This document shows, in pieces, positions 1 to 64,000 of a stretch of 64,000 nucleotides of DNA (positions within the stretch are counted from its first letter, which is position 1; each line of letters starts with the position of its first letter). The position numbers and the translations under genes were made by a program. The notes beneath the pieces were generated by a model. That model ran no database searches and was not told the origin of the DNA. It saw only the letters and a list, made by a program, of their open reading frames with translations. Location of the stretch: assembly GCA_949372655.1 (NCBI GenBank), contig CASIAI010000008.1:1-64000 (forward strand). Reading direction: 5' to 3'. Origin of the DNA: Candidatus Poseidoniaceae archaeon (GTDB lineage: Archaea; Thermoplasmatota; Poseidoniia; Poseidoniales; Poseidoniaceae).

Positions 1-921
1 CCAGGGGGTATGTCCAAGGTAATGCACATCTTAGCGGAAAATTCACCAGATGGCTGGGAAAGTGAAATGATAAGTTCTCATTCTGCTTCAGGACTTCTTA
101 GAAAAATCAGTGCATGGAAAACGGTTAGAGCTTTTTTGAAAGAGAATAAAAATAAATTTGACCTTGTACACATTCACTCTGCAGCAGGATTTTCATATCG
201 ACGCAAATTAAACCTAGCTAAATTGGCCCATAACCTAGATTTTCCGACTATTATGCACATACACAGTGGCCAATTTGATATAATGGCAGAAAAACGAAAA
301 AATATCAAAAAAGAACTCCTTCCCTTCAAAGTGGTAGTTCTGAACAAATATTGGAATGATAGATTAAATCCAATTATTGGAAAATGTTCTGTAATTTCAA
401 ATCCTATTGACCCCAAAATTGAGATTGGTGATTTTGATAAAAGAAAAACTAAGCAACTTCTTCTTCTAGGCAGGGCAGACCCGGTAAAAGGACATGATTT
501 TGCATTCAAAATAGCAAGAGAGATTCGTAATAATGGATGGAAATTGTATGCTACCGGCACGGAACATAGTGAAGAAGCAATTACTGGCTTAGGATGGATA
601 AGTGAGGAGAGAAAATATGAATTGTTGAAAGATAGCACTGCTCTATTAATTCCATCACAGTTTGAGGGTCAACCAATGGTTATGTATGAGGCGATTAAAT
701 CTGGTTGCCAAGTCATCGCTTCAGAAAATATTAACGAAATTCCAGATTGTATTTATTCTGCCCCTCACAATGAGTTACAATCTTGGGTTGAAGTTATTGA
801 ACAAATTGAACCACTAGGCGAAAATAATATTTCAGAGTTGCACTCAATAGAACAAATAAATAAAAAATGGTCAGAATTATATTCTAAAGCCATAACTAAT
901 CATAATTCGAGTAATGAATGA
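1..921 (+). CDS. GT4-type glycosyltransferase, 5' end outside window
   Basis: Retaining GT-B glycosyltransferase that would add a sugar during surface glycan assembly. The donor-binding half is clear: a GRADPVKGHD segment near residue 155, then SQFEGQPMVMYEAI, which carries the E-x7-E signature of GT4 enzymes. The first three codons of the window read Pro-Gly-Gly in frame with the Met at position 10. Together they rebuild the PGGM-x-x-V loop found roughly 10-20 residues into GT4 proteins. I therefore read the Met at 10 as internal and the gene as beginning upstream of the window. Its 3' end overlaps the convergent glycosyltransferase by 22 bases. The substrate cannot be told from the sequence. 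Confidence 0.85.
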   Translation, partial: PGGMSKVMHILAENSPDGWESEMISSHSASGLLRKISAWKTVRAFLKENKNKFDLVHIHSAAGFSYRRKLNLAKLAHNLDFPTIMHIHSGQFDIMAEKRKNIKKELLPFKVVVLNKYWNDRLNPIIGKCSVISNPIDPKIEIGDFDKRKTKQLLLLGRADPVKGHDFAFKIAREIRNNGWKLYATGTEHSEEAITGLGWISEERKYELLKDSTALLIPSQFEGQPMVMYEAIKSGCQVIASENINEIPDCIYSAPHNELQSWVEVIEQIEPLGENNISELHSIEQINKKWSELYSKAITNHNSSNE

Positions 922-2039
922 AATTTGGAGAGATAAACCTCTCTAAATTGAGAGGCTGTTTTCTCTAGTTTGACTCTAGTATTTCTCTGACTCAATAATG
1001 CTTCTGCTAATGCTTGGGAATTACCCCATTCAACAGACATACCTAACTTTTCACTTTCGCAAATTTCTGCCATCAAACAATTACTGTTTACAATACTTGG
1101 AATGCCGAGTGAAGAGGCGTCGAACATTTTGACTGGTAATGCGCCATCATTGATGTTACCTCTAGCAGGGTCATATAATGCATACATTACATTGGTTTCT
1201 TTCAATAATTTTTCTAAATCTTCTTTTTGATAAGAACCTTTTATGTCATATTTTATTTCGTGTTCCTGTGAAAAACTTTCGATAATTCGCTTGGCCTTTT
1301 CCCATGATATCCCATCACCTGCAATCAGTAACTTTGGACGTTGGGCTTTTGGAATAATCCGAATTGCTTCTAAAAGCAATTCAATACTATCTATGTCTCT
1401 AATTCTACCTATATGCGAAACTGTCCAACTATCCTCGTTTGGGAGTGAAATCTGAATTGTTTTAATCGGTCTATTTTCTACAACTGTTGATTCAAAACCA
1501 AACGAACTTAGCCATTCCTTGAATCCTGGATATTTGCCGTTTTCAATGGAACCACTACTACTTATTATCAAATCAACATTAGTTAACTTATTTAGAAAAA
1601 TCTTCTTCATTCTCCGACTTACTATTCGACGTAACACTGACTTAGGATTGGGCATTAATACCCATGTGTGTTGAAGGTCATGCATATCTAAAACTAAAGG
1701 AATACCAAGCGATTTTTTTATTAAACAACCAACTTCAAGAGTATCTGCATCATGACAGATTATCATATTTGGTTTACTTTCATATATCATTGAAGTTACT
1801 TTTTTTGTAAATTTCTTCAATCCTAAAACAGTCTTTAACAATCCGCCATAAGGTGATTTGCCTAATTGATATCGGGAAATTAATACTCCATCAATTTCAG
1901 ATTCTTGTTGTGAAGAATGTTGGCGGTCATATGCATGAATTGTAACATTATGTCCGGCTTCAACTAGCCATCTAGCTGAATTTATCACCCTAGGGTCGGG
2001 GTCACAGGCATTTGTCACCACCATTGCAACATTCGCCAT
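900..2039 (-). CDS. GT4-type glycosyltransferase
   Basis: 379-residue GT-B glycosyltransferase. The N-terminal Rossmann half has the pattern DPRVINSARWLVEAGHNV typical of acceptor-side GT4 domains. The C-terminal half has an HIGRIRD strand and a PVKMFDASSLGIP segment, where the usual E-x7-E site is degenerate. An upstream TTG in frame at 2114 would add 25 residues unlike the family, so I place the start at the ATG ending at 2039, which begins MANVAMVV. The 3' end overlaps the neighbouring glycosyltransferase by 22 bases. About 265 AT-rich bases without an identifiable gene lie between it and the next gene. A role in surface glycan assembly is inferred from fold and context. Confidence 0.85.
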   Translation of the reverse strand: MANVAMVVTNACDPDPRVINSARWLVEAGHNVTIHAYDRQHSSQQESEIDGVLISRYQLGKSPYGGLLKTVLGLKKFTKKVTSMIYESKPNMIICHDADTLEVGCLIKKSLGIPLVLDMHDLQHTWVLMPNPKSVLRRIVSRRMKKIFLNKLTNVDLIISSSGSIENGKYPGFKEWLSSFGFESTVVENRPIKTIQISLPNEDSWTVSHIGRIRDIDSIELLLEAIRIIPKAQRPKLLIAGDGISWEKAKRIIESFSQEHEIKYDIKGSYQKEDLEKLLKETNVMYALYDPARGNINDGALPVKMFDASSLGIPSIVNSNCLMAEICESEKLGMSVEWGNSQALAEALLSQRNTRVKLEKTASQFREVYLSKFHSLLEL

Positions 2040-2304
2040 ATACGATGCTAGGTCGCTATCAATCAAGACTGTTGTGATATTGCTTGGTCCAATATGTTGG
2101 AAACTTGACGCCAAAAATAGCTCTCTTCTACAAATTATCTTGCTTTTTACAATTCTCTAAGATTAAATTTATCGACATTTTTATCCAATCAACAGTTGAC
2201 TGAACGAATTCTTTTTGATCGAAAAATCATCTACACTCTTAATATATCAAATAACACTCAACTCCAGATTCAAAAATATAGATTGAATATTATAATTATT
2301 GAAA

Positions 2305-3449
2305 TTAATATTCTTTTTTATTAATTTGAACCGCATAATTTAATTCATCGATTGCTTTTTGCCATGAACAATTATCAACTGCATATTTCCGTGAGGCTTT
2401 ACTTGCTTCGAGAAATTTTTCATCATTCAATGACTTTATCCATTCAACACCTAAATCATGGAAATCAAATTGTTCAACCAAACGAAGCCATGAATTATCA
2501 GAATTTGGTAAAGTATGTCCATCATGTTTTAATCCGTAAACTAATAATCCTGAAGAGAGATATTCACTTCTTTTGAGCGGACTAGCTAATGACCAAACTT
2601 TAGAATCTGGCATTGGTAGTAAACCTATATGTTGAGTATTGATAATTTTAGCTATATCTTTATGTTTTATTTTTGGATAAATTTTCAACCATGTATTTTG
2701 TTTTTCTATCATCTTTAGTTGTTCAAAGCGTCGCCCTCTCCAATCATAGTCAACTTTGTATTAGTGTTAGATTGAAGTTTGTGAGCTAACATTGGTAATG
2801 CTAAGATCCCTCTATGTTTATCTAAACGACCGTGATATACTAAGCGTATCTCACTTTCGATTGATACTTTTTTTTCATTCTCAAATAATTCAGGGTCAAC
2901 TCCTGCAGGCAAAACATGTATTCTTTCTAGAGGTATCGGGAAGTTTTGGCTTACAAAGTTTTTATGTGCGTTAGAAACTACACAACCTGCAGATATCTTT
3001 TCATTTAACACATATTTCCAAGCTGATTTCCAATATCTCCACTGAAGTTTAGCAAACAGGGAAACATCAGCAGGAGGTGATCTGTCAATCAAAATAATTT
3101 TGTTACCTCTTTTTTCAAGAAAAGGAAGTAAAAATTTTGCTATCTGCCAATCGATAAGAACTATATCAAAATTGTTTTTTAATTGTTTTTTGAACCATTT
3201 TTTCGCTGATTTTGCAATGCTTGATGATTGACGACCTTTAATTTTAGACTTGAAAAGTTCAACGTGTGTCCACGGATAATTTTGATGAACTTTTTTATTA
3301 TCAGGGTTTAGAAAGGTCAATTTGTGTCCGTAATTAACTAATCCTTGGGCTAAAGATAGGGTCGTTGTTGAACATAAATCATTCACCTTGCGTACTGTAA
3401 CCCAGCATATGTTTAATGGTTTTTCACTAACATTTCTCGGGCTCGCCAT
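2305..3449 (-). pseudogene. GT4-type glycosyltransferase split by a frameshift
   Basis: Two adjacent frames read as one glycosyltransferase. The upstream piece (2715-3449, 244 codons) carries the N-terminal GT-B half and the start of the donor half (VYHGRLDKHRGI, then MIGEGDA). It stops at 2715-2717. The second piece continues in another frame with LEQLKMIEKQ and holds the rest of the donor domain, including LKRSEYLSSGLLVYG. Restoring one T in the TTT run near 2726-2729 gives MIGEGDAFEQLKMI and a protein of about 381 residues, the normal GT4 length. All expected motifs survive, so this is either a very recent mutation or a one-base error in the assembled sequence. The start is an ATG at 3449. 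Confidence 0.8.
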
Positions 3450-3575
3450 GTAATTAAATATGGGGTTCAGTATTATATTGTTCGCTTATAATTTAAAATA
3501 ATATATATCATCAAAAACTAGATCATAAAATAATTTACGGGAAAAGGCAGTTAAATATGAAGTATTAGCGATAGT

Positions 3576-4919
3576 ATGGAGGGTCAGGATTCACAGATTG
3601 AAATAGAATTTTCTGAACAAGAATATACTGCATCTCTTAACCTTGCTGTAAAACAAGCGGAAAGACATGAAAGAGAGATTTATCGGTTAAAAAATTCTGC
3701 GACATATAGATTGGGTGAACATCTAACTGCCTCTATTAGACGTCCTTGGAAATTATTGTTTTTGCCATTAACTTTCCCTTATCATTCTTTTTTAATCGGT
3801 CTAGAAAAAATAGGAATGAAAGCTCCACCAAACAGTGGCATGATTGGTTTGAACAGCAATACAAACTCCGAAGATTGTGTTGTTTTATTTCCTACCAACG
3901 GAGTGGGTTTTGGCCATTTTACCAGAATGTATGCTGTAGCCAAATCGATTCGTCAACACAGCCCTAGCACTGAAGTAATATTTTTCACCCCTATGCCGAC
4001 TTTACATATACCATATATTGAAAACTTTCCGACATACCATATTGCTGGAAAATACAAGTTTCAGGGCATGTCATCTACGCAATGGAATGGTCTTATTGAA
4101 GAACAATTATTGATGATTCTAGAAACTCACAAACCTAAGCTCTTCATGTTTGATGGAGCATATCCTTACAGAGGCATGTTGAATGCAATACAAAGAAGGC
4201 CATCAATGAAGAAGGCGTGGATGAGACGGGGTATGTTCAAAAAAGGATCTAAAATACCTGTAGATAGTATTCAGTTCTTTGATACAATTCTTCATCCAGG
4301 TGATTCAATTACAACGCAAGAACAAAACGTGGAACATTCGGTTGAAGTCAAACATGTACCTCCTATAATCTTGGTGAAAGAGGAAGAAATGCTGTCGAAA
4401 AAAGAAGCACGTAGTCGGCTTGGCGTCCCTCAATCGGCGGAAGTATGGTATGTTCAATTAGGAGCAGGGCAAATTAACGATATTGAATCGGAAATACGCC
4501 TTACAATTGACGCATTATTGGAGCGTAATTCTGATTTATTTATTGTAATAGGGGAATCATTACTCGGCAAGAGAGTATCGTTTTCCAACGAACGAGTGAG
4601 AATTCTCCGTGATTATCCAAATGCGATTTACTTCAGAGGATTTGACTATTCGATACAAGCTGGCGGGTACAATTCTTTTCATGAAATGCGCTCTTCTCAG
4701 ATTCCTACGATTTTTTATCCAAACATGAACACAGGTATGGATGATCAATTGGCGAGATGTAAGGTTGCTGAAGAAGAAGGTTGGGGGATTGTCATTGAAA
4801 AAAGAGAAACTAAATCAATTGTTCAAGCGATACGTGAAATAGTCAATATTGATGCTAATATTAAGCATCATCTTTCATATCATGATACTTCTTGGATTAC
4901 TGAATTAATCATCGATTGA
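3576..4919 (+). CDS. MurG-like GT-B glycosyltransferase with N-terminal membrane-associating segment
   Basis: 447-residue protein. Residues 1-45 are charged and look coiled-coil. They are followed by YRLGEHLTASIRRPWKLLFLP, an amphipathic or hydrophobic stretch also seen ahead of other surface-glycan transferases. From about residue 105 the protein resembles the MurG/GT28 superfamily: a Gly-rich loop NGVGFGHFTRM, a conserved FDGAYPYRGMLNA block, and a C-terminal donor region with AGGYNSFHEM, which fits the Gly-Gly nucleotide-sugar loop. It is clearly paralogous to the minus-strand gene at 8257-9558, sharing the FDG-x-YP-x-RG-x-LNA block and the following Trp-Arg segment. The acceptor is unknown. 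Membrane association at the cytoplasmic face is inferred. Confidence 0.7.
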   Translation: MEGQDSQIEIEFSEQEYTASLNLAVKQAERHEREIYRLKNSATYRLGEHLTASIRRPWKLLFLPLTFPYHSFLIGLEKIGMKAPPNSGMIGLNSNTNSEDCVVLFPTNGVGFGHFTRMYAVAKSIRQHSPSTEVIFFTPMPTLHIPYIENFPTYHIAGKYKFQGMSSTQWNGLIEEQLLMILETHKPKLFMFDGAYPYRGMLNAIQRRPSMKKAWMRRGMFKKGSKIPVDSIQFFDTILHPGDSITTQEQNVEHSVEVKHVPPIILVKEEEMLSKKEARSRLGVPQSAEVWYVQLGAGQINDIESEIRLTIDALLERNSDLFIVIGESLLGKRVSFSNERVRILRDYPNAIYFRGFDYSIQAGGYNSFHEMRSSQIPTIFYPNMNTGMDDQLARCKVAEEEGWGIVIEKRETKSIVQAIREIVNIDANIKHHLSYHDTSWITELIID

Positions 4920-4924
4920 TTTCA

Positions 4925-5083
4925 TTATTCGGAGCGATTTTGTCGAATCGAGTGGATTTTCTTGAGAAATTTGGCGGGCATAGAGTATCCTTCACTTTCT
5001 TCATCAAAATATCGAATCAAATCACTCTCAATTTTATTTAGTATAGAGATGGTTTTCGTATTGATTACTTGAAAAATTACTAA
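4925..5083 (-). other. In-frame open extension (53 codons) immediately after the stop of the SGNH-like gene
   Basis: Directly after the TAA at 5084-5086, the same frame stays open for 52 sense codons and ends with TAA at 4925-4927. The encoded tail is rich in charged residues (DLIRYFDEESEGYSMPAKF, then LKKIHSIRQNRSE) and looks like protein rather than random AT-rich sequence. It has no ATG near its start; internal TTG and ATT codons are available. It may be the lost C-terminus of the upstream gene, a separate small gene, or chance. No function can be given. Confidence 0.3.
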
Positions 5084-5929
5084 TTAATCACTTGAATTTA
5101 TTTTTTGATAGATTTTTATAATTCGATTATATTGTGCTAATCCGACCGTTTCCAGTGCGGTTTTTGCATAGTGTGCTAAATCTTTTCCATCTTTTGCTAA
5201 TAAGTCCTTTTTCTCATGCTTTTGAAATAATTCTGCAGGTTCAAAAAGAGGAATATTATTGCTTACACAGAAGTTGGATACCATTTGGCATAATTTGTTT
5301 CGAGATGGAATTATTTCACCGTTATGTCCTTCAGTATTTATATGATTCACAAACAAAATTGGTTTTTCATGTATAAAGTGGATTATCTTTCCGAGATAAG
5401 AATGAATCGATTCTTCATTCATTAGCATCGGTGTCAAGCCAGAAATTATTTTTCTATACTTTGTGGGTATTGATTCAGGATAGGGTACATTAGGAGTTTT
5501 GATATTATCAGAGCGATTTTTGAAAGCCAAATTTATTTCATCTCTAAGTTTGTTTCCAAATTCACCATTAGGAGTACATAGGTTACGGTTTACTTCATTG
5601 AACTGCAAAGGATGTTCTTGATAGAATATCGCTTTCAATGAAGAGATTTCAATGACAATTATGTCTATGCTTCTAAAATCGAAGTTTTCTTCTGGCCTAA
5701 GTTTAATTCCTGAACGAGTTCCAACCTGAATATCAACTATATTTTCCAAATATTCAGATTTCCTTGACAAAACCTCAAGACGTAATAATATCTCTGGGAG
5801 CGAATGGACGAAAGAATTCATTCCACCGTTGTCTAACTTGATCAGTCCTAACGATTGGACTTCATTGAGTGTATCGTGTACCCTACAAGTCCCAATAACA
5901 GTAACCGTTGGCACCTTGTCTTCGACCAT
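5084..5929 (-). CDS. SGNH/GSCFA-like hydrolase-fold protein of unknown function
   Basis: 281-residue soluble protein. The N-terminus VTVIGTCRVHD resembles the first block of SGNH-fold proteins in polysaccharide loci, where a Gly-x-Cys or Gly-x-Ser loop follows the first strand. IIVIEISSLKAIF and ILFVNHINTEGHNG fit the later strands, and NIPLFEP the fourth. Cys replaces the usual nucleophilic Ser, so catalysis is uncertain. The terminal block (AKDGKDLAHYAKTA) has an Asp and His that could serve as the Asp-x-x-His pair. It lies alone between divergent and convergent glycan genes. The same frame stays open for another 52 codons after the stop. A glycan-modifying role is inference from context. 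Confidence 0.5.
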   Translation of the reverse strand: MVEDKVPTVTVIGTCRVHDTLNEVQSLGLIKLDNGGMNSFVHSLPEILLRLEVLSRKSEYLENIVDIQVGTRSGIKLRPEENFDFRSIDIIVIEISSLKAIFYQEHPLQFNEVNRNLCTPNGEFGNKLRDEINLAFKNRSDNIKTPNVPYPESIPTKYRKIISGLTPMLMNEESIHSYLGKIIHFIHEKPILFVNHINTEGHNGEIIPSRNKLCQMVSNFCVSNNIPLFEPAELFQKHEKKDLLAKDGKDLAHYAKTALETVGLAQYNRIIKIYQKINSSD

Positions 5930-6046
5930 GAGTAATTTATATAGTTATAGTTTATAGCATTTCGTTGAAATATATTCCAACTGTAAAACCCTTTTTTCCT
6001 AATTAGTTTAGGGAACTTTCAAGTGGCACTCTCAATAGGATGATCC

Positions 6047-7045
6047 ATGAGTCACAGCAGATTAAGCACTCCGATCCATGTATTGGTTACTGGAGGGGCG
6101 GGATTTATTGGCTCGAATCTTGCTGAACACTTGATTCAGAACGGTATACGAGTCACGGTATTAGATAATTTATTGACCGGAAAAATCGAAAATATTTCGC
6201 ACCTTATGGATTCTGAGTTATTTACATTCGTTAAAGGAGATATTCGGGATTTTCAGACATGCAAAGATGCCGTTGTCGGATGTACTCACATCAGCCACCA
6301 AGCAGCTTTGGGCTCAGTTCCAAGATCAATTGACGATCCAATCACAAGTCTCGACATAAACATTTCAGGGACTGTGAATGTATTCCGGGCTGCTGTCGAA
6401 GAAGGAGTCAAGAGGATTGTTTTTGCATCGAGTTCGTCCGTTTACGGTAACGATCAAACGTTACCGAAGACCGAGGCTAAAGTCGGTGAAGTTCTTTCAC
6501 CTTATGCCGCAAGTAAACGCTCAATGGAACTGATTCAACAGGCTTTTGTCGAATGCTACGATGTCGAGATACTTGGTTTTCGATATTTCAATGTCTTTGG
6601 AAAGCGACAAGATCCCGAAGGGCCTTATGCTGCAGTGATTCCTAAATTCATCATGAGTCTTGTCGATGGAGAAACTCCGTTTATCTTTGGTGATGGCGAG
6701 CAAAGCCGTGATTTCACCCATATCAGTAATGTTGTAACTGGAAATATGGCTGCTTTACTGAAACCATCTTTGGGTAAATTGAATGGAAAAGTGATCAACT
6801 TGGCATACGGTGGTATGACTACTGTGAATGAACTATTTTACGGAATTCGGAAAAATGTAGGTCTTCAATATCCAGATGCACTTAAAATTGAACCATCATA
6901 TCAGGCTAAAAGGTTGGGTGATATTTTACATTCACACGCCAATATTGATATGGCGAAAAGTGAACTTGGCTTCGTTCCCGATATTGCTATCGATGAAGGA
7001 CTTCAACGAACAGTTGAGTGGTATCTGCAACAAGTGAAGGATTAG
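6047..7045 (+). CDS. UDP-sugar 4-epimerase, WbpP/TviC-like (extended SDR)
   Basis: 332-residue extended short-chain dehydrogenase/reductase. It probably interconverts UDP-N-acetylhexosamines or their uronic acids at C4 for surface glycan synthesis. The NAD-binding motif GGAGFIG lies at about residues 16-22. The catalytic site is visible as a Ser-rich FASSSSVYG block and a YAASK (Tyr-x-x-x-Lys) motif. HQAALGSVPRSIDDP and FRYFNVFGKRQDPEGPYAAVIP match the WbpP/TviC branch better than classical GalE. It begins an apparent operon: the PP-loop gene starts one base after its stop. A matching TviB/WbpA-type dehydrogenase lies about 9 kb downstream. The exact sugar is not determined by sequence alone. 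Confidence 0.85.
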   Translation: MSHSRLSTPIHVLVTGGAGFIGSNLAEHLIQNGIRVTVLDNLLTGKIENISHLMDSELFTFVKGDIRDFQTCKDAVVGCTHISHQAALGSVPRSIDDPITSLDINISGTVNVFRAAVEEGVKRIVFASSSSVYGNDQTLPKTEAKVGEVLSPYAASKRSMELIQQAFVECYDVEILGFRYFNVFGKRQDPEGPYAAVIPKFIMSLVDGETPFIFGDGEQSRDFTHISNVVTGNMAALLKPSLGKLNGKVINLAYGGMTTVNELFYGIRKNVGLQYPDALKIEPSYQAKRLGDILHSHANIDMAKSELGFVPDIAIDEGLQRTVEWYLQQVKD

Positions 7046-7046
7046 T

Positions 7047-8288
7047 ATGCACGTTAATGTCTCGATGCACAAAGGCATCTTCACCTTGGAATTTCAACCC
7101 GAAGATGATGAGCCAATTCAGCGAAAAGCAGAAATGGCGAACATGTCCTGTTACCTTCGTGGGCCTGAAGATTGGGAAATATCTGATATACATCCAGACC
7201 ATATAGCATTGAGCGTTCTGCTGATTGTGCGGCCTTGGTTTAACAAATCGCTTCATTTATCGTTCGGAGTGAGTCAGAGATTTGCTGATGCATGTCAAAA
7301 AATGAACATAACTATTACTCCAGTCGATCTTCAGATAATCCCTTATGATTCTGATTTGGCTGAATATTTAGGTCTTGCATACAGTGGAGGAGCCGATTCA
7401 ACCGCTGCTCTTTCGGTTCTACCTCCATCTACGATTCCCTTCTTCCTTGATCGTCCAGATTCTGGTGGCTCACTGTACTCTAAAGAAGCAGCTTTGCATT
7501 CAGTAAAGAAACTCTCGCAAATAGGGTATGATTGCCAAATTGTGGAATGTGATTTAGAGTTAATTCGCAAACCATTAGGTTTTCCAACTGATTTGTCCAA
7601 TGGAATCCCGGCAATTCTCTTTGCCAAGAAAATGAAGCTTTTTGGAATTGCCTATGGCACAGTTCTTGAATCTCTCTACGGTTTAGGTAGAATACAGTAC
7701 AAAGAATACTCTGAAACATCGCACTACAAAAATTGGTGGGATATCTTTGCTCAAGCCGGTTTGCCTTTGTCTTATCCAACTGGTGGGATCAGTGAAGTCG
7801 GCACTGAGCTGATTTGTTCGAAATCAAGTATAGGCAATCTTTCCCAATCATGTATACGAGGCACTGCAATGGAGCCTTGCCATTTTTGTTGGAAATGTTT
7901 CCGAAAACAAACAGTAAGAGGAGCTCTAAATATTATCGAACATAATATGGAAAAAACGCATCACCTTCTCAAGAGTAAAGAAGTACGTTCCAAATTACTA
8001 CAACTACCGATTAGCCATGAAAACGTTCTCCTATTTTCGTTTGCAAGGCTCGATTTGACACATTATCCCAAAGGTTTCATTCAACGTTTTGACAATGAGA
8101 ACTCTCTCGCATATCTCGCACATTGGTATTCGAAATCAAGAATATACATTCATGAGCGTATACGTGAATACACAGAGGCACGCATCAGATCATACATCGG
8201 AGTGAACAGCAGTGAAATGGAAAACCAACTTGAAGATTGGAACAACCAAGACCGAATTAATCGTTTAAATCCACTTGAGCTTGATTAG
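7047..8288 (+). CDS. PP-loop ATP pyrophosphatase-family protein in the glycan cluster
   Basis: 413-residue protein with a clear PP-loop, LAYSGGADSTAALS (about residues 109-122), the ATP-binding loop of N-type ATP pyrophosphatases such as QueC and asparagine synthetase. A later CHFCWKCFRK block gives a C-x2-C-x2-C cluster that probably binds zinc, resembling the distal cysteines of QueC and some tRNA-modifying PP-loop enzymes. Such enzymes adenylate a carbonyl or carboxyl group and then let an N or S nucleophile attack. Tight coupling to the UDP-sugar epimerase (one base apart) suggests an adenylation step on a sugar or acid for the glycan, which is inference. It is not a recognisable WbpG. 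Its 3' end overlaps the convergent transferase by 32 bases. Confidence 0.65.
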   Translation: MHVNVSMHKGIFTLEFQPEDDEPIQRKAEMANMSCYLRGPEDWEISDIHPDHIALSVLLIVRPWFNKSLHLSFGVSQRFADACQKMNITITPVDLQIIPYDSDLAEYLGLAYSGGADSTAALSVLPPSTIPFFLDRPDSGGSLYSKEAALHSVKKLSQIGYDCQIVECDLELIRKPLGFPTDLSNGIPAILFAKKMKLFGIAYGTVLESLYGLGRIQYKEYSETSHYKNWWDIFAQAGLPLSYPTGGISEVGTELICSKSSIGNLSQSCIRGTAMEPCHFCWKCFRKQTVRGALNIIEHNMEKTHHLLKSKEVRSKLLQLPISHENVLLFSFARLDLTHYPKGFIQRFDNENSLAYLAHWYSKSRIYIHERIREYTEARIRSYIGVNSSEMENQLEDWNNQDRINRLNPLELD

Positions 8289-9558
8289 ACTCATGCAATG
8301 AATAAAGATATTTGCACAATTCCTCCGTTCCACTTTGAATGTTTAAATCCGACATTCTTTGGATTAATTGTTCTCGGAATTGGTTGTTAAATAAGCGTTC
8401 AATTCCATCTGAAATATACGACGAGTCATGCTCATTTTGTATCAAAACAATTGGTAAGTTTGGCATACCAAATTCACGAGTAATTGAATCAAGATTCTTT
8501 TCAGATTCAACTATACACATCGTAGGTTTTTGATTTCTGAAGCATGAGTAGATATTGAAAAAATCGGGCGAAATTAGGCATACATCGGCTATCTGTATTG
8601 CATCACTGGTCGAAATATCATGATAGGTTGTTACATTCAAGTGGTTTGCAAATTTTTTCGGGACAGCGGTGTTTAAGCATAGTATTTGGACATCATTGGT
8701 TGAAGTTAACTGTTCAAAAATTTGATCGACCTTTACCACATTTTTCGAGAGTTGAACAAAGACCACTTTTTTGTGCGATTGAACAATACTCTTTCTCAAT
8801 TGAGTCAATGCTTTTTGACCATGAGAATCCCGAATTATCGGGTTACAGAATATTGTTCCGCTTTTCCCGATTATTGTGTCCGGGTCATCTCTTCTACTCA
8901 TACTCGGGTGAATTGTCGCATCAAAGGAATCAAACGCATCAATTGGTAATGAAGAAATTTTGAAACTAAGAAGCGATTCACGAATCCAGAATCTGTTCAT
9001 TTCTGGTCTTAAGGATACAGCGTTTAGCAATCCCCTAAATGGATAATCACCATCGAAAATCATGGTTCGAGGGTGGAAAGTATCTAGTATGCCTGAAAAT
9101 ATTTGCTCCACTTTACGATTCCATATTCGCGGTATCATGTCTGGAAAATTCTTTCGTGCAGGCATTGAGTATAACGCATGAGACTCAATATATTCATACT
9201 CACGAATTTCTCTGTCGTTAGTTACATGAATCGTTTGAATGCCAAATTTACGCATTTCCCTGAGAATAATTTCCATACGATCAAAGTGAATCCCTCTTGG
9301 AGATTCAGCAGAATATCCAATCACGCAATTACGAGTAATCTTTGTAATTGGTTCTGGAAGAATGTTCTTTTTTGTCGCTCTTTTGTATAAAAAAACAAGA
9401 ATGTTGAATGGAAGCATCGGCAATGTGATTGGGCGTTCAATCGCTCGAACGAAAAGGTTTCCAAATTGGAAGGAAAAGGTATTCCTTAATCGCTCTACTT
9501 CGCTTTGCAAAGTTTCCTCCCTTCGCGAGACGTGTGTAAGCTCAAGATACTCGTCCAC
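8257..9558 (-). CDS. MurG-like GT-B glycosyltransferase, paralogue of the gene at 3576
   Basis: About 433 residues from a GTG at 9558. An ATG at 9669 in the same frame would add 37 residues but would overlap the divergent gene, so I prefer the GTG; the choice is open. The layout matches the paralogue at 3576-4919: a charged N-terminus, then a membrane-associating segment (QFGNLFVRAIERPITLPMLP), then the GT-B-like core. The shared IFDGDYPFRGLLNA block and the following Trp-Arg segment are unmistakable. The donor half has degraded more, and I cannot find the Gly-Gly loop present in the paralogue, so its activity may differ or be lost. The 3' end overlaps the PP-loop gene by 32 bases. Confidence 0.65.
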   Translation of the reverse strand: MDEYLELTHVSRREETLQSEVERLRNTFSFQFGNLFVRAIERPITLPMLPFNILVFLYKRATKKNILPEPITKITRNCVIGYSAESPRGIHFDRMEIILREMRKFGIQTIHVTNDREIREYEYIESHALYSMPARKNFPDMIPRIWNRKVEQIFSGILDTFHPRTMIFDGDYPFRGLLNAVSLRPEMNRFWIRESLLSFKISSLPIDAFDSFDATIHPSMSRRDDPDTIIGKSGTIFCNPIIRDSHGQKALTQLRKSIVQSHKKVVFVQLSKNVVKVDQIFEQLTSTNDVQILCLNTAVPKKFANHLNVTTYHDISTSDAIQIADVCLISPDFFNIYSCFRNQKPTMCIVESEKNLDSITREFGMPNLPIVLIQNEHDSSYISDGIERLFNNQFREQLIQRMSDLNIQSGTEELCKYLYSLHESNQAQVDLND

Positions 9559-9659
9559 AGAGGAATGTGACCGCCGAAGGTTAATGATTTGTATGAATAT
9601 AATCTCTTTTTTCCTTGCGTAAAGAGAGTATTCATGAAGTGGCAGTAGTAGGGGAGTAC

Positions 9660-12242
9660 ATGGTGACATCGCTGGCCTCTAAACTCTTAAAGAGATTTCA
9701 GCGAAGTGGTAAGCAGATTCACCGTTCAGTTGTGATTTTGGACCCCGATGGAGAAATTGTAGAAAACCTCATTCCTTCGAACAAAATTCAAACGATTGAG
9801 GATTTATTTGAGCAAAAGAAATATTCTGATTTAGTCAATCTTTATCTCCCATATTCTTACAGGGGAGAGATTATTGATTCTGATGATCTCTACCTGCTTG
9901 CAAGATCAATGCTTATTATTAAGCGAAATACTGAAGCGCTGGATATGCTCAAAATTAACAAAGAGATAATGATTCACCATCGGATTTTGATGTTTGAGTA
10001 CATTGTATTGTGTTCCAGAGAGGGTGATTTTGAAGCGATGTTTGAGGGCATTGAGTACTGTGAGACTCGGTTTGGAAATGATTCTATTCACATGAAAATC
10101 CTGCAAGCCCTTCTTCTTTCAAACTCGGAAATTGAAGCATACATTCTCAAAATGGAAGGCCGATATAAAATTCATGCACCATATGAAATTCTAAGGGCGG
10201 CATATGCAACAAGAAAAACGAAACTCATTCAAAGGTATATCTCTAAGCTTTCTAGTGATAATCTTTCCAATATTTTACAGATGAAATGTCATATATTCTT
10301 ACAAGATTATGATTCAGTAATTTTGGGTTTAAAAACAATAAAAACCAGTTCTCTAACTCCTGTTCAAGCGAAAGAGTTGGTGCGTATTTCATTACAAGTC
10401 CAGCCAAATGAACCGGTAGAGAAACTGGCAGATATTGCTGGCATGTCTCCCCAATCCTTACTTCTCGAAATCGCCCGAAATCAACTTTCATCAGGTATCA
10501 TTGAAAATAACTTTTCTAAGGGAGTTGACGGCTTGAAAATGTTATTACCATTCTCGAACCCAACGAGAACTCAAATTATGCGACTTATTCGTACCGGTCT
10601 CGATTATCGTGCAGTATTTGAGAAGTTTATGTCCATTGCAGGTGTGAACGGTTACATGTTGCAAATGGTTAGCGAATTTGGAGTCAAATATTCATTCAAG
10701 GACATCTCATTAACTGCTTTAAAGAGGTTAGAATCTCTCATGTTATGTGATTTAGATAACGACAAATACCAGCATAATTACCTTGAAGCGGTGAAGAACA
10801 GTGGGGATGTTGAGTTCATGAATAGGGCGTATGAGTTACTTGAGCATATCCAAAATCCCTCAACAGCAGTTTTCCAATATGCCACTTATTTTTCAAAACT
10901 TTCTTCAATACTATTGCCGGCCAGTAAACAATCATCATTCATTGATGAAGACTGTGTTGAGCACCTTGTTTTTAGAGAAATTATTCGCAAATTTACATCC
11001 GCGGCACCATTGTATGATCCTCGCCCTTCACTTGCGATGGTCGTGAACAATTCGCTTAAATTTGGGGGTGCAGAACGCCAAGTTATACGATGTCTAGCAA
11101 ACCCAAATTTCAGCAAAGACTTGGTCATTTGGAATGTTGGTGTAAACTCTTCTGAGAATTCGTTTATTAATGAAGTACGAGAATTAAGAATTCCGATTTT
11201 TGATTATTCAAAGAGTCATAACCACTTAGATAAAAATATTGATCCGGGAATTACTGAACTTTTAGATTTAATACCGACATCGCCGCCTATGAACCCAGGT
11301 TTTTCACAAAAATTGATTCATCTCATCCAACTCATTTGTTCTCAAAAGCCTACAACACTTCATCTTTGGCAGGATAGTACGAATGTTTTGGGCGCGATCG
11401 CAGGTTTAATTTGTGGAGTTCCGCGCATTGTAATGTCGGCACGTTCATTACCTCCATTCAGTCTACAGACAAGTTCATTTTCAAATAAAGGTGCGAATTA
11501 CTATTATAACAATCGGTTTGTGAGATTAGGATACAAAGATGTTCTTGTTGATAAGCGAGTGTTTCTTTGTCACAACAGCCAAAACGGTCTTGAAAAGTAT
11601 ACAGAATGGATCGGAGGTTTTAAAGAACAAATGATGGTGTTGAGCAACGGTTTTGAGTTAAGTGAGTTTGCAATTTCTTCAAAAAACCAATCAGTGACTG
11701 GTCCGCTTAATATTGGAGTTGTGTTTCGATTTGTCGAAGTTAAGCAACCCTTTCTCTGGCTTGATGTTGCAAAATCGGTTATGGAACAATCGGCGAATGA
11801 GGTTACATTTACCATGGTCGGTGATGGACCTCTTCTCGAAGAGTCAATACAATATTCTAAACAAATCGGTATTGATACGAATGTCACATTTATGGGATAT
11901 CGAGATGATGTGATTGAAATTTTAGATACCTTTGATGCTTTCTTGTTGACCAGTTTAATCGAAGGATTGCCTAATGTGTTAATCGAAGCACAGGCGATGG
12001 GGATTCCGGTAGTCTCTACCGATGCAGGAGGTGCTAGAGAAACATTCGTGAATGGACAATCAGGATTTTTAGTTGAAGACCCTACTGTAGAAAATTTATC
12101 GAACGCTGTACTTCGAATAATCAATGATCAAGCCTTCCAAAACTCTTCTAGCATTGCTGCTAAAAAACATGTTAGAGAATGTTTTAGCCTAAGAGCAATG
12201 CATACTAAATTAGAGGAAATACTCTTTGAGGGAATCGAATGA
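9660..12242 (+). CDS. Large glycosyltransferase: helical TPR-like N-terminus fused to a GT4 domain
   Basis: 860 residues from the ATG at 9660, which follows a GGGGAG ribosome-binding sequence; a TTG at 9615 is less likely. Residues 1-450 are predominantly alpha-helical with repeated helix pairs resembling TPR or Sel1 solenoids, probably a protein- or glycan-binding scaffold. From about residue 458 a complete GT4 enzyme follows: NSLKFGGAERQV (the GGAE loop), MVGDGPLLEES, and SLIEGLPNVLIEAQAMGIPVV with the E-x7-E motif. It overlaps the next glycosyltransferase by four bases (ATGA), so the two are probably co-translated. Donor and acceptor are unknown. It starts a three-gene run of transferases on the plus strand. 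Confidence 0.8.
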   Translation: MVTSLASKLLKRFQRSGKQIHRSVVILDPDGEIVENLIPSNKIQTIEDLFEQKKYSDLVNLYLPYSYRGEIIDSDDLYLLARSMLIIKRNTEALDMLKINKEIMIHHRILMFEYIVLCSREGDFEAMFEGIEYCETRFGNDSIHMKILQALLLSNSEIEAYILKMEGRYKIHAPYEILRAAYATRKTKLIQRYISKLSSDNLSNILQMKCHIFLQDYDSVILGLKTIKTSSLTPVQAKELVRISLQVQPNEPVEKLADIAGMSPQSLLLEIARNQLSSGIIENNFSKGVDGLKMLLPFSNPTRTQIMRLIRTGLDYRAVFEKFMSIAGVNGYMLQMVSEFGVKYSFKDISLTALKRLESLMLCDLDNDKYQHNYLEAVKNSGDVEFMNRAYELLEHIQNPSTAVFQYATYFSKLSSILLPASKQSSFIDEDCVEHLVFREIIRKFTSAAPLYDPRPSLAMVVNNSLKFGGAERQVIRCLANPNFSKDLVIWNVGVNSSENSFINEVRELRIPIFDYSKSHNHLDKNIDPGITELLDLIPTSPPMNPGFSQKLIHLIQLICSQKPTTLHLWQDSTNVLGAIAGLICGVPRIVMSARSLPPFSLQTSSFSNKGANYYYNNRFVRLGYKDVLVDKRVFLCHNSQNGLEKYTEWIGGFKEQMMVLSNGFELSEFAISSKNQSVTGPLNIGVVFRFVEVKQPFLWLDVAKSVMEQSANEVTFTMVGDGPLLEESIQYSKQIGIDTNVTFMGYRDDVIEILDTFDAFLLTSLIEGLPNVLIEAQAMGIPVVSTDAGGARETFVNGQSGFLVEDPTVENLSNAVLRIINDQAFQNSSSIAAKKHVRECFSLRAMHTKLEEILFEGIE

Positions 12243-13147
12243 AAATTTTACTCATTGCTGATCGCCCCGGATGGGCTTATGATATTCTTGCCCAGTCACT
12301 TCAAAAATCATCAACAAAACATGAAATTAAAATTGAATACATTATCAATATTCGAAGAGACCCCAGTTCGTTTGATTTAACCCCATATGATATTACATTC
12401 TTTTTCTTGTGGTTTGATGGGATGAGATACGGCCCCGAAATGAAGGGTTTCCAATTTTCCAAAACCTGTGTAGGGGTTCATTCTCTTTCGTGGATAAAAA
12501 GAGGCATGAGTTCAAAACAGGCAGAAGATATTTGCAATCAATTTGCTGGAACTGGATATATATCTCAAGAGATTGGTTCTGTTTTAAATTTGGATAATGG
12601 TTTTTTTACTCCAAATGGTGTCGACCGTAAATTGTTTTACCCGACTCCTCTTCCCCCAGGAAAAGATATCCGTTTCATGTGGGTTGGAAACCCTTCAACT
12701 TCTCATCATGGCGATAACAAAGCGTTTTATTCAATTGTCGAACCGGTGTGTGCTGATTTAGGCGTAACGCTACGTACAGCGACTCCGTTAAACAGGGTGC
12801 CTAGGAGTGAAATGGGTCACTTTTATTCGAAAAATCATGTTCTAATTTGTTCGAGCGAACACGAAGGAGGGCCGATGCCGATATTGGAGGCTTTAGTTTC
12901 AGCCCGTCCTGTTATATCGACCAAAGTCGGCATCGTTCCTGAACTTGTCATTCCAAACCAGAATGGTATCGTTATTCAAAGGTCACGAACTGCTCTAAAA
13001 GAGGCGATACAATCAATATTGAATGATCCTCAAAAATTGGAAAGCATGCATAAGTCGTTGATGCATGAACAGTTTACTCGGTATAATGAAGATATGCTCA
13101 AATCGTATTACACAATGTTTGACGCTGTTCATTCAAAGGAGGATTAG
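12239..13147 (+). CDS. GT4-type glycosyltransferase
   Basis: 302-residue glycosyltransferase with a shortened N-terminal half. The donor domain is well preserved: FMWVGNPSTSHHGDNK, a linker strand, and SSEHEGGPMPILEALVSARPVIST with an intact E-x7-E motif. It starts at an ATG that overlaps the previous stop codon (ATGA). The next gene starts two bases after its stop, so all three transferases probably form one transcript. The small acceptor domain suggests a simple or membrane-presented acceptor, but this is only inference. Confidence 0.85.
   Translation: MKILLIADRPGWAYDILAQSLQKSSTKHEIKIEYIINIRRDPSSFDLTPYDITFFFLWFDGMRYGPEMKGFQFSKTCVGVHSLSWIKRGMSSKQAEDICNQFAGTGYISQEIGSVLNLDNGFFTPNGVDRKLFYPTPLPPGKDIRFMWVGNPSTSHHGDNKAFYSIVEPVCADLGVTLRTATPLNRVPRSEMGHFYSKNHVLICSSEHEGGPMPILEALVSARPVISTKVGIVPELVIPNQNGIVIQRSRTALKEAIQSILNDPQKLESMHKSLMHEQFTRYNEDMLKSYYTMFDAVHSKED
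13137..13142 (+). promoter_or_regulatory. Strong ribosome-binding site fixing a TTG start
   Basis: AGGAGG ends seven bases before the TTG at 13150. It lies inside the end of the previous transferase gene. The match to the 16S anti-Shine-Dalgarno sequence is complete enough to support TTG as the start of the downstream gene, for which no upstream ATG or GTG is available. Confidence 0.6.
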
Positions 13148-13149
13148 AT

Positions 13150-14517
13150 TTGGATAAATTAGTCTTTTTTCACAAAACGCCGGCTCTCTGGAATAAAAGA
13201 AAAAATTTACCTCAAGAGGGTGAGGAAATTAAACTGACAAGATTGAAAAAAAAATTACCCAATTATGTATTAGATGCCGAAATGATTGAGTTTTTTTCCA
13301 CGGATGTTTACTTTCAAATGTGTAAGGAGATTTGCTCACGTTTGAACATCAAAGAATTTCATGTTGTTCACGGGTACAATGACGGCGAACTACGAAATTG
13401 GAGTGTACAGGAAGAACAAGGTTGGTCTGAAATTGATGAGAATACCACGTACTGGTCATTCACCGAACCGAAAAGCCTTCTTTCTTTTATGGACTCGAGT
13501 ATTATTATTACGCGTGGGAATTACCCTGTATTTCATCAGTGGTTATCCGATCGTTCGACACCTCATTCCCATCGTTTTTGGTTGCATTATCCTGCGACTT
13601 CTCTTCGTTATCCTCACCTTGACAAGTTTCAAAAAAGCCTTGAAACATTGTTTGATTCCGACGCGGAATCATCTAAGCTAGAGCGTTTACTTACAGGTAT
13701 GTTAAAAGAACACGAACTGGAAAACGTTTCGGATAATTTAAAAGACAACTATTCCCATTTAATTCAACATTTCCGGAGTCGTCGTGAATCGCTAATTGGA
13801 GGGCCATACAGTGTAGTTTTGGCTGATGATAGAATTAATGTTCAACCGTTGAGTAAGGCCTTTCCAAGTGCGATAGTCCAAACTTTTGTTAAACCTGCTT
13901 TATGGACAGACTCCGAAATAAACTTCGTTAGGGAATACGACGCAATTTACTGTGGTACTTCTTTACAACCGACAAAAAACCACCAATGCTTTGTTCAAAT
14001 TGTAAAACATCTTGATGCTATTATTGGTCAGAAATTGAAAATTGTCATTGCTGGCAACAAAGCAGAAAGTAAGGTTTTTGAACCTTTAATGAAGTATTCG
14101 TTTACAAATATAAGCATCATCAATAAAGGCGAGGTTTCTCGAAAGGAACTTCAAGCCCTTTTCAGTAAAAGCAAATCGATGATCATTACTTCAGGAAGAG
14201 ATGCTAATCCTCGAATCATTCAAGAGAGTTTGGCTCAAGGTGCTCGAGTAATAGCAGTCGACACACTTAGCGATGGATTTGACTTTATATCGTCGAATCC
14301 TCTATTAGGCGTTGTTCTGAAATCTGAAGCACGCGAATGGAAGTATTCTCGAAATGGTAATTTGTTATTTGAGCCATCCATTCATTTAGCAAACCTTATG
14401 ATTAACGAAATAGAGAAATCGAATTTCCCAGATTTAGTGATGAAAATCTCGAGGAAGAAGTTGTCTTTAGAAAACTCAGTTGATTCACTAATCAATACCA
14501 TCAAGTCATTTAGATGA
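13150..14517 (+). CDS. Glycosyltransferase (GT4-like, divergent)
   Basis: 455-residue protein starting at TTG behind a strong AGGAGG site. The C-terminal 200 residues have a GT-B donor-domain layout: YDAIYCGTSLQPTKNHQCF, then IVIAGNKAES, then SGRDANPRIIQESLAQGARVIAVD. The last block corresponds to the E-x7-E site with Asp in place of the first Glu. The N-terminal half is unusual and rich in Trp and His, and I do not recognise it. The gene closes the three-gene transferase run, and its 3' end overlaps the ABC transporter ATPase gene on the other strand by 12 bases. A role in the same surface glycan is inferred. Confidence 0.7.
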   Translation: MDKLVFFHKTPALWNKRKNLPQEGEEIKLTRLKKKLPNYVLDAEMIEFFSTDVYFQMCKEICSRLNIKEFHVVHGYNDGELRNWSVQEEQGWSEIDENTTYWSFTEPKSLLSFMDSSIIITRGNYPVFHQWLSDRSTPHSHRFWLHYPATSLRYPHLDKFQKSLETLFDSDAESSKLERLLTGMLKEHELENVSDNLKDNYSHLIQHFRSRRESLIGGPYSVVLADDRINVQPLSKAFPSAIVQTFVKPALWTDSEINFVREYDAIYCGTSLQPTKNHQCFVQIVKHLDAIIGQKLKIVIAGNKAESKVFEPLMKYSFTNISIINKGEVSRKELQALFSKSKSMIITSGRDANPRIIQESLAQGARVIAVDTLSDGFDFISSNPLLGVVLKSEAREWKYSRNGNLLFEPSIHLANLMINEIEKSNFPDLVMKISRKKLSLENSVDSLINTIKSFR

Positions 14518-15210
14518 TTCACCATTTAGTATGGTTTTGTATAGATTATACATTTCTGCTGGCTCTCCAACTTCAACGACTTCACCTGCTTCCATGATAA
14601 CAATTCGGTCGCATATCTCAAGCATGAAGTTTTGAGAATGAGATACAATGATCACCGTACCAGAGCCACTAATCATGTCTCTCACACGTCGCTCGCTTTT
14701 TTTCCTGAATGACGCATCACCTACTCCAAGTACCTCATCGATGAGAAGAATATCTGGTTGGAACGCAGTTGCTACTGAGATACCTAATCTTGCTTTCATT
14801 CCAGAGGAATATGTTCTAATCGGACGTTCAAAATGATGCCCAAGTTCTGAGAATGTAATAATGTCATCTAACTTTTCCTCAATTTGTTTTTTCTTCCATC
14901 CCATGAGTGAAGCGTACAGAAATGTATTTTCTAATCCAGTTAAATTTTTGTTAAATCCTACGCCCACACCCGCCAGTAAGGATATTTTTCCGGAGAGATG
15001 TACTTCGCCCTCATCGGGAGGAAACACTCCGCCCATGATACGAAGCAGTGTACTTTTACCTGATCCATTCCGGCCAATTATTCCAACGATCTCTGACTTA
15101 TAGAATTCTAAATCAATTGGGCCGATTTTAGAGGGAATCATTTTTTTCTTTTTCTCTAATCGAGATTGTGGATAAGTTAAACTCACGCCATGAAGTTCTA
15201 ATACATTCAT
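14506..15210 (-). CDS. Polysaccharide ABC exporter ATPase (Wzt/TagH-like)
   Basis: 234-residue ABC ATPase that would power export of a lipid-linked polysaccharide or teichoic-acid-like polymer together with the permease encoded just upstream. Walker A GRNGSGKST lies at about residues 47-55. The Q-loop area includes SLLAGVGVGFNKNLTG, typical of the TagH/Wzt subfamily. The ABC signature is YSSGMKARL, Walker B is ILLIDEVLGVGD, and the switch histidine lies in IIVSHS. It lacks the C-terminal carbohydrate-binding domain of some Wzt proteins, so chain-terminus recognition must lie elsewhere or be absent. The start overlaps the permease stop by four bases (ATGA), so they are translationally coupled. 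Confidence 0.92.
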   Translation of the reverse strand: MNVLELHGVSLTYPQSRLEKKKKMIPSKIGPIDLEFYKSEIVGIIGRNGSGKSTLLRIMGGVFPPDEGEVHLSGKISLLAGVGVGFNKNLTGLENTFLYASLMGWKKKQIEEKLDDIITFSELGHHFERPIRTYSSGMKARLGISVATAFQPDILLIDEVLGVGDASFRKKSERRVRDMISGSGTVIIVSHSQNFMLEICDRIVIMEAGEVVEVGEPAEMYNLYKTILNGESSK

Positions 15211-16067
15211 AATCCAACCACCATTTTATTCGATTTAACATAGAAAACCATTGTCCCAACCAGGTAAAAAAATGCCACAATACCGGCGAATATGAAATAT
15301 CCAAAATCTGGGATTTCACTGTTTTGATTAAGTATAATATCCCTCATCTCAGTTATTGGAACGATTACAGGATTCAAATGAGCAAGAGTGAGATAATTCC
15401 CAGTTCCAAATTTACTTGATAGCATTTGGTATGTCCACATAACAGGTGACAAAAAGAAACCGACACGTGACAGAAATTGAACAATATTCACTATATCTGG
15501 AATTCGAACTGCGGCTGGAGCTACGAGCAATCCCACCGTTGTCCCAGTAATGGCCAGTAAGAAAAGATAGATTGGAAGGAAGATGTATTCCAAACCTATT
15601 GACAGCTCATTGAGATAAATAAACGGTATAAGCGCGAAAAGAGAAATGCAACTCAGCAGATAATTGGTAAGCATGCTACTAATTGCAAAAACAGATTTTG
15701 GAATCTTAGTAAATTGGAACAATGAAGCGTTCGCTGTAAGGGTTTTTGTTGTGGCAGTCATACATCTTGAAAACAGAGACCAGCCGATGACCCCAATCAT
15801 CACTATGGCTGGATAGAGTGGATCTGATCGTCCCACAATAATACCGAAAACAAATGAATAAACTAAGGCTAAGAGAAGAGGCTCGATAATCGACCATGAA
15901 TAGCCGAGTAGAGGCCCCCTAAATCGAGAATCTAAGTCCCGCCGAATAAGTCGAGATATTAATTCTCGATTTTGTATGTTCTCAGAAACTAATGCGAGGG
16001 GTGCACTTCTCATTTTTTTCTTAGACCACATCTTTTGTAGGCGAGGGCTTTCCTCGGATGCAACCAT
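15207..16067 (-). CDS. Polysaccharide ABC exporter permease (Wzm/TagG-like, ABC-2)
   Basis: 286-residue integral membrane protein of the ABC-2 family. A cytoplasmic N-terminus contains the amphipathic ELISRLIRRDLDSRFRGPLLGY block typical of Wzm/TagG, in which the RDL-x-x-R-F/Y-x-G-x-LG pattern precedes the first membrane span. About six hydrophobic spans follow between residues 60 and 280. It pairs with the ATPase gene, which starts inside its stop codon. Together they form a pathway for moving a glycan across the cytoplasmic membrane. The promoter probably lies in the 90-base gap shared with the divergent UDP-sugar dehydrogenase. Confidence 0.9.
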   Translation of the reverse strand: MVASEESPRLQKMWSKKKMRSAPLALVSENIQNRELISRLIRRDLDSRFRGPLLGYSWSIIEPLLLALVYSFVFGIIVGRSDPLYPAIVMIGVIGWSLFSRCMTATTKTLTANASLFQFTKIPKSVFAISSMLTNYLLSCISLFALIPFIYLNELSIGLEYIFLPIYLFLLAITGTTVGLLVAPAAVRIPDIVNIVQFLSRVGFFLSPVMWTYQMLSSKFGTGNYLTLAHLNPVIVPITEMRDIILNQNSEIPDFGYFIFAGIVAFFYLVGTMVFYVKSNKMVVGL

Positions 16068-16157
16068 GTTCTTCGTCTTGAGAAGGTATTAATGAAGTAA
16101 TCACCTATTTCGAATCTTAAACAATGGTTTGATGAGTAACAACGATAGCCCCGCAAC

Positions 16158-17488
16158 ATGGGCAAGTCAGAAATTAAGGTTATTGGCGTGATTGGACTGG
16201 GGTATGTTGGCTTACCAACTGCAATTGGTTTTCATGATGCTGGATTTGAAGTATGGGGAGTCGATGTTTCCAAGCGTACGTAGATATGGTTTTACAAGGG
16301 AAAAACCCAACCGGCGACCCTGACGTTGATGATATTGTTCCACAGCCAGGAACTGAAAGATGGAATATCACTACTTCTGCAGCCGAGGCTGTACCTCATT
16401 GTGACGTAGTATTGGTTACGGTTCCAACACCTATTACTCATGACCTTAAGCCTGATTTGTCTTATGTTGCAGGTGCAGGAAGAGATGTTTTTGAGGCAAT
16501 TCGAAAAGGTTCGAATACAATTGTTGTGCTTGAGTCAACCGTTTATCCTGGAGTCACTGCTCAAACTTGGCACCCCCTTATCGAAGAATTAGGACTTGTA
16601 ATTGGAGATGATTTAGAGATCGCTTATTGTCCTGAAAGATTCAATCCTGGAGATTCTGCACATGGTGTTAGACAAGTTGCTCGTGTAATCGGTTGTTCAA
16701 ATCCGGAAGTTGGTGAAGCATTAGTATCACTATACAGTAAACTGACCACTGAAGATGTTCGCTATGTTGGAAAGTTAGAAGTTGCTGAGGCTGCTAAGGT
16801 AATAGAAAATGTTCAGCGTGACATTAACATTGCTTTGGTAAACGAGCTGGCTAGAATTTTCCCTGCTCTTGATGTTGATGTTGAAGATGTTCTTTCAGCA
16901 GCCGCTACAAAGTGGAACTTCCACCGTTATACACCTGGAGTTGGAGTAGGTGGGCACTGTATTCCCGTCGACCCATATTACATGATTCAAAGAGCGGCAG
17001 ATGTTGGAGTTCCTGCAGGACTAATTACAGCTGCAAGAGCGGTTAATCGCTCAATGCCAAGTCATGTTGCTGGTGTTTTAGGCGACTTGATGTGGAATGC
17101 TGGAGTGCCAGCTGGAGAAGCAAAAGTTCTGTTACTTGGATGGTCATACAAGGCTGAGGTAGGAGACCCAAGAGAAACTCCCGCTGAACCATTAGCTGAG
17201 ACTTTAATCTCTAAAGGAATCAAAGTTGGAGCATGGGACCCTCATTTGGAAGCGAATGATTTCCCAGATAATGTTGATGTTATTACTGATTTATCAAATG
17301 CAAGCGGCTATGACATGGTCGTGCTTGTAACCGCCCACAAGGCTTGTCTTTCTATTGACTGGCAAACTCTAGCCAAGCAAATGCGTACACCAATTCTCTA
17401 TGATGGACGCAGAGTTCTTGATTTAGATGACTTAAATCAAAAGGTTGGAACACCTTTGCTGTTGGTCGCCCTGTTTGAAGAAAATTAG
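16158..17488 (+). CDS. UDP-N-acetylhexosamine 6-dehydrogenase (WbpA/TviB/WecC-like), frameshifted near N-terminus
   Basis: NAD-dependent enzyme oxidising C6 of a UDP-HexNAc to the uronic acid. The N-terminus starts at the ATG at 16158 with VIGVIGLGYVGLPTAIGF, the NAD-binding GxGxxG motif. That frame hits TAG at 16278-16280. The remainder is intact one frame over, from about 16270 to 17488, and an artefactual start at 16253 opens it. Adding one base near 16270-16273 (for example AAGCG to AAGGCG) gives a 443-residue protein, the usual length. Family hallmarks are present: CPERFNPGDS, ENVQRDINIALVNE, TKWNFHRYTPG and GGHCIPVDPYY with the catalytic Cys. It pairs functionally with the 4-epimerase at 6047. 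Confidence 0.85.
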
Positions 17489-17503
17489 CATGGCGGAAAA
17501 ATC

Positions 17504-18610
17504 ATGGAAACTGAAAGTAAAAATTCGCTTTTACTATCGGTTTTAATTAATCTGATTGTTTGTTTACTAATATCAACCTCAATCCCATCTTTGCTTGTAG
17601 AACCATTAATGCGCAATCAGTCACTAACTACTGGTTCAAGATATACAATCACCGTAGATGCCTTGAATAGTATATCAGATGATGGAATTGATTCGGTAAT
17701 CGCAATCGGCTCTTCAATGACTCTCAAGAGCCTTGATGGCAGGTGTGTCGGGGATAATTTAGGGGCTGGTACGAATGTATACAATTTGGCACATTCTGCT
17801 TCAAAACCATATACAGATATGCAACATATTCCACGTATTATTTCATCTAATCCTGAGATAGTCATGATGGAAATTTCACCTGATATTCTAACTTCGCCAT
17901 CCACTTTAAGTTCGCTTGAATATATCGAATTACGATATAAAATCGATAGTATTTACCAAGATAATTCTGATTTAGGAGATTGGTTAGAACTTGTACCAGA
18001 GGAATATCAAAAGTGGATTGCAAAGAATGAGTTTGAAAGACTCCAATTTAGACAAGAATATTTTCCATCCGCAATTGATCAATACTTGAAAAGAATACTT
18101 TTGAATGAAACTTTAGGAATAGAAAATGGAAACTTTGGATGGGTTCCAATGCAAAATGATGACGAATGGATTGAGTATTTACAAACTCCTATCTTTCCTA
18201 ATGATAAATTCGGAATAGAGGGTTTTGATGATGAAAAAATGAAAGAATACAATGAATCAAAGTTACATGTCAAACCTTGGCCAAAACCGAATTCAAATGG
18301 AACATTATCTCACGATGCACTAGAATATGAAATAAATTCTTTATTGAACGCTGAAATCGAAATAATAATACTTACTCCTCCTTATCATCCAGAACATTTA
18401 GAATACTTAGAAATGAACCAGTGGGATGGATTAAACCAGACGATTGAAAGGTATTCTCAATTACCAGGAATTACGGTTTTTGACCAAACTTGGGACACAA
18501 ATTGGGACTCAGATGATTTTTATGATCGAAATCATTTAGATGATGATGGTCGATTGAAATATTGTAATAGAATTACACCAATTATTGAACAAATATTGGA
18601 TAGGACGTGA
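17504..18610 (+). CDS. SGNH-type acyl-handling protein, membrane-anchored (DltD/AlgJ-X-like partner of MBOAT)
   Basis: 368-residue protein with one N-terminal membrane segment (residues 9-31) and an extracytoplasmic SGNH-like domain. AIGSSMTLKSLDG supplies the block I Gly-x-Ser nucleophile. IVMMEISPDIL fits the second strand, IIILTPPYHPEH the later one, and FYDRNHLDDDG the catalytic Asp-x-x-His pair. Such proteins partner with MBOAT membrane acyltransferases to move acyl groups onto polymers outside the cell, as AlgJ/X do for alginate and DltD for teichoic acid. The next gene, five bases downstream, is exactly an MBOAT, although broken. The acyl group and the polymer are unknown. Confidence 0.7.
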   Translation: METESKNSLLLSVLINLIVCLLISTSIPSLLVEPLMRNQSLTTGSRYTITVDALNSISDDGIDSVIAIGSSMTLKSLDGRCVGDNLGAGTNVYNLAHSASKPYTDMQHIPRIISSNPEIVMMEISPDILTSPSTLSSLEYIELRYKIDSIYQDNSDLGDWLELVPEEYQKWIAKNEFERLQFRQEYFPSAIDQYLKRILLNETLGIENGNFGWVPMQNDDEWIEYLQTPIFPNDKFGIEGFDDEKMKEYNESKLHVKPWPKPNSNGTLSHDALEYEINSLLNAEIEIIILTPPYHPEHLEYLEMNQWDGLNQTIERYSQLPGITVFDQTWDTNWDSDDFYDRNHLDDDGRLKYCNRITPIIEQILDRT

Positions 18611-18614
18611 TTAC

Positions 18615-20066
18615 ATGAATTTTACAACACCAGAATACTATACAATGTTTTTACCCATTGTAGTGATACTAGTCTATTTCATCGCTAGAGGTAAAAGAAA
18701 TGCTCAAGTTATGATAATGTTAACTTGAGTTATCTTTTCTTTTGGTTAGCATCTGGATGGCACCTCATTCTATCTATTGATTTCAACATTAGTTGATTGG
18801 ACTGCGGGAAAAAAATAGAACAAAGTGAAAAGTTCAATACGGAAAAAGATGGTTAATTTCTAGCCTTAGCATAAATCTGGACTACTTGCGATTTTCAAAT
18901 ATCTAGACTTTTTTATCGAAACATGGAATCTTACAAGTCTAAAGGTAACTGGTGCGCCAGAAATAGAAACTTTAGGATTATTATTACCCGTCGGAATTTC
19001 GTTTTATACCTTCCAAACAATGTCTTACACTATTGATATTTATCGAAAAAAGCATAAACCTTACGATAAGTTTGTAGATTTTGCTTGCTATGCGGCCTTC
19101 TTTCCCCCAGTTAGTTGCTGGTCCAATTGTAAGGTCACAACATTTTCTCGAAGCAAATCCAAAAACCAGTTTCTTCTAATCCTCAACATTTAGATTAGGT
19201 CTTACATTAATCATCTATGGCTTGGCAAAGAAATTTATTGTTGCAGATAATGTTGCAGTTCATGTAGATACTATTTTTTCTGATGGAGCACACCTAGCAA
19301 ATACGGCTTTAATTTGGTGGGGTGCTCTTTGTTTTGGAATTCAAATTTATTGTGATTTTTCAGCATATACAGATATTGCATTGGGTTCAGCTCACTTATT
19401 GGAATTGACCTTCCTGAAAACTTCAAAGCCCCTTATGCTGCAACTTCTCCTCAAGACTTCTGGAGAAGATGGCATATCTCATTGTCAACTTGGCTTAGAG
19501 ATTATTTGTATATCCCATTAGGTGGAAGTCGTGGAGGAACAAGAGTCTTGATTGTTGCTCTAATGGGTACGATGTTACTTGGAGGACTCTGGCATGGTGC
19601 TTCATGGAATTTTGTTCTGTGGGGCGCGGTTCACGGACTCCTTTTACTGATTCATAGAATTTTAACTAAATCTAATATTATTAAATCCGGATTTGAAAGA
19701 GCACCAATTACTATGTTGATATCAGGGTGGATTATTACTCAATATCTAATTTTTATGACTTGGTTAATATTTAGAGTTGAAGATACTTCTATGTTGATTA
19801 GGTCGCTAAAAACTTTCATTGGATTTGATTCTCATTGGGATTTAAGAGAAGGTTATGATGCATTGCCAGAAATAAAACTATTACCAATTTCTATTGTTGC
19901 CATATTTATCTTAATGCACGGAGTAAGTGGTAAAATAGGTGGTCTCAAGATGTGGATATCTAAGCAAAATCCTTTGATGTGGGGAGTTATTTGTGGAACT
20001 TTATTATCATTCACATTTTTATTAAGGCCAGCTGAAACAGTTGATTTCATTTATTTTAGATTTTGA
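18615..20066 (+). pseudogene. MBOAT O-acyltransferase (AlgI/DltB-like), about nine frameshifts
   Basis: Reading across frames recovers a nearly full AlgI-like enzyme. It begins MNFTTPEYYTMFLPIVVILV, then STLVDWTAGKK, LPVGISFYTFQTMSYTIDIY, FFPQLVAGPIVRSQHFLE, IIYGLAKKFIVADNVA and QIYCDFSAYTDIALG. After 19400 it is intact: DFWRRWHISLSTWLRDYLYIPLGG and GLWHGASWNFVLWG, with the catalytic His. Indels fall near 18726, 18750-18785, 18810, 18846, 18879, 19105, 19160, 19190 and 19398. All but one sit in short runs of a single base. Conservation of the protein between the breaks argues against long decay. The enzyme would transfer acyl groups through the membrane to the SGNH partner encoded just upstream. 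Confidence 0.85.
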
Positions 20067-20076
20067 TTAATCTAAA

Positions 20077-21306
20077 TTATTGGGCATTGATGTAAGCTAG
20101 TACTTCAGTGATTACTTGAGCGATTATCTTGATATTTTCCTGATTCAAGTGCGGCTGGAGAGATAGGTCACAAGCAAATTCAATGTTAGCAATTGTTTCA
20201 CCTAACTCTTCTTTGTGTGCTTCAACATATTCCCATTGACGGTAATCTCTTGCATTGCGCTTGGCTCCAAATATTTGCATTGGAACTCCTTCCATCTTCA
20301 TCAAATCGATAAATTGGTCTGCTTTTTCACGACTAAGGCCTACTAAGTGGAATTGCATAGTATCACAAAAACTGTCAACTTGAGGTAGCGGCATTGGAAT
20401 CTCAATATTATCATTATCATTAATTAAACTGTGAAGTAGATTCCAATTTTCGACATGGATTTTCTTAATCTTAGGAAGTCTCTCGATTTGTGGCGTAAGC
20501 ATTGCCGCTGTGACTTCTTGCATTCGCATTGAATACCCTGGGATTTGGTTTTGTAATCTATCCATTATTTCAGGGTCCAGGTCAAAGTGCTTAGTCCACA
20601 GTCTCTCATATGAACCAGCATAAAGTGCAGCTTTAGCAGCATATTCATCATTATCTGTAATAAAAATTCCACCTTCTCCTGCACTCATTCCCTTGGAAGA
20701 TTGGGTTGAGAAACAGCCGATTTGTCCAAATTTACCAAGGAATTTTCCATTCCATCGTGTTTCATATGCGTGAGCACAGTCTTCGATGAAAATCAAATCA
20801 TGCTTCTTGACTACTTCCATTACCGCATCCATATCAGGAACGTGACCTCTCATATATGACATCAGCAAGACCTTGGCGCCTGTTTCAGTTGCCTTCTTGT
20901 CAAGGTCTTCAGCACTCATTGCCCACTCACGGTTACTCTCTACAAGAACTGGGATTGCTCTAGCATGTTGAATGACAGAAGGCACGGCGTGGAAAGTGAA
21001 AGCATTGGTTAGTATCTTATCTCCTGGCTTAACTCCAACTATATTGAGAGCGATGTACATTGCAGAACCGCATGAATTGGTTCCAATGGTATGCTTTACC
21101 CCCATGTACTTGGAGAAATTGTGTTCTAGTTTGGCAGTGATCGATAGTTCCTTGCTCTTAGGTTGATAGCGATACATGACTCCTTCACTCATCGCCTTAA
21201 CAGCTAAATCTATTCCTTCTTGGGGAATTGATTTGAATGCCTTATTGTCGAAATTGACGATAGATTGACCTCCGTCTATCACTAAACGGCGTAAATCATC
21301 CCCCAT
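20077..21306 (-). CDS. DegT/DnrJ/EryC1/StrS-family PLP aminotransferase
   Basis: 409-residue sugar aminotransferase. It would transfer an amino group from glutamate or glutamine to a keto-sugar nucleotide, making an amino sugar for the glycan. Visible family features include GTNSCGSAMYIAL (cofactor phosphate loop), TNAFTFHAVPSVI, FIEDCAHAYETRWNGK (cofactor-stacking and Asp region) and STQSSKGMSAGEGG, whose Lys should bind PLP. A few proteins of this fold are dehydratases with His at that site, but here Lys is present. I start at the ATG at 21306 rather than the TTG just before it. It is convergent with the MBOAT gene and upstream of no obvious operon partner. Confidence 0.9.
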   Translation of the reverse strand: MGDDLRRLVIDGGQSIVNFDNKAFKSIPQEGIDLAVKAMSEGVMYRYQPKSKELSITAKLEHNFSKYMGVKHTIGTNSCGSAMYIALNIVGVKPGDKILTNAFTFHAVPSVIQHARAIPVLVESNREWAMSAEDLDKKATETGAKVLLMSYMRGHVPDMDAVMEVVKKHDLIFIEDCAHAYETRWNGKFLGKFGQIGCFSTQSSKGMSAGEGGIFITDNDEYAAKAALYAGSYERLWTKHFDLDPEIMDRLQNQIPGYSMRMQEVTAAMLTPQIERLPKIKKIHVENWNLLHSLINDNDNIEIPMPLPQVDSFCDTMQFHLVGLSREKADQFIDLMKMEGVPMQIFGAKRNARDYRQWEYVEAHKEELGETIANIEFACDLSLQPHLNQENIKIIAQVITEVLAYINAQ

Positions 21307-21335
21307 CAAATCACCAACTTAGATTTCTAATTAGA

Positions 21336-21659
21336 TTAATTTGAGGCTCTTCCAGCCTCAAACATTTCTTTTAGGCTTCCATCTTGAAGCATCTCTAAAG
21401 CAATGTCGGACCCACCTATGAGTTCCCCATGAACGTAAACTTGAGGCATTGTTGGGAAATCCGCCCAACTGCAAACTGAAGGTATTGCCCTAGGGTCTGT
21501 CAAGATATTGACTGCTGCGAATGGCTCGCCAAGGTCTTGTAAAACCTGTGCTGCTCTGTTCGAGAAACCACATTGTGGTTCATTTGGTGTTCCTTTCATG
21601 AACAACACTAGTGCGTGCTCATTAACTATAGCTTGTATTTCTTGTTCCGTCCAATCCAT
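21336..21659 (-). CDS. Monothiol CGFS glutaredoxin (Grx4/GrxD type)
   Basis: 107-residue monothiol glutaredoxin. The motif set is complete: LFMKGTPNEPQCGFS with the single active-site Cys, then a thioredoxin-fold core with FPTMPQVYVHGELIGGSDIALEM for glutathione binding. CGFS glutaredoxins bind a glutathione-ligated 2Fe-2S cluster and hand it on, working with BolA proteins. A BolA gene lies immediately upstream and overlaps it, strengthening the assignment. A GTG at 21668, overlapping the BolA stop, is an alternative start adding three residues. It is the second gene of a two-gene operon. Confidence 0.93.
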   Translation of the reverse strand: MDWTEQEIQAIVNEHALVLFMKGTPNEPQCGFSNRAAQVLQDLGEPFAAVNILTDPRAIPSVCSWADFPTMPQVYVHGELIGGSDIALEMLQDGSLKEMFEAGRASN

Positions 21660-21664
21660 TCTTT

Positions 21665-21985
21665 TCACTCTCTTTTTTGTTTATTTATTCTTTTAATATG
21701 TATCCCACGGCCTCCGCCATGAGGGTCAAATGCGGTATCGCCTGCCGTTTCTGCTTGCTTTGGAGTCATACACTTCAAGTCAAGAGCATGAATTGGATTA
21801 GGAATATGATGTTTCATAACTTCTAGAACCATTCTTTGCCTTTGAAGAGGTCGAATTCCTTCAAAACTTTCTGTGATTATACGAACATGGAAGTGGTCTC
21901 CTGAACCATGTAAATCGATTACTTCAACCAATGCTTCAGGTATTGCCTTTAGCACTTCAGATTCAACCCAATTAGCCGCTACCAT
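21665..21985 (-). CDS. BolA-family protein
   Basis: 106-residue BolA-like protein. The core fits the family: HGSGDHFHVRIITESFEGIRPLQRQRMVLEVMK, matching the BolA layout in which the His of a H-F-x-V strand and a F-x-G-x-x-x-x-x-R-H/Q-R turn are conserved. It ends with a Gly/His-rich, Lys-rich tail of about 25 residues. BolA proteins bind CGFS glutaredoxins through a shared 2Fe-2S cluster for iron-sulfur transport or sensing. The glutaredoxin gene overlaps its stop. The start is the ATG at 21985. This pair is common in proteobacteria and eukaryotes and not expected in most archaea. Confidence 0.9.
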   Translation of the reverse strand: MVAANWVESEVLKAIPEALVEVIDLHGSGDHFHVRIITESFEGIRPLQRQRMVLEVMKHHIPNPIHALDLKCMTPKQAETAGDTAFDPHGGGRGIHIKRINKQKRE

Positions 21986-22073
21986 ATCCGCACCTTGACA
22001 AGCCGTAGGTAAACACCGCTTTCAATCTGTGCTTACGCGGATGGTTGAAGTTTAGAACATATGAAGGCAAAAC

Positions 22074-23564
22074 ATGGGCGGGGCGATTATCTCTTCCAAA
22101 ACTCGAAAACCGCAAATGGGTCGTGATTCAGGATGGTTAATAGGTTCAGACTTGATTGCAATATTTCTGGCATTGGCTGGCCAGATCGTACTAACTAAGG
22201 CACTTCTAACCGAATCTTATGGGATTTATATTATTGCACTTGACGCTTTTGCGACCTTCTTTTTAGTGATTGATTTAGGACTGCCGACTCTAATTGCTAG
22301 AGATGGCGCTAATGCAGTAGGGAAAATTTGGCCATCGATAATTAGAGTTTACAAGTTACAGTTGCTATGTTCTATTCCATTCGTTATTTTTGCTGTAATC
22401 GGAACTCCGCTTCTAATTGATGAGTGGAAGGAATATTTTCACTTAATGATGATATGCGGCGCTATCGCCCTAATTCATATTGCTTCTTATGCTCCACGCT
22501 CAGGACTTAGAGCAGCTGGTCAGGCACGATTAGAAGCCTGGTCAAAGGTTATTGAGAGAGCGATAACTGTAATTGGTTACTATGTCCTTTTCTCGATTGG
22601 AAGTACTTCTGTATCGTCTTTTGCTTTCATATTCCTAGTTGGCGCTATTGGCGGTTTGATAATCGCTTTAGGACTATCTTACTATGTCCTATCCGCTAAC
22701 TCTATTCCAGAGGATTCTAATTGGCTGGAATTAGGTGAATCTTGGATAGATAACAAAACCTTACTTCTCCAAGCCTTACCTTTTGCTATAACTCTTGGAG
22801 TCCTACCGTATGTAATACGAATTGAAAAGTTCATTGTTGCTGGGGAGATTGGTGTTGATGCTGCTGCTGTATTTCATGTAGCCCAACTTGCATGGCTGGC
22901 AGGATTAGTTGTACCTCAAGCATTACGAGCAGCATTACTACCAGTTCTTGGAGAAGTTCGGAGTAAGCAAGTTGAATTTCAGTCTGCTTTAGAGAACTCC
23001 TTGAATCTATGCCTTGGAATACTACCTATCGGTTTATTTGCCGGTGCTGGGATTGTTTACTTCCTTCTACCAATGGCTTTTCCTGAGCAATATATCGATG
23101 GTTCACTGGGTGCTTCTGCGGTGGAATTATTCATGGTACTACTTGCAGGTTGGTGTTTGACTTTGTTATCAACTCCAACTTATACTGCTTTGCAAGCCGG
23201 AGAAAAACCTTGGAAGTTTACCTTCTTCATTGTACTAGTAGTGATTTTTGCCCTTGTCATTGGATACCTGTTAATCGATTGGAAATCTAATGATTCACAA
23301 GGCTCTGGACTATATGCTGCAGCAATCGCATCAACTATTTCATCTTCATTCTTACTTTTCATGTCTATTCATCTGTCTTCAAATTGGGACTTAATACGTC
23401 GTAAAAAGAAAGATATCACTATCGCAATATGTTTATCGATGATTTCTTGTTATGGTTTTACTACTGGTTCATGGATAGCAGTGAGTGGATTAGGGTTAGT
23501 TTACTTCATTCCACAAGGGATTGAAGCAATGACTCCCACTGTTGTGCTACAATCTGATGAGTAA
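22074..23564 (+). CDS. Wzx-type polysaccharide flippase (MOP superfamily)
   Basis: 496-residue membrane protein with about 12-14 hydrophobic spans across its length. The start, LIGSDLIAIFLALAGQIVLTKALLTESYGIY, has the layout of O-antigen and S-layer-glycan flippases, where a helix pair leads into the L-x-P-x-x-YG-x-Y motif. It would move lipid-linked oligosaccharides to the outer face. The start ATG at 22074 is well separated from the divergent BolA operon. The last 59 bases overlap the 3' end of the minus-strand glycosyltransferase. With the ABC exporter at 14.5-16.1 kb the island encodes two different transport routes. Confidence 0.85.
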   Translation: MGGAIISSKTRKPQMGRDSGWLIGSDLIAIFLALAGQIVLTKALLTESYGIYIIALDAFATFFLVIDLGLPTLIARDGANAVGKIWPSIIRVYKLQLLCSIPFVIFAVIGTPLLIDEWKEYFHLMMICGAIALIHIASYAPRSGLRAAGQARLEAWSKVIERAITVIGYYVLFSIGSTSVSSFAFIFLVGAIGGLIIALGLSYYVLSANSIPEDSNWLELGESWIDNKTLLLQALPFAITLGVLPYVIRIEKFIVAGEIGVDAAAVFHVAQLAWLAGLVVPQALRAALLPVLGEVRSKQVEFQSALENSLNLCLGILPIGLFAGAGIVYFLLPMAFPEQYIDGSLGASAVELFMVLLAGWCLTLLSTPTYTALQAGEKPWKFTFFIVLVVIFALVIGYLLIDWKSNDSQGSGLYAAAIASTISSSFLLFMSIHLSSNWDLIRRKKKDITIAICLSMISCYGFTTGSWIAVSGLGLVYFIPQGIEAMTPTVVLQSDE

Positions 23565-24588
23565 ATCGTTCAGGAAGATTAAATCCTTTAGTCCAGTCCT
23601 TTTTTAATGCTGCTTCACAGGTATCTGCTAATTGGATTGGGTCATACTCGGAAGAAATACAATATTTGGGCAAGTATTCTGCTACATCTCCAACATCTAC
23701 TGAAACTACTGGTGTCCCACACTGTATAGATTCTCTAGCAACCAACGGACCTGATTCTCTTGTTGAAGTGATTAAAGTTATGTCTGCTACTAACATTCTA
23801 TCCCAAACAATACTTCTAGGTTGTTGGCGTAAGGTTGTCATCCCTATTATCCAACCACGCCTTTCTAGTTCTTCACCGGTCTGTAATGCTAAAAGGTGGT
23901 TTTTCTCTGGCCGACGAGGGTCTGCTGGGAATAAAATATCTAGACTACCTTTACGCCACATTCCGCCGATGTTTTTCATTGGCTTTCGCCATTCGGCTTC
24001 AACTGCACTATGGCAAGGTATTACTGAATGGTCTTGAGCCCTTACTTGACTTGAGATTTCATCTAACCTTTGTGAAACTGTCACTAGATGGTCAGGCAAA
24101 TTAGCTAGTTTTTTTATTGACTTTGAAATGTTTTTATCGTTGATACCTATATCAAAATCGTGACCATGGACTACTGCGATCCAAGGAACTTTCCATTTAT
24201 TCGATAAGTGATTTGCCAGTTCTGCAACCGGCCATAAAGTATGACAAATAATCACATCAGGGCGCCACTGATCGAGCCATCTCTCTATTTTCCGGAAACT
24301 ACTCTTAACACTGGTCGCAGTCAAAAACGGCAAAGGGTGCCCTGGAAGGCCCCAAAAGCGAGGACTGAATACCTTGACTTCACCATGCTTGAAATTCCTA
24401 GGTGCTTTTGAGACTCCTGTATGAGTTGAACGGCTGAATTCTTGATATTGAAACATTCTTGGTAATGGATTTACGACCCTTACATCGTGTCCATTTTTCT
24501 TCAGTAACTCGACATGGTCACTAACAAATGTACCTCGTGCAACATTTGTTGGTAGGGGGAAGAGCAACGATGTCACAAGAACTCGCAT
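23506..24588 (-). CDS. GT4-type glycosyltransferase
   Basis: 360-residue GT4 enzyme from the ATG at 24588; a GTG nine bases upstream is in frame but less likely. The acceptor-side half begins MRVLVTSLLFPLPTNVARGTF, matching family members that precede a G-x-F-V loop. PWIAVVHGHDFD forms the central strand. The donor half has FPADPRRPEKNHLLAL and STRESGPLVARESIQCGTPVVS, with the E-x7-E motif intact. The 3' end overlaps the flippase by 59 bases. It is the last glycosyltransferase of the island before core metabolism begins. Confidence 0.9.
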   Translation of the reverse strand: MRVLVTSLLFPLPTNVARGTFVSDHVELLKKNGHDVRVVNPLPRMFQYQEFSRSTHTGVSKAPRNFKHGEVKVFSPRFWGLPGHPLPFLTATSVKSSFRKIERWLDQWRPDVIICHTLWPVAELANHLSNKWKVPWIAVVHGHDFDIGINDKNISKSIKKLANLPDHLVTVSQRLDEISSQVRAQDHSVIPCHSAVEAEWRKPMKNIGGMWRKGSLDILFPADPRRPEKNHLLALQTGEELERRGWIIGMTTLRQQPRSIVWDRMLVADITLITSTRESGPLVARESIQCGTPVVSVDVGDVAEYLPKYCISSEYDPIQLADTCEAALKKDWTKGFNLPERFTHQIVAQQWESLLQSLVE

Positions 24589-24620
24589 AATGATCACTAA
24601 AGGTAATGAGTAAACTGATT

Positions 24621-25304
24621 TTAATCATTGTATTGTTCATAATTAGATATAATTTCAACTAAATTATCAGCAACACTGGCACGATTATTGAATAAACCTG
24701 AGCCAACTACGAAATTACTTACTCCCCAAGAGGCAATTTCTCCAATATTATGGGCTTTTACTCCACCATCAATTTGAATCTGTACTGGACGTCCACCGTT
24801 GGATACTTGCTCATCAATCGCTTGTTTTAGTTTCCTAATTTTACGCTCAACACTAGAAATAAATGATTGGCCACCAAAGCCAGGGTTGACGCTCATCACC
24901 AAAACTAAATCTAGTTCCGATAATATCTCTAAAACTCCTTCAATTGGAGTTGCGGGATTTATGACAACTCCCACAGTAGCGCCAGCATCTCTAATTGCTG
25001 TTACTAGCCTATGAAGATGAGTCGCTGCTTCAATATGTACCGAAAGATGATTACAGCCTGCTTCGATATAATCCATATAGCATTCTTCCGCATTGGAAAC
25101 CATTAGATGTGCATCGAAAACCGGGCCATCTCCTAGGGCCTTACGAAGTGACTTGATCACCGGAGGGCCGAAAGTCAAATTTGGTACAAAGTTACCATCC
25201 ATGATATCGAGATGAAGCCAATCAAGGCCTGCATCAACTGCTTCTTTACATGCGACTGCCAAGTTTGAGAGGTCGGCGGTTAATACACTTGGCGCGATAA
25301 TCAT
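24621..25304 (-). CDS. rpe: Ribulose-phosphate 3-epimerase
   Basis: 227-residue TIM-barrel enzyme interconverting ribulose 5-phosphate and xylulose 5-phosphate in the pentose phosphate pathway. The family signature is complete: APSVLTADLSNL with the first catalytic region, HLDIMDGNFVPNLTFGPPVI (metal-binding His and Asp), DAHLMV, VNPGFGGQSF and IQIDGGV (second Asp), then VVGSGLF for phosphate binding. Length is normal. The start ATG at 25304 is unambiguous. It probably marks the edge of the glycan island. Confidence 0.97.
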   Translation of the reverse strand: MIIAPSVLTADLSNLAVACKEAVDAGLDWLHLDIMDGNFVPNLTFGPPVIKSLRKALGDGPVFDAHLMVSNAEECYMDYIEAGCNHLSVHIEAATHLHRLVTAIRDAGATVGVVINPATPIEGVLEILSELDLVLVMSVNPGFGGQSFISSVERKIRKLKQAIDEQVSNGGRPVQIQIDGGVKAHNIGEIASWGVSNFVVGSGLFNNRASVADNLVEIISNYEQYND

Positions 25305-25419
25305 ATTCAGACCTGATTAGCCCAAACCTTCCTTTCTCATGAGTATTGTGTACAATTTTAGTTTTTTTTTCCTCACAAAGGCTCATAATACCCCTGCGTT
25401 AGGATGTGTTAGTGAGAAC

Positions 25420-25749
25420 ATGGGAGAAGTACGTGCGGTAACAGATAAAGAGTTCGAAGCCTCAGTAAATGGTAATGAATGGGTACTTGTCGATTTTTGG
25501 GCACCTTGGTGTGGTCCTTGTAAGGCAATAGCTCCAGTATTAGAACAAGTTGCTGGAGAAAGAGAAATTTTGATCGCTAAAGTTGATACAGACACTAACT
25601 CTGCAAATGCTGGCAAACTTGGGGTTCGTGGAATTCCTGCACTTTTCCTGTACCACAATGGCAAAATTGTGTCAAAACAAAGCGGAGCAATGCCTAAACC
25701 TCAACTGCTCAAGTGGATTGATGAACATATGAATGCTGATGATTTTTAA
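25420..25749 (+). CDS. Thioredoxin
   Basis: 109-residue thioredoxin. The active site WAPWCGPCKAIAP and the cis-Pro loop GVRGIPALFLYHNGK are canonical. The frame is open upstream to 25339 with possible starts giving a Phe-rich extension, but the ATG at 25420 produces the normal thioredoxin length, so I use it. It is divergent from ribulose-phosphate epimerase and convergent with the STAND-like gene. It reduces protein disulfides and could also serve the glutaredoxin/BolA redox system nearby, which is inference. Confidence 0.95.
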   Translation: MGEVRAVTDKEFEASVNGNEWVLVDFWAPWCGPCKAIAPVLEQVAGEREILIAKVDTDTNSANAGKLGVRGIPALFLYHNGKIVSKQSGAMPKPQLLKWIDEHMNADDF

Positions 25750-25758
25750 TCTTAAAGA

Positions 25759-27276
25759 CTAATTTATATCGCGCAACAATCGCTCTCTAAGGGCTTCGTG
25801 TAACCACATCCCATCCTCTAATTCTAGTAATAGTCCATGCTGAATCAAATCTTTTGGGGGATTACCTTGCCAACCGACCAAACCTGCTAACTTTTCCCAA
25901 GTCATAGGCACATTTGCCTTAGCGAGTTGTAAAAGCAATTTGCGCTCAAGTTCCGGTAATCTAATAATAATCTCATCGTCTAGAAACTGCAGCCAATCTA
26001 CGTGTGTCTCTTGTCCATATAATTCGAATAATTCTAAGGCTAAAGGGTGGCCTCCTGTCTTCTCATGAACCCGTTCAATTTCATACTTATCACTAGATTC
26101 AAAGTCCTTTAGCCAATTCTTAATTTCTAATTTTGTAAGTCCTTGCAATGATAATTCTTGCACTATACCTCTTGTATGTACGTCCCTTCTATCATAAATT
26201 GTCGGCTTGGTTCTTGAAATCAATAATAATCTCAAAGGAGTTTTGTTTGAGAGTTGTAATAATGCACCGAGTAAATCTTTAGCTTCCGACTCAATATGAT
26301 GTACATCATCTAGAATTATCAACCAATATGGAGGGGGGCCACCAGATTCGTCTTTGAAACGTTCGCGTATAGTGTCTGCATCAGTCAAGTAAGCAGTAAG
26401 TCTTCTTCTCCAATTATCGACATCGATTTTCCCAGCAGGCTGAATTGGTAAAGTTTCAATTAAATTATATGGATCATGAGATTCATCTATACCAAATCGG
26501 TGAAGTAAACTTGTAGCAATTCCTAATGCACGGTCCCATGGTTGACATGGGTACCAACATATTGAAAGATGAGGATTCTTTTCTACATTCTGTTTGACCC
26601 AGTGAGATACTAATGTAGACTTACCAATACCCGCAATTCCATGAACAACTGCGCAAGGTTTACGACTTGAAAACCAAGAGTCTAATTCTTCAATTTGCTC
26701 TTTACGGCCGTGTACAGGTCGGGTCTTTGGTGGTTGATTATTGTAGGTGGCATGAACTCCTGTTAACGCTAAAAGCCTGCCTGGGGGAGCTAAATCATCT
26801 TGTTTCGACTGCCTGATTTTTCCAAATCTAATATCGCCATAAGTTAGAACCCCCTCGTGTTGTGCATGCATCAAAATTTGCAGTAAAGAAATGTCAGTAG
26901 CTAACCTTTCTGATGCTTTTGATGCTTCAACTTCTAGTAATTCGCCATTATTATCTCTCAGTACTACCTTGGTTTTACCTAAGGATTTACGAGTTTGTTG
27001 CGCTTCTGTACGGCCTTCTGGAGTGAGTTGCCATGTTTTTTGTCGCCTTTCTTCACCGCGTATATTTCTAGTATGCTCTGATACATGTTGCTTCTTCAAC
27101 AAATCCCTCATTGTTCTACTAACATTCGGTGGGTGTAAGGCACATGATTCTGCGATCCCTGGCCTTGTAAGTGCAAAATCAGCAAGATAGCGGTCGGCTT
27201 GCTCATCATTTTCGAATAAATGAAGCAATACGCGGTCTTGTACAGCGATGTTGACCTTGGGAATCCCTGCGCTCAC
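25759..27276 (-). CDS. wHTH-STAND-like P-loop NTPase, probable ATP-dependent regulator
   Basis: About 505 residues from a GTG at 27276; a further GTG at 27354 adds 26 residues and cannot be excluded. Numbered from the longer start, residues 38-115 form a MarR-like winged helix (RVLLHLFEN, HPPNVSRTMRDLLKK, then a charged wing ending TPEGR). Walker A GIAGIGKST is at 239-247 and Walker B WLIILDDVHH near 334-342. An arginine-sensor strand LLLISRTKP and a GGHPLALELFE block follow, as in STAND and MalT-type NTPases. The C-terminus looks like a short winged helix without a repeat domain. It probably couples nucleotide state to DNA binding. It faces the large surface-protein gene across a short divergent promoter. 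Confidence 0.7.
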   Translation of the reverse strand: MSAGIPKVNIAVQDRVLLHLFENDEQADRYLADFALTRPGIAESCALHPPNVSRTMRDLLKKQHVSEHTRNIRGEERRQKTWQLTPEGRTEAQQTRKSLGKTKVVLRDNNGELLEVEASKASERLATDISLLQILMHAQHEGVLTYGDIRFGKIRQSKQDDLAPPGRLLALTGVHATYNNQPPKTRPVHGRKEQIEELDSWFSSRKPCAVVHGIAGIGKSTLVSHWVKQNVEKNPHLSICWYPCQPWDRALGIATSLLHRFGIDESHDPYNLIETLPIQPAGKIDVDNWRRRLTAYLTDADTIRERFKDESGGPPPYWLIILDDVHHIESEAKDLLGALLQLSNKTPLRLLLISRTKPTIYDRRDVHTRGIVQELSLQGLTKLEIKNWLKDFESSDKYEIERVHEKTGGHPLALELFELYGQETHVDWLQFLDDEIIIRLPELERKLLLQLAKANVPMTWEKLAGLVGWQGNPPKDLIQHGLLLELEDGMWLHEALRERLLRDIN

Positions 27277-27381
27277 ATGATTGCGAATTATTCCTACATC
27301 TAAGCGATTGCTATCATTAGCGTGATTTTTGTTTACACAAATCAACCATAACACCTTTTAATATTGCTAGTACCGCCCATT

Positions 27382-30300
27382 ATGACATCCAGATGGTCAA
27401 GCGTTTTTATCGCTGGACTATTCTTGTTTGTAGCCGCCCTGCCATTCGTTTCGGCTGATTCTGATGGCGATGGAGTTACTGATTCCTCTGATGATTGTAA
27501 ATGGTCTTATGGAACGTCAACAATAGACAGAATGGGTTGCCCAGATAGAGATAATGACGGAACTTCTGACTTTAATGATGGGTGGGCAGCAAATGTTCCT
27601 AACTTTCAAAATCAATATACAATCACTTCAAATCAAGATTATAATGATGTAGACTTCTCTTCTGATAGTATTAATATTGTTACTGGTGATGAAGATGGGT
27701 GGGTTAGAATTTGGAATGCTACTTCTTTTGTTAATCTAAAGTCAGTACAAGCTATTTCGGGTGGAGAAGTCACTTCTGTATCTTATTCTTCAGACGGAAA
27801 CTATGTTGCTGCAGGGCTGGATGATGATACAATTAACATCTATTATTCCTCTAACATCTCTTCTGTACATGGCTCGATAAGTGTCGATGTTGGCGGTGGA
27901 GATTTTGTTAATGATGTTGAATTCTCACCCGATAGTAGCCTTGTTGCGGTTTCTATTACAAATTCTGGAAATGGAGGAACAAATGGACAAGTGATTTTGA
28001 TCAAAGTATCTGATGGCTTACAACTTGGAAATGGAATTAATCCTAACGGAGAAGATAGATTCTATGCATCTGCATTCTCCCCCGATGGCACACATATTGT
28101 CGTGGCTGGAAACGGTGACTTCTATGTAGTCAATGTTTCATCAAGAGCAACAGTATTCACCGAAACTAGCCCCCCAGGAGGAATTAATGATATCGATTGG
28201 TCTCCGGATGGGAACTATATCTCCATGTGCGGGGCATGGGAAGGAAATGGAGCAAGTTTCGATATGTATGAGTTCTCTTCATCAGGATTGAGTCGTATAT
28301 GGGAAAAGAGCACTACTTCTTCATGTTTAGAAGCCGACTTCTCTGGAGACAGTAGACAAGTCGCAAATGGCCATTCATATTATCAAGGAGATGGTGGTTC
28401 AGTCAAATTATTTTATACGGATACTGGAGTTCAAGTTGATTTCTTTGGAGCTCCTGCCCCAAATGGGTGTGGGGGCAATAACTGCGGACAAGTTAACGGA
28501 TTAAGTTGGAGTTCTGATGGCATGAAATTAGTAACAACTTATGGAAGAAATGATGAAGGGATTCATTTCTGGTTTGCTGATATTGATGAAGATAATGACG
28601 GATATAATACTACAAACCAAGGTGATGGCGTTGTTGACGCATTCCCAACTGAAGGAACTCAATGGAATGATAGCGACGGTGATGGATATGGCGACAACCC
28701 TGCTCCTGCATTCCAACCCGATGAATGCATAAGTGATTTTGGAACTTCTACAGCAGATCGCTTCGGTTGTCTTGATGGCGATGGCGATGGATGGTCTGAT
28801 GCAGGTGATTGGGCACCTACTGATTCGGAGCAATGGGTCGATACTGACAGTGATGGTTATGGAGATAATTACCTTTATGAAGAAGATGAGAATTTCTTCC
28901 ACCTGAATCAAAGAGGCGATAAATATCCTACCAATCCAACTCAATGGCATGATACTGATGGCGATGGCTATGGGGATAACTTTGCAAATTCTTCATGGGT
29001 ACAAATAAGACCGTCCTCATGGCCTGGAAATTTAATCCCTACTGCAACCGAAGTGGATGCTTTTCCATTAGACCGAACTCAGTGGATGGATAGTGACGGT
29101 GACTGGTACGGAGATAATCCACAAAGTGATGTAGGAGATGGCTGTGTAATGACTTTTGGCGATTCCAAGTATGACCGATTCGGATGTATAGATACCGATG
29201 GTGATGGATGGTCGGACCCAACTGGAAACTGGGGCGCTATTGATTCTGGAGGCTACTGTCAGGCTGATGGCCTACCATTAGACCCAACACAGTGGTGTGA
29301 TAATGACCAAGACGGCTACGGTGAGAATCTAACTGGGAATAATCCTGATGAATGCCCCAATCAATTTGGCACATCGTCTATCGATAAACTGGGCTGCCCT
29401 GATACAGATGGAGATGGGTACTCAGACCAAGGTGACCCATTTCCTAATGATAGCACTCAGTGGGCTAATAGTGATGGAGATTCATTAGACTGTGGAGGAG
29501 ATAATCAAACCGGAAATAATCCAGATGTATTTCCCGATGACCCCACCCAATGTAGAGATACTGATGACGATGGATATGGCGATAATTCAGCAGGAAATAA
29601 CGGTGATGCATTTAGATTTGAACCAACTCAATGGAGTGATAGCGATGGCGATGGTTATGGTGATAATAACCAATCTGATGCAGTAAATGGGGACATTTGT
29701 CCGCTTCGTGCCGGCTCTTCGCCTAATCCTGCCACTAGAGGTTGCCCTGATACTGATGGCGATGGATTTGTCGACCCAGATGATGCTTTTCCAGAAAACC
29801 CACTACAATGGTCAGACCAAGATGGTGATGGTTATGGCGATGAAGTCGGCCGCCCTGGAGGAGATGATTGTCTAACTGAATATGGGAAGTCGTTGGAGAT
29901 GAATAGATTTGGTTGCCCCGACTTTGATGGTGATGGTTGGGCAGACGTAGACGATGTATTCCCTAATGATGAAAATCAGTGGACTGACACTGATAATGAT
30001 GGGTATGGCGATAATTATTACTGGACTAATTTAACAATAATAGATGAACAAGACTCAAATCGTGAAATCATTCTTAGAGAGCAATTTGGAGATGCATTCC
30101 CTGAAGAAAGCGAACAATGGAATGATACTGATGGTGATGGTTTTGGTGATAATGCTAGTAGTTATTTCAATCCGGATATGTTTCCATTAGAGCCGTCTCA
30201 ATGGAATGACGGTGATAGTGATGGTTTTGGTGATAACTTTACCTTGGGCGCCTACCAACCAGATGATTGTCCAGATGTTGCTGGTACATCTAGAAAAACG

Positions 30301-30822
30301 GCTACTAATGGCCAGTGGGGCTGTATCGATTCTGATGGAGATGGCGCGTCAGACTTAGTAGACCCTTGCCCTTGGGACCCTGAAGTCTCTATTGGTAAAG
30401 CAGGTTCAGTTGTATGTAATATCAACACTAATCCAAACCCACAAGACCCTTCTAGCGATTCTAGTGAATCGGGTTCTGATTCAAGTAGTCAAACTCTAAT
30501 CATTATGTCTGCTGTAATTGTGTTTTTATTATCGATAATTATTGTTGCTCAATTCGCTAAGGCTGCTGGTAAGAAAAAGCTCGTTAAGTCTAGAGCAGAA
30601 GAAAAAATGATGGATATGGCTTTTTCTGAAGAAGAAGACCGTAGACTGGCTTGGATTGATCATTATGTTGCTAGTGGTCAGTTAGAGGATGCAAAGGCTC
30701 TCGGTTGGGTTGAACCAATTACCACTGAAACGCCCCAATGGAAGCAATTTGAATTACAGCAAAAAGCCGAACAAGATGCTGCTATACCGGATATGATTAA
30801 CCTTGATAACTTAGGGCTCTAA
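27382..30822 (+). CDS. Giant secreted surface protein: beta-propeller, DxDxDG repeats, C-terminal membrane anchor
   Basis: 1146 residues from the ATG at 27382; a TTG at 27364 is in frame upstream but the ATG starts directly at a signal peptide (residues 1-24). Residues about 85-400 carry WD40/PQQ-like blades (for example YSSDGNYVAAGLDDDTINIY). Residues 403-1000 hold many Ca-binding repeats, most ending DTDGDGYGDN or similar, with conserved single Cys pairs, resembling thrombospondin type 3 repeats. A Ser-rich linker leads to a membrane span near 1038-1060 and a charged cytoplasmic tail of about 85 residues. The layout places the bulk outside the cell. It lies divergent from the NTPase gene, which might regulate it. 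Confidence 0.9.
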   Translation: MTSRWSSVFIAGLFLFVAALPFVSADSDGDGVTDSSDDCKWSYGTSTIDRMGCPDRDNDGTSDFNDGWAANVPNFQNQYTITSNQDYNDVDFSSDSINIVTGDEDGWVRIWNATSFVNLKSVQAISGGEVTSVSYSSDGNYVAAGLDDDTINIYYSSNISSVHGSISVDVGGGDFVNDVEFSPDSSLVAVSITNSGNGGTNGQVILIKVSDGLQLGNGINPNGEDRFYASAFSPDGTHIVVAGNGDFYVVNVSSRATVFTETSPPGGINDIDWSPDGNYISMCGAWEGNGASFDMYEFSSSGLSRIWEKSTTSSCLEADFSGDSRQVANGHSYYQGDGGSVKLFYTDTGVQVDFFGAPAPNGCGGNNCGQVNGLSWSSDGMKLVTTYGRNDEGIHFWFADIDEDNDGYNTTNQGDGVVDAFPTEGTQWNDSDGDGYGDNPAPAFQPDECISDFGTSTADRFGCLDGDGDGWSDAGDWAPTDSEQWVDTDSDGYGDNYLYEEDENFFHLNQRGDKYPTNPTQWHDTDGDGYGDNFANSSWVQIRPSSWPGNLIPTATEVDAFPLDRTQWMDSDGDWYGDNPQSDVGDGCVMTFGDSKYDRFGCIDTDGDGWSDPTGNWGAIDSGGYCQADGLPLDPTQWCDNDQDGYGENLTGNNPDECPNQFGTSSIDKLGCPDTDGDGYSDQGDPFPNDSTQWANSDGDSLDCGGDNQTGNNPDVFPDDPTQCRDTDDDGYGDNSAGNNGDAFRFEPTQWSDSDGDGYGDNNQSDAVNGDICPLRAGSSPNPATRGCPDTDGDGFVDPDDAFPENPLQWSDQDGDGYGDEVGRPGGDDCLTEYGKSLEMNRFGCPDFDGDGWADVDDVFPNDENQWTDTDNDGYGDNYYWTNLTIIDEQDSNREIILREQFGDAFPEESEQWNDTDGDGFGDNASSYFNPDMFPLEPSQWNDGDSDGFGDNFTLGAYQPDDCPDVAGTSRKTATNGQWGCIDSDGDGASDLVDPCPWDPEVSIGKAGSVVCNINTNPNPQDPSSDSSESGSDSSSQTLIIMSAVIVFLLSIIIVAQFAKAAGKKKLVKSRAEEKMMDMAFSEEEDRRLAWIDHYVASGQLEDAKALGWVEPITTETPQWKQFELQQKAEQDAAIPDMINLDNLGL

Positions 30823-30906
30823 TCATAGACAAGTAATGATTTATGGCTAATTATACACATTAATTGCACCGCTGCCCTTTCAAGTAATGACATTATCTCA
30901 AGTTAT

Positions 30907-33486
30907 ATGGGGGAGTCTTCTAGGTTTCTAATTGGCCTAGTTTGTGGCCTCTTTATTCTCTCTGTAATTCCACAATCTTCCGCTCAAGAAGAAATTAATT
31001 TAGAAGATTTAAAACTTGAATTTGATAATCAATTTGAGAATTGGTATGAAGTCGGTGAAGTTTTAGACATTCATCCAATCTTGACAAATTTAGGAGATCA
31101 AGTTTCTATCTCTAATGACCCTTCATGTGGCACCTATTTTATAATCAAAGACACTGAGTCGAATATTATTTACGATAACTCGCAAAATTGCCGTGACCAA
31201 GTCCAGCAATTAACACTTCAATCAATGGAAATTTATAATTTTGAAAACTGGCAGTGGGACTTTACTAATTCAGCTGGAAACAGTGTCCCTTCTGGAACTT
31301 ATACTGTTGACCTAATCCATAGCAAGACCAATATTAAAGCCACTAAGGAAATCTATTTTCAGAAGAATATAACATTTGATTCAAATCTTGAATTAAATTT
31401 AGAAATAGAGTCTTTTGGGAGCGCTAGCGACAGAGATGGACATCACTTAGTGAGTATAACTTTGGCTAACCCCACCAATACTGAGATAATTCTGCCTTAT
31501 CAGGAATCATGTAGGTTGATTTATTCATTCAATGGCGAAGAGAAAATGCTCGATTCATGTTATGGTGGGAATTTGAAATTACATAACTTTGAATACTCTT
31601 ACCTCGATGGTGTTTTTATTGAAAGAGGCGCGTTAATCGAAGGTGATAATTTACTCACGATTACTACACCTGGTGGTGATTTACAACAACAATTAGTCAT
31701 TGAAAATAATAATCCGATCACTTCCGATTTTAATCAATTAGATGAACAAATAAAATTCACTACTAGCAAAAATATTGGATTAGAAACAGACCACATTTCA
31801 TTCCTATCATATTCTCTAGAATTAACAAATATAGGTGAACAATCTATACAGCTCACCTTCCCAAATACATGTAAATTCCAAATGTACATCATAAGTGACC
31901 TCTCTGAAAAAATATATGACACTTCTGAACAACAATCGTGTCAAGAGTTTCAAACATCTCACACTATTGAAACTGGAGAAGTACTGACTTTCGACCTACC
32001 TGAATGGTATCTTGAAGATCAAAATAATTGTTATATTAATTCTGGGAGTTATACCATTGTTCTAGAAATTTTACAGTATTCGATGACGAGCGTAGAACGG
32101 TTTGACTACTCTGAAGCCTACCGAAATCCTGGATGTACTGAAGAAATAATCGGATTTGAAAGCGAATATGAGATTGTTGATAATGAAGTTCTCTCATCTA
32201 TTAAAATATCCCCTTCACGGACAATAGTCAAGATAAATGAACCTTGTATGATCTCTGTGTACTTAACTCCTGTTGATGAAGGGATAGAGTTTGAAGATAC
32301 ATCTTTTGGAGATTGTGATTATAATTCTGGAAATTATTTCAGCATGCCACTATCAGATAATAATGAAGTTGGCATTCTAGAATTTGAATCAAGCATTATG
32401 ATTCCGCAGATTATGGGCATGGAATCTATCGAATTACTCCTGTCAGCGGAACATACCCTTGGAGGTGAGGAGACTCTAAATCATACCTTTACCTATGATT
32501 ATGGTTATGTAAACGAGGTGTTTAAGCCTGTAAAATGGCAATTAGAAGGCTTATGGACAAATATTGGTACCGGGCAAAATGACTGTTGGATGATTTCTAA
32601 TAGTGAAGATTCTTTCTTGATGGTAAAGTCTGATGAGTTATCTTCATGGAGTCCGAAAAATAATTGGAAAGGGGACTATCTTGTTTCTGAAACCTCAGCC
32701 CTCAATGGAGTTTGTCAATCACAATTTGAATTGAAGGGCATCGAGGTTTATTCGGTATATAGCGAAGAAAAAGTAATAATTGAAGAACAAGCAGTAGTTT
32801 CAGAAAATGGCTTAGTAACCGATCAAAAAACTACTCCTGAAGAAGTTGTTCAAGTGGCTATCGTAGTTGTCTCTACGACTTCTATGTTTGCTATTCTGGG
32901 CCTCTTTGTAATCAATACTGAATCTATGAGAATTCCAACTACTACTGCTGGACTTTGGCTATTAGGGCTACTTGGTAAGACTCAAGAAACTACAGATGGA
33001 AGATTCCAAAGAGGTCGTCTAATGGGGTATCTAACCGCTAATCCTGGTTGTCACTTTAGAGCCTTAATGGCCGCTTTAGGTATGAGTAATGGTCAAATTA
33101 CCCATCATTTACGATTATTAGAGCAACAAGAACTGATATGGCGCCTAAGAGATGGGCGATTAGTTAGATACTATCCTTTGAATAATTCGCTATATCCTGG
33201 AATGAATCCTGATCAACTTCCAATCCCGCCACTTTCTCCTGATCCAAATAGCCTCCAAGGTAAAATCTTGAGCCTACTTGATGATGAGCATCAGTATGGA
33301 AAATTCCCTACTCAAGCGGAACTTGCTGTGAAATTAGAAAAGAGTCAGCAATTGATTTCTCATCACCTTCGTACATTACAGAAGTTTGGACTAGTTGAAA
33401 AGCGAAAGATGGGAATAAAAAATCGATATAAATTAACTAAAGAAGCATTATTCCTTCTCGAAACTGATATTGACTTCAAAGAATAA
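30907..33486 (+). CDS. Membrane-tethered one-component regulator: BsuPI-like ectodomains, TM, two winged helices
   Basis: 859-residue protein. Residues 1-26 are a signal peptide. The ectodomain holds at least three similar beta-domains with paired Cys (around 28-125, 145-240 and 280-390). The first resembles BsuPI: YDNSQNCRDQ, then a Trp-x-x-x segment and VPSGTYTVDLIH. A further Cys-rich stretch follows. One membrane span lies near 650-670. The cytoplasmic part has two winged helices, at about 697-760 (ALMAALGMSNGQITHHLRLLE) and 782-855 (KLEKSQQLISHHLRTLQKFGLV), both ArsR/MarR-like with recognition helices of matching pattern. The sequence shows a sensor outside joined directly to DNA-binding domains inside. 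The ligand and targets are unknown. The 3' end overlaps the kinase gene by 11 bases. Confidence 0.8.
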   Translation: MGESSRFLIGLVCGLFILSVIPQSSAQEEINLEDLKLEFDNQFENWYEVGEVLDIHPILTNLGDQVSISNDPSCGTYFIIKDTESNIIYDNSQNCRDQVQQLTLQSMEIYNFENWQWDFTNSAGNSVPSGTYTVDLIHSKTNIKATKEIYFQKNITFDSNLELNLEIESFGSASDRDGHHLVSITLANPTNTEIILPYQESCRLIYSFNGEEKMLDSCYGGNLKLHNFEYSYLDGVFIERGALIEGDNLLTITTPGGDLQQQLVIENNNPITSDFNQLDEQIKFTTSKNIGLETDHISFLSYSLELTNIGEQSIQLTFPNTCKFQMYIISDLSEKIYDTSEQQSCQEFQTSHTIETGEVLTFDLPEWYLEDQNNCYINSGSYTIVLEILQYSMTSVERFDYSEAYRNPGCTEEIIGFESEYEIVDNEVLSSIKISPSRTIVKINEPCMISVYLTPVDEGIEFEDTSFGDCDYNSGNYFSMPLSDNNEVGILEFESSIMIPQIMGMESIELLLSAEHTLGGEETLNHTFTYDYGYVNEVFKPVKWQLEGLWTNIGTGQNDCWMISNSEDSFLMVKSDELSSWSPKNNWKGDYLVSETSALNGVCQSQFELKGIEVYSVYSEEKVIIEEQAVVSENGLVTDQKTTPEEVVQVAIVVVSTTSMFAILGLFVINTESMRIPTTTAGLWLLGLLGKTQETTDGRFQRGRLMGYLTANPGCHFRALMAALGMSNGQITHHLRLLEQQELIWRLRDGRLVRYYPLNNSLYPGMNPDQLPIPPLSPDPNSLQGKILSLLDDEHQYGKFPTQAELAVKLEKSQQLISHHLRTLQKFGLVEKRKMGIKNRYKLTKEALFLLETDIDFKE

Positions 33487-34360
33487 TCTCTTCTCTGTGT
33501 AGCCCTGTCTTATCGGTTTGCCAGTCAATGTTGACCCAATCTTTAGATTGTAAGTCTTGTATTATATCCTCTCTATTACAAGTCTCAGATAATAAAACAC
33601 CTACTACTCCACCACCACCGGCTCCCATTGCTTTCCATGCTACTATGTCACCTGTAGAAGTGTAAGGTTGCAGTTTTTTCCGGAAAGGGTCGTGTAATTC
33701 TAATCCAAGAGCATCAACACTTCGCATAACGAGTTTTAATGAGTTGATGACTCCATTTTTTGATTCATTAGCGACCGCTTTAGCCATAGATAATCCCGAC
33801 TCTCTGATATTATCCAATGCTTGATTTATCTCTTCATCTCCGTAATGGAATTTTTCCCAAATCGATTTATGTAAATCTCCAGAGACATGTGTCATCCGAC
33901 TATTGAAAAGTAGCAATCTATCTTCAAGCCATGAAATAAACTGAGTTGAAGGATTCAAAGGTTTGTGCTCAACCCTTTCGCCTTTGAATGACAAATGACT
34001 AATTCCCCCTACAGCACTGGCCCATTGGTCTTGTCTGCCACCTTTATTTCCTAACAGAAGTTCAAATTGATAGGCTAATTCTGCAATTTCTTCAGACTCA
34101 TAATCAGAACCTAAAATAGCTCCTATTAGGCTTACATTCATACAACCTGAAGTACCTAGGCCAGAACCAGTTGGCATATCTGTAGAATATGAAAGTGAGA
34201 TTTTTCTTTCATCATCTATCTCCATGATACAATTAGTATACTGATTGATTGCAATATTCACTACTTCTCCGGATTTAGTATTACAATAATTAGGAACATC
34301 AGTCCAACCTCCTGCTAAATCAATTCTAGCGGGAGCTCGTACAGAGATTCTCTTAGCCAT
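33476..34360 (-). CDS. GHMP-family sugar kinase (HddA / fucokinase-like)
   Basis: 294-residue kinase. The N-terminal substrate block RAPARIDLAGGWTDVP is typical of heptose 7-phosphate kinase HddA and the kinase half of fucokinases. The ATP-binding loop is PTGSGLGTSG at about residues 64-73. Later GNKGGRQDQWASAVGG and MGAGGGGVVGVL complete the GHMP fold. It would phosphorylate a sugar or sugar phosphate at C1, feeding nucleotide-sugar synthesis. Nucleotidyltransferase genes at 44.2 and 49.3 kb could act next, which is inference. It is divergent from leucyl-tRNA synthetase across 92 bases containing an inverted repeat, and convergent with the membrane regulator. Confidence 0.85.
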   Translation of the reverse strand: MAKRISVRAPARIDLAGGWTDVPNYCNTKSGEVVNIAINQYTNCIMEIDDERKISLSYSTDMPTGSGLGTSGCMNVSLIGAILGSDYESEEIAELAYQFELLLGNKGGRQDQWASAVGGISHLSFKGERVEHKPLNPSTQFISWLEDRLLLFNSRMTHVSGDLHKSIWEKFHYGDEEINQALDNIRESGLSMAKAVANESKNGVINSLKLVMRSVDALGLELHDPFRKKLQPYTSTGDIVAWKAMGAGGGGVVGVLLSETCNREDIIQDLQSKDWVNIDWQTDKTGLHREEIIL

Positions 34361-34377
34361 GTACTATGTGAATGATT

Positions 34378-34411
34378 ACCCCCTCATCAAGAGTGTCATT
34401 GAAAGGGGGGT
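34378..34411. repeat. Imperfect inverted repeat in divergent promoter region
   Basis: ACCCCCT and AGGGGGGT face each other across about 19 bases, between the divergent starts of the sugar kinase and leucyl-tRNA synthetase genes. The G-run and C-run make this an unusual feature in AT-rich DNA. It could be an operator or an RNA hairpin at the 5' end of one transcript. Chance is possible. Confidence 0.3.
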
Positions 34412-34452
34412 GATTCGTGGAGGTATTATCTCCGAGATAGGCGCTGGTAACT

Positions 34453-37275
34453 TTGACTGAACAAGACATATCTGTTGATGAAGTCTATTGGCAAAAAAAA
34501 TGGTCTGATTCAAAAATCTTCGAAGCCAAGATAAGTGGTGAAAAACCACAATTTTACTGTTTAGAAATGTACCCTTACCCATCTGGTAAAATGCATATGG
34601 GGCACGTTAGAAACTACTCTATCGGAGACGCTGTTGCGAGATATAAGCGAATGATGGGTTTTGATGTACTCTATCCCATGGGATTCGATTCATTTGGAAT
34701 GCCTGCTGAAAATGCTGCTATCAAAGAAGGCAGACATCCCTATGATATCACAGAAATGAATATGGCTTCAATAACTAAACAGATTAAGAGAATGGGTTTT
34801 TCTTATGATTGGACAAGGTTAGTCAAAAGTCATGACCCCAACTACTACAAATGGAATCAATGGTTTTTCACAAAGTTCATGGAGAATGGTTTGGCATACC
34901 AAGAATTCGCTCCAGTAAATTGGTGTGGGTCTTGTAATACTGTACTTGCTAATGAACAAATCAAAGCTGGAAGGTGCTGGAGATGTAATGGACCTGTCGT
35001 TCAAAAAGAAATGAATCAATGGTTTCTTGACACACCTAAATACGCTCAAGAATTAGTTGATGGTTTAGATGACATCGATTTCCCAGAAAACGTCGCTGCA
35101 ATGCAAAAAGATTGGATTGGACGTTCGGAGGGCGCTGAAATTATCTTTACTGTTGAAGGTTCAGGTGAAGAGATCAAGGTTTTTACTACACGACCTGACA
35201 CCCTCTTTGGTGCTACTTTTATCACCTTAGCACCTGAACACGAACTCTCCAAAATATTGGTTGAAGGAACCGAGTTTGAAACCAATTGGCAGGAATTATA
35301 TGATGAAGTCTCCATAATGACTGAATTTGACCGGATTAAGAATATGAACAAGAAAAAGGGAGCGCCTCTTGGAAAGAATGCTATACATCCGCTAACCGGT
35401 GAAAAAATTCCAATATGGACTGGTAACTTTGTAATCGCCTCCTATGGAACTGGGGCTGTTATGGCAGTACCTGCTCACGATGAGAGAGATTTTGACTTCG
35501 CAAGTAAATACGGCATCAACATAAAGCGTGCATTGGTGATTGAAGAAAATACTCTTCCTGAAGGAGAAATGAAAAAGGCAGAAACCGATTTTGGATGGAT
35601 GGTTAATTCACCACTAGAAGGGTTTGACGGCCTATATGGAGAAGATGCTAAATCAGCAGTTATTCAAGCCTTAGAAAAAGATGGAAAAGGAAATCAAACT
35701 ATCAATTGGAAGATTAGACCCTGGTTAGTTTCACGACAAAGATACTGGGGCACACCAATTCCCGTCATTCACTGTTCTAAGTGTGGCGTGGTTCCTGTAC
35801 CAGAAGACCAATTGCCCGTTGAACTACCGCGAAATGTCACTTTTGGAGAAGGGAACCCATTGGCAAATTGTGAAGAATTCGTCAATGTTGAGTGCCCCAA
35901 ATGTGGGATTCAAGCAAAAAGAGAAACTGATACAATGGATACTTTTGTTGATTCCTCATGGTATTTCATGCGCTTTACTGATGCTCAAAATAATTCACAA
36001 TGTTTCTCCGAAGATGTAGTTAATCACTGGATGAATGTTGATTTTTATTGTGGCGGAATTGAACACGCTCAGATGCACCTTATTTATGCAAGATTTTGGA
36101 CTAAAGCACTACGTGACCTTGGATTGCATTCAATCGATGAACCATTCAATCAATTACTATGTCAAGGGATGGTCAATAAGCAAGCCCCATGGTGTGAAGT
36201 TTGTTCAATCACCCTCTCAGTAGACCATATTGGAGATCCATGCCCTCATTGCGGTGGTGAATTAGGATTACGCTCCGCAAAAATGAGTAAGTCATTAGGC
36301 AATACAGTTTCTCCAGAAGATATGATTGAAAAGTTCGGCGCTGATACTGTAAGATTGTTTATCCTATTTGCAGCAAATCCTACCGCTGGAATGGATTGGT
36401 CGGATACTGCTTTGGAGGCTAATTATAGAGTTATGTTACAACTTATGGCAATCCCTGACCAAATCCTTTCTTGGGGCAATCAGCAAACTAGTATCGATAC
36501 TTGGCTAGAAGCCCGAATTAAACAACGTATGGAAGAGTTCCAAATTTCAATGGATAAATATGACTTGAGACGTGCTGTTGAAATATCCCATTATGAACTG
36601 ATTAAGGATATGAATTGGTATATCCGTAGAGGTGGAAATAATGGGGACTTAGGAAAACAACTTCTGTCCTCTTGGTCTCACCTTCTTTCGATTTCAACAC
36701 CTCACCTCGCTGAAGAATGGTGGAGAGCACTAGGGAATCAAACTCTGATTGCGGATACTGTTTATTCACCCCTTGAAAAGATTACAACTACAGAACAATC
36801 TGTATTAGATGAAGAATATGTAATGAGGAATATCCTAGAAAATGCAAGAAAAGTCAAATCTATCGCCGAGCGTCATTTAGATGGTGCGGCAAAAAAGCTC
36901 ACACTGACTATTTCTCCTGAGTGGAAGAAAAAGCTTGCAATAATGGCTATTGAGTATGTCAGTGATGGTGGGAATGTCAAGGCATTCATGTCACAATTAA
37001 AAGAATCTGAATTATCAAATCTAGAAAACTCTGGAGAAATTTATGCCTTTTGGGGCAAGAAGATGCTACCTCAGGTCTTCAAATGGGATGATAAATCAAA
37101 GTTGTTGATCTGTGGAAGGACCGATGAATTAAAATTGCTTTCTGAAAGGAAAAGTTTCCTCATGTCAGAGCTTGATTTAGATGAAGTAGTAATAATTTCA
37201 AGTGAAGATAGTTTAGATGATACCGGAAGAATAAATTCTGCAATGCCGTTAAGCCCTGCTATTATCTATGCGTGA
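34453..37275 (+). CDS. leuS: Leucyl-tRNA synthetase, bacterial type
   Basis: 940-residue class I aminoacyl-tRNA synthetase that charges tRNA-Leu. The HIGH-like motif is HMGH at residues 48-51 within PYPSGKMHMGHVRNYSIGD, and KMSKS lies near 610-614. Between them are the zinc-binding Cys blocks (CGSCNTVLANE, CWRCNGP, a second set near 440-490) and the CP1 editing domain (TTRPDTLFGATF, GTGAVMAVPAHDERD). The GFDSFGMPAENAAI block and the position of the editing insert match bacterial rather than archaeal/eukaryotic LeuRS. The only reasonable start is TTG at 34453, since a stop lies 12 bases upstream in frame. It leads a plus-strand run that continues with the SRPBCC gene. Confidence 0.95.
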   Translation: MTEQDISVDEVYWQKKWSDSKIFEAKISGEKPQFYCLEMYPYPSGKMHMGHVRNYSIGDAVARYKRMMGFDVLYPMGFDSFGMPAENAAIKEGRHPYDITEMNMASITKQIKRMGFSYDWTRLVKSHDPNYYKWNQWFFTKFMENGLAYQEFAPVNWCGSCNTVLANEQIKAGRCWRCNGPVVQKEMNQWFLDTPKYAQELVDGLDDIDFPENVAAMQKDWIGRSEGAEIIFTVEGSGEEIKVFTTRPDTLFGATFITLAPEHELSKILVEGTEFETNWQELYDEVSIMTEFDRIKNMNKKKGAPLGKNAIHPLTGEKIPIWTGNFVIASYGTGAVMAVPAHDERDFDFASKYGINIKRALVIEENTLPEGEMKKAETDFGWMVNSPLEGFDGLYGEDAKSAVIQALEKDGKGNQTINWKIRPWLVSRQRYWGTPIPVIHCSKCGVVPVPEDQLPVELPRNVTFGEGNPLANCEEFVNVECPKCGIQAKRETDTMDTFVDSSWYFMRFTDAQNNSQCFSEDVVNHWMNVDFYCGGIEHAQMHLIYARFWTKALRDLGLHSIDEPFNQLLCQGMVNKQAPWCEVCSITLSVDHIGDPCPHCGGELGLRSAKMSKSLGNTVSPEDMIEKFGADTVRLFILFAANPTAGMDWSDTALEANYRVMLQLMAIPDQILSWGNQQTSIDTWLEARIKQRMEEFQISMDKYDLRRAVEISHYELIKDMNWYIRRGGNNGDLGKQLLSSWSHLLSISTPHLAEEWWRALGNQTLIADTVYSPLEKITTTEQSVLDEEYVMRNILENARKVKSIAERHLDGAAKKLTLTISPEWKKKLAIMAIEYVSDGGNVKAFMSQLKESELSNLENSGEIYAFWGKKMLPQVFKWDDKSKLLICGRTDELKLLSERKSFLMSELDLDEVVIISSEDSLDDTGRINSAMPLSPAIIYA

Positions 37276-37291
37276 ATGGATGTGAAGAGTT

Positions 37292-37813
37292 ATGGATTCA
37301 CCCAATGGTGTTTGGCGAAAAGCGCTAACTGCTGAAGAATCACGTAAAGTTGCAATCAATATTATCGATTTGGATAATTGGCCACAATGGAATTCTACAG
37401 CCCAGCGTATTTTATCAGAAAGTAGAGGTGTCTTGCTTGAAGGGAATCGCTTTGATTTACATCGTGTTGAAAGGCAGCAATTGATTGAAGAAATGTGGGA
37501 AGTGACTAAAATTCGTAATGGGCAAAGTCCTGAATTTACAGAGATCCGCTTTAATTGGTTGGGTCAGACCTCTAATGGGAAAAAAAGTGGCAATGCATTG
37601 AAATCTCTAACATTGGAAGTTACGGTTCTCTGCCAAGACGATGGCGGGGTAGAAATCGCTGCTTGGTGGCAGACTAGTAGATGGTCAAGACTGTTCAAGA
37701 GTAAGGTTGACAATAGTGCTAAGCATATTGCCAAGCAATGGTTAGAAGACCTTACACAAAAAGCTATAATTGAAATAAAACCAATCGCTGAAAAGTTGTA
37801 TGAAGAAGAATAA
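37292..37813 (+). CDS. SRPBCC (START-like) superfamily protein
   Basis: 173-residue soluble protein. The early block INIIDLDNWPQWN is the usual opening of SRPBCC/polyketide-cyclase folds, where a helix and Trp-rich turn lead into the hydrophobic cavity. The later strand pattern (EIRFNWLGQTSNG, then TLEVTVLCQDDGG and EIAAWWQTSRWSR) and the C-terminal helix fit as well. It would bind a small hydrophobic molecule. It follows leucyl-tRNA synthetase by 16 bases and precedes the TPD nuclease by about 42, so co-transcription is likely. The ligand is unknown. Confidence 0.6.
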   Translation: MDSPNGVWRKALTAEESRKVAINIIDLDNWPQWNSTAQRILSESRGVLLEGNRFDLHRVERQQLIEEMWEVTKIRNGQSPEFTEIRFNWLGQTSNGKKSGNALKSLTLEVTVLCQDDGGVEIAAWWQTSRWSRLFKSKVDNSAKHIAKQWLEDLTQKAIIEIKPIAEKLYEEE

Positions 37814-37855
37814 TCAATCGTAGTATTGATGGAGGGTCGCCTGTAACCTCGTATT

Positions 37856-38938
37856 GTGGCAGAGAAAAAAGACCAAGCGAAATCTCCGCCACAGGGCAAA
37901 GCGAAAAAGAAAAAGTACTCTGATAGGCGCCCTAGAAGTAACTCTAAAAGTAGACCATACGGGACTACTCCAAAACAAAACCGTATAGAAAGAAATAAAG
38001 ATATGATCAAAGAAATGGAGGAAAAAGCCCAACAGCGCTTTACAATTAGTCCTCCATTGATGGGTTTTCCTGAAGAAACAATCGAACCACGTAAGTTTTC
38101 TTTCTCTTGGCCGATATCACCCGTCCCTCTAAAAGAGGAGGCTGATATGGCAAAAGTAGTAATCCGCAAAGGAGAGTTTGGATGGCTAGATGATGCGAGA
38201 GTAGATGAAATCGCAGAAATTGTCAAAAAAAGAGATATGACATTAGACCAAGTTCTATCTCTACGTTCTGCCTTATTACAACAAAAAACCGTATACGGCC
38301 ATGGTAGACTTAAATCGCGCTCTAAAGTATTACTTAGATTATACAATGAAGGAGTAAATGTGGTAGACTTATCAAAGAGGTTTGATTTCCCTCCAATGAA
38401 TATTTTTCGAGTAATTCTTACTGAGAAGAAATGGTCTAAATCTAGAATAAAAGAATCACTACGTACTCCAAGTAAACTTTCACAGAGAGAACAGGAAGAA
38501 TTCGAAATGGCCGAGGCGGCTGACCGAGTATCGAATGTTGACCAAACAGAAACTCACATAAGAGCTGATTTATTTGAGGATATTCTTTCTGACTGGTTCG
38601 AGTCTAAAGGTGTTAGAATTAGACGCCAACCGGAAATGGTCTTAGAGCAAAAGCAAGAACTTGGCAGGCCAGTGAGGACTCCAGATATCTTATTGCTTGA
38701 CTTAGTAGAGATTAATGGTAAGCCAATCGCTTGGATTGACGCTAAGCATTTCTATGGCGCTGATGTAGACTTTCAAAGGAAAAAAATGGTTAAACAAATG
38801 AATCGTTATATCGAAGAGTGGGGTAGTGGAGCAATTGTTTATCGTCATGGTTTTAGTGAAAACTTATTCATTCCTGGATGCGCTCTACTGGATGCTAATG
38901 TATTAGATTTGGCAAGACTGAATCCTGATTCAGCCTGA
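37856..38938 (+). CDS. TPD-motif nuclease of the CDIN1/C15orf41 family
   Basis: 360-residue protein from a GTG at 37856. Residues 1-60 are strongly basic and probably disordered or nucleic-acid binding. A middle region holds helix-turn-helix-like segments (LLRLYNEGVNVVDLSKRFDFPPMNIFRVIL). The C-terminal part carries RTPDILLLD (about 271-279), then IAWIDAKHFYG, the PD-(D/E)xK-type catalytic pair of the TPD family. This matches the archaeal homologues of human CDIN1, the codanin-1 partner mutated in congenital dyserythropoietic anaemia. A nuclease role in DNA repair or replication is inferred. Its 3' end overlaps the pantoate kinase gene by nine bases. Confidence 0.8.
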   Translation: MAEKKDQAKSPPQGKAKKKKYSDRRPRSNSKSRPYGTTPKQNRIERNKDMIKEMEEKAQQRFTISPPLMGFPEETIEPRKFSFSWPISPVPLKEEADMAKVVIRKGEFGWLDDARVDEIAEIVKKRDMTLDQVLSLRSALLQQKTVYGHGRLKSRSKVLLRLYNEGVNVVDLSKRFDFPPMNIFRVILTEKKWSKSRIKESLRTPSKLSQREQEEFEMAEAADRVSNVDQTETHIRADLFEDILSDWFESKGVRIRRQPEMVLEQKQELGRPVRTPDILLLDLVEINGKPIAWIDAKHFYGADVDFQRKKMVKQMNRYIEEWGSGAIVYRHGFSENLFIPGCALLDANVLDLARLNPDSA

Positions 38939-39946
38939 GATTTTAGTTAGTTTCGAACCGATTCCTACTCGATCTAATTCCTTCGATACCATTTCTAACT
39001 CTTCTTGTTTCAAAGGAATGGATAGTTCTCTAGGTAATATTGCTAATGAGACTCCTAACATACAAAGCCTAATACTCACTTTGGCTTGTAATTCTAATTC
39101 TCTAATAATTTCTCTAACTGTATTGAGTAGATGTTTTCTCTCTGGCTCTTCGAGTAAATCAGATTCTTCTGCAAATATTCTCGACTGTTTTAGAATCTCT
39201 TTCCATTGTGAATGCCCCCAAGATTCTTTTTTCAGATTATTTACTGCTTTTTGGCCGGCAGATGTAATTTTATTTTGCCATTTTTCATTATCTATATATT
39301 TCGAAGTATGACGCTTTTCAGACGGTTGCCATGCTAATAAAATCTGTTGGGGACAGGCAAATCCTAATGCTCTTCCAGAAGCCCCTGGCGCCCCTGCTTG
39401 AAGTCTAATTTCCACTCCTCCTGCCGATATACCAAGTACATCACCTAGACCTGAACCATGCATTCTTTCTATTCGGTGGCATAATCGTAAGTATTGTCCT
39501 GCAAGTCCTTTCCCTGTTAGTTCTCTAAAAGCATAGGCGACTGCCACAAGGCCTGCTGCAGACATACCAAAACCTTGACTTGTAGGAAGATCTAAATTGA
39601 CTTCGATAGAATATGAATCTATCCTGTCGATTAATTTCGCATGACGTAACTCTTCTACTAAATCGGTATAGATCGAACTAGAATCGTTCATTGATTTGCC
39701 ATGCATATCAAAAATATTTATTTCTATCTCGCCTGCTTCAACTATTATTTTTTCATCGAGTGAAGCGCCTGCAGAAAGACCGGTTGTATCGCTAATTTTC
39801 TCGTCTTCAAGTTGTATAACTGTCGCTCTTACGCCATGATCAACATTGAAACCAGCACCTCTGCTACCTTGATTTCTCAATAGTCGGCCATCTTTCTCTA
39901 CGGTGAATAGTAGAGTGATATGTCCGCCAATCAATGTGTCTGACAT
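38930..39946 (-). CDS. Pantoate kinase (archaeal CoA pathway, GHMP family)
   Basis: 338 residues from the ATG at 39946. The frame is open to an ATG at 40015, but those extra 23 residues are hydrophobic and unlike the family, so I prefer the internal ATG; ATGs at 39982 and 39961 also exist. Archaeal pantoate kinase phosphorylates pantoate, replacing the bacterial order of pantothenate synthesis. Visible motifs are GGHITLLF and GSRGAGFNVDHGV at the N-terminus, LPTSQGFGMSAAGLVAVAYAF (GHMP phosphate loop) and HGSGLGDVLGISAGGVEIR. The next enzyme of the same pathway lies about 1 kb away at 41021, on the opposite strand, with the NadC-like gene between. Confidence 0.85.
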   Translation of the reverse strand: MSDTLIGGHITLLFTVEKDGRLLRNQGSRGAGFNVDHGVRATVIQLEDEKISDTTGLSAGASLDEKIIVEAGEIEINIFDMHGKSMNDSSSIYTDLVEELRHAKLIDRIDSYSIEVNLDLPTSQGFGMSAAGLVAVAYAFRELTGKGLAGQYLRLCHRIERMHGSGLGDVLGISAGGVEIRLQAGAPGASGRALGFACPQQILLAWQPSEKRHTSKYIDNEKWQNKITSAGQKAVNNLKKESWGHSQWKEILKQSRIFAEESDLLEEPERKHLLNTVREIIRELELQAKVSIRLCMLGVSLAILPRELSIPLKQEELEMVSKELDRVGIGSKLTKISG

Positions 39947-40072
39947 ATCCTTCCCATACATAGGCAAACCAATTACAGGCATGAATACTATGATGAAAAA
40001 TAGCCATAAAGTCATAAAATGAGACCTTTATCAAAGAGAGGATTTGAAGATAGATAACCTCTAGCATCAATC

Positions 40073-41008
40073 ATGGCGGCGAGTAATCCATTACCTCATA
40101 ACCGAGGTCATTTATTGTGGACTGCCGAAGATGGCCCAAGTCGAATGTTACTATCCAGTATGGATAGATGGGTCAGTACCATATTGGTTGATGATGGTAT
40201 CGAGATGCCCTTCATGGGAGGCAGTAATCAGAGTACTGCTACAATCATCTCTAAAGGAGATGGATTAATTGTTGGCACATCAATGATAGATCATTTGATT
40301 CAAATTTGGGCACCTTCAATTCAAATTTCATGGTTTGCAACGGATGGTAAGAAAGTCTCAGCTGGTGAAGAAGTCGCTGAACTGAATGGTGATAGGGATA
40401 CTTTGCTTGGAATGGAAAGAAGTATTCTTAATATCCTCGGTCAACTTTCTGGAATCGCTACAGAGACAAAACGTTGGACATCTTTGGCAAAAGGGCAAAT
40501 CGCTTGTACAAGGAAAACCATATGGGGGCTGCTGGATAAATGGGCAGTGCACATGGGTGGAGGTTTTACTCATAGGTTGAATAAGCATGATGCCCTTATG
40601 ATTAAAGAAAATGATCTTGCCACTATGATGCCTGAACTGGTGGATAATAATTCTAGAATTGCTACTTATCTCCAAGAAGTTGAAATCTCTTCAGTTGGTG
40701 CATTTCTTGAAATTGAGGTCCGAGAAGAAAAAGAAGCACTCACTGCCGCTGCCATTTGGAATCAACAAGAAGTCGAAGACAAACCTAAATTAGTCATTAT
40801 GCTAGATAACTTTGGACCTGAAAGAAGTAAGGATGTCGCCTCACAAATCACAGAAATGGGATTAAGAGAGTGTGTGATACTTGAAGCAAGTGGTGGAATT
40901 ATATTCGAAAATCTAACCGATTGGTATGAATGTGGATTAGATGTTCTTTCTACAAGCGCTCTAAATCGAGGAGTACCTCCTATGGACCTCTCTATGCTAC
41001 TAAATTAA
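40073..41008 (+). CDS. nadC: NadC-like nicotinate-nucleotide pyrophosphorylase
   Basis: 311-residue enzyme of the quinolinate phosphoribosyltransferase family, making nicotinate mononucleotide for NAD synthesis. The family layout is clear: NILGQLSGIATETKRW, the TRKT-x-x-GLLDKWAVHMGGG block, HRLNKHDALMIKEN, LVIMLDNFGPE and VILEASGGIIFEN, then STSALNRGVPPMDLSM. One oddity: the usual IK-D/E-NH signature reads IKEND here, with Asp replacing His, so the active site may be tuned differently. No nadA or nadB lies in the window. The phosphopantoate ligase follows with almost no gap, so NAD and CoA genes appear co-transcribed. Confidence 0.85.
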   Translation: MAASNPLPHNRGHLLWTAEDGPSRMLLSSMDRWVSTILVDDGIEMPFMGGSNQSTATIISKGDGLIVGTSMIDHLIQIWAPSIQISWFATDGKKVSAGEEVAELNGDRDTLLGMERSILNILGQLSGIATETKRWTSLAKGQIACTRKTIWGLLDKWAVHMGGGFTHRLNKHDALMIKENDLATMMPELVDNNSRIATYLQEVEISSVGAFLEIEVREEKEALTAAAIWNQQEVEDKPKLVIMLDNFGPERSKDVASQITEMGLRECVILEASGGIIFENLTDWYECGLDVLSTSALNRGVPPMDLSMLLN

Positions 41009-41020
41009 TTGGTGAATAAG

Positions 41021-41776
41021 ATGGATGATTTTGCCGCTGACCCCAGTCATCCAAGATATGAATCCTTACTAAAAAGACATCTTTTGGAGAACGCTGCTGA
41101 AAGAGGAATGCTAGCAGGGAGTGCTCTTATTGCACATGGAAGAGGAGAAGCTTACGACTATTTAATTGGTGAGAAAACCATCGAAAGTGCGATGATTGCT
41201 TCAAAATATGCACTCTCTAAATTGAAAAATACTAGTCGGGCTGTTATCAGCGTCAATGGAAATACTGCTGCTCTTGCAGGAGTAGACTTGATGAAACTAG
41301 CATCTCTACTCAGATGTCCAATAGAAGTGAATATTTTCTACCGTACTCCCGAAAGAATGTCTGTATTGCTAAAGCACCTTGAAGCTATTAAGCAAGAATA
41401 TGACTTGGATGTAGAAATTTTGGGTGCTACTCCTGATGCTCGTATTCCTGGTTTAGAAGGCCCTAGAGCAAAGTGTTGCCATGCAGGTATTTTTTCAAGT
41501 GATGTGATTCTAGTGCCCTTAGAAGATGGCGATAGATGTGAAGCCCTTGTTGCAATGGGAAAAACTGTGATTGTTGTTGATCTTAATCCATTATCAAGAT
41601 CTGCAAAGATGGGGAGTATCACTATTGTCGATGAAATCACGCGTGTGGCCAAAAACCTCGTCACAATGTTCGGAAATAATGAAGAAGTTCTTCAATTTGA
41701 TAATTCGGAAAACCTTCGTAATACATTAAATTACATCAATGAGTCATTAACTGAAATGTCTAATTCTATCGATTAA
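41021..41776 (+). CDS. 4-phosphopantoate-beta-alanine ligase (archaeal phosphopantothenate synthetase)
   Basis: 251-residue enzyme condensing 4-phosphopantoate with beta-alanine to phosphopantothenate, the archaeal route to coenzyme A. The family opening HPRYESLLKRHLLENA and the later NGNTAALAG, RTPERM, LGATPDARIPGLEGPRAKCC and DLNPLSRSA blocks are characteristic. In-frame TTG (41009) and GTG (41012) starts are also possible; I use the ATG at 41021 because it begins just before the conserved HPRYESL. It sits two to five codons behind the NadC-like gene. Together with pantoate kinase it completes the phosphorylated-pantoate branch. Confidence 0.92.
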   Translation: MDDFAADPSHPRYESLLKRHLLENAAERGMLAGSALIAHGRGEAYDYLIGEKTIESAMIASKYALSKLKNTSRAVISVNGNTAALAGVDLMKLASLLRCPIEVNIFYRTPERMSVLLKHLEAIKQEYDLDVEILGATPDARIPGLEGPRAKCCHAGIFSSDVILVPLEDGDRCEALVAMGKTVIVVDLNPLSRSAKMGSITIVDEITRVAKNLVTMFGNNEEVLQFDNSENLRNTLNYINESLTEMSNSID

Positions 41777-41809
41777 TGCTTACTAAATAGATAATGAAGG
41801 CGTAAAACT

Positions 41810-41820
41810 TTTATTTTAAT
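41810..41820 (+). promoter_or_regulatory. Candidate TATA element, near-leaderless promoter
   Basis: An AT-only stretch, TTTATTTTAAT, sits about 15-25 bases before the ATG at 41835. Archaeal TATA boxes lie about 25 bases before the transcription start, so the RNA would begin at or very near the start codon. The surrounding gap (41777-41834) is AT-rich in general, so the exact element is uncertain. Confidence 0.35.
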
Positions 41821-41834
41821 AATTTAAGTAATAC

Positions 41835-42461
41835 ATGAAGGAAATGACTCGAGAACCTGATATAAGCCCTAAAAAAGGTACTTTTGGAACTAGTATCTCA
41901 TTTGATTTAGATGAAACTCCTATACCTCAGCGTAGGTTTGGAAAAAGAGAAGTTCTGGCTGAAGGTAATCCAAATACAGAAGATTATGCTGAGATTTCTT
42001 GTCCAGGTTGTGGGCATGAATTAGAGGAAGAAGAATGGTTAGATGCACTTGTCGGATTCGTATCTGGCGCTCATGATTTTGAAATTGGAAATCCTGTTAG
42101 AGCACGTATTGTTCAAACATTGAAAAATGAGGCATCACGGATGAAAACTCCAACCGCTAGAGAAGATTGGGAACTTGCAGTGGTAAAAAGATTGATGAGT
42201 GAGATTGAACGCGTGGTTCAAGCAGAAATAAATCGAAATAAAAATGAAGAGAATGGCACGTCTCCTGAATTACTTGAATTGGAGCGCGAAGAATTAATTC
42301 GGGCGACTGAGGCTCATGTAAGGCAGACTATGGCCTATGAAATTCAAGAACAATTAATCATGGAATTACAACCTCAAATGGAGGTTCAAATCCGTGCACA
42401 ACTCGAACAAGAAATGTGGGCGCAATTTGAACAGGAATGGAAAAATAGGTCACAGAGTTAA
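41835..42461 (+). CDS. Conserved-looking protein with zinc-knuckle and long coiled coil, function unknown
   Basis: 208-residue soluble protein I do not recognise. Residues 1-50 look disordered. CPGCGHELEEEEW gives a single C-x2-C half-knuckle that may pair with a second copy in a dimer to bind zinc. From about residue 90 to the end the protein is almost entirely helical and acidic, with Glu/Gln-rich heptads (EIQEQLIMELQPQMEVQIRA), which suggests a coiled-coil dimer. It precedes the 42501 gene by about 40 bases, perhaps as part of one unit. No enzyme motif is visible. Confidence 0.55.
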   Translation: MKEMTREPDISPKKGTFGTSISFDLDETPIPQRRFGKREVLAEGNPNTEDYAEISCPGCGHELEEEEWLDALVGFVSGAHDFEIGNPVRARIVQTLKNEASRMKTPTAREDWELAVVKRLMSEIERVVQAEINRNKNEENGTSPELLELEREELIRATEAHVRQTMAYEIQEQLIMELQPQMEVQIRAQLEQEMWAQFEQEWKNRSQS

Positions 42462-42500
42462 TTTCAATGATACTCTTTTTGGTTGAGTGGAACTTTTTTG

Positions 42501-43157
42501 ATGAGAAATTCAAACCGAGTCTTCATAGGCTGTCACCAATCAAAGATATGTATGAGGGACGAGCGACTTCACATCGATTCAATGCCCGAGGAGATTCAAA
42601 GGTTGTGCGGAGTCATGAGTGGACTCGACCCTATGTGGACTCTAGAAGGTTGGCTAAAAGAACAGGCAACTATGACGATGGATTTGATATCATCTGATAT
42701 CTCCCGTGAGAAAAAGAAATCTGAACAGAGATTGAAAAGATTAGAGGATATTTCTAAAAGACTTAATCCAAGTACTGCTGAATTAATCGACTCTGGGCAA
42801 CGTAATTTATTTGATTGCTTCGACCTAGATTATGATAAATCAATGCTAGGACTTGGTGCAAGAGCAGTTATCAATGATGAGGCAAATCTCTCAGAATCTC
42901 ATCCAGTTAACACATTTCTAGAATTATTACCCGATAGCCAAGGCGATGACCCTTTGTTAGCAGTTGCATGCCAACTATTGCTAATGACTATTGAGGCAGA
43001 GATTGCAAAGGGAGAGCCTGTTGCGACTCTAATCAAAATTGTTTCAGAAATGGATTCTAGAGGAGTCACCTTCGAAGAAATTGATGAAGCATTGGAACAC
43101 TTGTTGATGAACGGCTCAATAGTAGAAATCGATGATGACTGCTTCGTTTTAATTTGA
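42501..43157 (+). CDS. Uncharacterised protein with C-terminal winged-helix-like domain
   Basis: 218 residues from the ATG at 42501; a TTG at 42483 and a later ATG at 42582 are alternatives, and the later one gives a cleaner N-terminus (MPEEIQRLCGVM). The middle is helical and acidic. The C-terminus reads IKIVSEMDSRGVTFEEIDEALEHLLMNGSIVEIDDDCFVLI without its first few residues, a pattern seen in archaeal winged helices such as those ending MCM or Sld5-like proteins, where a Gly-V-x-x-E-E-I-x-x-x-I-x-x-L helix is followed by an Ile-Val-Glu wing. Involvement in nucleic-acid transactions is possible but unproven. Confidence 0.5.
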   Translation: MRNSNRVFIGCHQSKICMRDERLHIDSMPEEIQRLCGVMSGLDPMWTLEGWLKEQATMTMDLISSDISREKKKSEQRLKRLEDISKRLNPSTAELIDSGQRNLFDCFDLDYDKSMLGLGARAVINDEANLSESHPVNTFLELLPDSQGDDPLLAVACQLLLMTIEAEIAKGEPVATLIKIVSEMDSRGVTFEEIDEALEHLLMNGSIVEIDDDCFVLI

Positions 43158-43183
43158 TTTATTCATAACGTCGAGGGTTTGTT

Positions 43184-43501
43184 ATGACGATGACTCGTAA
43201 ACAAGCCGCACAAAGATTACTAGATACGATTAAATCAAAGAAAAGAATGTATTTACGCGGCGTTTTTGCTATTGTACAAGCAATTATTGCCTCATCATTA
43301 ATTGGATACTTTACCTCTTGGCACTTCGGCTTAGCTGCTTTTCTATTGATGGGTTTACTAATTCAATTCGCATTTGACCGAATGAGTAATTCGATTAAAG
43401 CAAGTGAAATTAATGCCATTAAGTCTCTGAGGTGGAACGAAGAGAGTTTGGAAAAAGACGACCTTGAAGATACTCTAAACTTGATAATCAATAAAGGATG
43501 A
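43184..43501 (+). CDS. Small two-span membrane protein, function unknown
   Basis: 105-residue protein. The basic N-terminus (residues 1-22) probably faces the cytoplasm. Two hydrophobic spans follow at about 24-44 and 46-64. The rest is charged and cytoplasmic. The start is the ATG at 43184; an ATG two codons later is also possible. The next gene starts four bases after its stop and encodes another two-span protein with a charged tail, so they are probably co-translated and may form a complex. No known family is apparent. Confidence 0.55.
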   Translation: MTMTRKQAAQRLLDTIKSKKRMYLRGVFAIVQAIIASSLIGYFTSWHFGLAAFLLMGLLIQFAFDRMSNSIKASEINAIKSLRWNEESLEKDDLEDTLNLIINKG

Positions 43502-43505
43502 GATT

Positions 43506-44171
43506 ATGAATAATAGTTCGGAATATGATCGATTTATTAATCGCGTTTACCGTTTAAATCTAACATTATTGACTAATAGTATCATCATAATTTCGGGTTG
43601 TTTACTTGCAATTTATTATTTTACAGATTTGAAATTTCGAGTGATTATTATTATTGTCACGATAAGCCTTTTTGGTTTTAATTACGCTATCGTGAAAAAT
43701 AAAAAAAATGAGGCTATTAGTGAGTTTGCAATCAAGTTTGAGATAGATTTAGAGTATGATTATGCTGAATTCCAAAATACGATAGCACTATACAAAAAAG
43801 GTGAGTTTGAAAAAATAGAAGCCGCATTTACCAACAAGAAGCATCGACGGTCTAGAGGCTTTGATGAAAAAGGCCCTACAGGGGGCGTTTTGTCTCAGTC
43901 TCTAGATAAAAATAATCTACGCATTGATGCTATGGAAAATAATGATTATGATGCAATAGAAGAAGAAATTACTTCTGGAGAATCATTAATACATGAAGCA
44001 AATCAAAAGTATGCAGAAATTTCTGAAAAAAGGTGGGCTGACTCGGAATCTAAAGATAGTGACTTAATCGAAGCCGGTGTTGAGAAACTTGGTGATTTGG
44101 TGAAAACCGACTGGTTCGAACATAATGCTAAGGATGGAGCGGTAAAGGAATTATATCCTGATGAAGATTAA
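43506..44171 (+). CDS. Two-span membrane protein with acidic cytoplasmic tail, function unknown
   Basis: 221-residue protein. Two hydrophobic spans are visible near residues 17-36 and 41-60, leaving a very short N-terminus. The remaining 150 residues are soluble, acidic and mostly helical, with repeated Glu and Asp. It directly follows the smaller membrane gene (four bases), supporting a shared transcript and possibly a shared complex. About 40 bases separate it from the nucleotidyltransferase gene. I see no catalytic motif. Confidence 0.55.
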   Translation: MNNSSEYDRFINRVYRLNLTLLTNSIIIISGCLLAIYYFTDLKFRVIIIIVTISLFGFNYAIVKNKKNEAISEFAIKFEIDLEYDYAEFQNTIALYKKGEFEKIEAAFTNKKHRRSRGFDEKGPTGGVLSQSLDKNNLRIDAMENNDYDAIEEEITSGESLIHEANQKYAEISEKRWADSESKDSDLIEAGVEKLGDLVKTDWFEHNAKDGAVKELYPDED

Positions 44172-44212
44172 ATTAAGGAAGGGAGAAATAGAGGATATGG
44201 TTGGGTTGTAAC

Positions 44213-44962
44213 ATGGAAGTAAAGGCGATTCTAGTTGCGGGAGGACATGGTAGCCGCCTTTACCCTTTTACTCATTATACGCAAAAAACTCTACTTCCAT
44301 TATTTAATCGGCCAGTAATTGATTATGCATTAGGTACGATTCGTAGAGCTGGGATTAAAGATATAACAATAATTTCAAATCAGTTTATTGGCCAAATTGC
44401 CAAGCATATTGGTTCTGGTTTACCTGGAGAAAGGATTCATTATGTTCTGGAAGAAAAGCCTGAAGGTGTAGCAAAGGCTCTCTCAATTGCAAGACCACAC
44501 AATGAAAATTGTCGTTTGATGATTTACTTTTCAGATAATATCACCACTCTGGAATTAAAAGAGTATGTCGACGATTTTAGAAGTGCAGAAAAAAATCCTG
44601 GTTGTATTCTTTTGGCTAGAAAAGAAAACCATCCTCAAGCCTTTGGCGTGGCTAAGCTTGATGATAAGGGAGATATTATTGATATTGTAGAAAAGCCTGA
44701 TAACCCTCCTTCTAACTTAGCGATTGGAGGAATTTATATCTTCGATGAGCGGTTTTGGGAATTTCTAGATCTCTGTCTCAAAGGTGAAGAAGAAGTTCTT
44801 TCTATTACCGATATTAATAGAATTTATGTCAAAGAAGGTACGGTTAAATTACTAAATATCGGAGAGGAAACCTGGGTTGATTGTGGAACTCCTGAATCAC
44901 TTCTTCAGGCAGGAAATATGGCTAAAGAGGGTAAATTAAATCCAAACCCATTTATTAATTAA
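44213..44962 (+). CDS. Sugar-phosphate nucleotidyltransferase (RmlA/GlmU-N-like)
   Basis: 249 residues from the ATG at 44213; a TTG at 44201 is in frame but would add four unlikely residues. The enzyme would join a sugar 1-phosphate to a nucleoside triphosphate, releasing pyrophosphate. The signature LVAGGHGSRLYPFTHYTQKTLLPLFNRPVIDY is textbook apart from His in the Gly-x-Gly loop, followed by IYFSDNI (Asp for metal), VAKLDDKGDIIDIVEKPDNPPSN and GGIYIFD. The downstream genes encode a UDP-sugar dehydrogenase and a GtrA-like protein, so the three may supply a precursor for surface glycans. Which sugar is unknown. Confidence 0.9.
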   Translation: MEVKAILVAGGHGSRLYPFTHYTQKTLLPLFNRPVIDYALGTIRRAGIKDITIISNQFIGQIAKHIGSGLPGERIHYVLEEKPEGVAKALSIARPHNENCRLMIYFSDNITTLELKEYVDDFRSAEKNPGCILLARKENHPQAFGVAKLDDKGDIIDIVEKPDNPPSNLAIGGIYIFDERFWEFLDLCLKGEEEVLSITDINRIYVKEGTVKLLNIGEETWVDCGTPESLLQAGNMAKEGKLNPNPFIN

Positions 44963-45001
44963 ATAGAAATCACCATACATCATGCCTTCTTGCCTCTAAA
45001 T

Positions 45002-45826
45002 ATGAAAGTGGGAATCATCGGCGCTGGAATGGTAGGCGGGGCTATCGAACATTGCTTTGCAGATCATCATGAATTATTTGTTCATGACCCCTCAAGAGGG
45101 ACTGAACTTTCGATAGTTACCGATAATGTTGATTTCGCTTATATCGCCGTACCTACACCTCCACATCCAGAAACTGGTGCTTGTGATACAAGAATTGTTG
45201 AAGAAATATTAGACTCATTACCTGATGGTTTTACTGCGGTTATCAAAAGTACTGTAATCCCTGGCACAACCCAAAAATATCATGAGCAATATTCCAATTT
45301 AAAAATCGCCTACTCTCCTGAATTCTTAGTAGAAAGAAGAAGATTGGAAGACTTTGCTAATCAGGACCTACTGGTTTGTGGAACTCACCACAAAGAGGTG
45401 GCTGAGAGAGTTTTTCAGCAACATAAAGAGGCCGGCGTAATTAGGACTGAGAATCTTTTTCAAGTCTCGCCGACCGAAGCCGAATTGGTTAAATATACTA
45501 AAAATACGTTCTATGCAACTAAGGTTATTTTCGCAAATCAAATGTATGATATTTGTCAACAAATGGGAGAAGACTGGTATAAAATTAGAGACATGATTAT
45601 AGCCCCACAGGCTCAATCAATAGGAGAGTCTCATCTTGACCCGATCTTTGGATTGAATCGTGGTTTTGGCGGTAAATGCTTACCTAAAGACTCTATGGCA
45701 TTGGGAGTTTTAGCTGAACAATTGGGATGTAAATATGAACTCCTCGAGGCAATTCAAAAAGATAATTCAATGCTACGAAATATCCTTACTGGTAAGCCAA
45801 GTGATGTAGTTACATTAGATGACTAA
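45002..45826 (+). CDS. Compact UDP-glucose/GDP-mannose dehydrogenase-family protein
   Basis: 274 residues from the ATG at 45002; a TTG at 44990 is a weaker alternative. The NAD-binding [10 protein letters not shown] loop, [19 protein letters not shown] and [12 protein letters not shown] blocks, then [15 protein letters not shown] and [14 protein letters not shown] with the catalytic Cys, all fit UDP-glucose 6-dehydrogenases. At 274 residues it is far shorter than the usual 390-450: the C-terminal nucleotide-sugar domain is missing, and the N-terminal domain is trimmed. It may act on a different substrate or need a partner. The GtrA-like gene overlaps its last eight bases. Confidence 0.8.
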
Positions 45827-46274
45827 GAACCAAGGGGGTTTTAGTTTGAAAAAGTCCAAAATCAAAGAAGCTTTTCCGAGAGGTACAATTCAAAGGTTCG
45901 CTACTGCTGGTGGTTTCAATACTCTAGTTTTCTGGGTCTCATGGGAGATTTTCAGGGTCACTCCAATAATTGATTTTGTTGGTGAGACTTTTATTTGGAC
46001 TATTTCATGGATTCTTTCAAGTACAATAGCCCACTTTGTCCATAGATGGTTTACTTTTGATGGCAGGAGAGATATCAAGCAAACTTTACTCAGAGCCGTA
46101 TCTGTTTATTCCTTCGGACTGGTTGCTTCCACTCTTAGTTATGATTCTCTTCTAATAATTTCAGACCTACCTATAAGACTAATTTTCCTGATCAATATGT
46201 GTATTTGGGGAGTCTTCACATGGGCTGCTATGAGGTGGTTTGTGTTTGGATACACCGATGAAGAAGAAGAATGA
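45819..46274 (+). CDS. GtrA-like membrane protein
   Basis: 151-residue protein with about four membrane spans. [19 protein letters not shown] opens the first span in the GtrA manner (F-x-x-x-G-x-x-N), and [14 protein letters not shown] matches the conserved loop in which an Asn/His-Arg-x-(W/F)-T-F turn follows the second pair of spans. GtrA-type proteins help move lipid-linked glucosyl or other glycan precursors. It overlaps the dehydrogenase gene by eight bases, so translation is probably coupled and both act on the same precursor. Confidence 0.8.
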
Positions 46275-46328
46275 CCGTTGGTTTGTAGTTTTCACCTCAA
46301 ATTTAACGGTTAAAATACTAAAATCAGC

Positions 46329-46796
46329 GTGAAGTTCATTGGTGAGGAACTACACGCACGATTCATGTTGCCCGATACCATCCACAAGTTATCCCGTGAA
46401 GAGCGCTTTTCATATGCTCGACTACTCGCATTCATGGCTAGAGTTGATAATGAATTAACCGTTGATGAAATGGCAATGTTTGAACAACGTTTAGGAACTG
46501 CACTTCTTTCTCCAAATCAACGCTCAATGATTAGAGAAGCTCTAAAATCACCACCATCCCTTGATGATTGTCTGGCTGGACTAAGTGATGAAGCAGGACG
46601 ATTAGCACTAAGAGATTCTGTGTTAATGGCAGCCGCTGACGGGGAAGTCGATGACGATGAAAGAGACGTTTTAGAAGAGATTATAGCGCATCTAGGACTA
46701 GCAGAAGGGTCTCTGGAAAGATTGCTGAATTGGACTGTTGAAGGCTATTCATGGATGCAGAGTGGTTATGATTTGCTAAATGATCTCTCGGAGTGA
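46329..46796 (+). CDS. TerB-domain protein (first of a tandem pair)
   Basis: 155-residue helical protein. It starts at a GTG at 46329; an ATG 33 bases later (MLPDTIHKL) is possible. The helical core with LMAAADGEVDDDERDVLEEI fits the TerB/DjlA family, where an Ala-Asp-Gly and following acidic residues precede a long helix. An earlier FMARVDNELTVDEMAMFEQRL block repeats the same pattern, so the fold contains two similar halves. TerB-like proteins are linked to membrane stress and metal or tellurite responses, but the role here is unknown. The next gene, a close relative, overlaps it by four bases. Confidence 0.7.
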   Translation: MKFIGEELHARFMLPDTIHKLSREERFSYARLLAFMARVDNELTVDEMAMFEQRLGTALLSPNQRSMIREALKSPPSLDDCLAGLSDEAGRLALRDSVLMAAADGEVDDDERDVLEEIIAHLGLAEGSLERLLNWTVEGYSWMQSGYDLLNDLSE

Positions 46797-47224
46797 AACC
46801 ATTGTTTCCCAATTCGCTCAATCAACTGACTTTAGAAGAGCGTAAAGCCCATGCTGAATTAATGGTTATTATCGCTTCTATCGATGGAGAATTGGTTCAA
46901 GAAGAATTGATGGTTCTAGAATCAATCATGGGTAATTCGATGTTACATCCAGAGATGAGAGTCGATATTCGTAATAGGTTAACTAATCCACCAGAATTCG
47001 AAAAAACAATTGGTATTCTTTCTGAGACTGGACTAAAACTCGCGCTGAGAGATGGTGCCTTACTGTCTGCAGTGGATGGGGAATATGATAAGAAAGAATT
47101 ACGAATACTCTCTGCAATAGCTAAGCATGCTGGAGTCGATAAGGAGTCCATGTCTAAACTCTTTGAATGGGTTGAACAGGTATGGAATTTATATAATAAT
47201 GGCGAATTAATACTTTCCATTTAA
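46793..47224 (+). CDS. TerB-domain protein (second of a tandem pair)
   Basis: 143-residue paralogue of the gene just upstream; its GTG start overlaps the previous stop by four bases. It repeats the same two-part pattern: IIASIDGELVQEELMVLESIM, then ALLSAVDGEYDKKELRILSAI with the acidic DGE turn. The C-terminal helix resembles the partner's (LFEWVEQVWNLYNNGELI). Overlap and shared fold make a hetero-oligomer likely. Function is not known. Confidence 0.7.
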   Translation: MKPLFPNSLNQLTLEERKAHAELMVIIASIDGELVQEELMVLESIMGNSMLHPEMRVDIRNRLTNPPEFEKTIGILSETGLKLALRDGALLSAVDGEYDKKELRILSAIAKHAGVDKESMSKLFEWVEQVWNLYNNGELILSI

Positions 47225-47298
47225 TGTGAAAATACCTTTTTCCGGCAATTAATGATGGTATCTGGAAGTTTTCTGCCCTAAAAGAGTACTTTTTGGAA

Positions 47299-47328
47299 AA
47301 TCTTGTTATGGGAATTGACAACAAGATT
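47299..47328. repeat. Perfect 9-base inverted repeat (hairpin) in intergenic region
   Basis: AATCTTGTT and AACAAGATT face each other perfectly across a 12-base loop in the 153-base gap between the TerB pair and the NTPase gene. It lies about 50 bases before the ATG at 47378. It could be a transcription-factor operator or the stem of a short RNA or terminator; the T-rich stretch after it is short. No second copy was seen in the window. Confidence 0.4.
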
Positions 47329-47377
47329 GTTTATTACTGATAAGCCACTGGGTACGGCGTAGTCAAGGCTGATTATT

Positions 47378-47959
47378 ATGGGAATTCATCCAAAGATAGG
47401 TATTACGGGTTTACCTAGAAGTGGTAAATCAGCTGTGATGGAAAAAGTGCTCGAGATGCTTGTAGATGAGCGTACTCGAGAAATCAATATTCGAGGTAAT
47501 CCATCTGGAAAACCAATTGTAGGCGGTATGCGAACTGAACCGATTCTAGAAAATGGAGAAAGATTGGGTTACAAGGTAATCAATATAATTACCAAGGAAG
47601 AAGGAGTAATCGCTCACAAAACCTTTGATTCACGTTTGAGAGTTTTAGGCTATGGATTAGATCTCAAAGCACTTGAAGAAGTGGCAATACCAGCAATCGA
47701 CTATGCTAAAGAAGAATGTGAAGTATTAGTTATTGATGAAATCGGTAAATTCTCAGTTGAAAGTGAGGATTTTGTAAACTGTGTTAGAAGTGCCTTGCAA
47801 GTCGATAAACCAACACTCCTGACCCTTCACAAAAAAAGTAGGCACCCTCTATTACAAGATATCAGAAGAAGAGATGACGGTAGAATTTTAGAAGTTACTC
47901 CTGTAAATCGAGCATTATTACCATATAAAATTCATAAACTGATGAGAGAGACATATTAG
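47378..47959 (+). CDS. THEP1-family nucleoside triphosphatase
   Basis: 193-residue P-loop NTPase. The P-loop GLPRSGKSAVM is at about residues 10-20. LVIDEIGKFSVES is the Walker B with the Glu and Lys typical of the archaeal THEP1 group. GYKVINIITKEEGVIA and RVLGYGLDLKALEEVAIPAI match the family. Members hydrolyse several nucleoside triphosphates in vitro, and their physiological role is uncertain; a link to RNA or nucleotide metabolism has been proposed. The start ATG is clear. It has its own upstream gap with a hairpin and a separate downstream gene. Confidence 0.88.
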   Translation: MGIHPKIGITGLPRSGKSAVMEKVLEMLVDERTREINIRGNPSGKPIVGGMRTEPILENGERLGYKVINIITKEEGVIAHKTFDSRLRVLGYGLDLKALEEVAIPAIDYAKEECEVLVIDEIGKFSVESEDFVNCVRSALQVDKPTLLTLHKKSRHPLLQDIRRRDDGRILEVTPVNRALLPYKIHKLMRETY

Positions 47960-47999
47960 TTTGCGTTGGTTTCATGCATTGCTTTAGGTTGGAGTTATC

Positions 48000-48344
48000 A
48001 TGGACGAGCCAGCCAAAGCCGCATCTCGTATACTTTACGGAACTGGTTTTGGTTTGATTTTAGCTTGTGGTTTTGGTTTGATTCAAGATAGAATGGAACT
48101 GACAGAAATTGGGTTCGGACATATTTTCCTCGGTATTTCATTGATCTGTTTAGTATCAGGTAGGTTACTAGCACAAAATAAAAGTTATCTAAAATCATAT
48201 TTCCCAGATGAAGATGAAGAAGAAATGGCTGATAGAATACATGAAGAGATGAATGAAATCGAAAATGACTCCGCAGTAGGCAATGCTTGGGCAGAGTTAG
48301 AATCTCAGGTTTTAGAAGAAGAGATTAAATCTGAACAGGAATAA
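48000..48344 (+). CDS. Small two-span membrane protein with acidic tail, function unknown
   Basis: 114-residue protein. Two hydrophobic spans are visible at about 7-28 and 34-54, with short loops. The last 60 residues are acidic and probably cytoplasmic. It has the same size and layout as the small membrane proteins at 43184 and 43506, though no clear sequence similarity. The start is the ATG at 48000. It is followed after 65 bases by gcvH. No function can be assigned. Confidence 0.55.
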   Translation: MDEPAKAASRILYGTGFGLILACGFGLIQDRMELTEIGFGHIFLGISLICLVSGRLLAQNKSYLKSYFPDEDEEEMADRIHEEMNEIENDSAVGNAWAELESQVLEEEIKSEQE

Positions 48345-48409
48345 TTGCTAATTTGAATTACGAACATTCATCAATCACCTAACACTGGGAAAAATTAGGA
48401 GATGCGATT

Positions 48410-48793
48410 ATGAGTGAGATTCCTGAGGATTTGTACTATACCAAAGAACATGAATGGATTAAAGTTGATGGCGATGAGGTCATCATAGGAATTACTGACC
48501 ATGCTCAGCATGCGTTGACTGACATCGTATACATTGAATTACCAGATGTTGGTCAAGTAATGGGTGAAATGGATGAATTCGCAATTGTTGAATCGGTAAA
48601 ATCTGCTTCACCAATTTTCGCCCCATTAGCCGGAGAAATTACTGCTGTTAATGAAAACCTAGATGACGCTCCTGAGTTAATGAACTCAAGTCCTTATGAA
48701 GAAGGGTGGATTGTTAAGATGAAACTAGATGATGCTAGTGGACTATCTTCCTTGATGGATGCCAATGGATATAGGGCTGAAATTGGCGAGTGA
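48410..48793 (+). CDS. gcvH: Glycine cleavage system H protein
   Basis: 127-residue lipoyl carrier of the glycine cleavage system. The family opening YTKEHEWIKVDGDEVIIGITDHAQ is clear, and the lipoyl-lysine site ESVKSAS places Lys at residue 64. The C-terminal PYEEGWIVKMK block completes the fold. A GGAGATG ribosome-binding region precedes the ATG. No other glycine-cleavage genes (gcvT, gcvP, lpd) are present here, so GcvH may also serve in lipoate scavenging or synthesis, or its partners lie elsewhere. It overlaps the RNase H gene by four bases. Confidence 0.95.
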   Translation: MSEIPEDLYYTKEHEWIKVDGDEVIIGITDHAQHALTDIVYIELPDVGQVMGEMDEFAIVESVKSASPIFAPLAGEITAVNENLDDAPELMNSSPYEEGWIVKMKLDDASGLSSLMDANGYRAEIGE

Positions 48794-49338
48794 GAATATT
48801 GAATCGTACAGAAATGATCAGTCTTTATGTTGATGGTTCCTGTTTAGAAAATCAAAATATTAGCAAAGACTCACCTGCTGCATGGGGTCTTGTTGTTGTC
48901 AAGGGCGATAATGGCCTGGGTAAAGGAACTGGAGAGATTATTGAAGAAGTTTCTGGAACCGTAGTAACAAGCGATGGAAATGAAAATTACTTGGGTGCCC
49001 AAGTAGGCTCGAATAATACTGCTGAATTATCAGGTTTCGCTGGAGCGTTGAGGTGGTTACTAATCAATGGAGATAATGTCCCTGTAGTGATTAGAACCGA
49101 CTCCCTATATGCAGGAAATTTAGCTACGGGGAAATGGAAAGCCAAAGCCAACCTAGAACTGGTAGAATCACTACAAACGCTCTGGAGAGAGGTTTCTTCT
49201 ATTCGCGATATTGAATGGGAACATGTCAAAGCCCACCGCGGTCATAGGTGGAATGAAAGAGCCGACCACCTTGCTCTAAGATGTGCTCAAGGAATTGCTC
49301 CAATACCACTATCATTCTGGAAACCTGGACAGAGGTAA
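48790..49338 (+). CDS. rnhA: Ribonuclease HI (type 1 RNase H)
   Basis: 182-residue endonuclease cleaving the RNA strand of RNA-DNA hybrids. Numbering from the ATG at 48814 (MISLYVDGSC), the DEDD catalytic set is visible: Asp in YVDGSC, Glu in NTAELSG, Asp in IRTDSLYAG and Asp in NERADHLA. The VKAHRGHRWNERAD block is the classic C-terminal motif. The longer start (GTG at 48790) overlaps the gcvH stop by four bases, so translation may be coupled; I keep it because of that spacing. Archaea often carry type 2 enzymes, so a type 1 gene is worth noting. It ends against the convergent nucleotidyltransferase. Confidence 0.9.
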   Translation: MRILNRTEMISLYVDGSCLENQNISKDSPAAWGLVVVKGDNGLGKGTGEIIEEVSGTVVTSDGNENYLGAQVGSNNTAELSGFAGALRWLLINGDNVPVVIRTDSLYAGNLATGKWKAKANLELVESLQTLWREVSSIRDIEWEHVKAHRGHRWNERADHLALRCAQGIAPIPLSFWKPGQR

Positions 49339-50202
49339 TCAGTTTAATCTTGATTGTAGCCAACTTCGGAAATTTTCGCCGTAATCGGGCCTCTCAAGAG
49401 CATGGTCAACTTGAGCTTGTAACCATGAATAGGGGTTTCCTGAATCATACCAACTAAATCCTTCTAACTTTACGCCGATGAAACCTTTGCCATGCATCCA
49501 GTGTTTCTGTAATTCAATCGATTGTAATTCACCATATTTCTCAGCAGTGTAAACATTTCTTAGTAAATCTTTAGCTTCTGAAGTAAATAAATATCTTCCG
49601 CATAGTACTAAATTCGAAGGTGCATCTTCGATATTCGGCTTCTCTACAACATTTCTAACAAATTTACCATCTAATTCAACTACCCCGTAATTAGATACTT
49701 CTTCGGCCTCAACCGGTAAAATAGCGCCACAGGGAAGGTTATTTTCTTCAAAACATTGAACCAATAATTTACTCGCATTAGATGGAATGAAATTCTTAGT
49801 TGAAGTATGATTATCAAGAATAACATTATCTCCTAAAAGTACTAGAAAAGGCCCTGTAATCTCATCTAATGCACAAGATATTGCATCGCCAAGACCCAAT
49901 TGTTGGTGTTGTAAATGTACTTTTACTTCAATATCAGAAAATGAAGAAAAGAGTTTCTTATCGAGTTCTGGACGATTGGAGTGCAGCCCACTAATATCTT
50001 TCAGCAATGGAGATAGGTCTTTATTTGGTGATGATATAATATGAATTCTCTTGACTCCCGCCGCCTTAGCCTCATGGGCTAGGTGAATCATTACTGGAAT
50101 ATCTATCAATGGAAGAGATTCTTTTGACAGGAAAGCACTGACAGGGTACATTCTAGTCCCAAGTCCACCGGCTACAATCAAAGCATCTTCAACAGCCTGC
50201 AT
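49339..50202 (-). CDS. UTP-glucose-1-phosphate uridylyltransferase-like enzyme (GalU family)
   Basis: 287 residues from the ATG at 50202; a 33-base extension to 50235 is in frame but lacks family sequence. The GalU-type signature VAGGLGTRMYPVSAFLSKESLPLIDIPVM is intact, with the nucleotide loop and the Lys after PLIDIP displaced. HQQLGLGDAISCALDE and LVLLGDNVILD give the substrate loop and metal Asp, then VRNVVEKP and GRYLFT. It would make UDP-sugars for glycan or lipid synthesis. The RNase H gene ends one base before its stop. It may feed the dehydrogenases at 16.2 and 45.0 kb. Confidence 0.9.
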   Translation of the reverse strand: MQAVEDALIVAGGLGTRMYPVSAFLSKESLPLIDIPVMIHLAHEAKAAGVKRIHIISSPNKDLSPLLKDISGLHSNRPELDKKLFSSFSDIEVKVHLQHQQLGLGDAISCALDEITGPFLVLLGDNVILDNHTSTKNFIPSNASKLLVQCFEENNLPCGAILPVEAEEVSNYGVVELDGKFVRNVVEKPNIEDAPSNLVLCGRYLFTSEAKDLLRNVYTAEKYGELQSIELQKHWMHGKGFIGVKLEGFSWYDSGNPYSWLQAQVDHALERPDYGENFRSWLQSRLN

Positions 50203-50253
50203 AAATCGTGCTAACAGGCACATGCTTTCAAGCATAACCCATCATGCCATGTC

Positions 50254-50682
50254 ATGGGCGAAGATGAAAAATGGCAAATTATAGCCTTAGTCGGTTTCCT
50301 TTGTATCATTCAAACTTTCCTTGACTTAGCTCCCGAAGGGCCATGGGATTCTCGCTCCTTTACTAGAGGAGTAATCGGTTTAATTGGAATTGGTTGCCTC
50401 TATATTTCTTGGTTTAGGTTCACATTTAGACAAAAAGGCTTGGTTCCGATAATAAAAATCTGGAAAAGGCCGGAGAAAAGTTGGCTTTACGTAATGTTTT
50501 TTGGTATTGCATGTTATGTTTTTGTGATCACTATAAACCAATTAAATTTCGACAAATATTTCCCAAAAACTACAGGAATGATAGTTTTACTAGTAGGTAC
50601 ACTTAGTTTATTGAACTCAACTTATGTTTGGTTAGTTGTCAATGGCCCATTGGCGCAAAGTACTAGCCTTGAACAAGAATAG
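50254..50682 (+). CDS. Four-span membrane protein, function unknown
   Basis: 142-residue integral membrane protein. Four hydrophobic spans are visible at about 7-25, 39-57, 74-94 and 104-126, with short loops. The ends are polar. The start is the ATG at 50254, divergent from the GalU-like gene across about 50 bases. It is convergent with the HEAT-repeat gene. No similarity to a known transporter is evident. Confidence 0.55.
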   Translation: MGEDEKWQIIALVGFLCIIQTFLDLAPEGPWDSRSFTRGVIGLIGIGCLYISWFRFTFRQKGLVPIIKIWKRPEKSWLYVMFFGIACYVFVITINQLNFDKYFPKTTGMIVLLVGTLSLLNSTYVWLVVNGPLAQSTSLEQE

Positions 50683-50684
50683 TT

Positions 50685-52163
50685 TTAATCAAGGAAACCT
50701 AATTCTTGGTCTAATGTCTCGAGTGCATCTCCTAAATCTGGCAGTTCATCAGGGGCTTGCATAGTACTTTTATATCTCTCAGGCAAAACTACTTCTGGTA
50801 CTTCTCCACCATTTGAAAGCCAATCAATCCAAACTTCAGCCCTATCTGGTCTTCTTAGCCGGAAGTTTTCCCAAAGAGATTCTAATGAACATCCTTTTTC
50901 TTGTAAATCGGTGATTCTGCCAGCAAAATGTGAAGACGAAACCTCTTCCATTCTAATGAGTAATTCTCGCATTCTAGTCCGAACTACTTCATCTCCATCT
51001 TGCCATAACTTAGGTAAAATAACCCTCTCATCTTCTGGGAACATTTCAATATAATCTCTAAGCCCTTGTACTAAATTTCTTCTTACTAGTGGCAAAGGAT
51101 GCTGACTTAGTTCAAGCATCTTATCAGCCCAAAGTTCAGTATCGAAAAACTTCAAGTCTCCAACCGTAGAACTAGCGGCAGCAAGAACAATCGGGTCTTC
51201 ATCGGCTAACATTTTCTCAAAGAGAGGTAATGCCTCGGCGGAAAGTCGACGAAATAGTCTAGTCAGTATGTCTGCCATTGCACGTCTAACTTCTACTTCT
51301 TCCCTTTCCACAAGTCGTTGGCTCAAAGCCAAACCAATGTCCTTATCATAATCTGTCAGTTTTGCTAAACATAGAGTGATTTTCACTGCAACTTCAGGAG
51401 AAGGGTCTAAAGCCCTTCTCATCAATATCCCTGGTAGTTTCAATGACTCGATTAATGCTGGTCTTTCCAATAATAATCTCGTCCATTCAACTAGTAACTG
51501 ACGACGATCTTCATTGCCTCCTTCGAGTCTCTCTAAAAGCCAAATCGCGGATTTAGTACCTTCTTGATGAGCAACAACGCTAGTTACTCTAGGAACTTTA
51601 GCATGAGGGTTCCAGTCCATATTTTGAGGGCCAGCCTCGGGTTGCGTATGCCAAGTACCAGGTCTTTCAGCCAAAGCAATAGACTCCAATAGGTGATATC
51701 CTTGATGTACTGATTGACCTCTAGGTAATATTGACATTCCGTTTATCAGACATAGACTAACCCACCATCTATCACTATTGGGAGCCATCGGGTCCATAGA
51801 TTGTGCAAGCCATTCAGTAGCGATTAAGAATACTATTCTCTCAGATACTGTATCGACTCTCTTCTCCAACCATTTTTGATGTACTTCAAATGGGTCGTCT
51901 GTCAAATTCATCCTATGAGGGACAATTAAGTCGACGACTGAGTTTAATTTTGAGTCGAACATCCCTTTATCGGAATGAAGTAACCCTAGTCCTTGTTCAA
52001 TTACATCTTGCGGGGAAATTGGGTGTATTGGAGGAAAATCACTATCGATAATCGGAGGATTCGGCAGTGGCCATGATTGAGTGCCTCTTTCCAAGGCTTC
52101 AACTAGCAAAGTAGCTACACTTTCAAAAGTAATCTGCGATAGCCTTGCCCTACTCTTCCCCAT
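50685..52163 (-). CDS. HEAT-repeat protein
   Basis: 492-residue solenoid protein. Repeated helix pairs appear from about residue 210 onwards, for example ALDPSPEVAVKITLCLAKL, EREEVEVRRAMADILTRLFRRL, ADEDPIVLAAASSTVGDLKFF and HPLPLVRRNLVQGLRDYIEMF, each about 35-40 residues apart, matching the HEAT/PBS-like pattern. The N-terminal third is less repetitive. HEAT proteins are usually scaffolds for protein complexes. The start is the ATG at 52163. Together with TFB, whose stop lies just upstream on the same strand, it may be co-transcribed. The partner proteins are unknown. Confidence 0.75.
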   Translation of the reverse strand: MGKSRARLSQITFESVATLLVEALERGTQSWPLPNPPIIDSDFPPIHPISPQDVIEQGLGLLHSDKGMFDSKLNSVVDLIVPHRMNLTDDPFEVHQKWLEKRVDTVSERIVFLIATEWLAQSMDPMAPNSDRWWVSLCLINGMSILPRGQSVHQGYHLLESIALAERPGTWHTQPEAGPQNMDWNPHAKVPRVTSVVAHQEGTKSAIWLLERLEGGNEDRRQLLVEWTRLLLERPALIESLKLPGILMRRALDPSPEVAVKITLCLAKLTDYDKDIGLALSQRLVEREEVEVRRAMADILTRLFRRLSAEALPLFEKMLADEDPIVLAAASSTVGDLKFFDTELWADKMLELSQHPLPLVRRNLVQGLRDYIEMFPEDERVILPKLWQDGDEVVRTRMRELLIRMEEVSSSHFAGRITDLQEKGCSLESLWENFRLRRPDRAEVWIDWLSNGGEVPEVVLPERYKSTMQAPDELPDLGDALETLDQELGFLD

Positions 52164-52195
52164 AGATTAAACACCTACGATTTTTCAAAATATAT

Positions 52196-53125
52196 TCAAA
52201 TATCTAACTCGATATTCAAGTTTTGAATCAATTCTTTGTATCGGTTTCTGATAGTTACTTCAGTAACTCCAGCGACTTCAGCAACTTCTCTTTGAGTCCT
52301 TCTCTTTCCACAAAGGACTGATGCGATATAAATAATTGAAGCAGCGATTCCAGTTGGTCCTCTTCCGCTTGTCAATTCTTTCTCTTGTGCGGCCTTGATC
52401 AATTCATAGGCTTTAGCTTCAACTTCAGCGTCTAAGCCTAATCCAGAACAGAATCTAGAGATGTAGTCTTCAGGACCGGTTGGCATAATCTTCATTTTCA
52501 ATTCTCTGACCATGAATCTGTATGTTCGACCAATCTCCTTTCTACCTGTACGAGATGCTTGACCTATCTCATCGAGAGTTCTAGGTACCCCACACTGCCT
52601 ACATGCTGCGTAAAGGGATGCTGCGGCAACTCCTTCAATAGAACGGCCACGAATTAATCTCTTGTCAACTGCTTTTTTATAATTTACAGCAGCTGCTTCT
52701 CTAACAGACTTTGGCAATTCTAAACGGCTTGCCATTCTGTCTAATTCTGCTAATGCCATTGCTAGGTTTCTTTCAGTAGCATTGGAAACACGACTTCGCT
52801 TCTGCCATTTCCTCATTCGGTAGAATTGTGATCTATACCTAGAATTGATTGTTTTACCAGAATAATCTTTGTTTTGCCAATCTATATCGGTTGACAAACC
52901 TTTGTCGTGAAGCATTACCGTCATAGGTGCACCTGTACGGGCTCTTTGGTCTCCTTGTTCCGGAGAAAATACTCTCCATTCTGCACCTTGGTCAATTACA
53001 TTATCTTCTAAAACCAATCCGCAGTCGTCACAAACAACTTCACCACGTGTTTCATCACGTGTTAAACTTCTACTTCCACAATCGCTGCATTTTACAATAT
53101 CTTCTACTTGTTGTTGTTCATCCAT
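52196..53125 (-). CDS. tfb: Transcription initiation factor IIB (TFB)
   Basis: 309-residue archaeal TFB, bridging TBP-bound promoter DNA and RNA polymerase. The N-terminal zinc ribbon ([12 protein letters not shown] then [11 protein letters not shown], about residues 13-37) and B-finger region ([13 protein letters not shown]) are complete. Two cyclin repeats follow, the first including [19 protein letters not shown] and the second [19 protein letters not shown] with [10 protein letters not shown] for BRE contact. Length is normal. The start ATG is unambiguous. A TATA-like element lies about 28-34 bases upstream, so the transcript is probably almost leaderless. Confidence 0.96.
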
Positions 53126-53150
53126 ATTATTCCCTCTCTCATAAAATTAC

Positions 53151-53160
53151 CCTATATTAA
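53151..53160 (-). promoter_or_regulatory. Candidate TATA element for the TFB gene
   Basis: CCTATATTAA on the plus strand reads TTAATATAGG towards TFB, about 28-34 bases before its start codon. This places transcription at or near the start codon. It shares the 193-base divergent region with the aconitase-family gene. Confidence 0.35.
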
Positions 53161-53289
53161 GGGCAACACTCTTAACCCCTAAGACTAACTTATATCAAGG
53201 TTGCGCTAGTATGTAGTTTTTTAAAAATGACATTAATGGCTCACAATAGTCAAAAATATTTAATTTTAAATCCTTAGATTAATATTTTC

Positions 53290-53298
53290 ACTTATAAG
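53290..53298 (+). promoter_or_regulatory. TATA element for the aconitase-family gene
   Basis: ACTTATAAG, part of an AT-rich stretch, is centred about 25-27 bases before the ATG at 53319. An archaeal TATA box at that distance puts the first transcribed base on or next to the start codon, so the mRNA is probably leaderless; no ribosome-binding sequence is needed or clear. Confidence 0.45.
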
Positions 53299-53318
53299 TC
53301 AAGGAAGAACCGTTATAC

Positions 53319-55337
53319 ATGGAAGCATTTTGCCGAAGAGTGGTTGCTGTGCGTAAAAATTGGCCCCCCCAAAAAATTGCGCTTGCAAAAAATAAGCGAG
53401 TGCTCTTCCTCACAAAAGACTTGGAACAGATTAAAAAGCAACTATATGAGGGTTTAAACCTCAATATGAAAGATTTGAAACCAGAAGATTTGCTAGATGA
53501 CATCAATACAGATGTTATGACTCCTGCTTGGGTCTGTTTTGATCACGACCCTTCTGAGATTGCCAAAAATGCTTATGCTGGTCTGAAACATAATGGGCTA
53601 CGCGTCTTTAATGAAAATGCCTTGATAAAAGGAAACTTCGAAGTTATCGTATCTGGTCAACGGAAAGGTACGGGGTCAAGTAGAGAAACCGCTGCGCAAT
53701 GTGAACGATGGGCTGGAATAAATATTGTCATAGCCTCCTCATTTGCACCTATTCACGAAAGAAATAATATTAATCTTGGGCAATTGATGGGAGATTACTC
53801 GATGCTTGAGCGATTACAAAGTGGCGAAGAAATATCATTGGATGAATTCACTAGTAGATACGACAACGTTACTAAACTAGTTATCGAAAAGGGTGGGTTA
53901 TTCCCCTTCGCCAAAGCCCTGAAAGATAAGGAAATCAGTTTACCACCGATTCAAACTCCACCTAGACCAATGAATATGGCTGAGAAAATTATTGCTCGGA
54001 ATTTAGTAGGTCAAGACTCCGGCCAGTGTGTAAAGCCGAACGACCCCGTTATTGCACAGGTCCAAGGAGGTTATTCGCATGAATTTACCACTGCACAAGT
54101 TCATACTTTTTTGAAACAAGAGTATGGAGATGATTACAGTTTACCTAACCCTACCAAGTATGCGGTGTTTGAAGACCACTTACTATACGCCCACCACAAT
54201 CCAAAGTTTGTTCCATTCATGGACAAAGTCCAGACTCTTCGAGATTTACAAAATAGTTTTCAAAAGCATACCGGGGTAAGAGATTATTCTGCAGTTGACG
54301 GTATTTCACCTGGAATTTGTCATCAGGTCGCTAGAGAAGAATTTATTGAAGTTGGAGATTTTATCCAAGCTACAGACTCACATACGTGCATGGGTGGTGC
54401 ATCAAATGCCCTAACTTGGGGAGTTGGCGCTACAGAATATGCTAACTTAATCAGCGCAGGATTTACCTTTGTTAAGGTTCCAGAATCAATTAGATTTGAG
54501 TTAACTGGGACGCTTATTCATGGCTGTACGGCAAAAGATGTAATCCTATACATTCTTGCAGACCATGCAAGAAAAGAATTGACCTTAAATCGAAGTATGG
54601 AGTTTGGAGGAGACGGGTTATCAAGTCTATCTGTCGATGAAAGAGCTACACTTTGTAACATGGCTACGGAGTGCTCAGGGAGAACTGGGATTTGTGAAGC
54701 CGATGATTCTCTATATGATTGGATGAAAAAGTCACAACCTAAAATAAATATTGAGCAGCAAAAAACGATGAGTGTTTCCCCTGATGAAGGTGCGATATAT
54801 GATGGTGGAATTCATATGATCGATCTCGACCAAATCAAACCTATGGTCGCTCATCCTGGCGACCCTGACGAAGGCATCCCAAGCGACCCGACCAATGGAG
54901 TCTATATTTCAGATATTGGCGATGTCAAAATAGATATCGCATATGGTGGTTCGTGTACTGCTGGAAAAGAAGACGATATTGCATATTATGCTGAGGTCTG
55001 CCAAGCGGCTGAAAATGCTGGTCTCAAAGTACATGATGATGTTGAATTCTTCATTCAATATGGTTCTGGCCCGGTCAAAGAATTAGCTGAAAGGAAAGGC
55101 TGGCATGAATTATTTGGCAGAGTTGGTGTGAAGTTAATCGACCCTGGATGTGGTGCTTGTATAGGTGCTGGACCCGGTGTTTCTACCTCACCTGACCAAG
55201 TTAGTGTATCAGCCATTAACAGGAATTTTCAGGGGCGCTCGGGGCCTGGTAAACTATACTTGGCAAGTCCATTAACAGTGGCTGCATCCGCATTCACTGG
55301 CATTATTACTTCATGGAATAAGAGCCTATTTGGTTGA
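53319..55337 (+). CDS. Aconitase-family hydro-lyase, swivel domain first (fused LeuD-LeuC-like)
   Basis: 672-residue single-chain dehydratase. Residues about 40-215 form the swivel domain: VSGQRKGTGSSRETAAQCE is the GSSRE substrate loop. From about 220 the catalytic domain follows, with DGISPGICHQV, QATDSHTCMGGASNALTWGVG (first cluster Cys near 357) and IDPGCGACIGAGPG, whose two Cys near 611 and 614 complete the 4Fe-4S set. In most single-chain aconitases the swivel is last; here it is first. The substrate could be citrate, homocitrate or isopropylmalate, and the sequence does not settle it. It leads towards topoisomerase VI on the same strand. Confidence 0.85.
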   Translation: MEAFCRRVVAVRKNWPPQKIALAKNKRVLFLTKDLEQIKKQLYEGLNLNMKDLKPEDLLDDINTDVMTPAWVCFDHDPSEIAKNAYAGLKHNGLRVFNENALIKGNFEVIVSGQRKGTGSSRETAAQCERWAGINIVIASSFAPIHERNNINLGQLMGDYSMLERLQSGEEISLDEFTSRYDNVTKLVIEKGGLFPFAKALKDKEISLPPIQTPPRPMNMAEKIIARNLVGQDSGQCVKPNDPVIAQVQGGYSHEFTTAQVHTFLKQEYGDDYSLPNPTKYAVFEDHLLYAHHNPKFVPFMDKVQTLRDLQNSFQKHTGVRDYSAVDGISPGICHQVAREEFIEVGDFIQATDSHTCMGGASNALTWGVGATEYANLISAGFTFVKVPESIRFELTGTLIHGCTAKDVILYILADHARKELTLNRSMEFGGDGLSSLSVDERATLCNMATECSGRTGICEADDSLYDWMKKSQPKINIEQQKTMSVSPDEGAIYDGGIHMIDLDQIKPMVAHPGDPDEGIPSDPTNGVYISDIGDVKIDIAYGGSCTAGKEDDIAYYAEVCQAAENAGLKVHDDVEFFIQYGSGPVKELAERKGWHELFGRVGVKLIDPGCGACIGAGPGVSTSPDQVSVSAINRNFQGRSGPGKLYLASPLTVAASAFTGIITSWNKSLFG

Positions 55338-55342
55338 TTTTA

Positions 55343-56026
55343 ATGAAGATGAAAATTGCATCTTCTGGCGTATTGATTGTAATAGTTGGAATTGTTCTTT
55401 CTATGAGCATTACTCAATTATTACTCTCACAAATAATCGAACAGATGTCTTGGTTTACAGAATCTGGTCTTACGGGAGTACTAGTTTTTATCCTTATTTA
55501 TGTGATTTTTGGGATATTGGTCATACCGGCTAGTTTCCATAAATACCTTTCAGGAATTCTTTTTGGTTTTTCTCTAGGGGTATTAGTGGCTTGGATAGGT
55601 TCAATGGTAGCAGCAATCATTCCATTCTTATTAGCTAAAAAGTGGTTGAACCCTTTCGCTCAAAAGTTACTAAATAATAATCCTAAACTACAAGGTCTTG
55701 AAAAGGCGATAAGTCGCGATAAATGGAGGACTGTGGCATTAGCCAGAGTAAGTTTAGTCTTACCATATGGCATTCTAAATTATGCATTTGGAGCCACTGA
55801 TATAAAATTCAAGCATTACCTAGTAGGTAATTTGGCTATGATAGTACCATCGGTGATGTATGTTTGGTGGGGTTCACAAACACGAATTATCGCCGGAGCT
55901 ATTGAAACTAAAGAAAAAGATTTGAGTTATACAATTAGTATCATAATTTCAGTACTAATTACAATATGGCTAATAATCAGGAGCCATAATATTTCCAAGA
56001 ATATCTCTTTATTCGAAAATGAGTAA
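55343..56026 (+). CDS. TVP38/TMEM64 (VTT-domain) membrane protein
   Basis: About 227 residues from the ATG at 55343; ATG at 55349 and TTG at 55334 are alternatives. The VTT/DedA-like core is clear: hydrophobic spans before and after a central domain with VIPASFHKYLSGILFGFSLG and LARVSLVLPYGILNYAFGATDIKFKHYL cut into shorter motifs, the R-x-S-x-x-(L/P)-P-(F/Y)-G-x-x-N-Y-(A/L)-F-G pattern of the family. Such proteins move phospholipids or carrier lipids between leaflets. Its stop overlaps the topoisomerase VI B start by eight bases. Its first bases adjoin the aconitase gene. Confidence 0.85.
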   Translation: MKMKIASSGVLIVIVGIVLSMSITQLLLSQIIEQMSWFTESGLTGVLVFILIYVIFGILVIPASFHKYLSGILFGFSLGVLVAWIGSMVAAIIPFLLAKKWLNPFAQKLLNNNPKLQGLEKAISRDKWRTVALARVSLVLPYGILNYAFGATDIKFKHYLVGNLAMIVPSVMYVWWGSQTRIIAGAIETKEKDLSYTISIIISVLITIWLIIRSHNISKNISLFENE

Positions 56027-58280
56027 GGGGTTAGAAATAGATGTCTATCCAACGATTACGGTATTAGGATTAAAAACCGTCGACATGCGAGGAACAATAT
56101 CACTACTGGCCCGACGTCATTGGGACGAAGGAGGACCAGACGTGGGGGGTCCAAGTATGGCTGGAATAGCACAAAAACTCGCATCTAATCAAAAACAAGT
56201 CGCAATATCCGAATTTTTCGAGAAGAATAAGCACTTTCTTGGTTTTGATTCTTTATCTCGTTCGTTGATAACTGCTGTTAAAGAGGCAGTGGATAATGCT
56301 CTGGATGCTTGTGAAGAAGCGCGTATATTACCACGGATCGATGTTGAAATTAAAAAACTCGACTTGAAAAAAGATATTATTGAACTAAAAGTTGAAGATA
56401 ATGGTCCAGGAATCCCCCAGAAAAGTATTGAAAAGGTGTTTGGTCAGTTATTATTTGGATCTCGGTTTCATGCTATTAGGCAGTCTAGAGGTCAGCAAGG
56501 AATAGGAATTACTGGTGTTGTAATGTACAGTCAACTAACCACTGGTAAACCGACTCATGTGCGCTCTAAAATTTCAACAGAATCAACTGCTGCTGTCGTA
56601 GATATTGGATTGGATACGAGAAAGAACAAAGCCGTCAAGAGTAATCAGGGTCGAGAAATTTGGGAACATAAAGATGGAACTATGAAACAACATGGATTAG
56701 AAGTCACTACACAATTGAAAGCTAAATACCAAAAAGGTAGACAGAGCGTTTGGCAATACCTTCGAATGACCAGTATTGTAAACCCGCATGCAGAAATTAA
56801 CTTCATTGATCCAGATGGAGAGGTTCATCACTGGCCAAGAGTTACTGAAAGATTACCTACTAAAGTAGAATCGATAAAACCGCATCCACATGGTATTGAA
56901 CTAGGTCAGCTTCAAAGAATGTTAAACGAATCTAAAGATTCAAGGCTATCTGTATTTCTTAGAATGAATTTTTCAGGAGTGTCTAATAGAGCGGCAAAGG
57001 AACTGTGTGCCGCTGCTGAACTAGATGTTGGAGCCAAACCAAAACAAATGAAACCAGATCATATCAGAGCATTATTAGAGGCTTTTCAAGGAGAAAGAAT
57101 GTTTAATGGTAAGCCAGTTAAAATGCTAAACCCCCCTACGAACTGCCTCTCACCTATTGAAGAAATGCTCATCAAAAAAGGCCTTTCTAAAACTATTGAT
57201 TCGAGATTTATTACAACTATGACTAGAGTCCCTAATGTATCACAAGGTAATCCATATCAAATCGAAGTCGGACTAATTTTTGGCGGAGATATGCCTGGTG
57301 ATAAGGCCGTAGAAGTTCTTCGATTCGCTAATCGAGTTCCATTGATGTATCAACAAGGAGGTTGCCTATTGACTAAAGCGATTGAAAGTGTTGACTGGCG
57401 TCAATATGGGTTAGACCAGCCTGGGGCAAAAGGAGTACCTAAAGGCCCTGCTGCGATTTTAGTACATCTAGCAAGTACCAACGTTCAGTTTACTTCAGAA
57501 GCAAAAGAAGCATTGGCCGAAAATGAAGAAGTTATTGAAGAAGCCAGAAAAGCAATGCTGGAAATGGGACGAGGACTTAGGAAGCACCTTGAAAAGAAAA
57601 AGAAGATGGCTAAAACTCAAGAGAAGTTTGAATTAATCAATGATATTTTACCAGCAATTGCAGCTAAGTCCGCTGAAATTTTAAATAAACCAATACCTGA
57701 CCTTTCGGGGTCTATAACCAAAATCATGTCTGCGGTAATTGGGGAAACAAGTACCGTTTGGAATAAAGAAACTAAGCAAACCGATATAGCGATCACTCTA
57801 TACAATTACACCACAAGGTCAAGAGCATATACTATTCTTGCAACTTGGCCTGAAAAGGCCGGTGCTAAAATAGTTGGAAATGACACTGGCGGTCGTAAAG
57901 AAGCAATGGGTGTTTGGGCATGGAAATTACAAGCTCTAGAACCAGGTGAACGAACTATCATTTCGTATAGCCTAGATGGCTTAGAAAAAGGGGACTGGTC
58001 TGAAACCGATATATTCTATCGTGGTTCTCAAGAGGTTATTGGCGCTATGAAGATGGATGAAAAATACCTTGAAGAGATACGTAATCAAGAACAAATTATG
58101 AAAGATATGAACTCGGAAAACAAAATTCAGGAAAGTGAGATTTCAACAGAACCGAGTATTGATTCAGACGGTGATTTAGACTCGCCAGAAATCGACTTAG
58201 ATGAAGTCATAGCATCTCTAGGTGAGCCAAAAATCGCGCCACCGAGTGGACAAAGTACTCTTTTTGGAGGTGATTTGTGA
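56019..58280 (+). CDS. top6B: DNA topoisomerase VI subunit B
   Basis: 753-residue ATPase subunit of the type IIB topoisomerase that relaxes and decatenates DNA. The GHKL ATP fold is plain: ISEFFEKNKHFLGFDS (N-terminal strap), then AVKEAVDNALDACEEA with the Asn and Glu, VEDNGPGIP and SRGQQGIGITGV. The transducer domain and a C-terminal low-complexity extension follow; the last 60 residues are acidic and probably flexible. Subunit A starts inside its stop codon behind a strong ribosome-binding site, so the two subunits are produced together. Confidence 0.96.
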   Translation: MSKGLEIDVYPTITVLGLKTVDMRGTISLLARRHWDEGGPDVGGPSMAGIAQKLASNQKQVAISEFFEKNKHFLGFDSLSRSLITAVKEAVDNALDACEEARILPRIDVEIKKLDLKKDIIELKVEDNGPGIPQKSIEKVFGQLLFGSRFHAIRQSRGQQGIGITGVVMYSQLTTGKPTHVRSKISTESTAAVVDIGLDTRKNKAVKSNQGREIWEHKDGTMKQHGLEVTTQLKAKYQKGRQSVWQYLRMTSIVNPHAEINFIDPDGEVHHWPRVTERLPTKVESIKPHPHGIELGQLQRMLNESKDSRLSVFLRMNFSGVSNRAAKELCAAAELDVGAKPKQMKPDHIRALLEAFQGERMFNGKPVKMLNPPTNCLSPIEEMLIKKGLSKTIDSRFITTMTRVPNVSQGNPYQIEVGLIFGGDMPGDKAVEVLRFANRVPLMYQQGGCLLTKAIESVDWRQYGLDQPGAKGVPKGPAAILVHLASTNVQFTSEAKEALAENEEVIEEARKAMLEMGRGLRKHLEKKKKMAKTQEKFELINDILPAIAAKSAEILNKPIPDLSGSITKIMSAVIGETSTVWNKETKQTDIAITLYNYTTRSRAYTILATWPEKAGAKIVGNDTGGRKEAMGVWAWKLQALEPGERTIISYSLDGLEKGDWSETDIFYRGSQEVIGAMKMDEKYLEEIRNQEQIMKDMNSENKIQESEISTEPSIDSDGDLDSPEIDLDEVIASLGEPKIAPPSGQSTLFGGDL
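58266..58272 (+). promoter_or_regulatory. Ribosome-binding site for topoisomerase VI subunit A
   Basis: GGAGGTG ends seven bases before the ATG at 58280, inside the last codons of subunit B. It supports that ATG over the GTG three bases earlier and explains coupled translation of the two subunits. Confidence 0.55.
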
Positions 58281-59377
58281 TGGTTCAAAGATTTACTTCA
58301 GAAGAAACAAAAAAAGCAATGCATTCGGTTGTAAAAGAGATGTATGACAAGATTATTGGTGGCGAGCCACCAACTATGACGCTTCCTGTTAGAACAAAGA
58401 CTAATATCGGATTTGATAAAAAGTTAGGAGTTTACAAGTATGGTAAAAAGAGATCTATTAGGGATGCAACAAGCCTAGGTTCCGCTAAGCAATTGCTTAG
58501 AGCCTTGTATATTGTCGAGTTCATAGAAGAAATGATCGATGCCGGTAAGTCTTCAACTCTAAGAGAAATGTACTATATTTCCGAGGCCTGGGGCTTAGGA
58601 AAGTTTGGTAGCCAAAATGAGTCTAATAATTTGGCTGAAGATTTAGAGATTGTAACAAAATGTCTTCGAGAAGATTTCAAATTAAGGCCTGAAGAAGATG
58701 GGGCTAGAATGATTGGTAATCTTACCTTGCGTGAGAGGAACCGTCGTGGTGAATGGATGCGAATCAATGCTAGAGACGACGTTGGGGACTCCGGTTATGG
58801 CGTGCCGTACAATGTGGAATCTGAAAAAATTGAACTACTGGAAAATGATATTGATTTCATAATGGCTATCGAGACTGGTGGAATGTTTGATAGATTGATT
58901 GAGAATGGTTTTGATGAAGAATATAGGTGTGGACTATTACATCTCAAGGGTCAACCTGCAAGGTCTACTCGAAGAATCATAAAGCGTATGAGTGAAGAAT
59001 GGGATTTACCAGTAGTTGTATTCCTCGACGGCGACCCATGGTCGTTCAGGATTTTCGCATCGATTGCTTATGGTGCGATTAAAACAGCGCATATTTCTGA
59101 ATATTTAGCAACACCAAGTGCGACCTACCTTGGAATTACTGCAGATGACATAGTTGCCTATGACCTTCCAAGTGATGATTTATCGAAAAAGGATATTGAA
59201 GCCCTTAATGCAGAACTTTCAGACCCAAGGTTTGCAGATAGTTGGTGGCAAGACCAAATCAACATGATGTTGGAGTTGGGTAAGAAAGCTGAACAACAAT
59301 CTCTGGCCAAGTATGGGCTAGATTTCGTTACTGAAACTTACTTACCTGAAAAGTTGGCTGAATTAGGACTTGCATGA
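58280..59377 (+). CDS. top6A: DNA topoisomerase VI subunit A (Spo11-like)
   Basis: 365 residues from the ATG at 58280, which overlaps the TGA of subunit B by one base. This is the DNA-cleaving subunit, related to Spo11. The 5Y-CAP region holds [15 protein letters not shown] with the catalytic Tyr. The Toprim domain carries [10 protein letters not shown] and [14 protein letters not shown] with the metal-binding Glu and Asp-x-Asp. Length is normal. The neighbouring membrane genes follow after about 45 bases and are not known parts of the enzyme. Confidence 0.96.
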
Positions 59378-59422
59378 TTATCTCGTGCAAGGATTGATTT
59401 GGGAAGATGGAAACGAATTATC

Positions 59423-60460
59423 ATGGCGAAGTCATCAGGGCAGGCAAATCCTTGGTCGCTTCGCGTCGCAATATTCGGTTTGGTTTGTATTTTCGTTGGC
59501 TCAGTGATGCTTTTTGGCCAAGGTAGTTCAATCGATAATGTGTTTAGTCCAAGAAATGTTAGTGACATCAGCGTCACTGGCGACAATAGTGAAATTGGAG
59601 AATTAGATTCAGGGTGCCATGTTGCAGTTGGTATACAGGGTAGTGATTATGGAAATATATCATTGACTAAAATGCAAGGCTCGTCCCCTGCAAGTGAATC
59701 ATTAGAATCAACTTCCTGTGCCACTGACTGGCAACCGATGGATACTAGTGGTGATGAATTTGACTTCATCAATGGTTGGGAGGTTAGTGAACAAGCCGAG
59801 TATGTACTAACAATGGATTGTTCTGAGCAAGAGGGTTGTGAAAAGGTGACTATCTGGCTGGTCGATGTAGATGAAGCTCAATGGTCTATATTTGGTGAAC
59901 TAGGATTGATTGCTGCTGGTGGTTTGTGCTGTTTTGGGTTTATTGCCCTTCCAATCGCCTTAGTATTGTACTTATCTAACAGGAATAAATCGAAAGTAAT
60001 GATGATTAATTATGATGGGATGGTAATGCCTCTGTCAGAATTAACCCCTGATACAGTAAATAAGATTGAACAATCAAATAACTCTCAATCCGTAGAAAAT
60101 CCATTTGCAGATAGTGGATTGGCTAAAACCGATGATTTCATTGATGGTCGTGAAAGTGTTGAAAATGGCACATTACTCACAACTGACCAAGTATTTGCTT
60201 TGATGAAAGGAGATGTGAATGAAGCGCAGAAGAGAGTCAGCGATCCATTTGCTGACTTTAATCTACAAAAAACAGATACTTCATCACCTACAAAATCAAG
60301 TAACTCGATAGATATCGCATTTTGGGATTCAGGGGATGATGAAAAGTTCTCTTCAGAAGATTCCAAGCAAGTCGTTAAAGAGACTAAAAATAAATCCCCT
60401 AGTAAAGCCAGTGAGAGCCAATCTAAAACAGGGGCTTGGAAAGATTGGGATGATCTTTGA
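59423..60460 (+). CDS. Two-span membrane protein with repeated cytoplasmic PFAD motif
   Basis: 345 residues from the ATG at 59423; a TTG at 59399 is also in frame. One span lies at about 14-33, a Cys-containing outer domain follows (Cys pairs around 60-125), and a second span is at about 155-184. The cytoplasmic tail contains two copies of a PFAD-x-x-L-x-KTD motif (PFADSGLAKTDD and PFADFNLQKTDT), suggesting two binding sites for the same partner. The next gene encodes a smaller protein with the same layout. No family is recognised. Its position after topoisomerase VI may be coincidental. Confidence 0.6.
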   Translation: MAKSSGQANPWSLRVAIFGLVCIFVGSVMLFGQGSSIDNVFSPRNVSDISVTGDNSEIGELDSGCHVAVGIQGSDYGNISLTKMQGSSPASESLESTSCATDWQPMDTSGDEFDFINGWEVSEQAEYVLTMDCSEQEGCEKVTIWLVDVDEAQWSIFGELGLIAAGGLCCFGFIALPIALVLYLSNRNKSKVMMINYDGMVMPLSELTPDTVNKIEQSNNSQSVENPFADSGLAKTDDFIDGRESVENGTLLTTDQVFALMKGDVNEAQKRVSDPFADFNLQKTDTSSPTKSSNSIDIAFWDSGDDEKFSSEDSKQVVKETKNKSPSKASESQSKTGAWKDWDDL

Positions 60461-60469
60461 GTGATTATA

Positions 60470-61036
60470 ATGGAAAAATACTTTCGTATTGCTGCTGGAA
60501 TTATTGGCTCTATACTTTTGATAGTATCTTTTGTTGGAATGAATAATCAGTTGGCTGAATCGGACAGCATTGAGACTATGCTTCCCCCATGTAGTGTTGA
60601 TGAAGGAATGCCATGGCCTGGTGATGAAGAAGTGACTTGTTATTGGGGAATGTCTGTTGAAATCGTTGAAATCCCTGCAGAAGCAATTGCTGCAGATGTT
60701 ATTGTCGATATATCATGGACTCAAGATGGTGTATGGATTGGAATTGCTGAAGCCAATCAAGTAGAAAGCTGTGAACTTAAAACCGATTATTATGAGTGTG
60801 CTAAAGATTCTATTACCCTGATTGCTGGGGGAAGTTCTTCAGATGGAGATATTCAATGGACACCAGAACCGGGAGAGTACCGCTTTGTAGCTGGAGGTGA
60901 TGACTCTCAGTCATTGCAACAATTTTCTGTCGATTGGGGATATGAAGCGACTTTGAAAAGTGGAATCACTACTCCATTTTTACTAATCGGAATTGGCCTT
61001 TTGAGTTACTCTATCTTTAGAGGTTCCCTTTTCTAA
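60470..61036 (+). CDS. Two-span membrane protein, related to the gene upstream
   Basis: 188 residues from the ATG at 60470; a GTG nine bases earlier is also in frame. One span at about 7-26 and a second at about 163-180 enclose an outer domain with paired Cys (near 40, 60, 98 and 107), the same arrangement as the upstream gene, and the two overlap in layout rather than sequence. Unlike its neighbour it has almost no cytoplasmic tail. They probably form one unit. Function is unknown. Confidence 0.55.
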   Translation: MEKYFRIAAGIIGSILLIVSFVGMNNQLAESDSIETMLPPCSVDEGMPWPGDEEVTCYWGMSVEIVEIPAEAIAADVIVDISWTQDGVWIGIAEANQVESCELKTDYYECAKDSITLIAGGSSSDGDIQWTPEPGEYRFVAGGDDSQSLQQFSVDWGYEATLKSGITTPFLLIGIGLLSYSIFRGSLF

Positions 61037-61090
61037 TGTTTCGACGCATTCAAAAGGGTATGCCCTCTAGGTAACCTTAGGTTGAGCAGT

Positions 61091-61843
61091 ATGATAGATG
61101 TTGACCTTGCATTATCCATTCTCCAAAATAAGGTACGTAGACAAATATTAGAGAGACTTGTGAGAGAGCCGCATTATCCAATGCAGTTAGCGGAATTAAT
61201 CGGTGTCAGTCAACAAGCGATTATCAAACATTTAAAGGAATTAGAGCGTGGCGATTTTGTTGCTAAAATGAAAGTTCCAAGCAATAAAGGTGGGCCTCCA
61301 AGAACTATTTACTCTGTTCAAAAGTCCATATCTCTAAGAATTGATTTAGGTCCAGATTTGTTTCACTGCGAACAACGTAAGTTACCACTAGGGGGACCAA
61401 TGAGGCTATCGAAAACCTTACCGGAAACTAGTTTGAAAGTTGCAGAATCAGTTAGTGGAAGAAAGAAGATTTCTGTGGGCGAAGGTGTATCTCACCTTGC
61501 CGAATTGAATAATATCCTAGAAGAGATGGATGCACAAAGAGACGCTATCATCTCATTACACCAACACATAAGAAATAGAATCTCGGTAACTGTGGATGCT
61601 GATTTCGAAATCTATGAACAAAGAGCGATGGTTCATTCTATCATTGAAGCACCTACAAAACGTATTGATTTTACCGAATTGAGTAAAGAACTACAATTGG
61701 GTCAAAAGCAAATGAACGAATTAATGGATGAAGTCAGTAGTAGGCTACAAAGACAACTCTCGGAAAGAGCAGGACACATTATAGCCGGAACTGAGAATTC
61801 TAGTTTACACTGGTGGTTAGGCAACTATAAGCCTAAAGAGTAA
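61091..61843 (+). CDS. ArsR-family winged-helix transcriptional regulator
   Basis: 250 residues from the ATG at 61091; a TTG at 61082 is also in frame. The N-terminal winged helix is plain: LSILQNKVRRQILERLV, then QLAELIGVSQQAIIKHLKELERGDFV as the recognition region, and a wing with a GGPPRTIYSV strand. The following 160 residues are helical and probably form dimer or ligand contacts, so it is longer than classic ArsR repressors. No metal-binding Cys pair is seen. It is convergent with the CARDB protein gene and could regulate surface functions, which is inference. Confidence 0.85.
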   Translation: MIDVDLALSILQNKVRRQILERLVREPHYPMQLAELIGVSQQAIIKHLKELERGDFVAKMKVPSNKGGPPRTIYSVQKSISLRIDLGPDLFHCEQRKLPLGGPMRLSKTLPETSLKVAESVSGRKKISVGEGVSHLAELNNILEEMDAQRDAIISLHQHIRNRISVTVDADFEIYEQRAMVHSIIEAPTKRIDFTELSKELQLGQKQMNELMDEVSSRLQRQLSERAGHIIAGTENSSLHWWLGNYKPKE

Positions 61844-61845
61844 CT

Positions 61846-64000
61846 TTAATCATCAGATTCAAGAACTGAAATCAAAGAAGATTGTTCACTCAATCGTCTA
61901 TTGACTTCTTCACGTCTTCCCTTACCAACAAAGTAAACTACGCCAAGTAAAGACAGTGTCAATAGTATTACCACAAACGGTAGAGCCGTTTTTCCAATAA
62001 TTTGGCCTGCTACATCCAGAAGTGGACTTGGTGATTCAAGAGGATCAGTAACTGCCTTGATGTTGTTACTCTCATCAGCTTCGACAATTTCGTTCATTGG
62101 GTCAACTACAACGTAGACACCCTTACTTCCTGCTACAACTGGATACAATAGGTACAATTCAATCTCTTGAGCTTCTTCTGATGCATCAGGTGCTAGAAGT
62201 GCTCCAACAACTTGACGCATTACTATACTATCTTCAGCACAGCCGTTTCGCCTAATTTCGTCGATTACCTCTTGCTCGTTGGCATCATTGTATTGACAAA
62301 GAACGATTTCAATATCTGTTGCATGAGTATTTCCTATATTCTGTAGAATTATTCCAATTGGAATAGTTGAATCAATATCTCCGCTAAATGATGCAGGGTT
62401 GATAATCTCCTTGATAACCAAATCCGGTGCCCTCAAGCGAAGTTGTAAGATTAATTCATTGCTATCAAGCATATCACCTTGCCATGAAGGAGAAGAGTCG
62501 AAATCTCCACCTTCAGTCATATCTCCTGCCTTGGAAACAATCTTCAAACCAACATATCGAGTATCTAGTTTAGCATCGGTTGCAATCTTAACAACCGCTA
62601 CCATCTCAAATGTTTGATATGGTGCCATCTTAGGCATCATGTATGTTCCATCTGGAGTAATTGCACAACTTTCTCCATCTTGTGCTTCCTCTAATGCTGT
62701 TTGCCATGTAGCATATTCATCTGATGTTTTATCTGGCATTGCACCGACTTCTACACATGCTTCATCTGTAGTCAAATCATTACCGATTTTCTTAACGGTT
62801 CTCCACTCAACACTCCATCCAGTAAGTTGCCCCATACCTGGAAGTGTTTCCCAAATACGGTCATTGCCTTGTAATGAGGATGTGTGATTATTCAAAGTAG
62901 GCCAGTCTTCAACGTTACCGTTATTGGTGATATTCACGGTAAAACTGACTATCTTGCCAGGTGCTGAGGTTTTGATCGGATTATCGACTCTCGGGTCCAT
63001 TACTATTTCCATATCATAAAACTCATTAACGTAAACTAGCATTGTTTGAACATCTCTCAACTTTGTAGACCTTCCCTGAGAATCAGGATATGGTTCTTCA
63101 GAATAGGTTTGGAAAATTATCGTGTATAATCCTGCGCCGATGTCTGATTCAGGGACATTCATCAAAATATCGAATGTCTGAGATGTATCTCTTGATAATT
63201 CTTGTAAAGAGTCGCGTGGAATAATGATATCCCAATGTCCATTTCTAACTGGAACTCCTGAAGGGTCAATCACTGTGGCTAAGCGGTAGTCGTATCTATC
63301 TGGTCCGTTTCCATTATTGGTGACTGTTGTTGGAAGTGTTATCTTCTCACCAGGGAATACCGAGAATGCCGATACTGTACCACCATTAGCGCCGTCTACT
63401 GAAATAATTCTGTCCGTGGACAAATTAGTCTGAGATTCTAAACTAAATTCATGAATTACTGTAGTATCTAGTTTAATGAAATCTGAAATTTTCGGATATC
63501 CATCTAAGTAGGCCTTTAGAATAATTGTCGGTCCAAGTCCAGCCTTAGCGTTATCTGGAGCACATACTTCAACATAGACAGTATGCCTAACATAATCTTG
63601 ACCTGGAGGAATATTCCATGACCTCTCTTGGCCTAGGGGGTCATTAGTCCCTGGAGCGTCTCTGAAATCAACTGAGATATCCCAGTTATCTTGTCGCCAA
63701 GTATCCTCATCTACTTCAACAGGTCTCGATTCTGGAGCCCCTGGTAAAGTGAAAACTAAATCTCCTGAATCATAGTTCTTAGTTACTGGAACTTCATATT
63801 CATGGCATGAATCTTTAGAGTCTCCTGCTTTAACAAATGCCTCTTTATCTGTTGCCTCGAAGACAATGTTACCAGAAGATCTAATGGAAACATAAACTCC
63901 CAATTCTAGAATATCATAAGTTCCTTTATCTACAGACTTAATTGGCTCTCCTTCAGACCAACCTTTGAGGTAAATTACGAAAGCTCCTGGGTCTTCTGAT
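61846..64000 (-). CDS. Surface protein with CARDB-type beta domains, 5' end outside window
   Basis: At least 717 codons; the frame stays open to the window end, so the N-terminus and signal peptide are missing. The visible part is a chain of beta-sandwich domains. One of them, near the C-terminus, reads DLVIKEIINPASFSGD through to VDPMNEIVEADESNNI, the classic CARDB opening and closing pattern. Earlier domains show the GNGPDRYDY and NNGNVEDWPTL loops of the same superfamily. A single span (PFVVILLTLSLLGVVYFVG) and a short cytoplasmic tail end the protein, so it is anchored facing outwards. It resembles the archaeal surface proteins that bind or present other proteins. Its 3' end is convergent with the ArsR regulator. 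Confidence 0.85.
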   Translation of the reverse strand, partial: SEDPGAFVIYLKGWSEGEPIKSVDKGTYDILELGVYVSIRSSGNIVFEATDKEAFVKAGDSKDSCHEYEVPVTKNYDSGDLVFTLPGAPESRPVEVDEDTWRQDNWDISVDFRDAPGTNDPLGQERSWNIPPGQDYVRHTVYVEVCAPDNAKAGLGPTIILKAYLDGYPKISDFIKLDTTVIHEFSLESQTNLSTDRIISVDGANGGTVSAFSVFPGEKITLPTTVTNNGNGPDRYDYRLATVIDPSGVPVRNGHWDIIIPRDSLQELSRDTSQTFDILMNVPESDIGAGLYTIIFQTYSEEPYPDSQGRSTKLRDVQTMLVYVNEFYDMEIVMDPRVDNPIKTSAPGKIVSFTVNITNNGNVEDWPTLNNHTSSLQGNDRIWETLPGMGQLTGWSVEWRTVKKIGNDLTTDEACVEVGAMPDKTSDEYATWQTALEEAQDGESCAITPDGTYMMPKMAPYQTFEMVAVVKIATDAKLDTRYVGLKIVSKAGDMTEGGDFDSSPSWQGDMLDSNELILQLRLRAPDLVIKEIINPASFSGDIDSTIPIGIILQNIGNTHATDIEIVLCQYNDANEQEVIDEIRRNGCAEDSIVMRQVVGALLAPDASEEAQEIELYLLYPVVAGSKGVYVVVDPMNEIVEADESNNIKAVTDPLESPSPLLDVAGQIIGKTALPFVVILLTLSLLGVVYFVGKGRREEVNRRLSEQSSLISVLESDD

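Follow-up and report, generated by a model that had tools for sequence, protein, structure and literature searches.

Marine Group II archaea (Poseidoniales) are abundant in surface waters and, to our knowledge, uncultivated, and hence little is known of how they sense their surroundings. The locus analysed here, contained in a window of 64,000 nucleotides from a Candidatus Poseidoniaceae archaeon (contig CASIAI010000008.1), raises the question of whether a single membrane protein could carry a signal from the cell surface directly to the DNA. The protein is encoded by a single unbroken ORF with an ATG start (30907..33486, + strand as all the features given below; 859 amino acids), which the initial annotation had described as a one-component sensor tethered to the membrane, with its sensing domains outside the cell and its DNA-binding domains inside, and this is still the best reading of its predicted topology, conservation and fold. 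Twenty-nine orthologues align with it at 25-71% identity (alignment A1, 30 rows), and all 16 close pairs examined have a dN/dS well under 1. Therefore, the ORF is a true gene and not a chance reading frame, and its orthologues are distributed throughout Poseidoniales. The regulator was found in 84 of the 145 genomes of the order examined, a number that counts only matches starting before residue 600 and so leaves out those confined to the membrane span and the winged helices; a short protein that aligns from residue 533 (locus L049) was likewise omitted. Complete ORFs were obtained from 77/80 loci and 56 of them were left after filtering at 85% identity, of which 51, together with the window protein, constitute a wider alignment (A2, 52 rows).

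The ORF and its orthologues describe a type I membrane protein with tandem winged helices at the C-terminus. Hydropathy peaks at residues 1-27, corresponding to a signal peptide (amino acids 1-26, 30907..30984; helix 4-20 in the AlphaFold model), and the sole other span lies at about 645-670, with the peak reaching up to 672, where the transmembrane helix is located (amino acids 645-670, 32839..32916; helix 645-669 in the model), both as had been annotated. The ectodomain is acidic (28 K/R vs 103 D/E) and the C-terminal part is basic (25 vs 19), so that the winged helices should face the cell inside and the ectodomain the outside. In the full-length model the ectodomain is folded into five beta domains, with block pLDDT mostly 75-94, delimited by the model and by profile-profile comparison: D1 (amino acids 30-156, 30994..31374), D2 (157-272, 31375..31722), D3 (276-412, 31732..32142), D4 (413-536, 32143..32514) and the juxtamembrane D5 (537-625, 32515..32781), in which the alignment also displays conserved W550, W581 and G589. 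Pfam gives just one strong BsuPI match, PF12690 with 44.4 bits vs a cut-off of 22.9 and its best stretch at 301-389 in D3, and the profile was matched in 44/52 orthologues (E 0.01). The three or more BsuPI-like domains formerly proposed are borne out by D1, D3 and D4, which are homologous to one another (probabilities 98.9, 95.9 and 93.0), while the relation of D2 is uncertain (51.8 with D1, 23.6 with D3, 3.2 with D4) and D5 is unrelated to the other units (0.1-1.9). The Foldseek matches to the whole model were for the most part Ig-like proteins of several domains (query TM-scores 0.08-0.15) and gave no functional lead.

The ectodomain was also said to consist of Cys-paired domains. Twelve cysteines, C74 and C95 in D1, C202 and C218 in D2, C322, C345, C375 and C410 in D3, C447 and C470 in D4, and C560 and C603 in D5, are kept in 30/30 rows of A1, and in the 52 rows of A2 eleven are invariant and C410 reaches 90% or more; their pairing as disulfides is presumed. 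Conservation of the ectodomain is weak outside Cys, Gly and Trp positions (means of 0.22-0.54 for 20-residue blocks), and residues 626-659, just outside the membrane span, are poorly conserved and modelled with low confidence. Structural disulfides ordinarily come as one to two Cys pairs in each beta domain. The BsuPI/IPI protein of Bacillus subtilis has an Ig-like fold, and MEROPS dropped the family, as it was unclear whether the proteins in it inhibit proteases or compete as substrates (PMC3901451). The domains studied here share the profile with that protein but differ in being repeated, cysteine-bearing and placed within a membrane receptor. Beyond the IPI structure, nothing linking BsuPI to archaea was found in the open-licence literature.

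On the inner side, the membrane span is followed by a well-conserved segment (amino acids 672-692, ESMRIP...GLWLLGLLGKT, 32920..32982) with invariant E672 and R675, modelled as a helix with low confidence and perhaps forming an interfacial helix. Next come winged helix 1 (amino acids 698-757, 32998..33177) and the ArsR/MarR-like winged helix 2 (783-851, 33253..33459), each assigned by Pfam, alignment, model and Foldseek. PF24266 (HTH_HVO_0163_N) matches 701-758 with 46.6 bits vs a cut-off of 31 and is found in 52/52 orthologues (E 0.01); HTH_5 has its best stretch at 804-832 with 43.3 bits vs 22. The PF24266 family is named after a Haloferax locus, and Haloferax volcanii, one of the controls, likewise gave a match to it. 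The winged helices, of low confidence in the full-length model, were then modelled separately (mean pLDDT 69.8, pTM 0.40), and the Foldseek search with this model placed the tandem winged helices of TFIIIC at the top and SmtB/ArsR among the next. Two winged helices had been announced and two are thus recovered. A loss of DNA-binding residues, which would have spoken against the original interpretation, finds no support, given that the recognition-helix regions of both are near invariant in A1 and in the 52 sequences of A2. The pair is under extreme constraint through purifying selection, with dN/dS of 0.007-0.030 (16/16 close pairs), tighter than the neighbouring LeuRS, a housekeeping enzyme (0.031-0.076, 12/16 pairs measurable); the values for the ectodomain are 0.068-0.264 (16/16 pairs). 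In genus g16, short homologues of 188-194 amino acids are made of two winged helices only, which indicates that the pair can stand alone. The profile of ArsR/SmtB metalloregulators, NF033788, is also matched, at 60.8 bits vs a cut-off of 55 for the whole protein in two stretches. Such metalloregulators carry metal-binding cysteines in the recognition region, in an ELCVCDL-type motif, whereas winged helix 2 has no cysteine and the sole one of winged helix 1 is C715; hence, the regulator was not filed among them despite the score.

The initial annotation had missed two further elements of the locus, a co-inherited upstream membrane protein and a conserved promoter element. The former, the partner (27382..30822; 1146 amino acids from the ATG; ORF, Pfam and locus comparison), contains a signal peptide, WD40-like repeats, TSP3-like DxDxDG repeats, one transmembrane span and a conserved cytosolic tail of 74 amino acids (30598..30819), where the TSP3 repeats, the span and the topology were assigned by inspection of the sequence; through these repeats the protein is probably calcium-bound. 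Its dN/dS is 0.033-0.223 (6/16 pairs). Linkage was compared in 96 loci, with some genomes represented twice (e.g. L032/L115, L033/L125, L047/L099), and neighbourhoods at the other loci were compared against the window genes only. The partner lies upstream of the regulator on the same strand in 86/87 loci having more than 1 kb upstream. It adjoins the regulator, with a gap of at most 202 nt, in 44 loci; in 38 others the two genes are 795-1068 nt apart and in 4 the distance is 2.2-4.0 kb. In roughly half of the loci another gene could fit into the gap. Linkage alone is little proof, however, because the STAND gene is linked to the regulator in 52/55 loci (in L044 and L046, which account for two of the three exceptions, it lies just past the fetched stretch) and yet is present in 140/145 genomes, with the regulator or without it, and was rejected as a member of the system. 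The argument for the partner rests then on the phyletic pattern, which by itself tells the two genes apart. The WD40 region of the partner and the regulator occur together in 78 of the 145 genomes, the regulator only in 6, the partner only in 2 and neither in 59 (Fisher test, not corrected for the kinship of the genomes). The 74-residue tail is present in 79/84 regulator-bearing genomes, including 4/6 of those scored as regulator-only (G007, G035, G097, G143), and in 0/61 of the others; genus g9 has a WD/TSP3 protein but neither the regulator nor the tail. Partner and regulator are therefore co-inherited and linked, the tail being exclusive to regulator-bearing genomes, and this pairing with a WD40/TSP3 membrane protein is new. 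The two proteins may be in physical contact. The third gene upstream of the regulator encodes a thioredoxin.

The second element is a conserved block of 23 nt, ACCGCTGNNCTTTCAARTRATGA, at -39 to -17 of the regulator ATG (30868..30890). It overlaps CTTTCAA (30877-30883), a probable core promoter box that recurs before other genes, and pattern comparison finds an element of like layout, ACCAYAANNCCTTTTA, before the partner gene (27345..27360). The 23-nt element is unique in its own genome, with one copy at up to 3 mismatches and 0 for the reversed-pattern control. The best 23-nt block before the regulator has a mean of 4.32 mismatches over 77 loci vs 10.85 for the null, although the GHMP-LeuRS interval holds a comparably conserved block (4.29 mismatches, 45 loci). 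With N at four positions, the pattern is exact in 33 of 95 loci and has one mismatch in 10; in the 10 loci of family f2 the best matches have 7-9 mismatches and no comparable element was found. A composite pattern drawn up after both promoters had been seen, ACC-N4-6-CCTTTYA within 90 nt upstream, occurs before the regulator in 43/79 cases and before the partner in 24/62, a few of the latter genes possibly being TSP3 paralogues, and before LeuRS in 0/69, GHMP 0/46, STAND 0/44, thioredoxin 0/10 and TPD 0/10. Eleven of the 24 partner matches lie at -37/-38 and the others listed at -16, -19, -49 and -88, which may be partly due to start-codon choice. The dyad symmetry of the element is weak save in one genus: the best axis is 0.43 complementary, with other axes at 0.42 and 0.40 (mean 0.26, sd 0.07). 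An inverted-repeat operator modelled on genus g4, CATCCCTT-CT-AAGGGATG, was rejected since over 80 sites of the 83 loci tried the dyad was weak and the axis indistinct. Accordingly, a conserved element is claimed and not a palindrome, and as a candidate operator it would be bound by the winged helices of the regulator. Relaxed patterns of the element revealed no clear additional sites in the genome, giving 18 matches vs 75 for the reversed pattern, 43 vs 40 for the control and, with a third pattern, six (two of them the source promoters) vs 1.

On balance we lean towards a two-protein surface receptor, composed of the regulator and the upstream WD40/TSP3 protein, whose tethered winged helices control the regulator gene and probably also that of the partner. 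A string of Ig-like/BsuPI-like domains stiffened by disulfides would stand outside, joined by one membrane helix to the two winged helices inside; the partner, or the complex, would sense a surface condition or ligand, and the membrane helices, together with the dedicated cytosolic tail of the partner, would pass the signal on to the winged helices. The regulator, possibly as a dimer and still anchored, would then bind its own promoter region, and probably the partner's too, at the conserved elements, setting the level of both proteins. Since these elements overlap the core promoter, repression would fit best. The bacterial ToxR/ToxS pair likewise has a tethered regulator controlled by a single-pass membrane partner, and the same holds for TcpP/TcpH. 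In systems of this type the DNA-binding domain is N-terminal, so that the topology of the archaeal regulator is opposite and the proteins are, as far as known, unrelated; moreover, the archaeal partner is large, of WD40/TSP3 type, and bears its own cytosolic tail. More tentatively, the locus might represent a dedicated two-gene transmembrane circuit unlike the archaeal systems described, a counterpart of ToxR/ToxS with independent origin, in which the TSP3/WD40 protein couples by its own tail to a tethered tandem winged-helix factor that, with a near-invariant DNA-reading part and promoter elements to match, chiefly regulates the pair and has a fast-evolving ectodomain.

The proposed autoregulation competes with a reading that we regard as a substantial minority possibility, namely that the upstream element serves only as a core promoter of a special sort, or is bound by another regulator, and the targets of the winged helices lie elsewhere. 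The CTTTCAA core is found at -28 to -31 of five other genes, so the conservation of the element is probably in part that of a core promoter, and the weak symmetry and the lack of a recognisable element in f2 point the same way; against it, the 23 nt as a whole occur only once in the genome assembly and, among the neighbours tested, the composite is common to the promoters of regulator and partner only. That the protein is instead a structural surface protein, with winged helices that are mere remnants or serve to hold the chromosome and have no regulatory role, is highly improbable: we found no specific support for it, and both the dN/dS of the winged helices and their near-invariant recognition regions speak against it.

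Other alternatives concern the signal. A receptor of the same kind could have its winged-helix part freed by a protease, through regulated intramembrane proteolysis, to act as a soluble factor. The poorly conserved, low-confidence stretch 626-659 and the free-standing g16 homologues would suit this, but the conserved segment 672-692 holds the pair near the membrane and Pfam detects no protease domain among the nine window proteins examined, making release rather unlikely. The latter result also weighs on the earlier suggestion that the ligand is a protease or peptide bound by the BsuPI domains, the signal being protease attack. Three domains are indeed BsuPI-related, one with a strong Pfam match, but the inhibitor status of BsuPI is doubtful (PMC3901451), the ectodomain is weakly conserved and relatives bear CARDB, PKD, carboxypeptidase-regulatory and TSP3-like domains on one and the same module. 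The Ig-like domains look therefore like a generic sensor scaffold, and a protease ligand, suggested by nothing at the locus, is improbable. Little probability is given also to a thiol/disulfide sensor whose 12 cysteines report the surface redox state or oxidative folding; their retention in A1 and the nearby thioredoxin gene favour it, but C410 varies in A2 and the cysteine count matches the usual structural pattern.

Having at least one predicted transmembrane region (645-672) and a predicted DNA-binding domain in one polypeptide, the regulator fits the transmembrane transcription regulators, single-pass proteins acting from the membrane, of which 1,384 were surveyed in archaea (Demey et al. 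2023, PMC10269533). In the parts of that survey available, there is no mention of a large Cys-rich Ig/BsuPI ectodomain, of tandem winged helices or of a partner inherited together with the regulator. ArnR and ArnR1 of Sulfolobus acidocaldarius are also membrane-bound one-component regulators, which control surface structures and bind conserved boxes in promoter regions (PMC6396743). As described in the excerpts of that source, they have an N-terminal HTH, HAMP-like and sensor domains and two C-terminal transmembrane spans, with no large ectodomain noted; by Pfam and hydropathy, domain order and topology are reversed in our regulator, which was not classed with them. The previous statement that no described archaeal system was known to have such a layout thus holds for the exact variant, which appears new and of which no description was found in the open-licence literature, but not for the general kind. 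The same literature yielded nothing on COG3398, on signal transduction and transcriptional regulators of Poseidoniales, or on a family joining one transmembrane span and tandem winged helices to varied ectodomains.

The regulator is hence a concrete candidate receptor for these archaea, with a named partner and a 23-nt candidate operator, and its DNA-binding part is small enough for in vitro work, for which the host need not be cultured. Beyond this one protein, the analysis points to a wide family in the phylum, which we take to be Thermoplasmatota in GTDB. A Pfam scan of ten relatives, chosen from 14 loci fetched, found the double-winged-helix module in all of them (PF24266 above cut-off in 10/10), with a membrane span beside it by hydropathy in 8/10 (L231 and L232 fall below the hydropathy cut-off), and the order of span, short conserved segment and two winged helices is kept. 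The ectodomains, in contrast, vary: where the regulator has its BsuPI-like string with 12 cysteines, the relatives bear CARDB, PKD, NPCBM_assoc, He_PIG, carboxypeptidase-regulatory or DUF2330 domains, TSP3-like repeats recognised by eye, or nothing named.

The 859-aa open reading frame of the regulator lies on the forward strand at exactly the position assigned by the initial annotation (30907-33486), and its product is very probably a membrane-tethered DNA-binding regulator as such. The signal peptide and single membrane span proposed for it were upheld by hydropathy, which places the one further span at residues 645-672, with an acidic part outside and a basic part inside. The two winged helices both exceed the Pfam cut-off, together with one strong BsuPI domain. 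Five beta domains (D1-D5) are seen in the predicted structure model of the ectodomain; profile-profile comparison indicates that D1, D3 and D4 are homologous, D2 is uncertain and D5 unrelated. Hence the proposal of three or more BsuPI-like domains holds, relatedness being demonstrated for only three of the five. The annotation took BsuPI domains to be known protease inhibitors, a status that is doubtful (PMC3901451). Named relatives of the regulator come from Poseidoniales / Marine Group II MAGs; the genome containing the window, where it is contig C8, is a 1.58 Mb assembly, 75% complete.

The combination of a membrane span with tandem winged helices is not unique to the regulator. A 30-row profile matched 99 of the 243 genomes of the phylum at E 1e-10, order included, and among the matches listed outside the order only the C-terminal part was covered (start at profile position at least 609), in reading frames of about 180-2847 aa. 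Fourteen loci of relatives were retrieved. The 12 that lie outside the order show one or two hydrophobic peaks, followed by a segment like LPLYTKIKK..VLD and then by the winged helices. The family of winged helix 1, PF24266, exceeded the cut-off in all 10 of the 14 relatives that were scanned with Pfam, above which stood ectodomains of the NPCBM_assoc, CARDB, PKD, He_PIG, carboxypeptidase-regulatory or DUF2330 type, or none named. Free-standing 188-aa tandem winged-helix proteins related to the DNA reader of the regulator occur in genus g16 (L051:4608-5174, L173:4904-5470), and contig C1 of the window's own genome carries two adjoining winged-helix genes, the first with a hydrophobic N-terminal stretch (L055:6538-8400).

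Within the order, the regulator query matched 142 of 145 genomes at E 0.001, many through the membrane and winged-helix part only. Counted as present where the match starts before residue 600, the regulator occurs in 84 genomes, namely 68/72 of family f1 and 16/73 of family f2, the latter all confined to genera g14, g16, g18 and g21. In several further f2 genera, related winged helices occur in shorter proteins about 350 aa long, as at locus L049, whose short ectodomain may be the counterpart of D5. All 12 ectodomain cysteines are invariant over the 30 aligned regulators, the remaining ectodomain being weakly conserved. In 16 close pairs the winged helices had dN/dS values of 0.007-0.030, against 0.068-0.264 in the ectodomain; the range was 0.031-0.076 for LeuRS (measurable in 12 pairs) and 0.033-0.223 for the partner (measurable in 6). 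A DNA reader held tighter than a tRNA synthetase beneath a drifting sensor is the pattern expected if a receptor has a fixed target while its input changes or is loosely defined.

The WD40/TSP3 partner gene (27382-30822, forward strand) precedes the regulator in the same orientation in 86 of the 87 loci with more than 1 kb of upstream sequence, from a set of 96 in which some genomes are included twice; at the sole exception, L035, the same contig carries the partner's tail some 6 kb upstream. Partner and regulator are 55-202 nt apart in 44 loci; the distance is 795-1068 nt in another 38 and 2.2-4.0 kb in the remaining 4. In the two mid-gap loci read, a metallo-beta-lactamase-fold gene, named by sequence reading, intervenes on the opposite strand, divergent from the regulator (L168:7142-7921, L169:1382-2152). 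In two wide-gap loci, one each from g16 and g21, the intervening genes include a PAS/histidine-kinase-like gene, likewise named by reading (L045:8600-9817, L046:7168-8442), perhaps a further input. Other neighbours are linked too: LeuRS is downstream of the regulator in 89/89 loci, and a winged-helix protein with a STAND/AAA_16 ATPase domain by Pfam (25759-27354, reverse strand), divergent from the partner gene, was detected in 52/55. The GHMP-kinase-like gene between regulator and LeuRS (33476-34360, reverse strand) was detected in 44 of the 89 loci with downstream sequence and in none of the others at the same threshold.

Unlike linkage, the phyletic pattern decides between partner and STAND gene. 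STAND is found in 140 of the 145 genomes, the WD40 region of the partner in 80 and its 74-aa cytosolic tail in 79. Tail and regulator occur together in 79 genomes, the regulator only in 5, the tail only in none, and neither in 61; by genus, both are present in 13 of 21 and both lacking in 8, and since the genomes are related these counts are not independent events. Of the regulator-only genomes (G014, G015, G016, G121, G136), G014 has a contig ending within 0.4 kb, and G016, G121 and G136 possess the WD40 region despite the missing tail match. Two g9 genomes with a WD/TSP3 match and no regulator lack the tail too. TSP3-like DxDxDG repeats, recognized by eye, are also fused to the winged-helix module in Poseidoniales loci L050, L231 and L232 (in the last two the membrane span falls under the hydropathy cut-off used), and a WD/TSP3 protein lacking the dedicated tail is encoded in the L050 genome. 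The presence of such repeats both in the partner and on relatives of the regulator is a hint of joint action by the two domain types.

The regulator promoter carries a 23-nt element, ACCGCTGNNCTTTCAARTRATGA, at -39 to -17 relative to the ATG in genus g1, found once in the window's own genome at up to 3 mismatches in that 75% complete assembly. Among 95 loci it is exact in 33 and has one mismatch in 10, and no f2 locus has a match better than 7 mismatches. When the best upstream 23-mers of eight neighbouring genes were compared by mean mismatches, the regulator gave 4.32 (77 loci; null 10.85) and GHMP a near value of 4.29 (45 loci), followed by STAND with 6.00 (53), RPE 6.43 (23), thioredoxin 6.59 (29), LeuRS 7.08 (79) and TPD 9.44 (32). 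The partner allows no fair comparison, with 1.00 in only 5 loci and 6.99 in 80, the latter block being probably located in the first STAND codons. The CTTTCAA at -28 to -31 of five other genes (618 reading frames called) makes this box probably a Poseidoniales core promoter element of leaderless genes, so that the specific part of the 23-nt element would probably reside in the flanks. A CTTTCAA(G) box stands at a fixed distance from the start codon at 6047, 30907 and 50254 in the window, and at other loci too.

Ahead of the partner, ACCAYAANNCCTTTTA is found at -37 in the window, a single perfect copy in its genome. The composite ACC-N4-6-CCTTTYA, with 77 occurrences in the sequence scanned, precedes the regulator in 43/79 cases and the partner in 24/62, and is absent upstream of LeuRS (0/69), GHMP (0/46), STAND (0/44) and thioredoxin (0/10). 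As the pattern was drawn up after both promoters had been seen, its position ahead of the partner is variable and the loci are related, the motif is a suggestive link between the two promoters and no proof.

On the most likely reading these features belong to a surface receptor formed by two type I membrane proteins, regulator and partner, in which a short conserved segment would anchor the winged helices just beneath the membrane, where they would bind the predicted sites at the core promoters of both genes. Repression fits an element overlapping the core promoter, though such an element could also serve activation; a calcium role is suggested by the TSP3-like repeats only. This joint model of partner and self-control is somewhat favoured. 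The annotation had recognized no described archaeal system with this layout. The class itself, transmembrane transcription regulators, is named and surveyed (PMC10269533), and archaeal examples that differ in layout from the regulator are described (PMC6396743); no publication on the winged-helix module or on the regulator-partner pair was found in the open-licence literature. What lifts the regulator above routine interest is its partner, together with the exclusive tail and a ready-made putative DNA target.

Between the GHMP kinase and LeuRS genes there is a further conserved block, CCCCCTTTCAATGACACTCTTGATGAGGGGG (34361-34452, reverse strand around 34405), with complementary ends, which could be an operator or an RNA hairpin.
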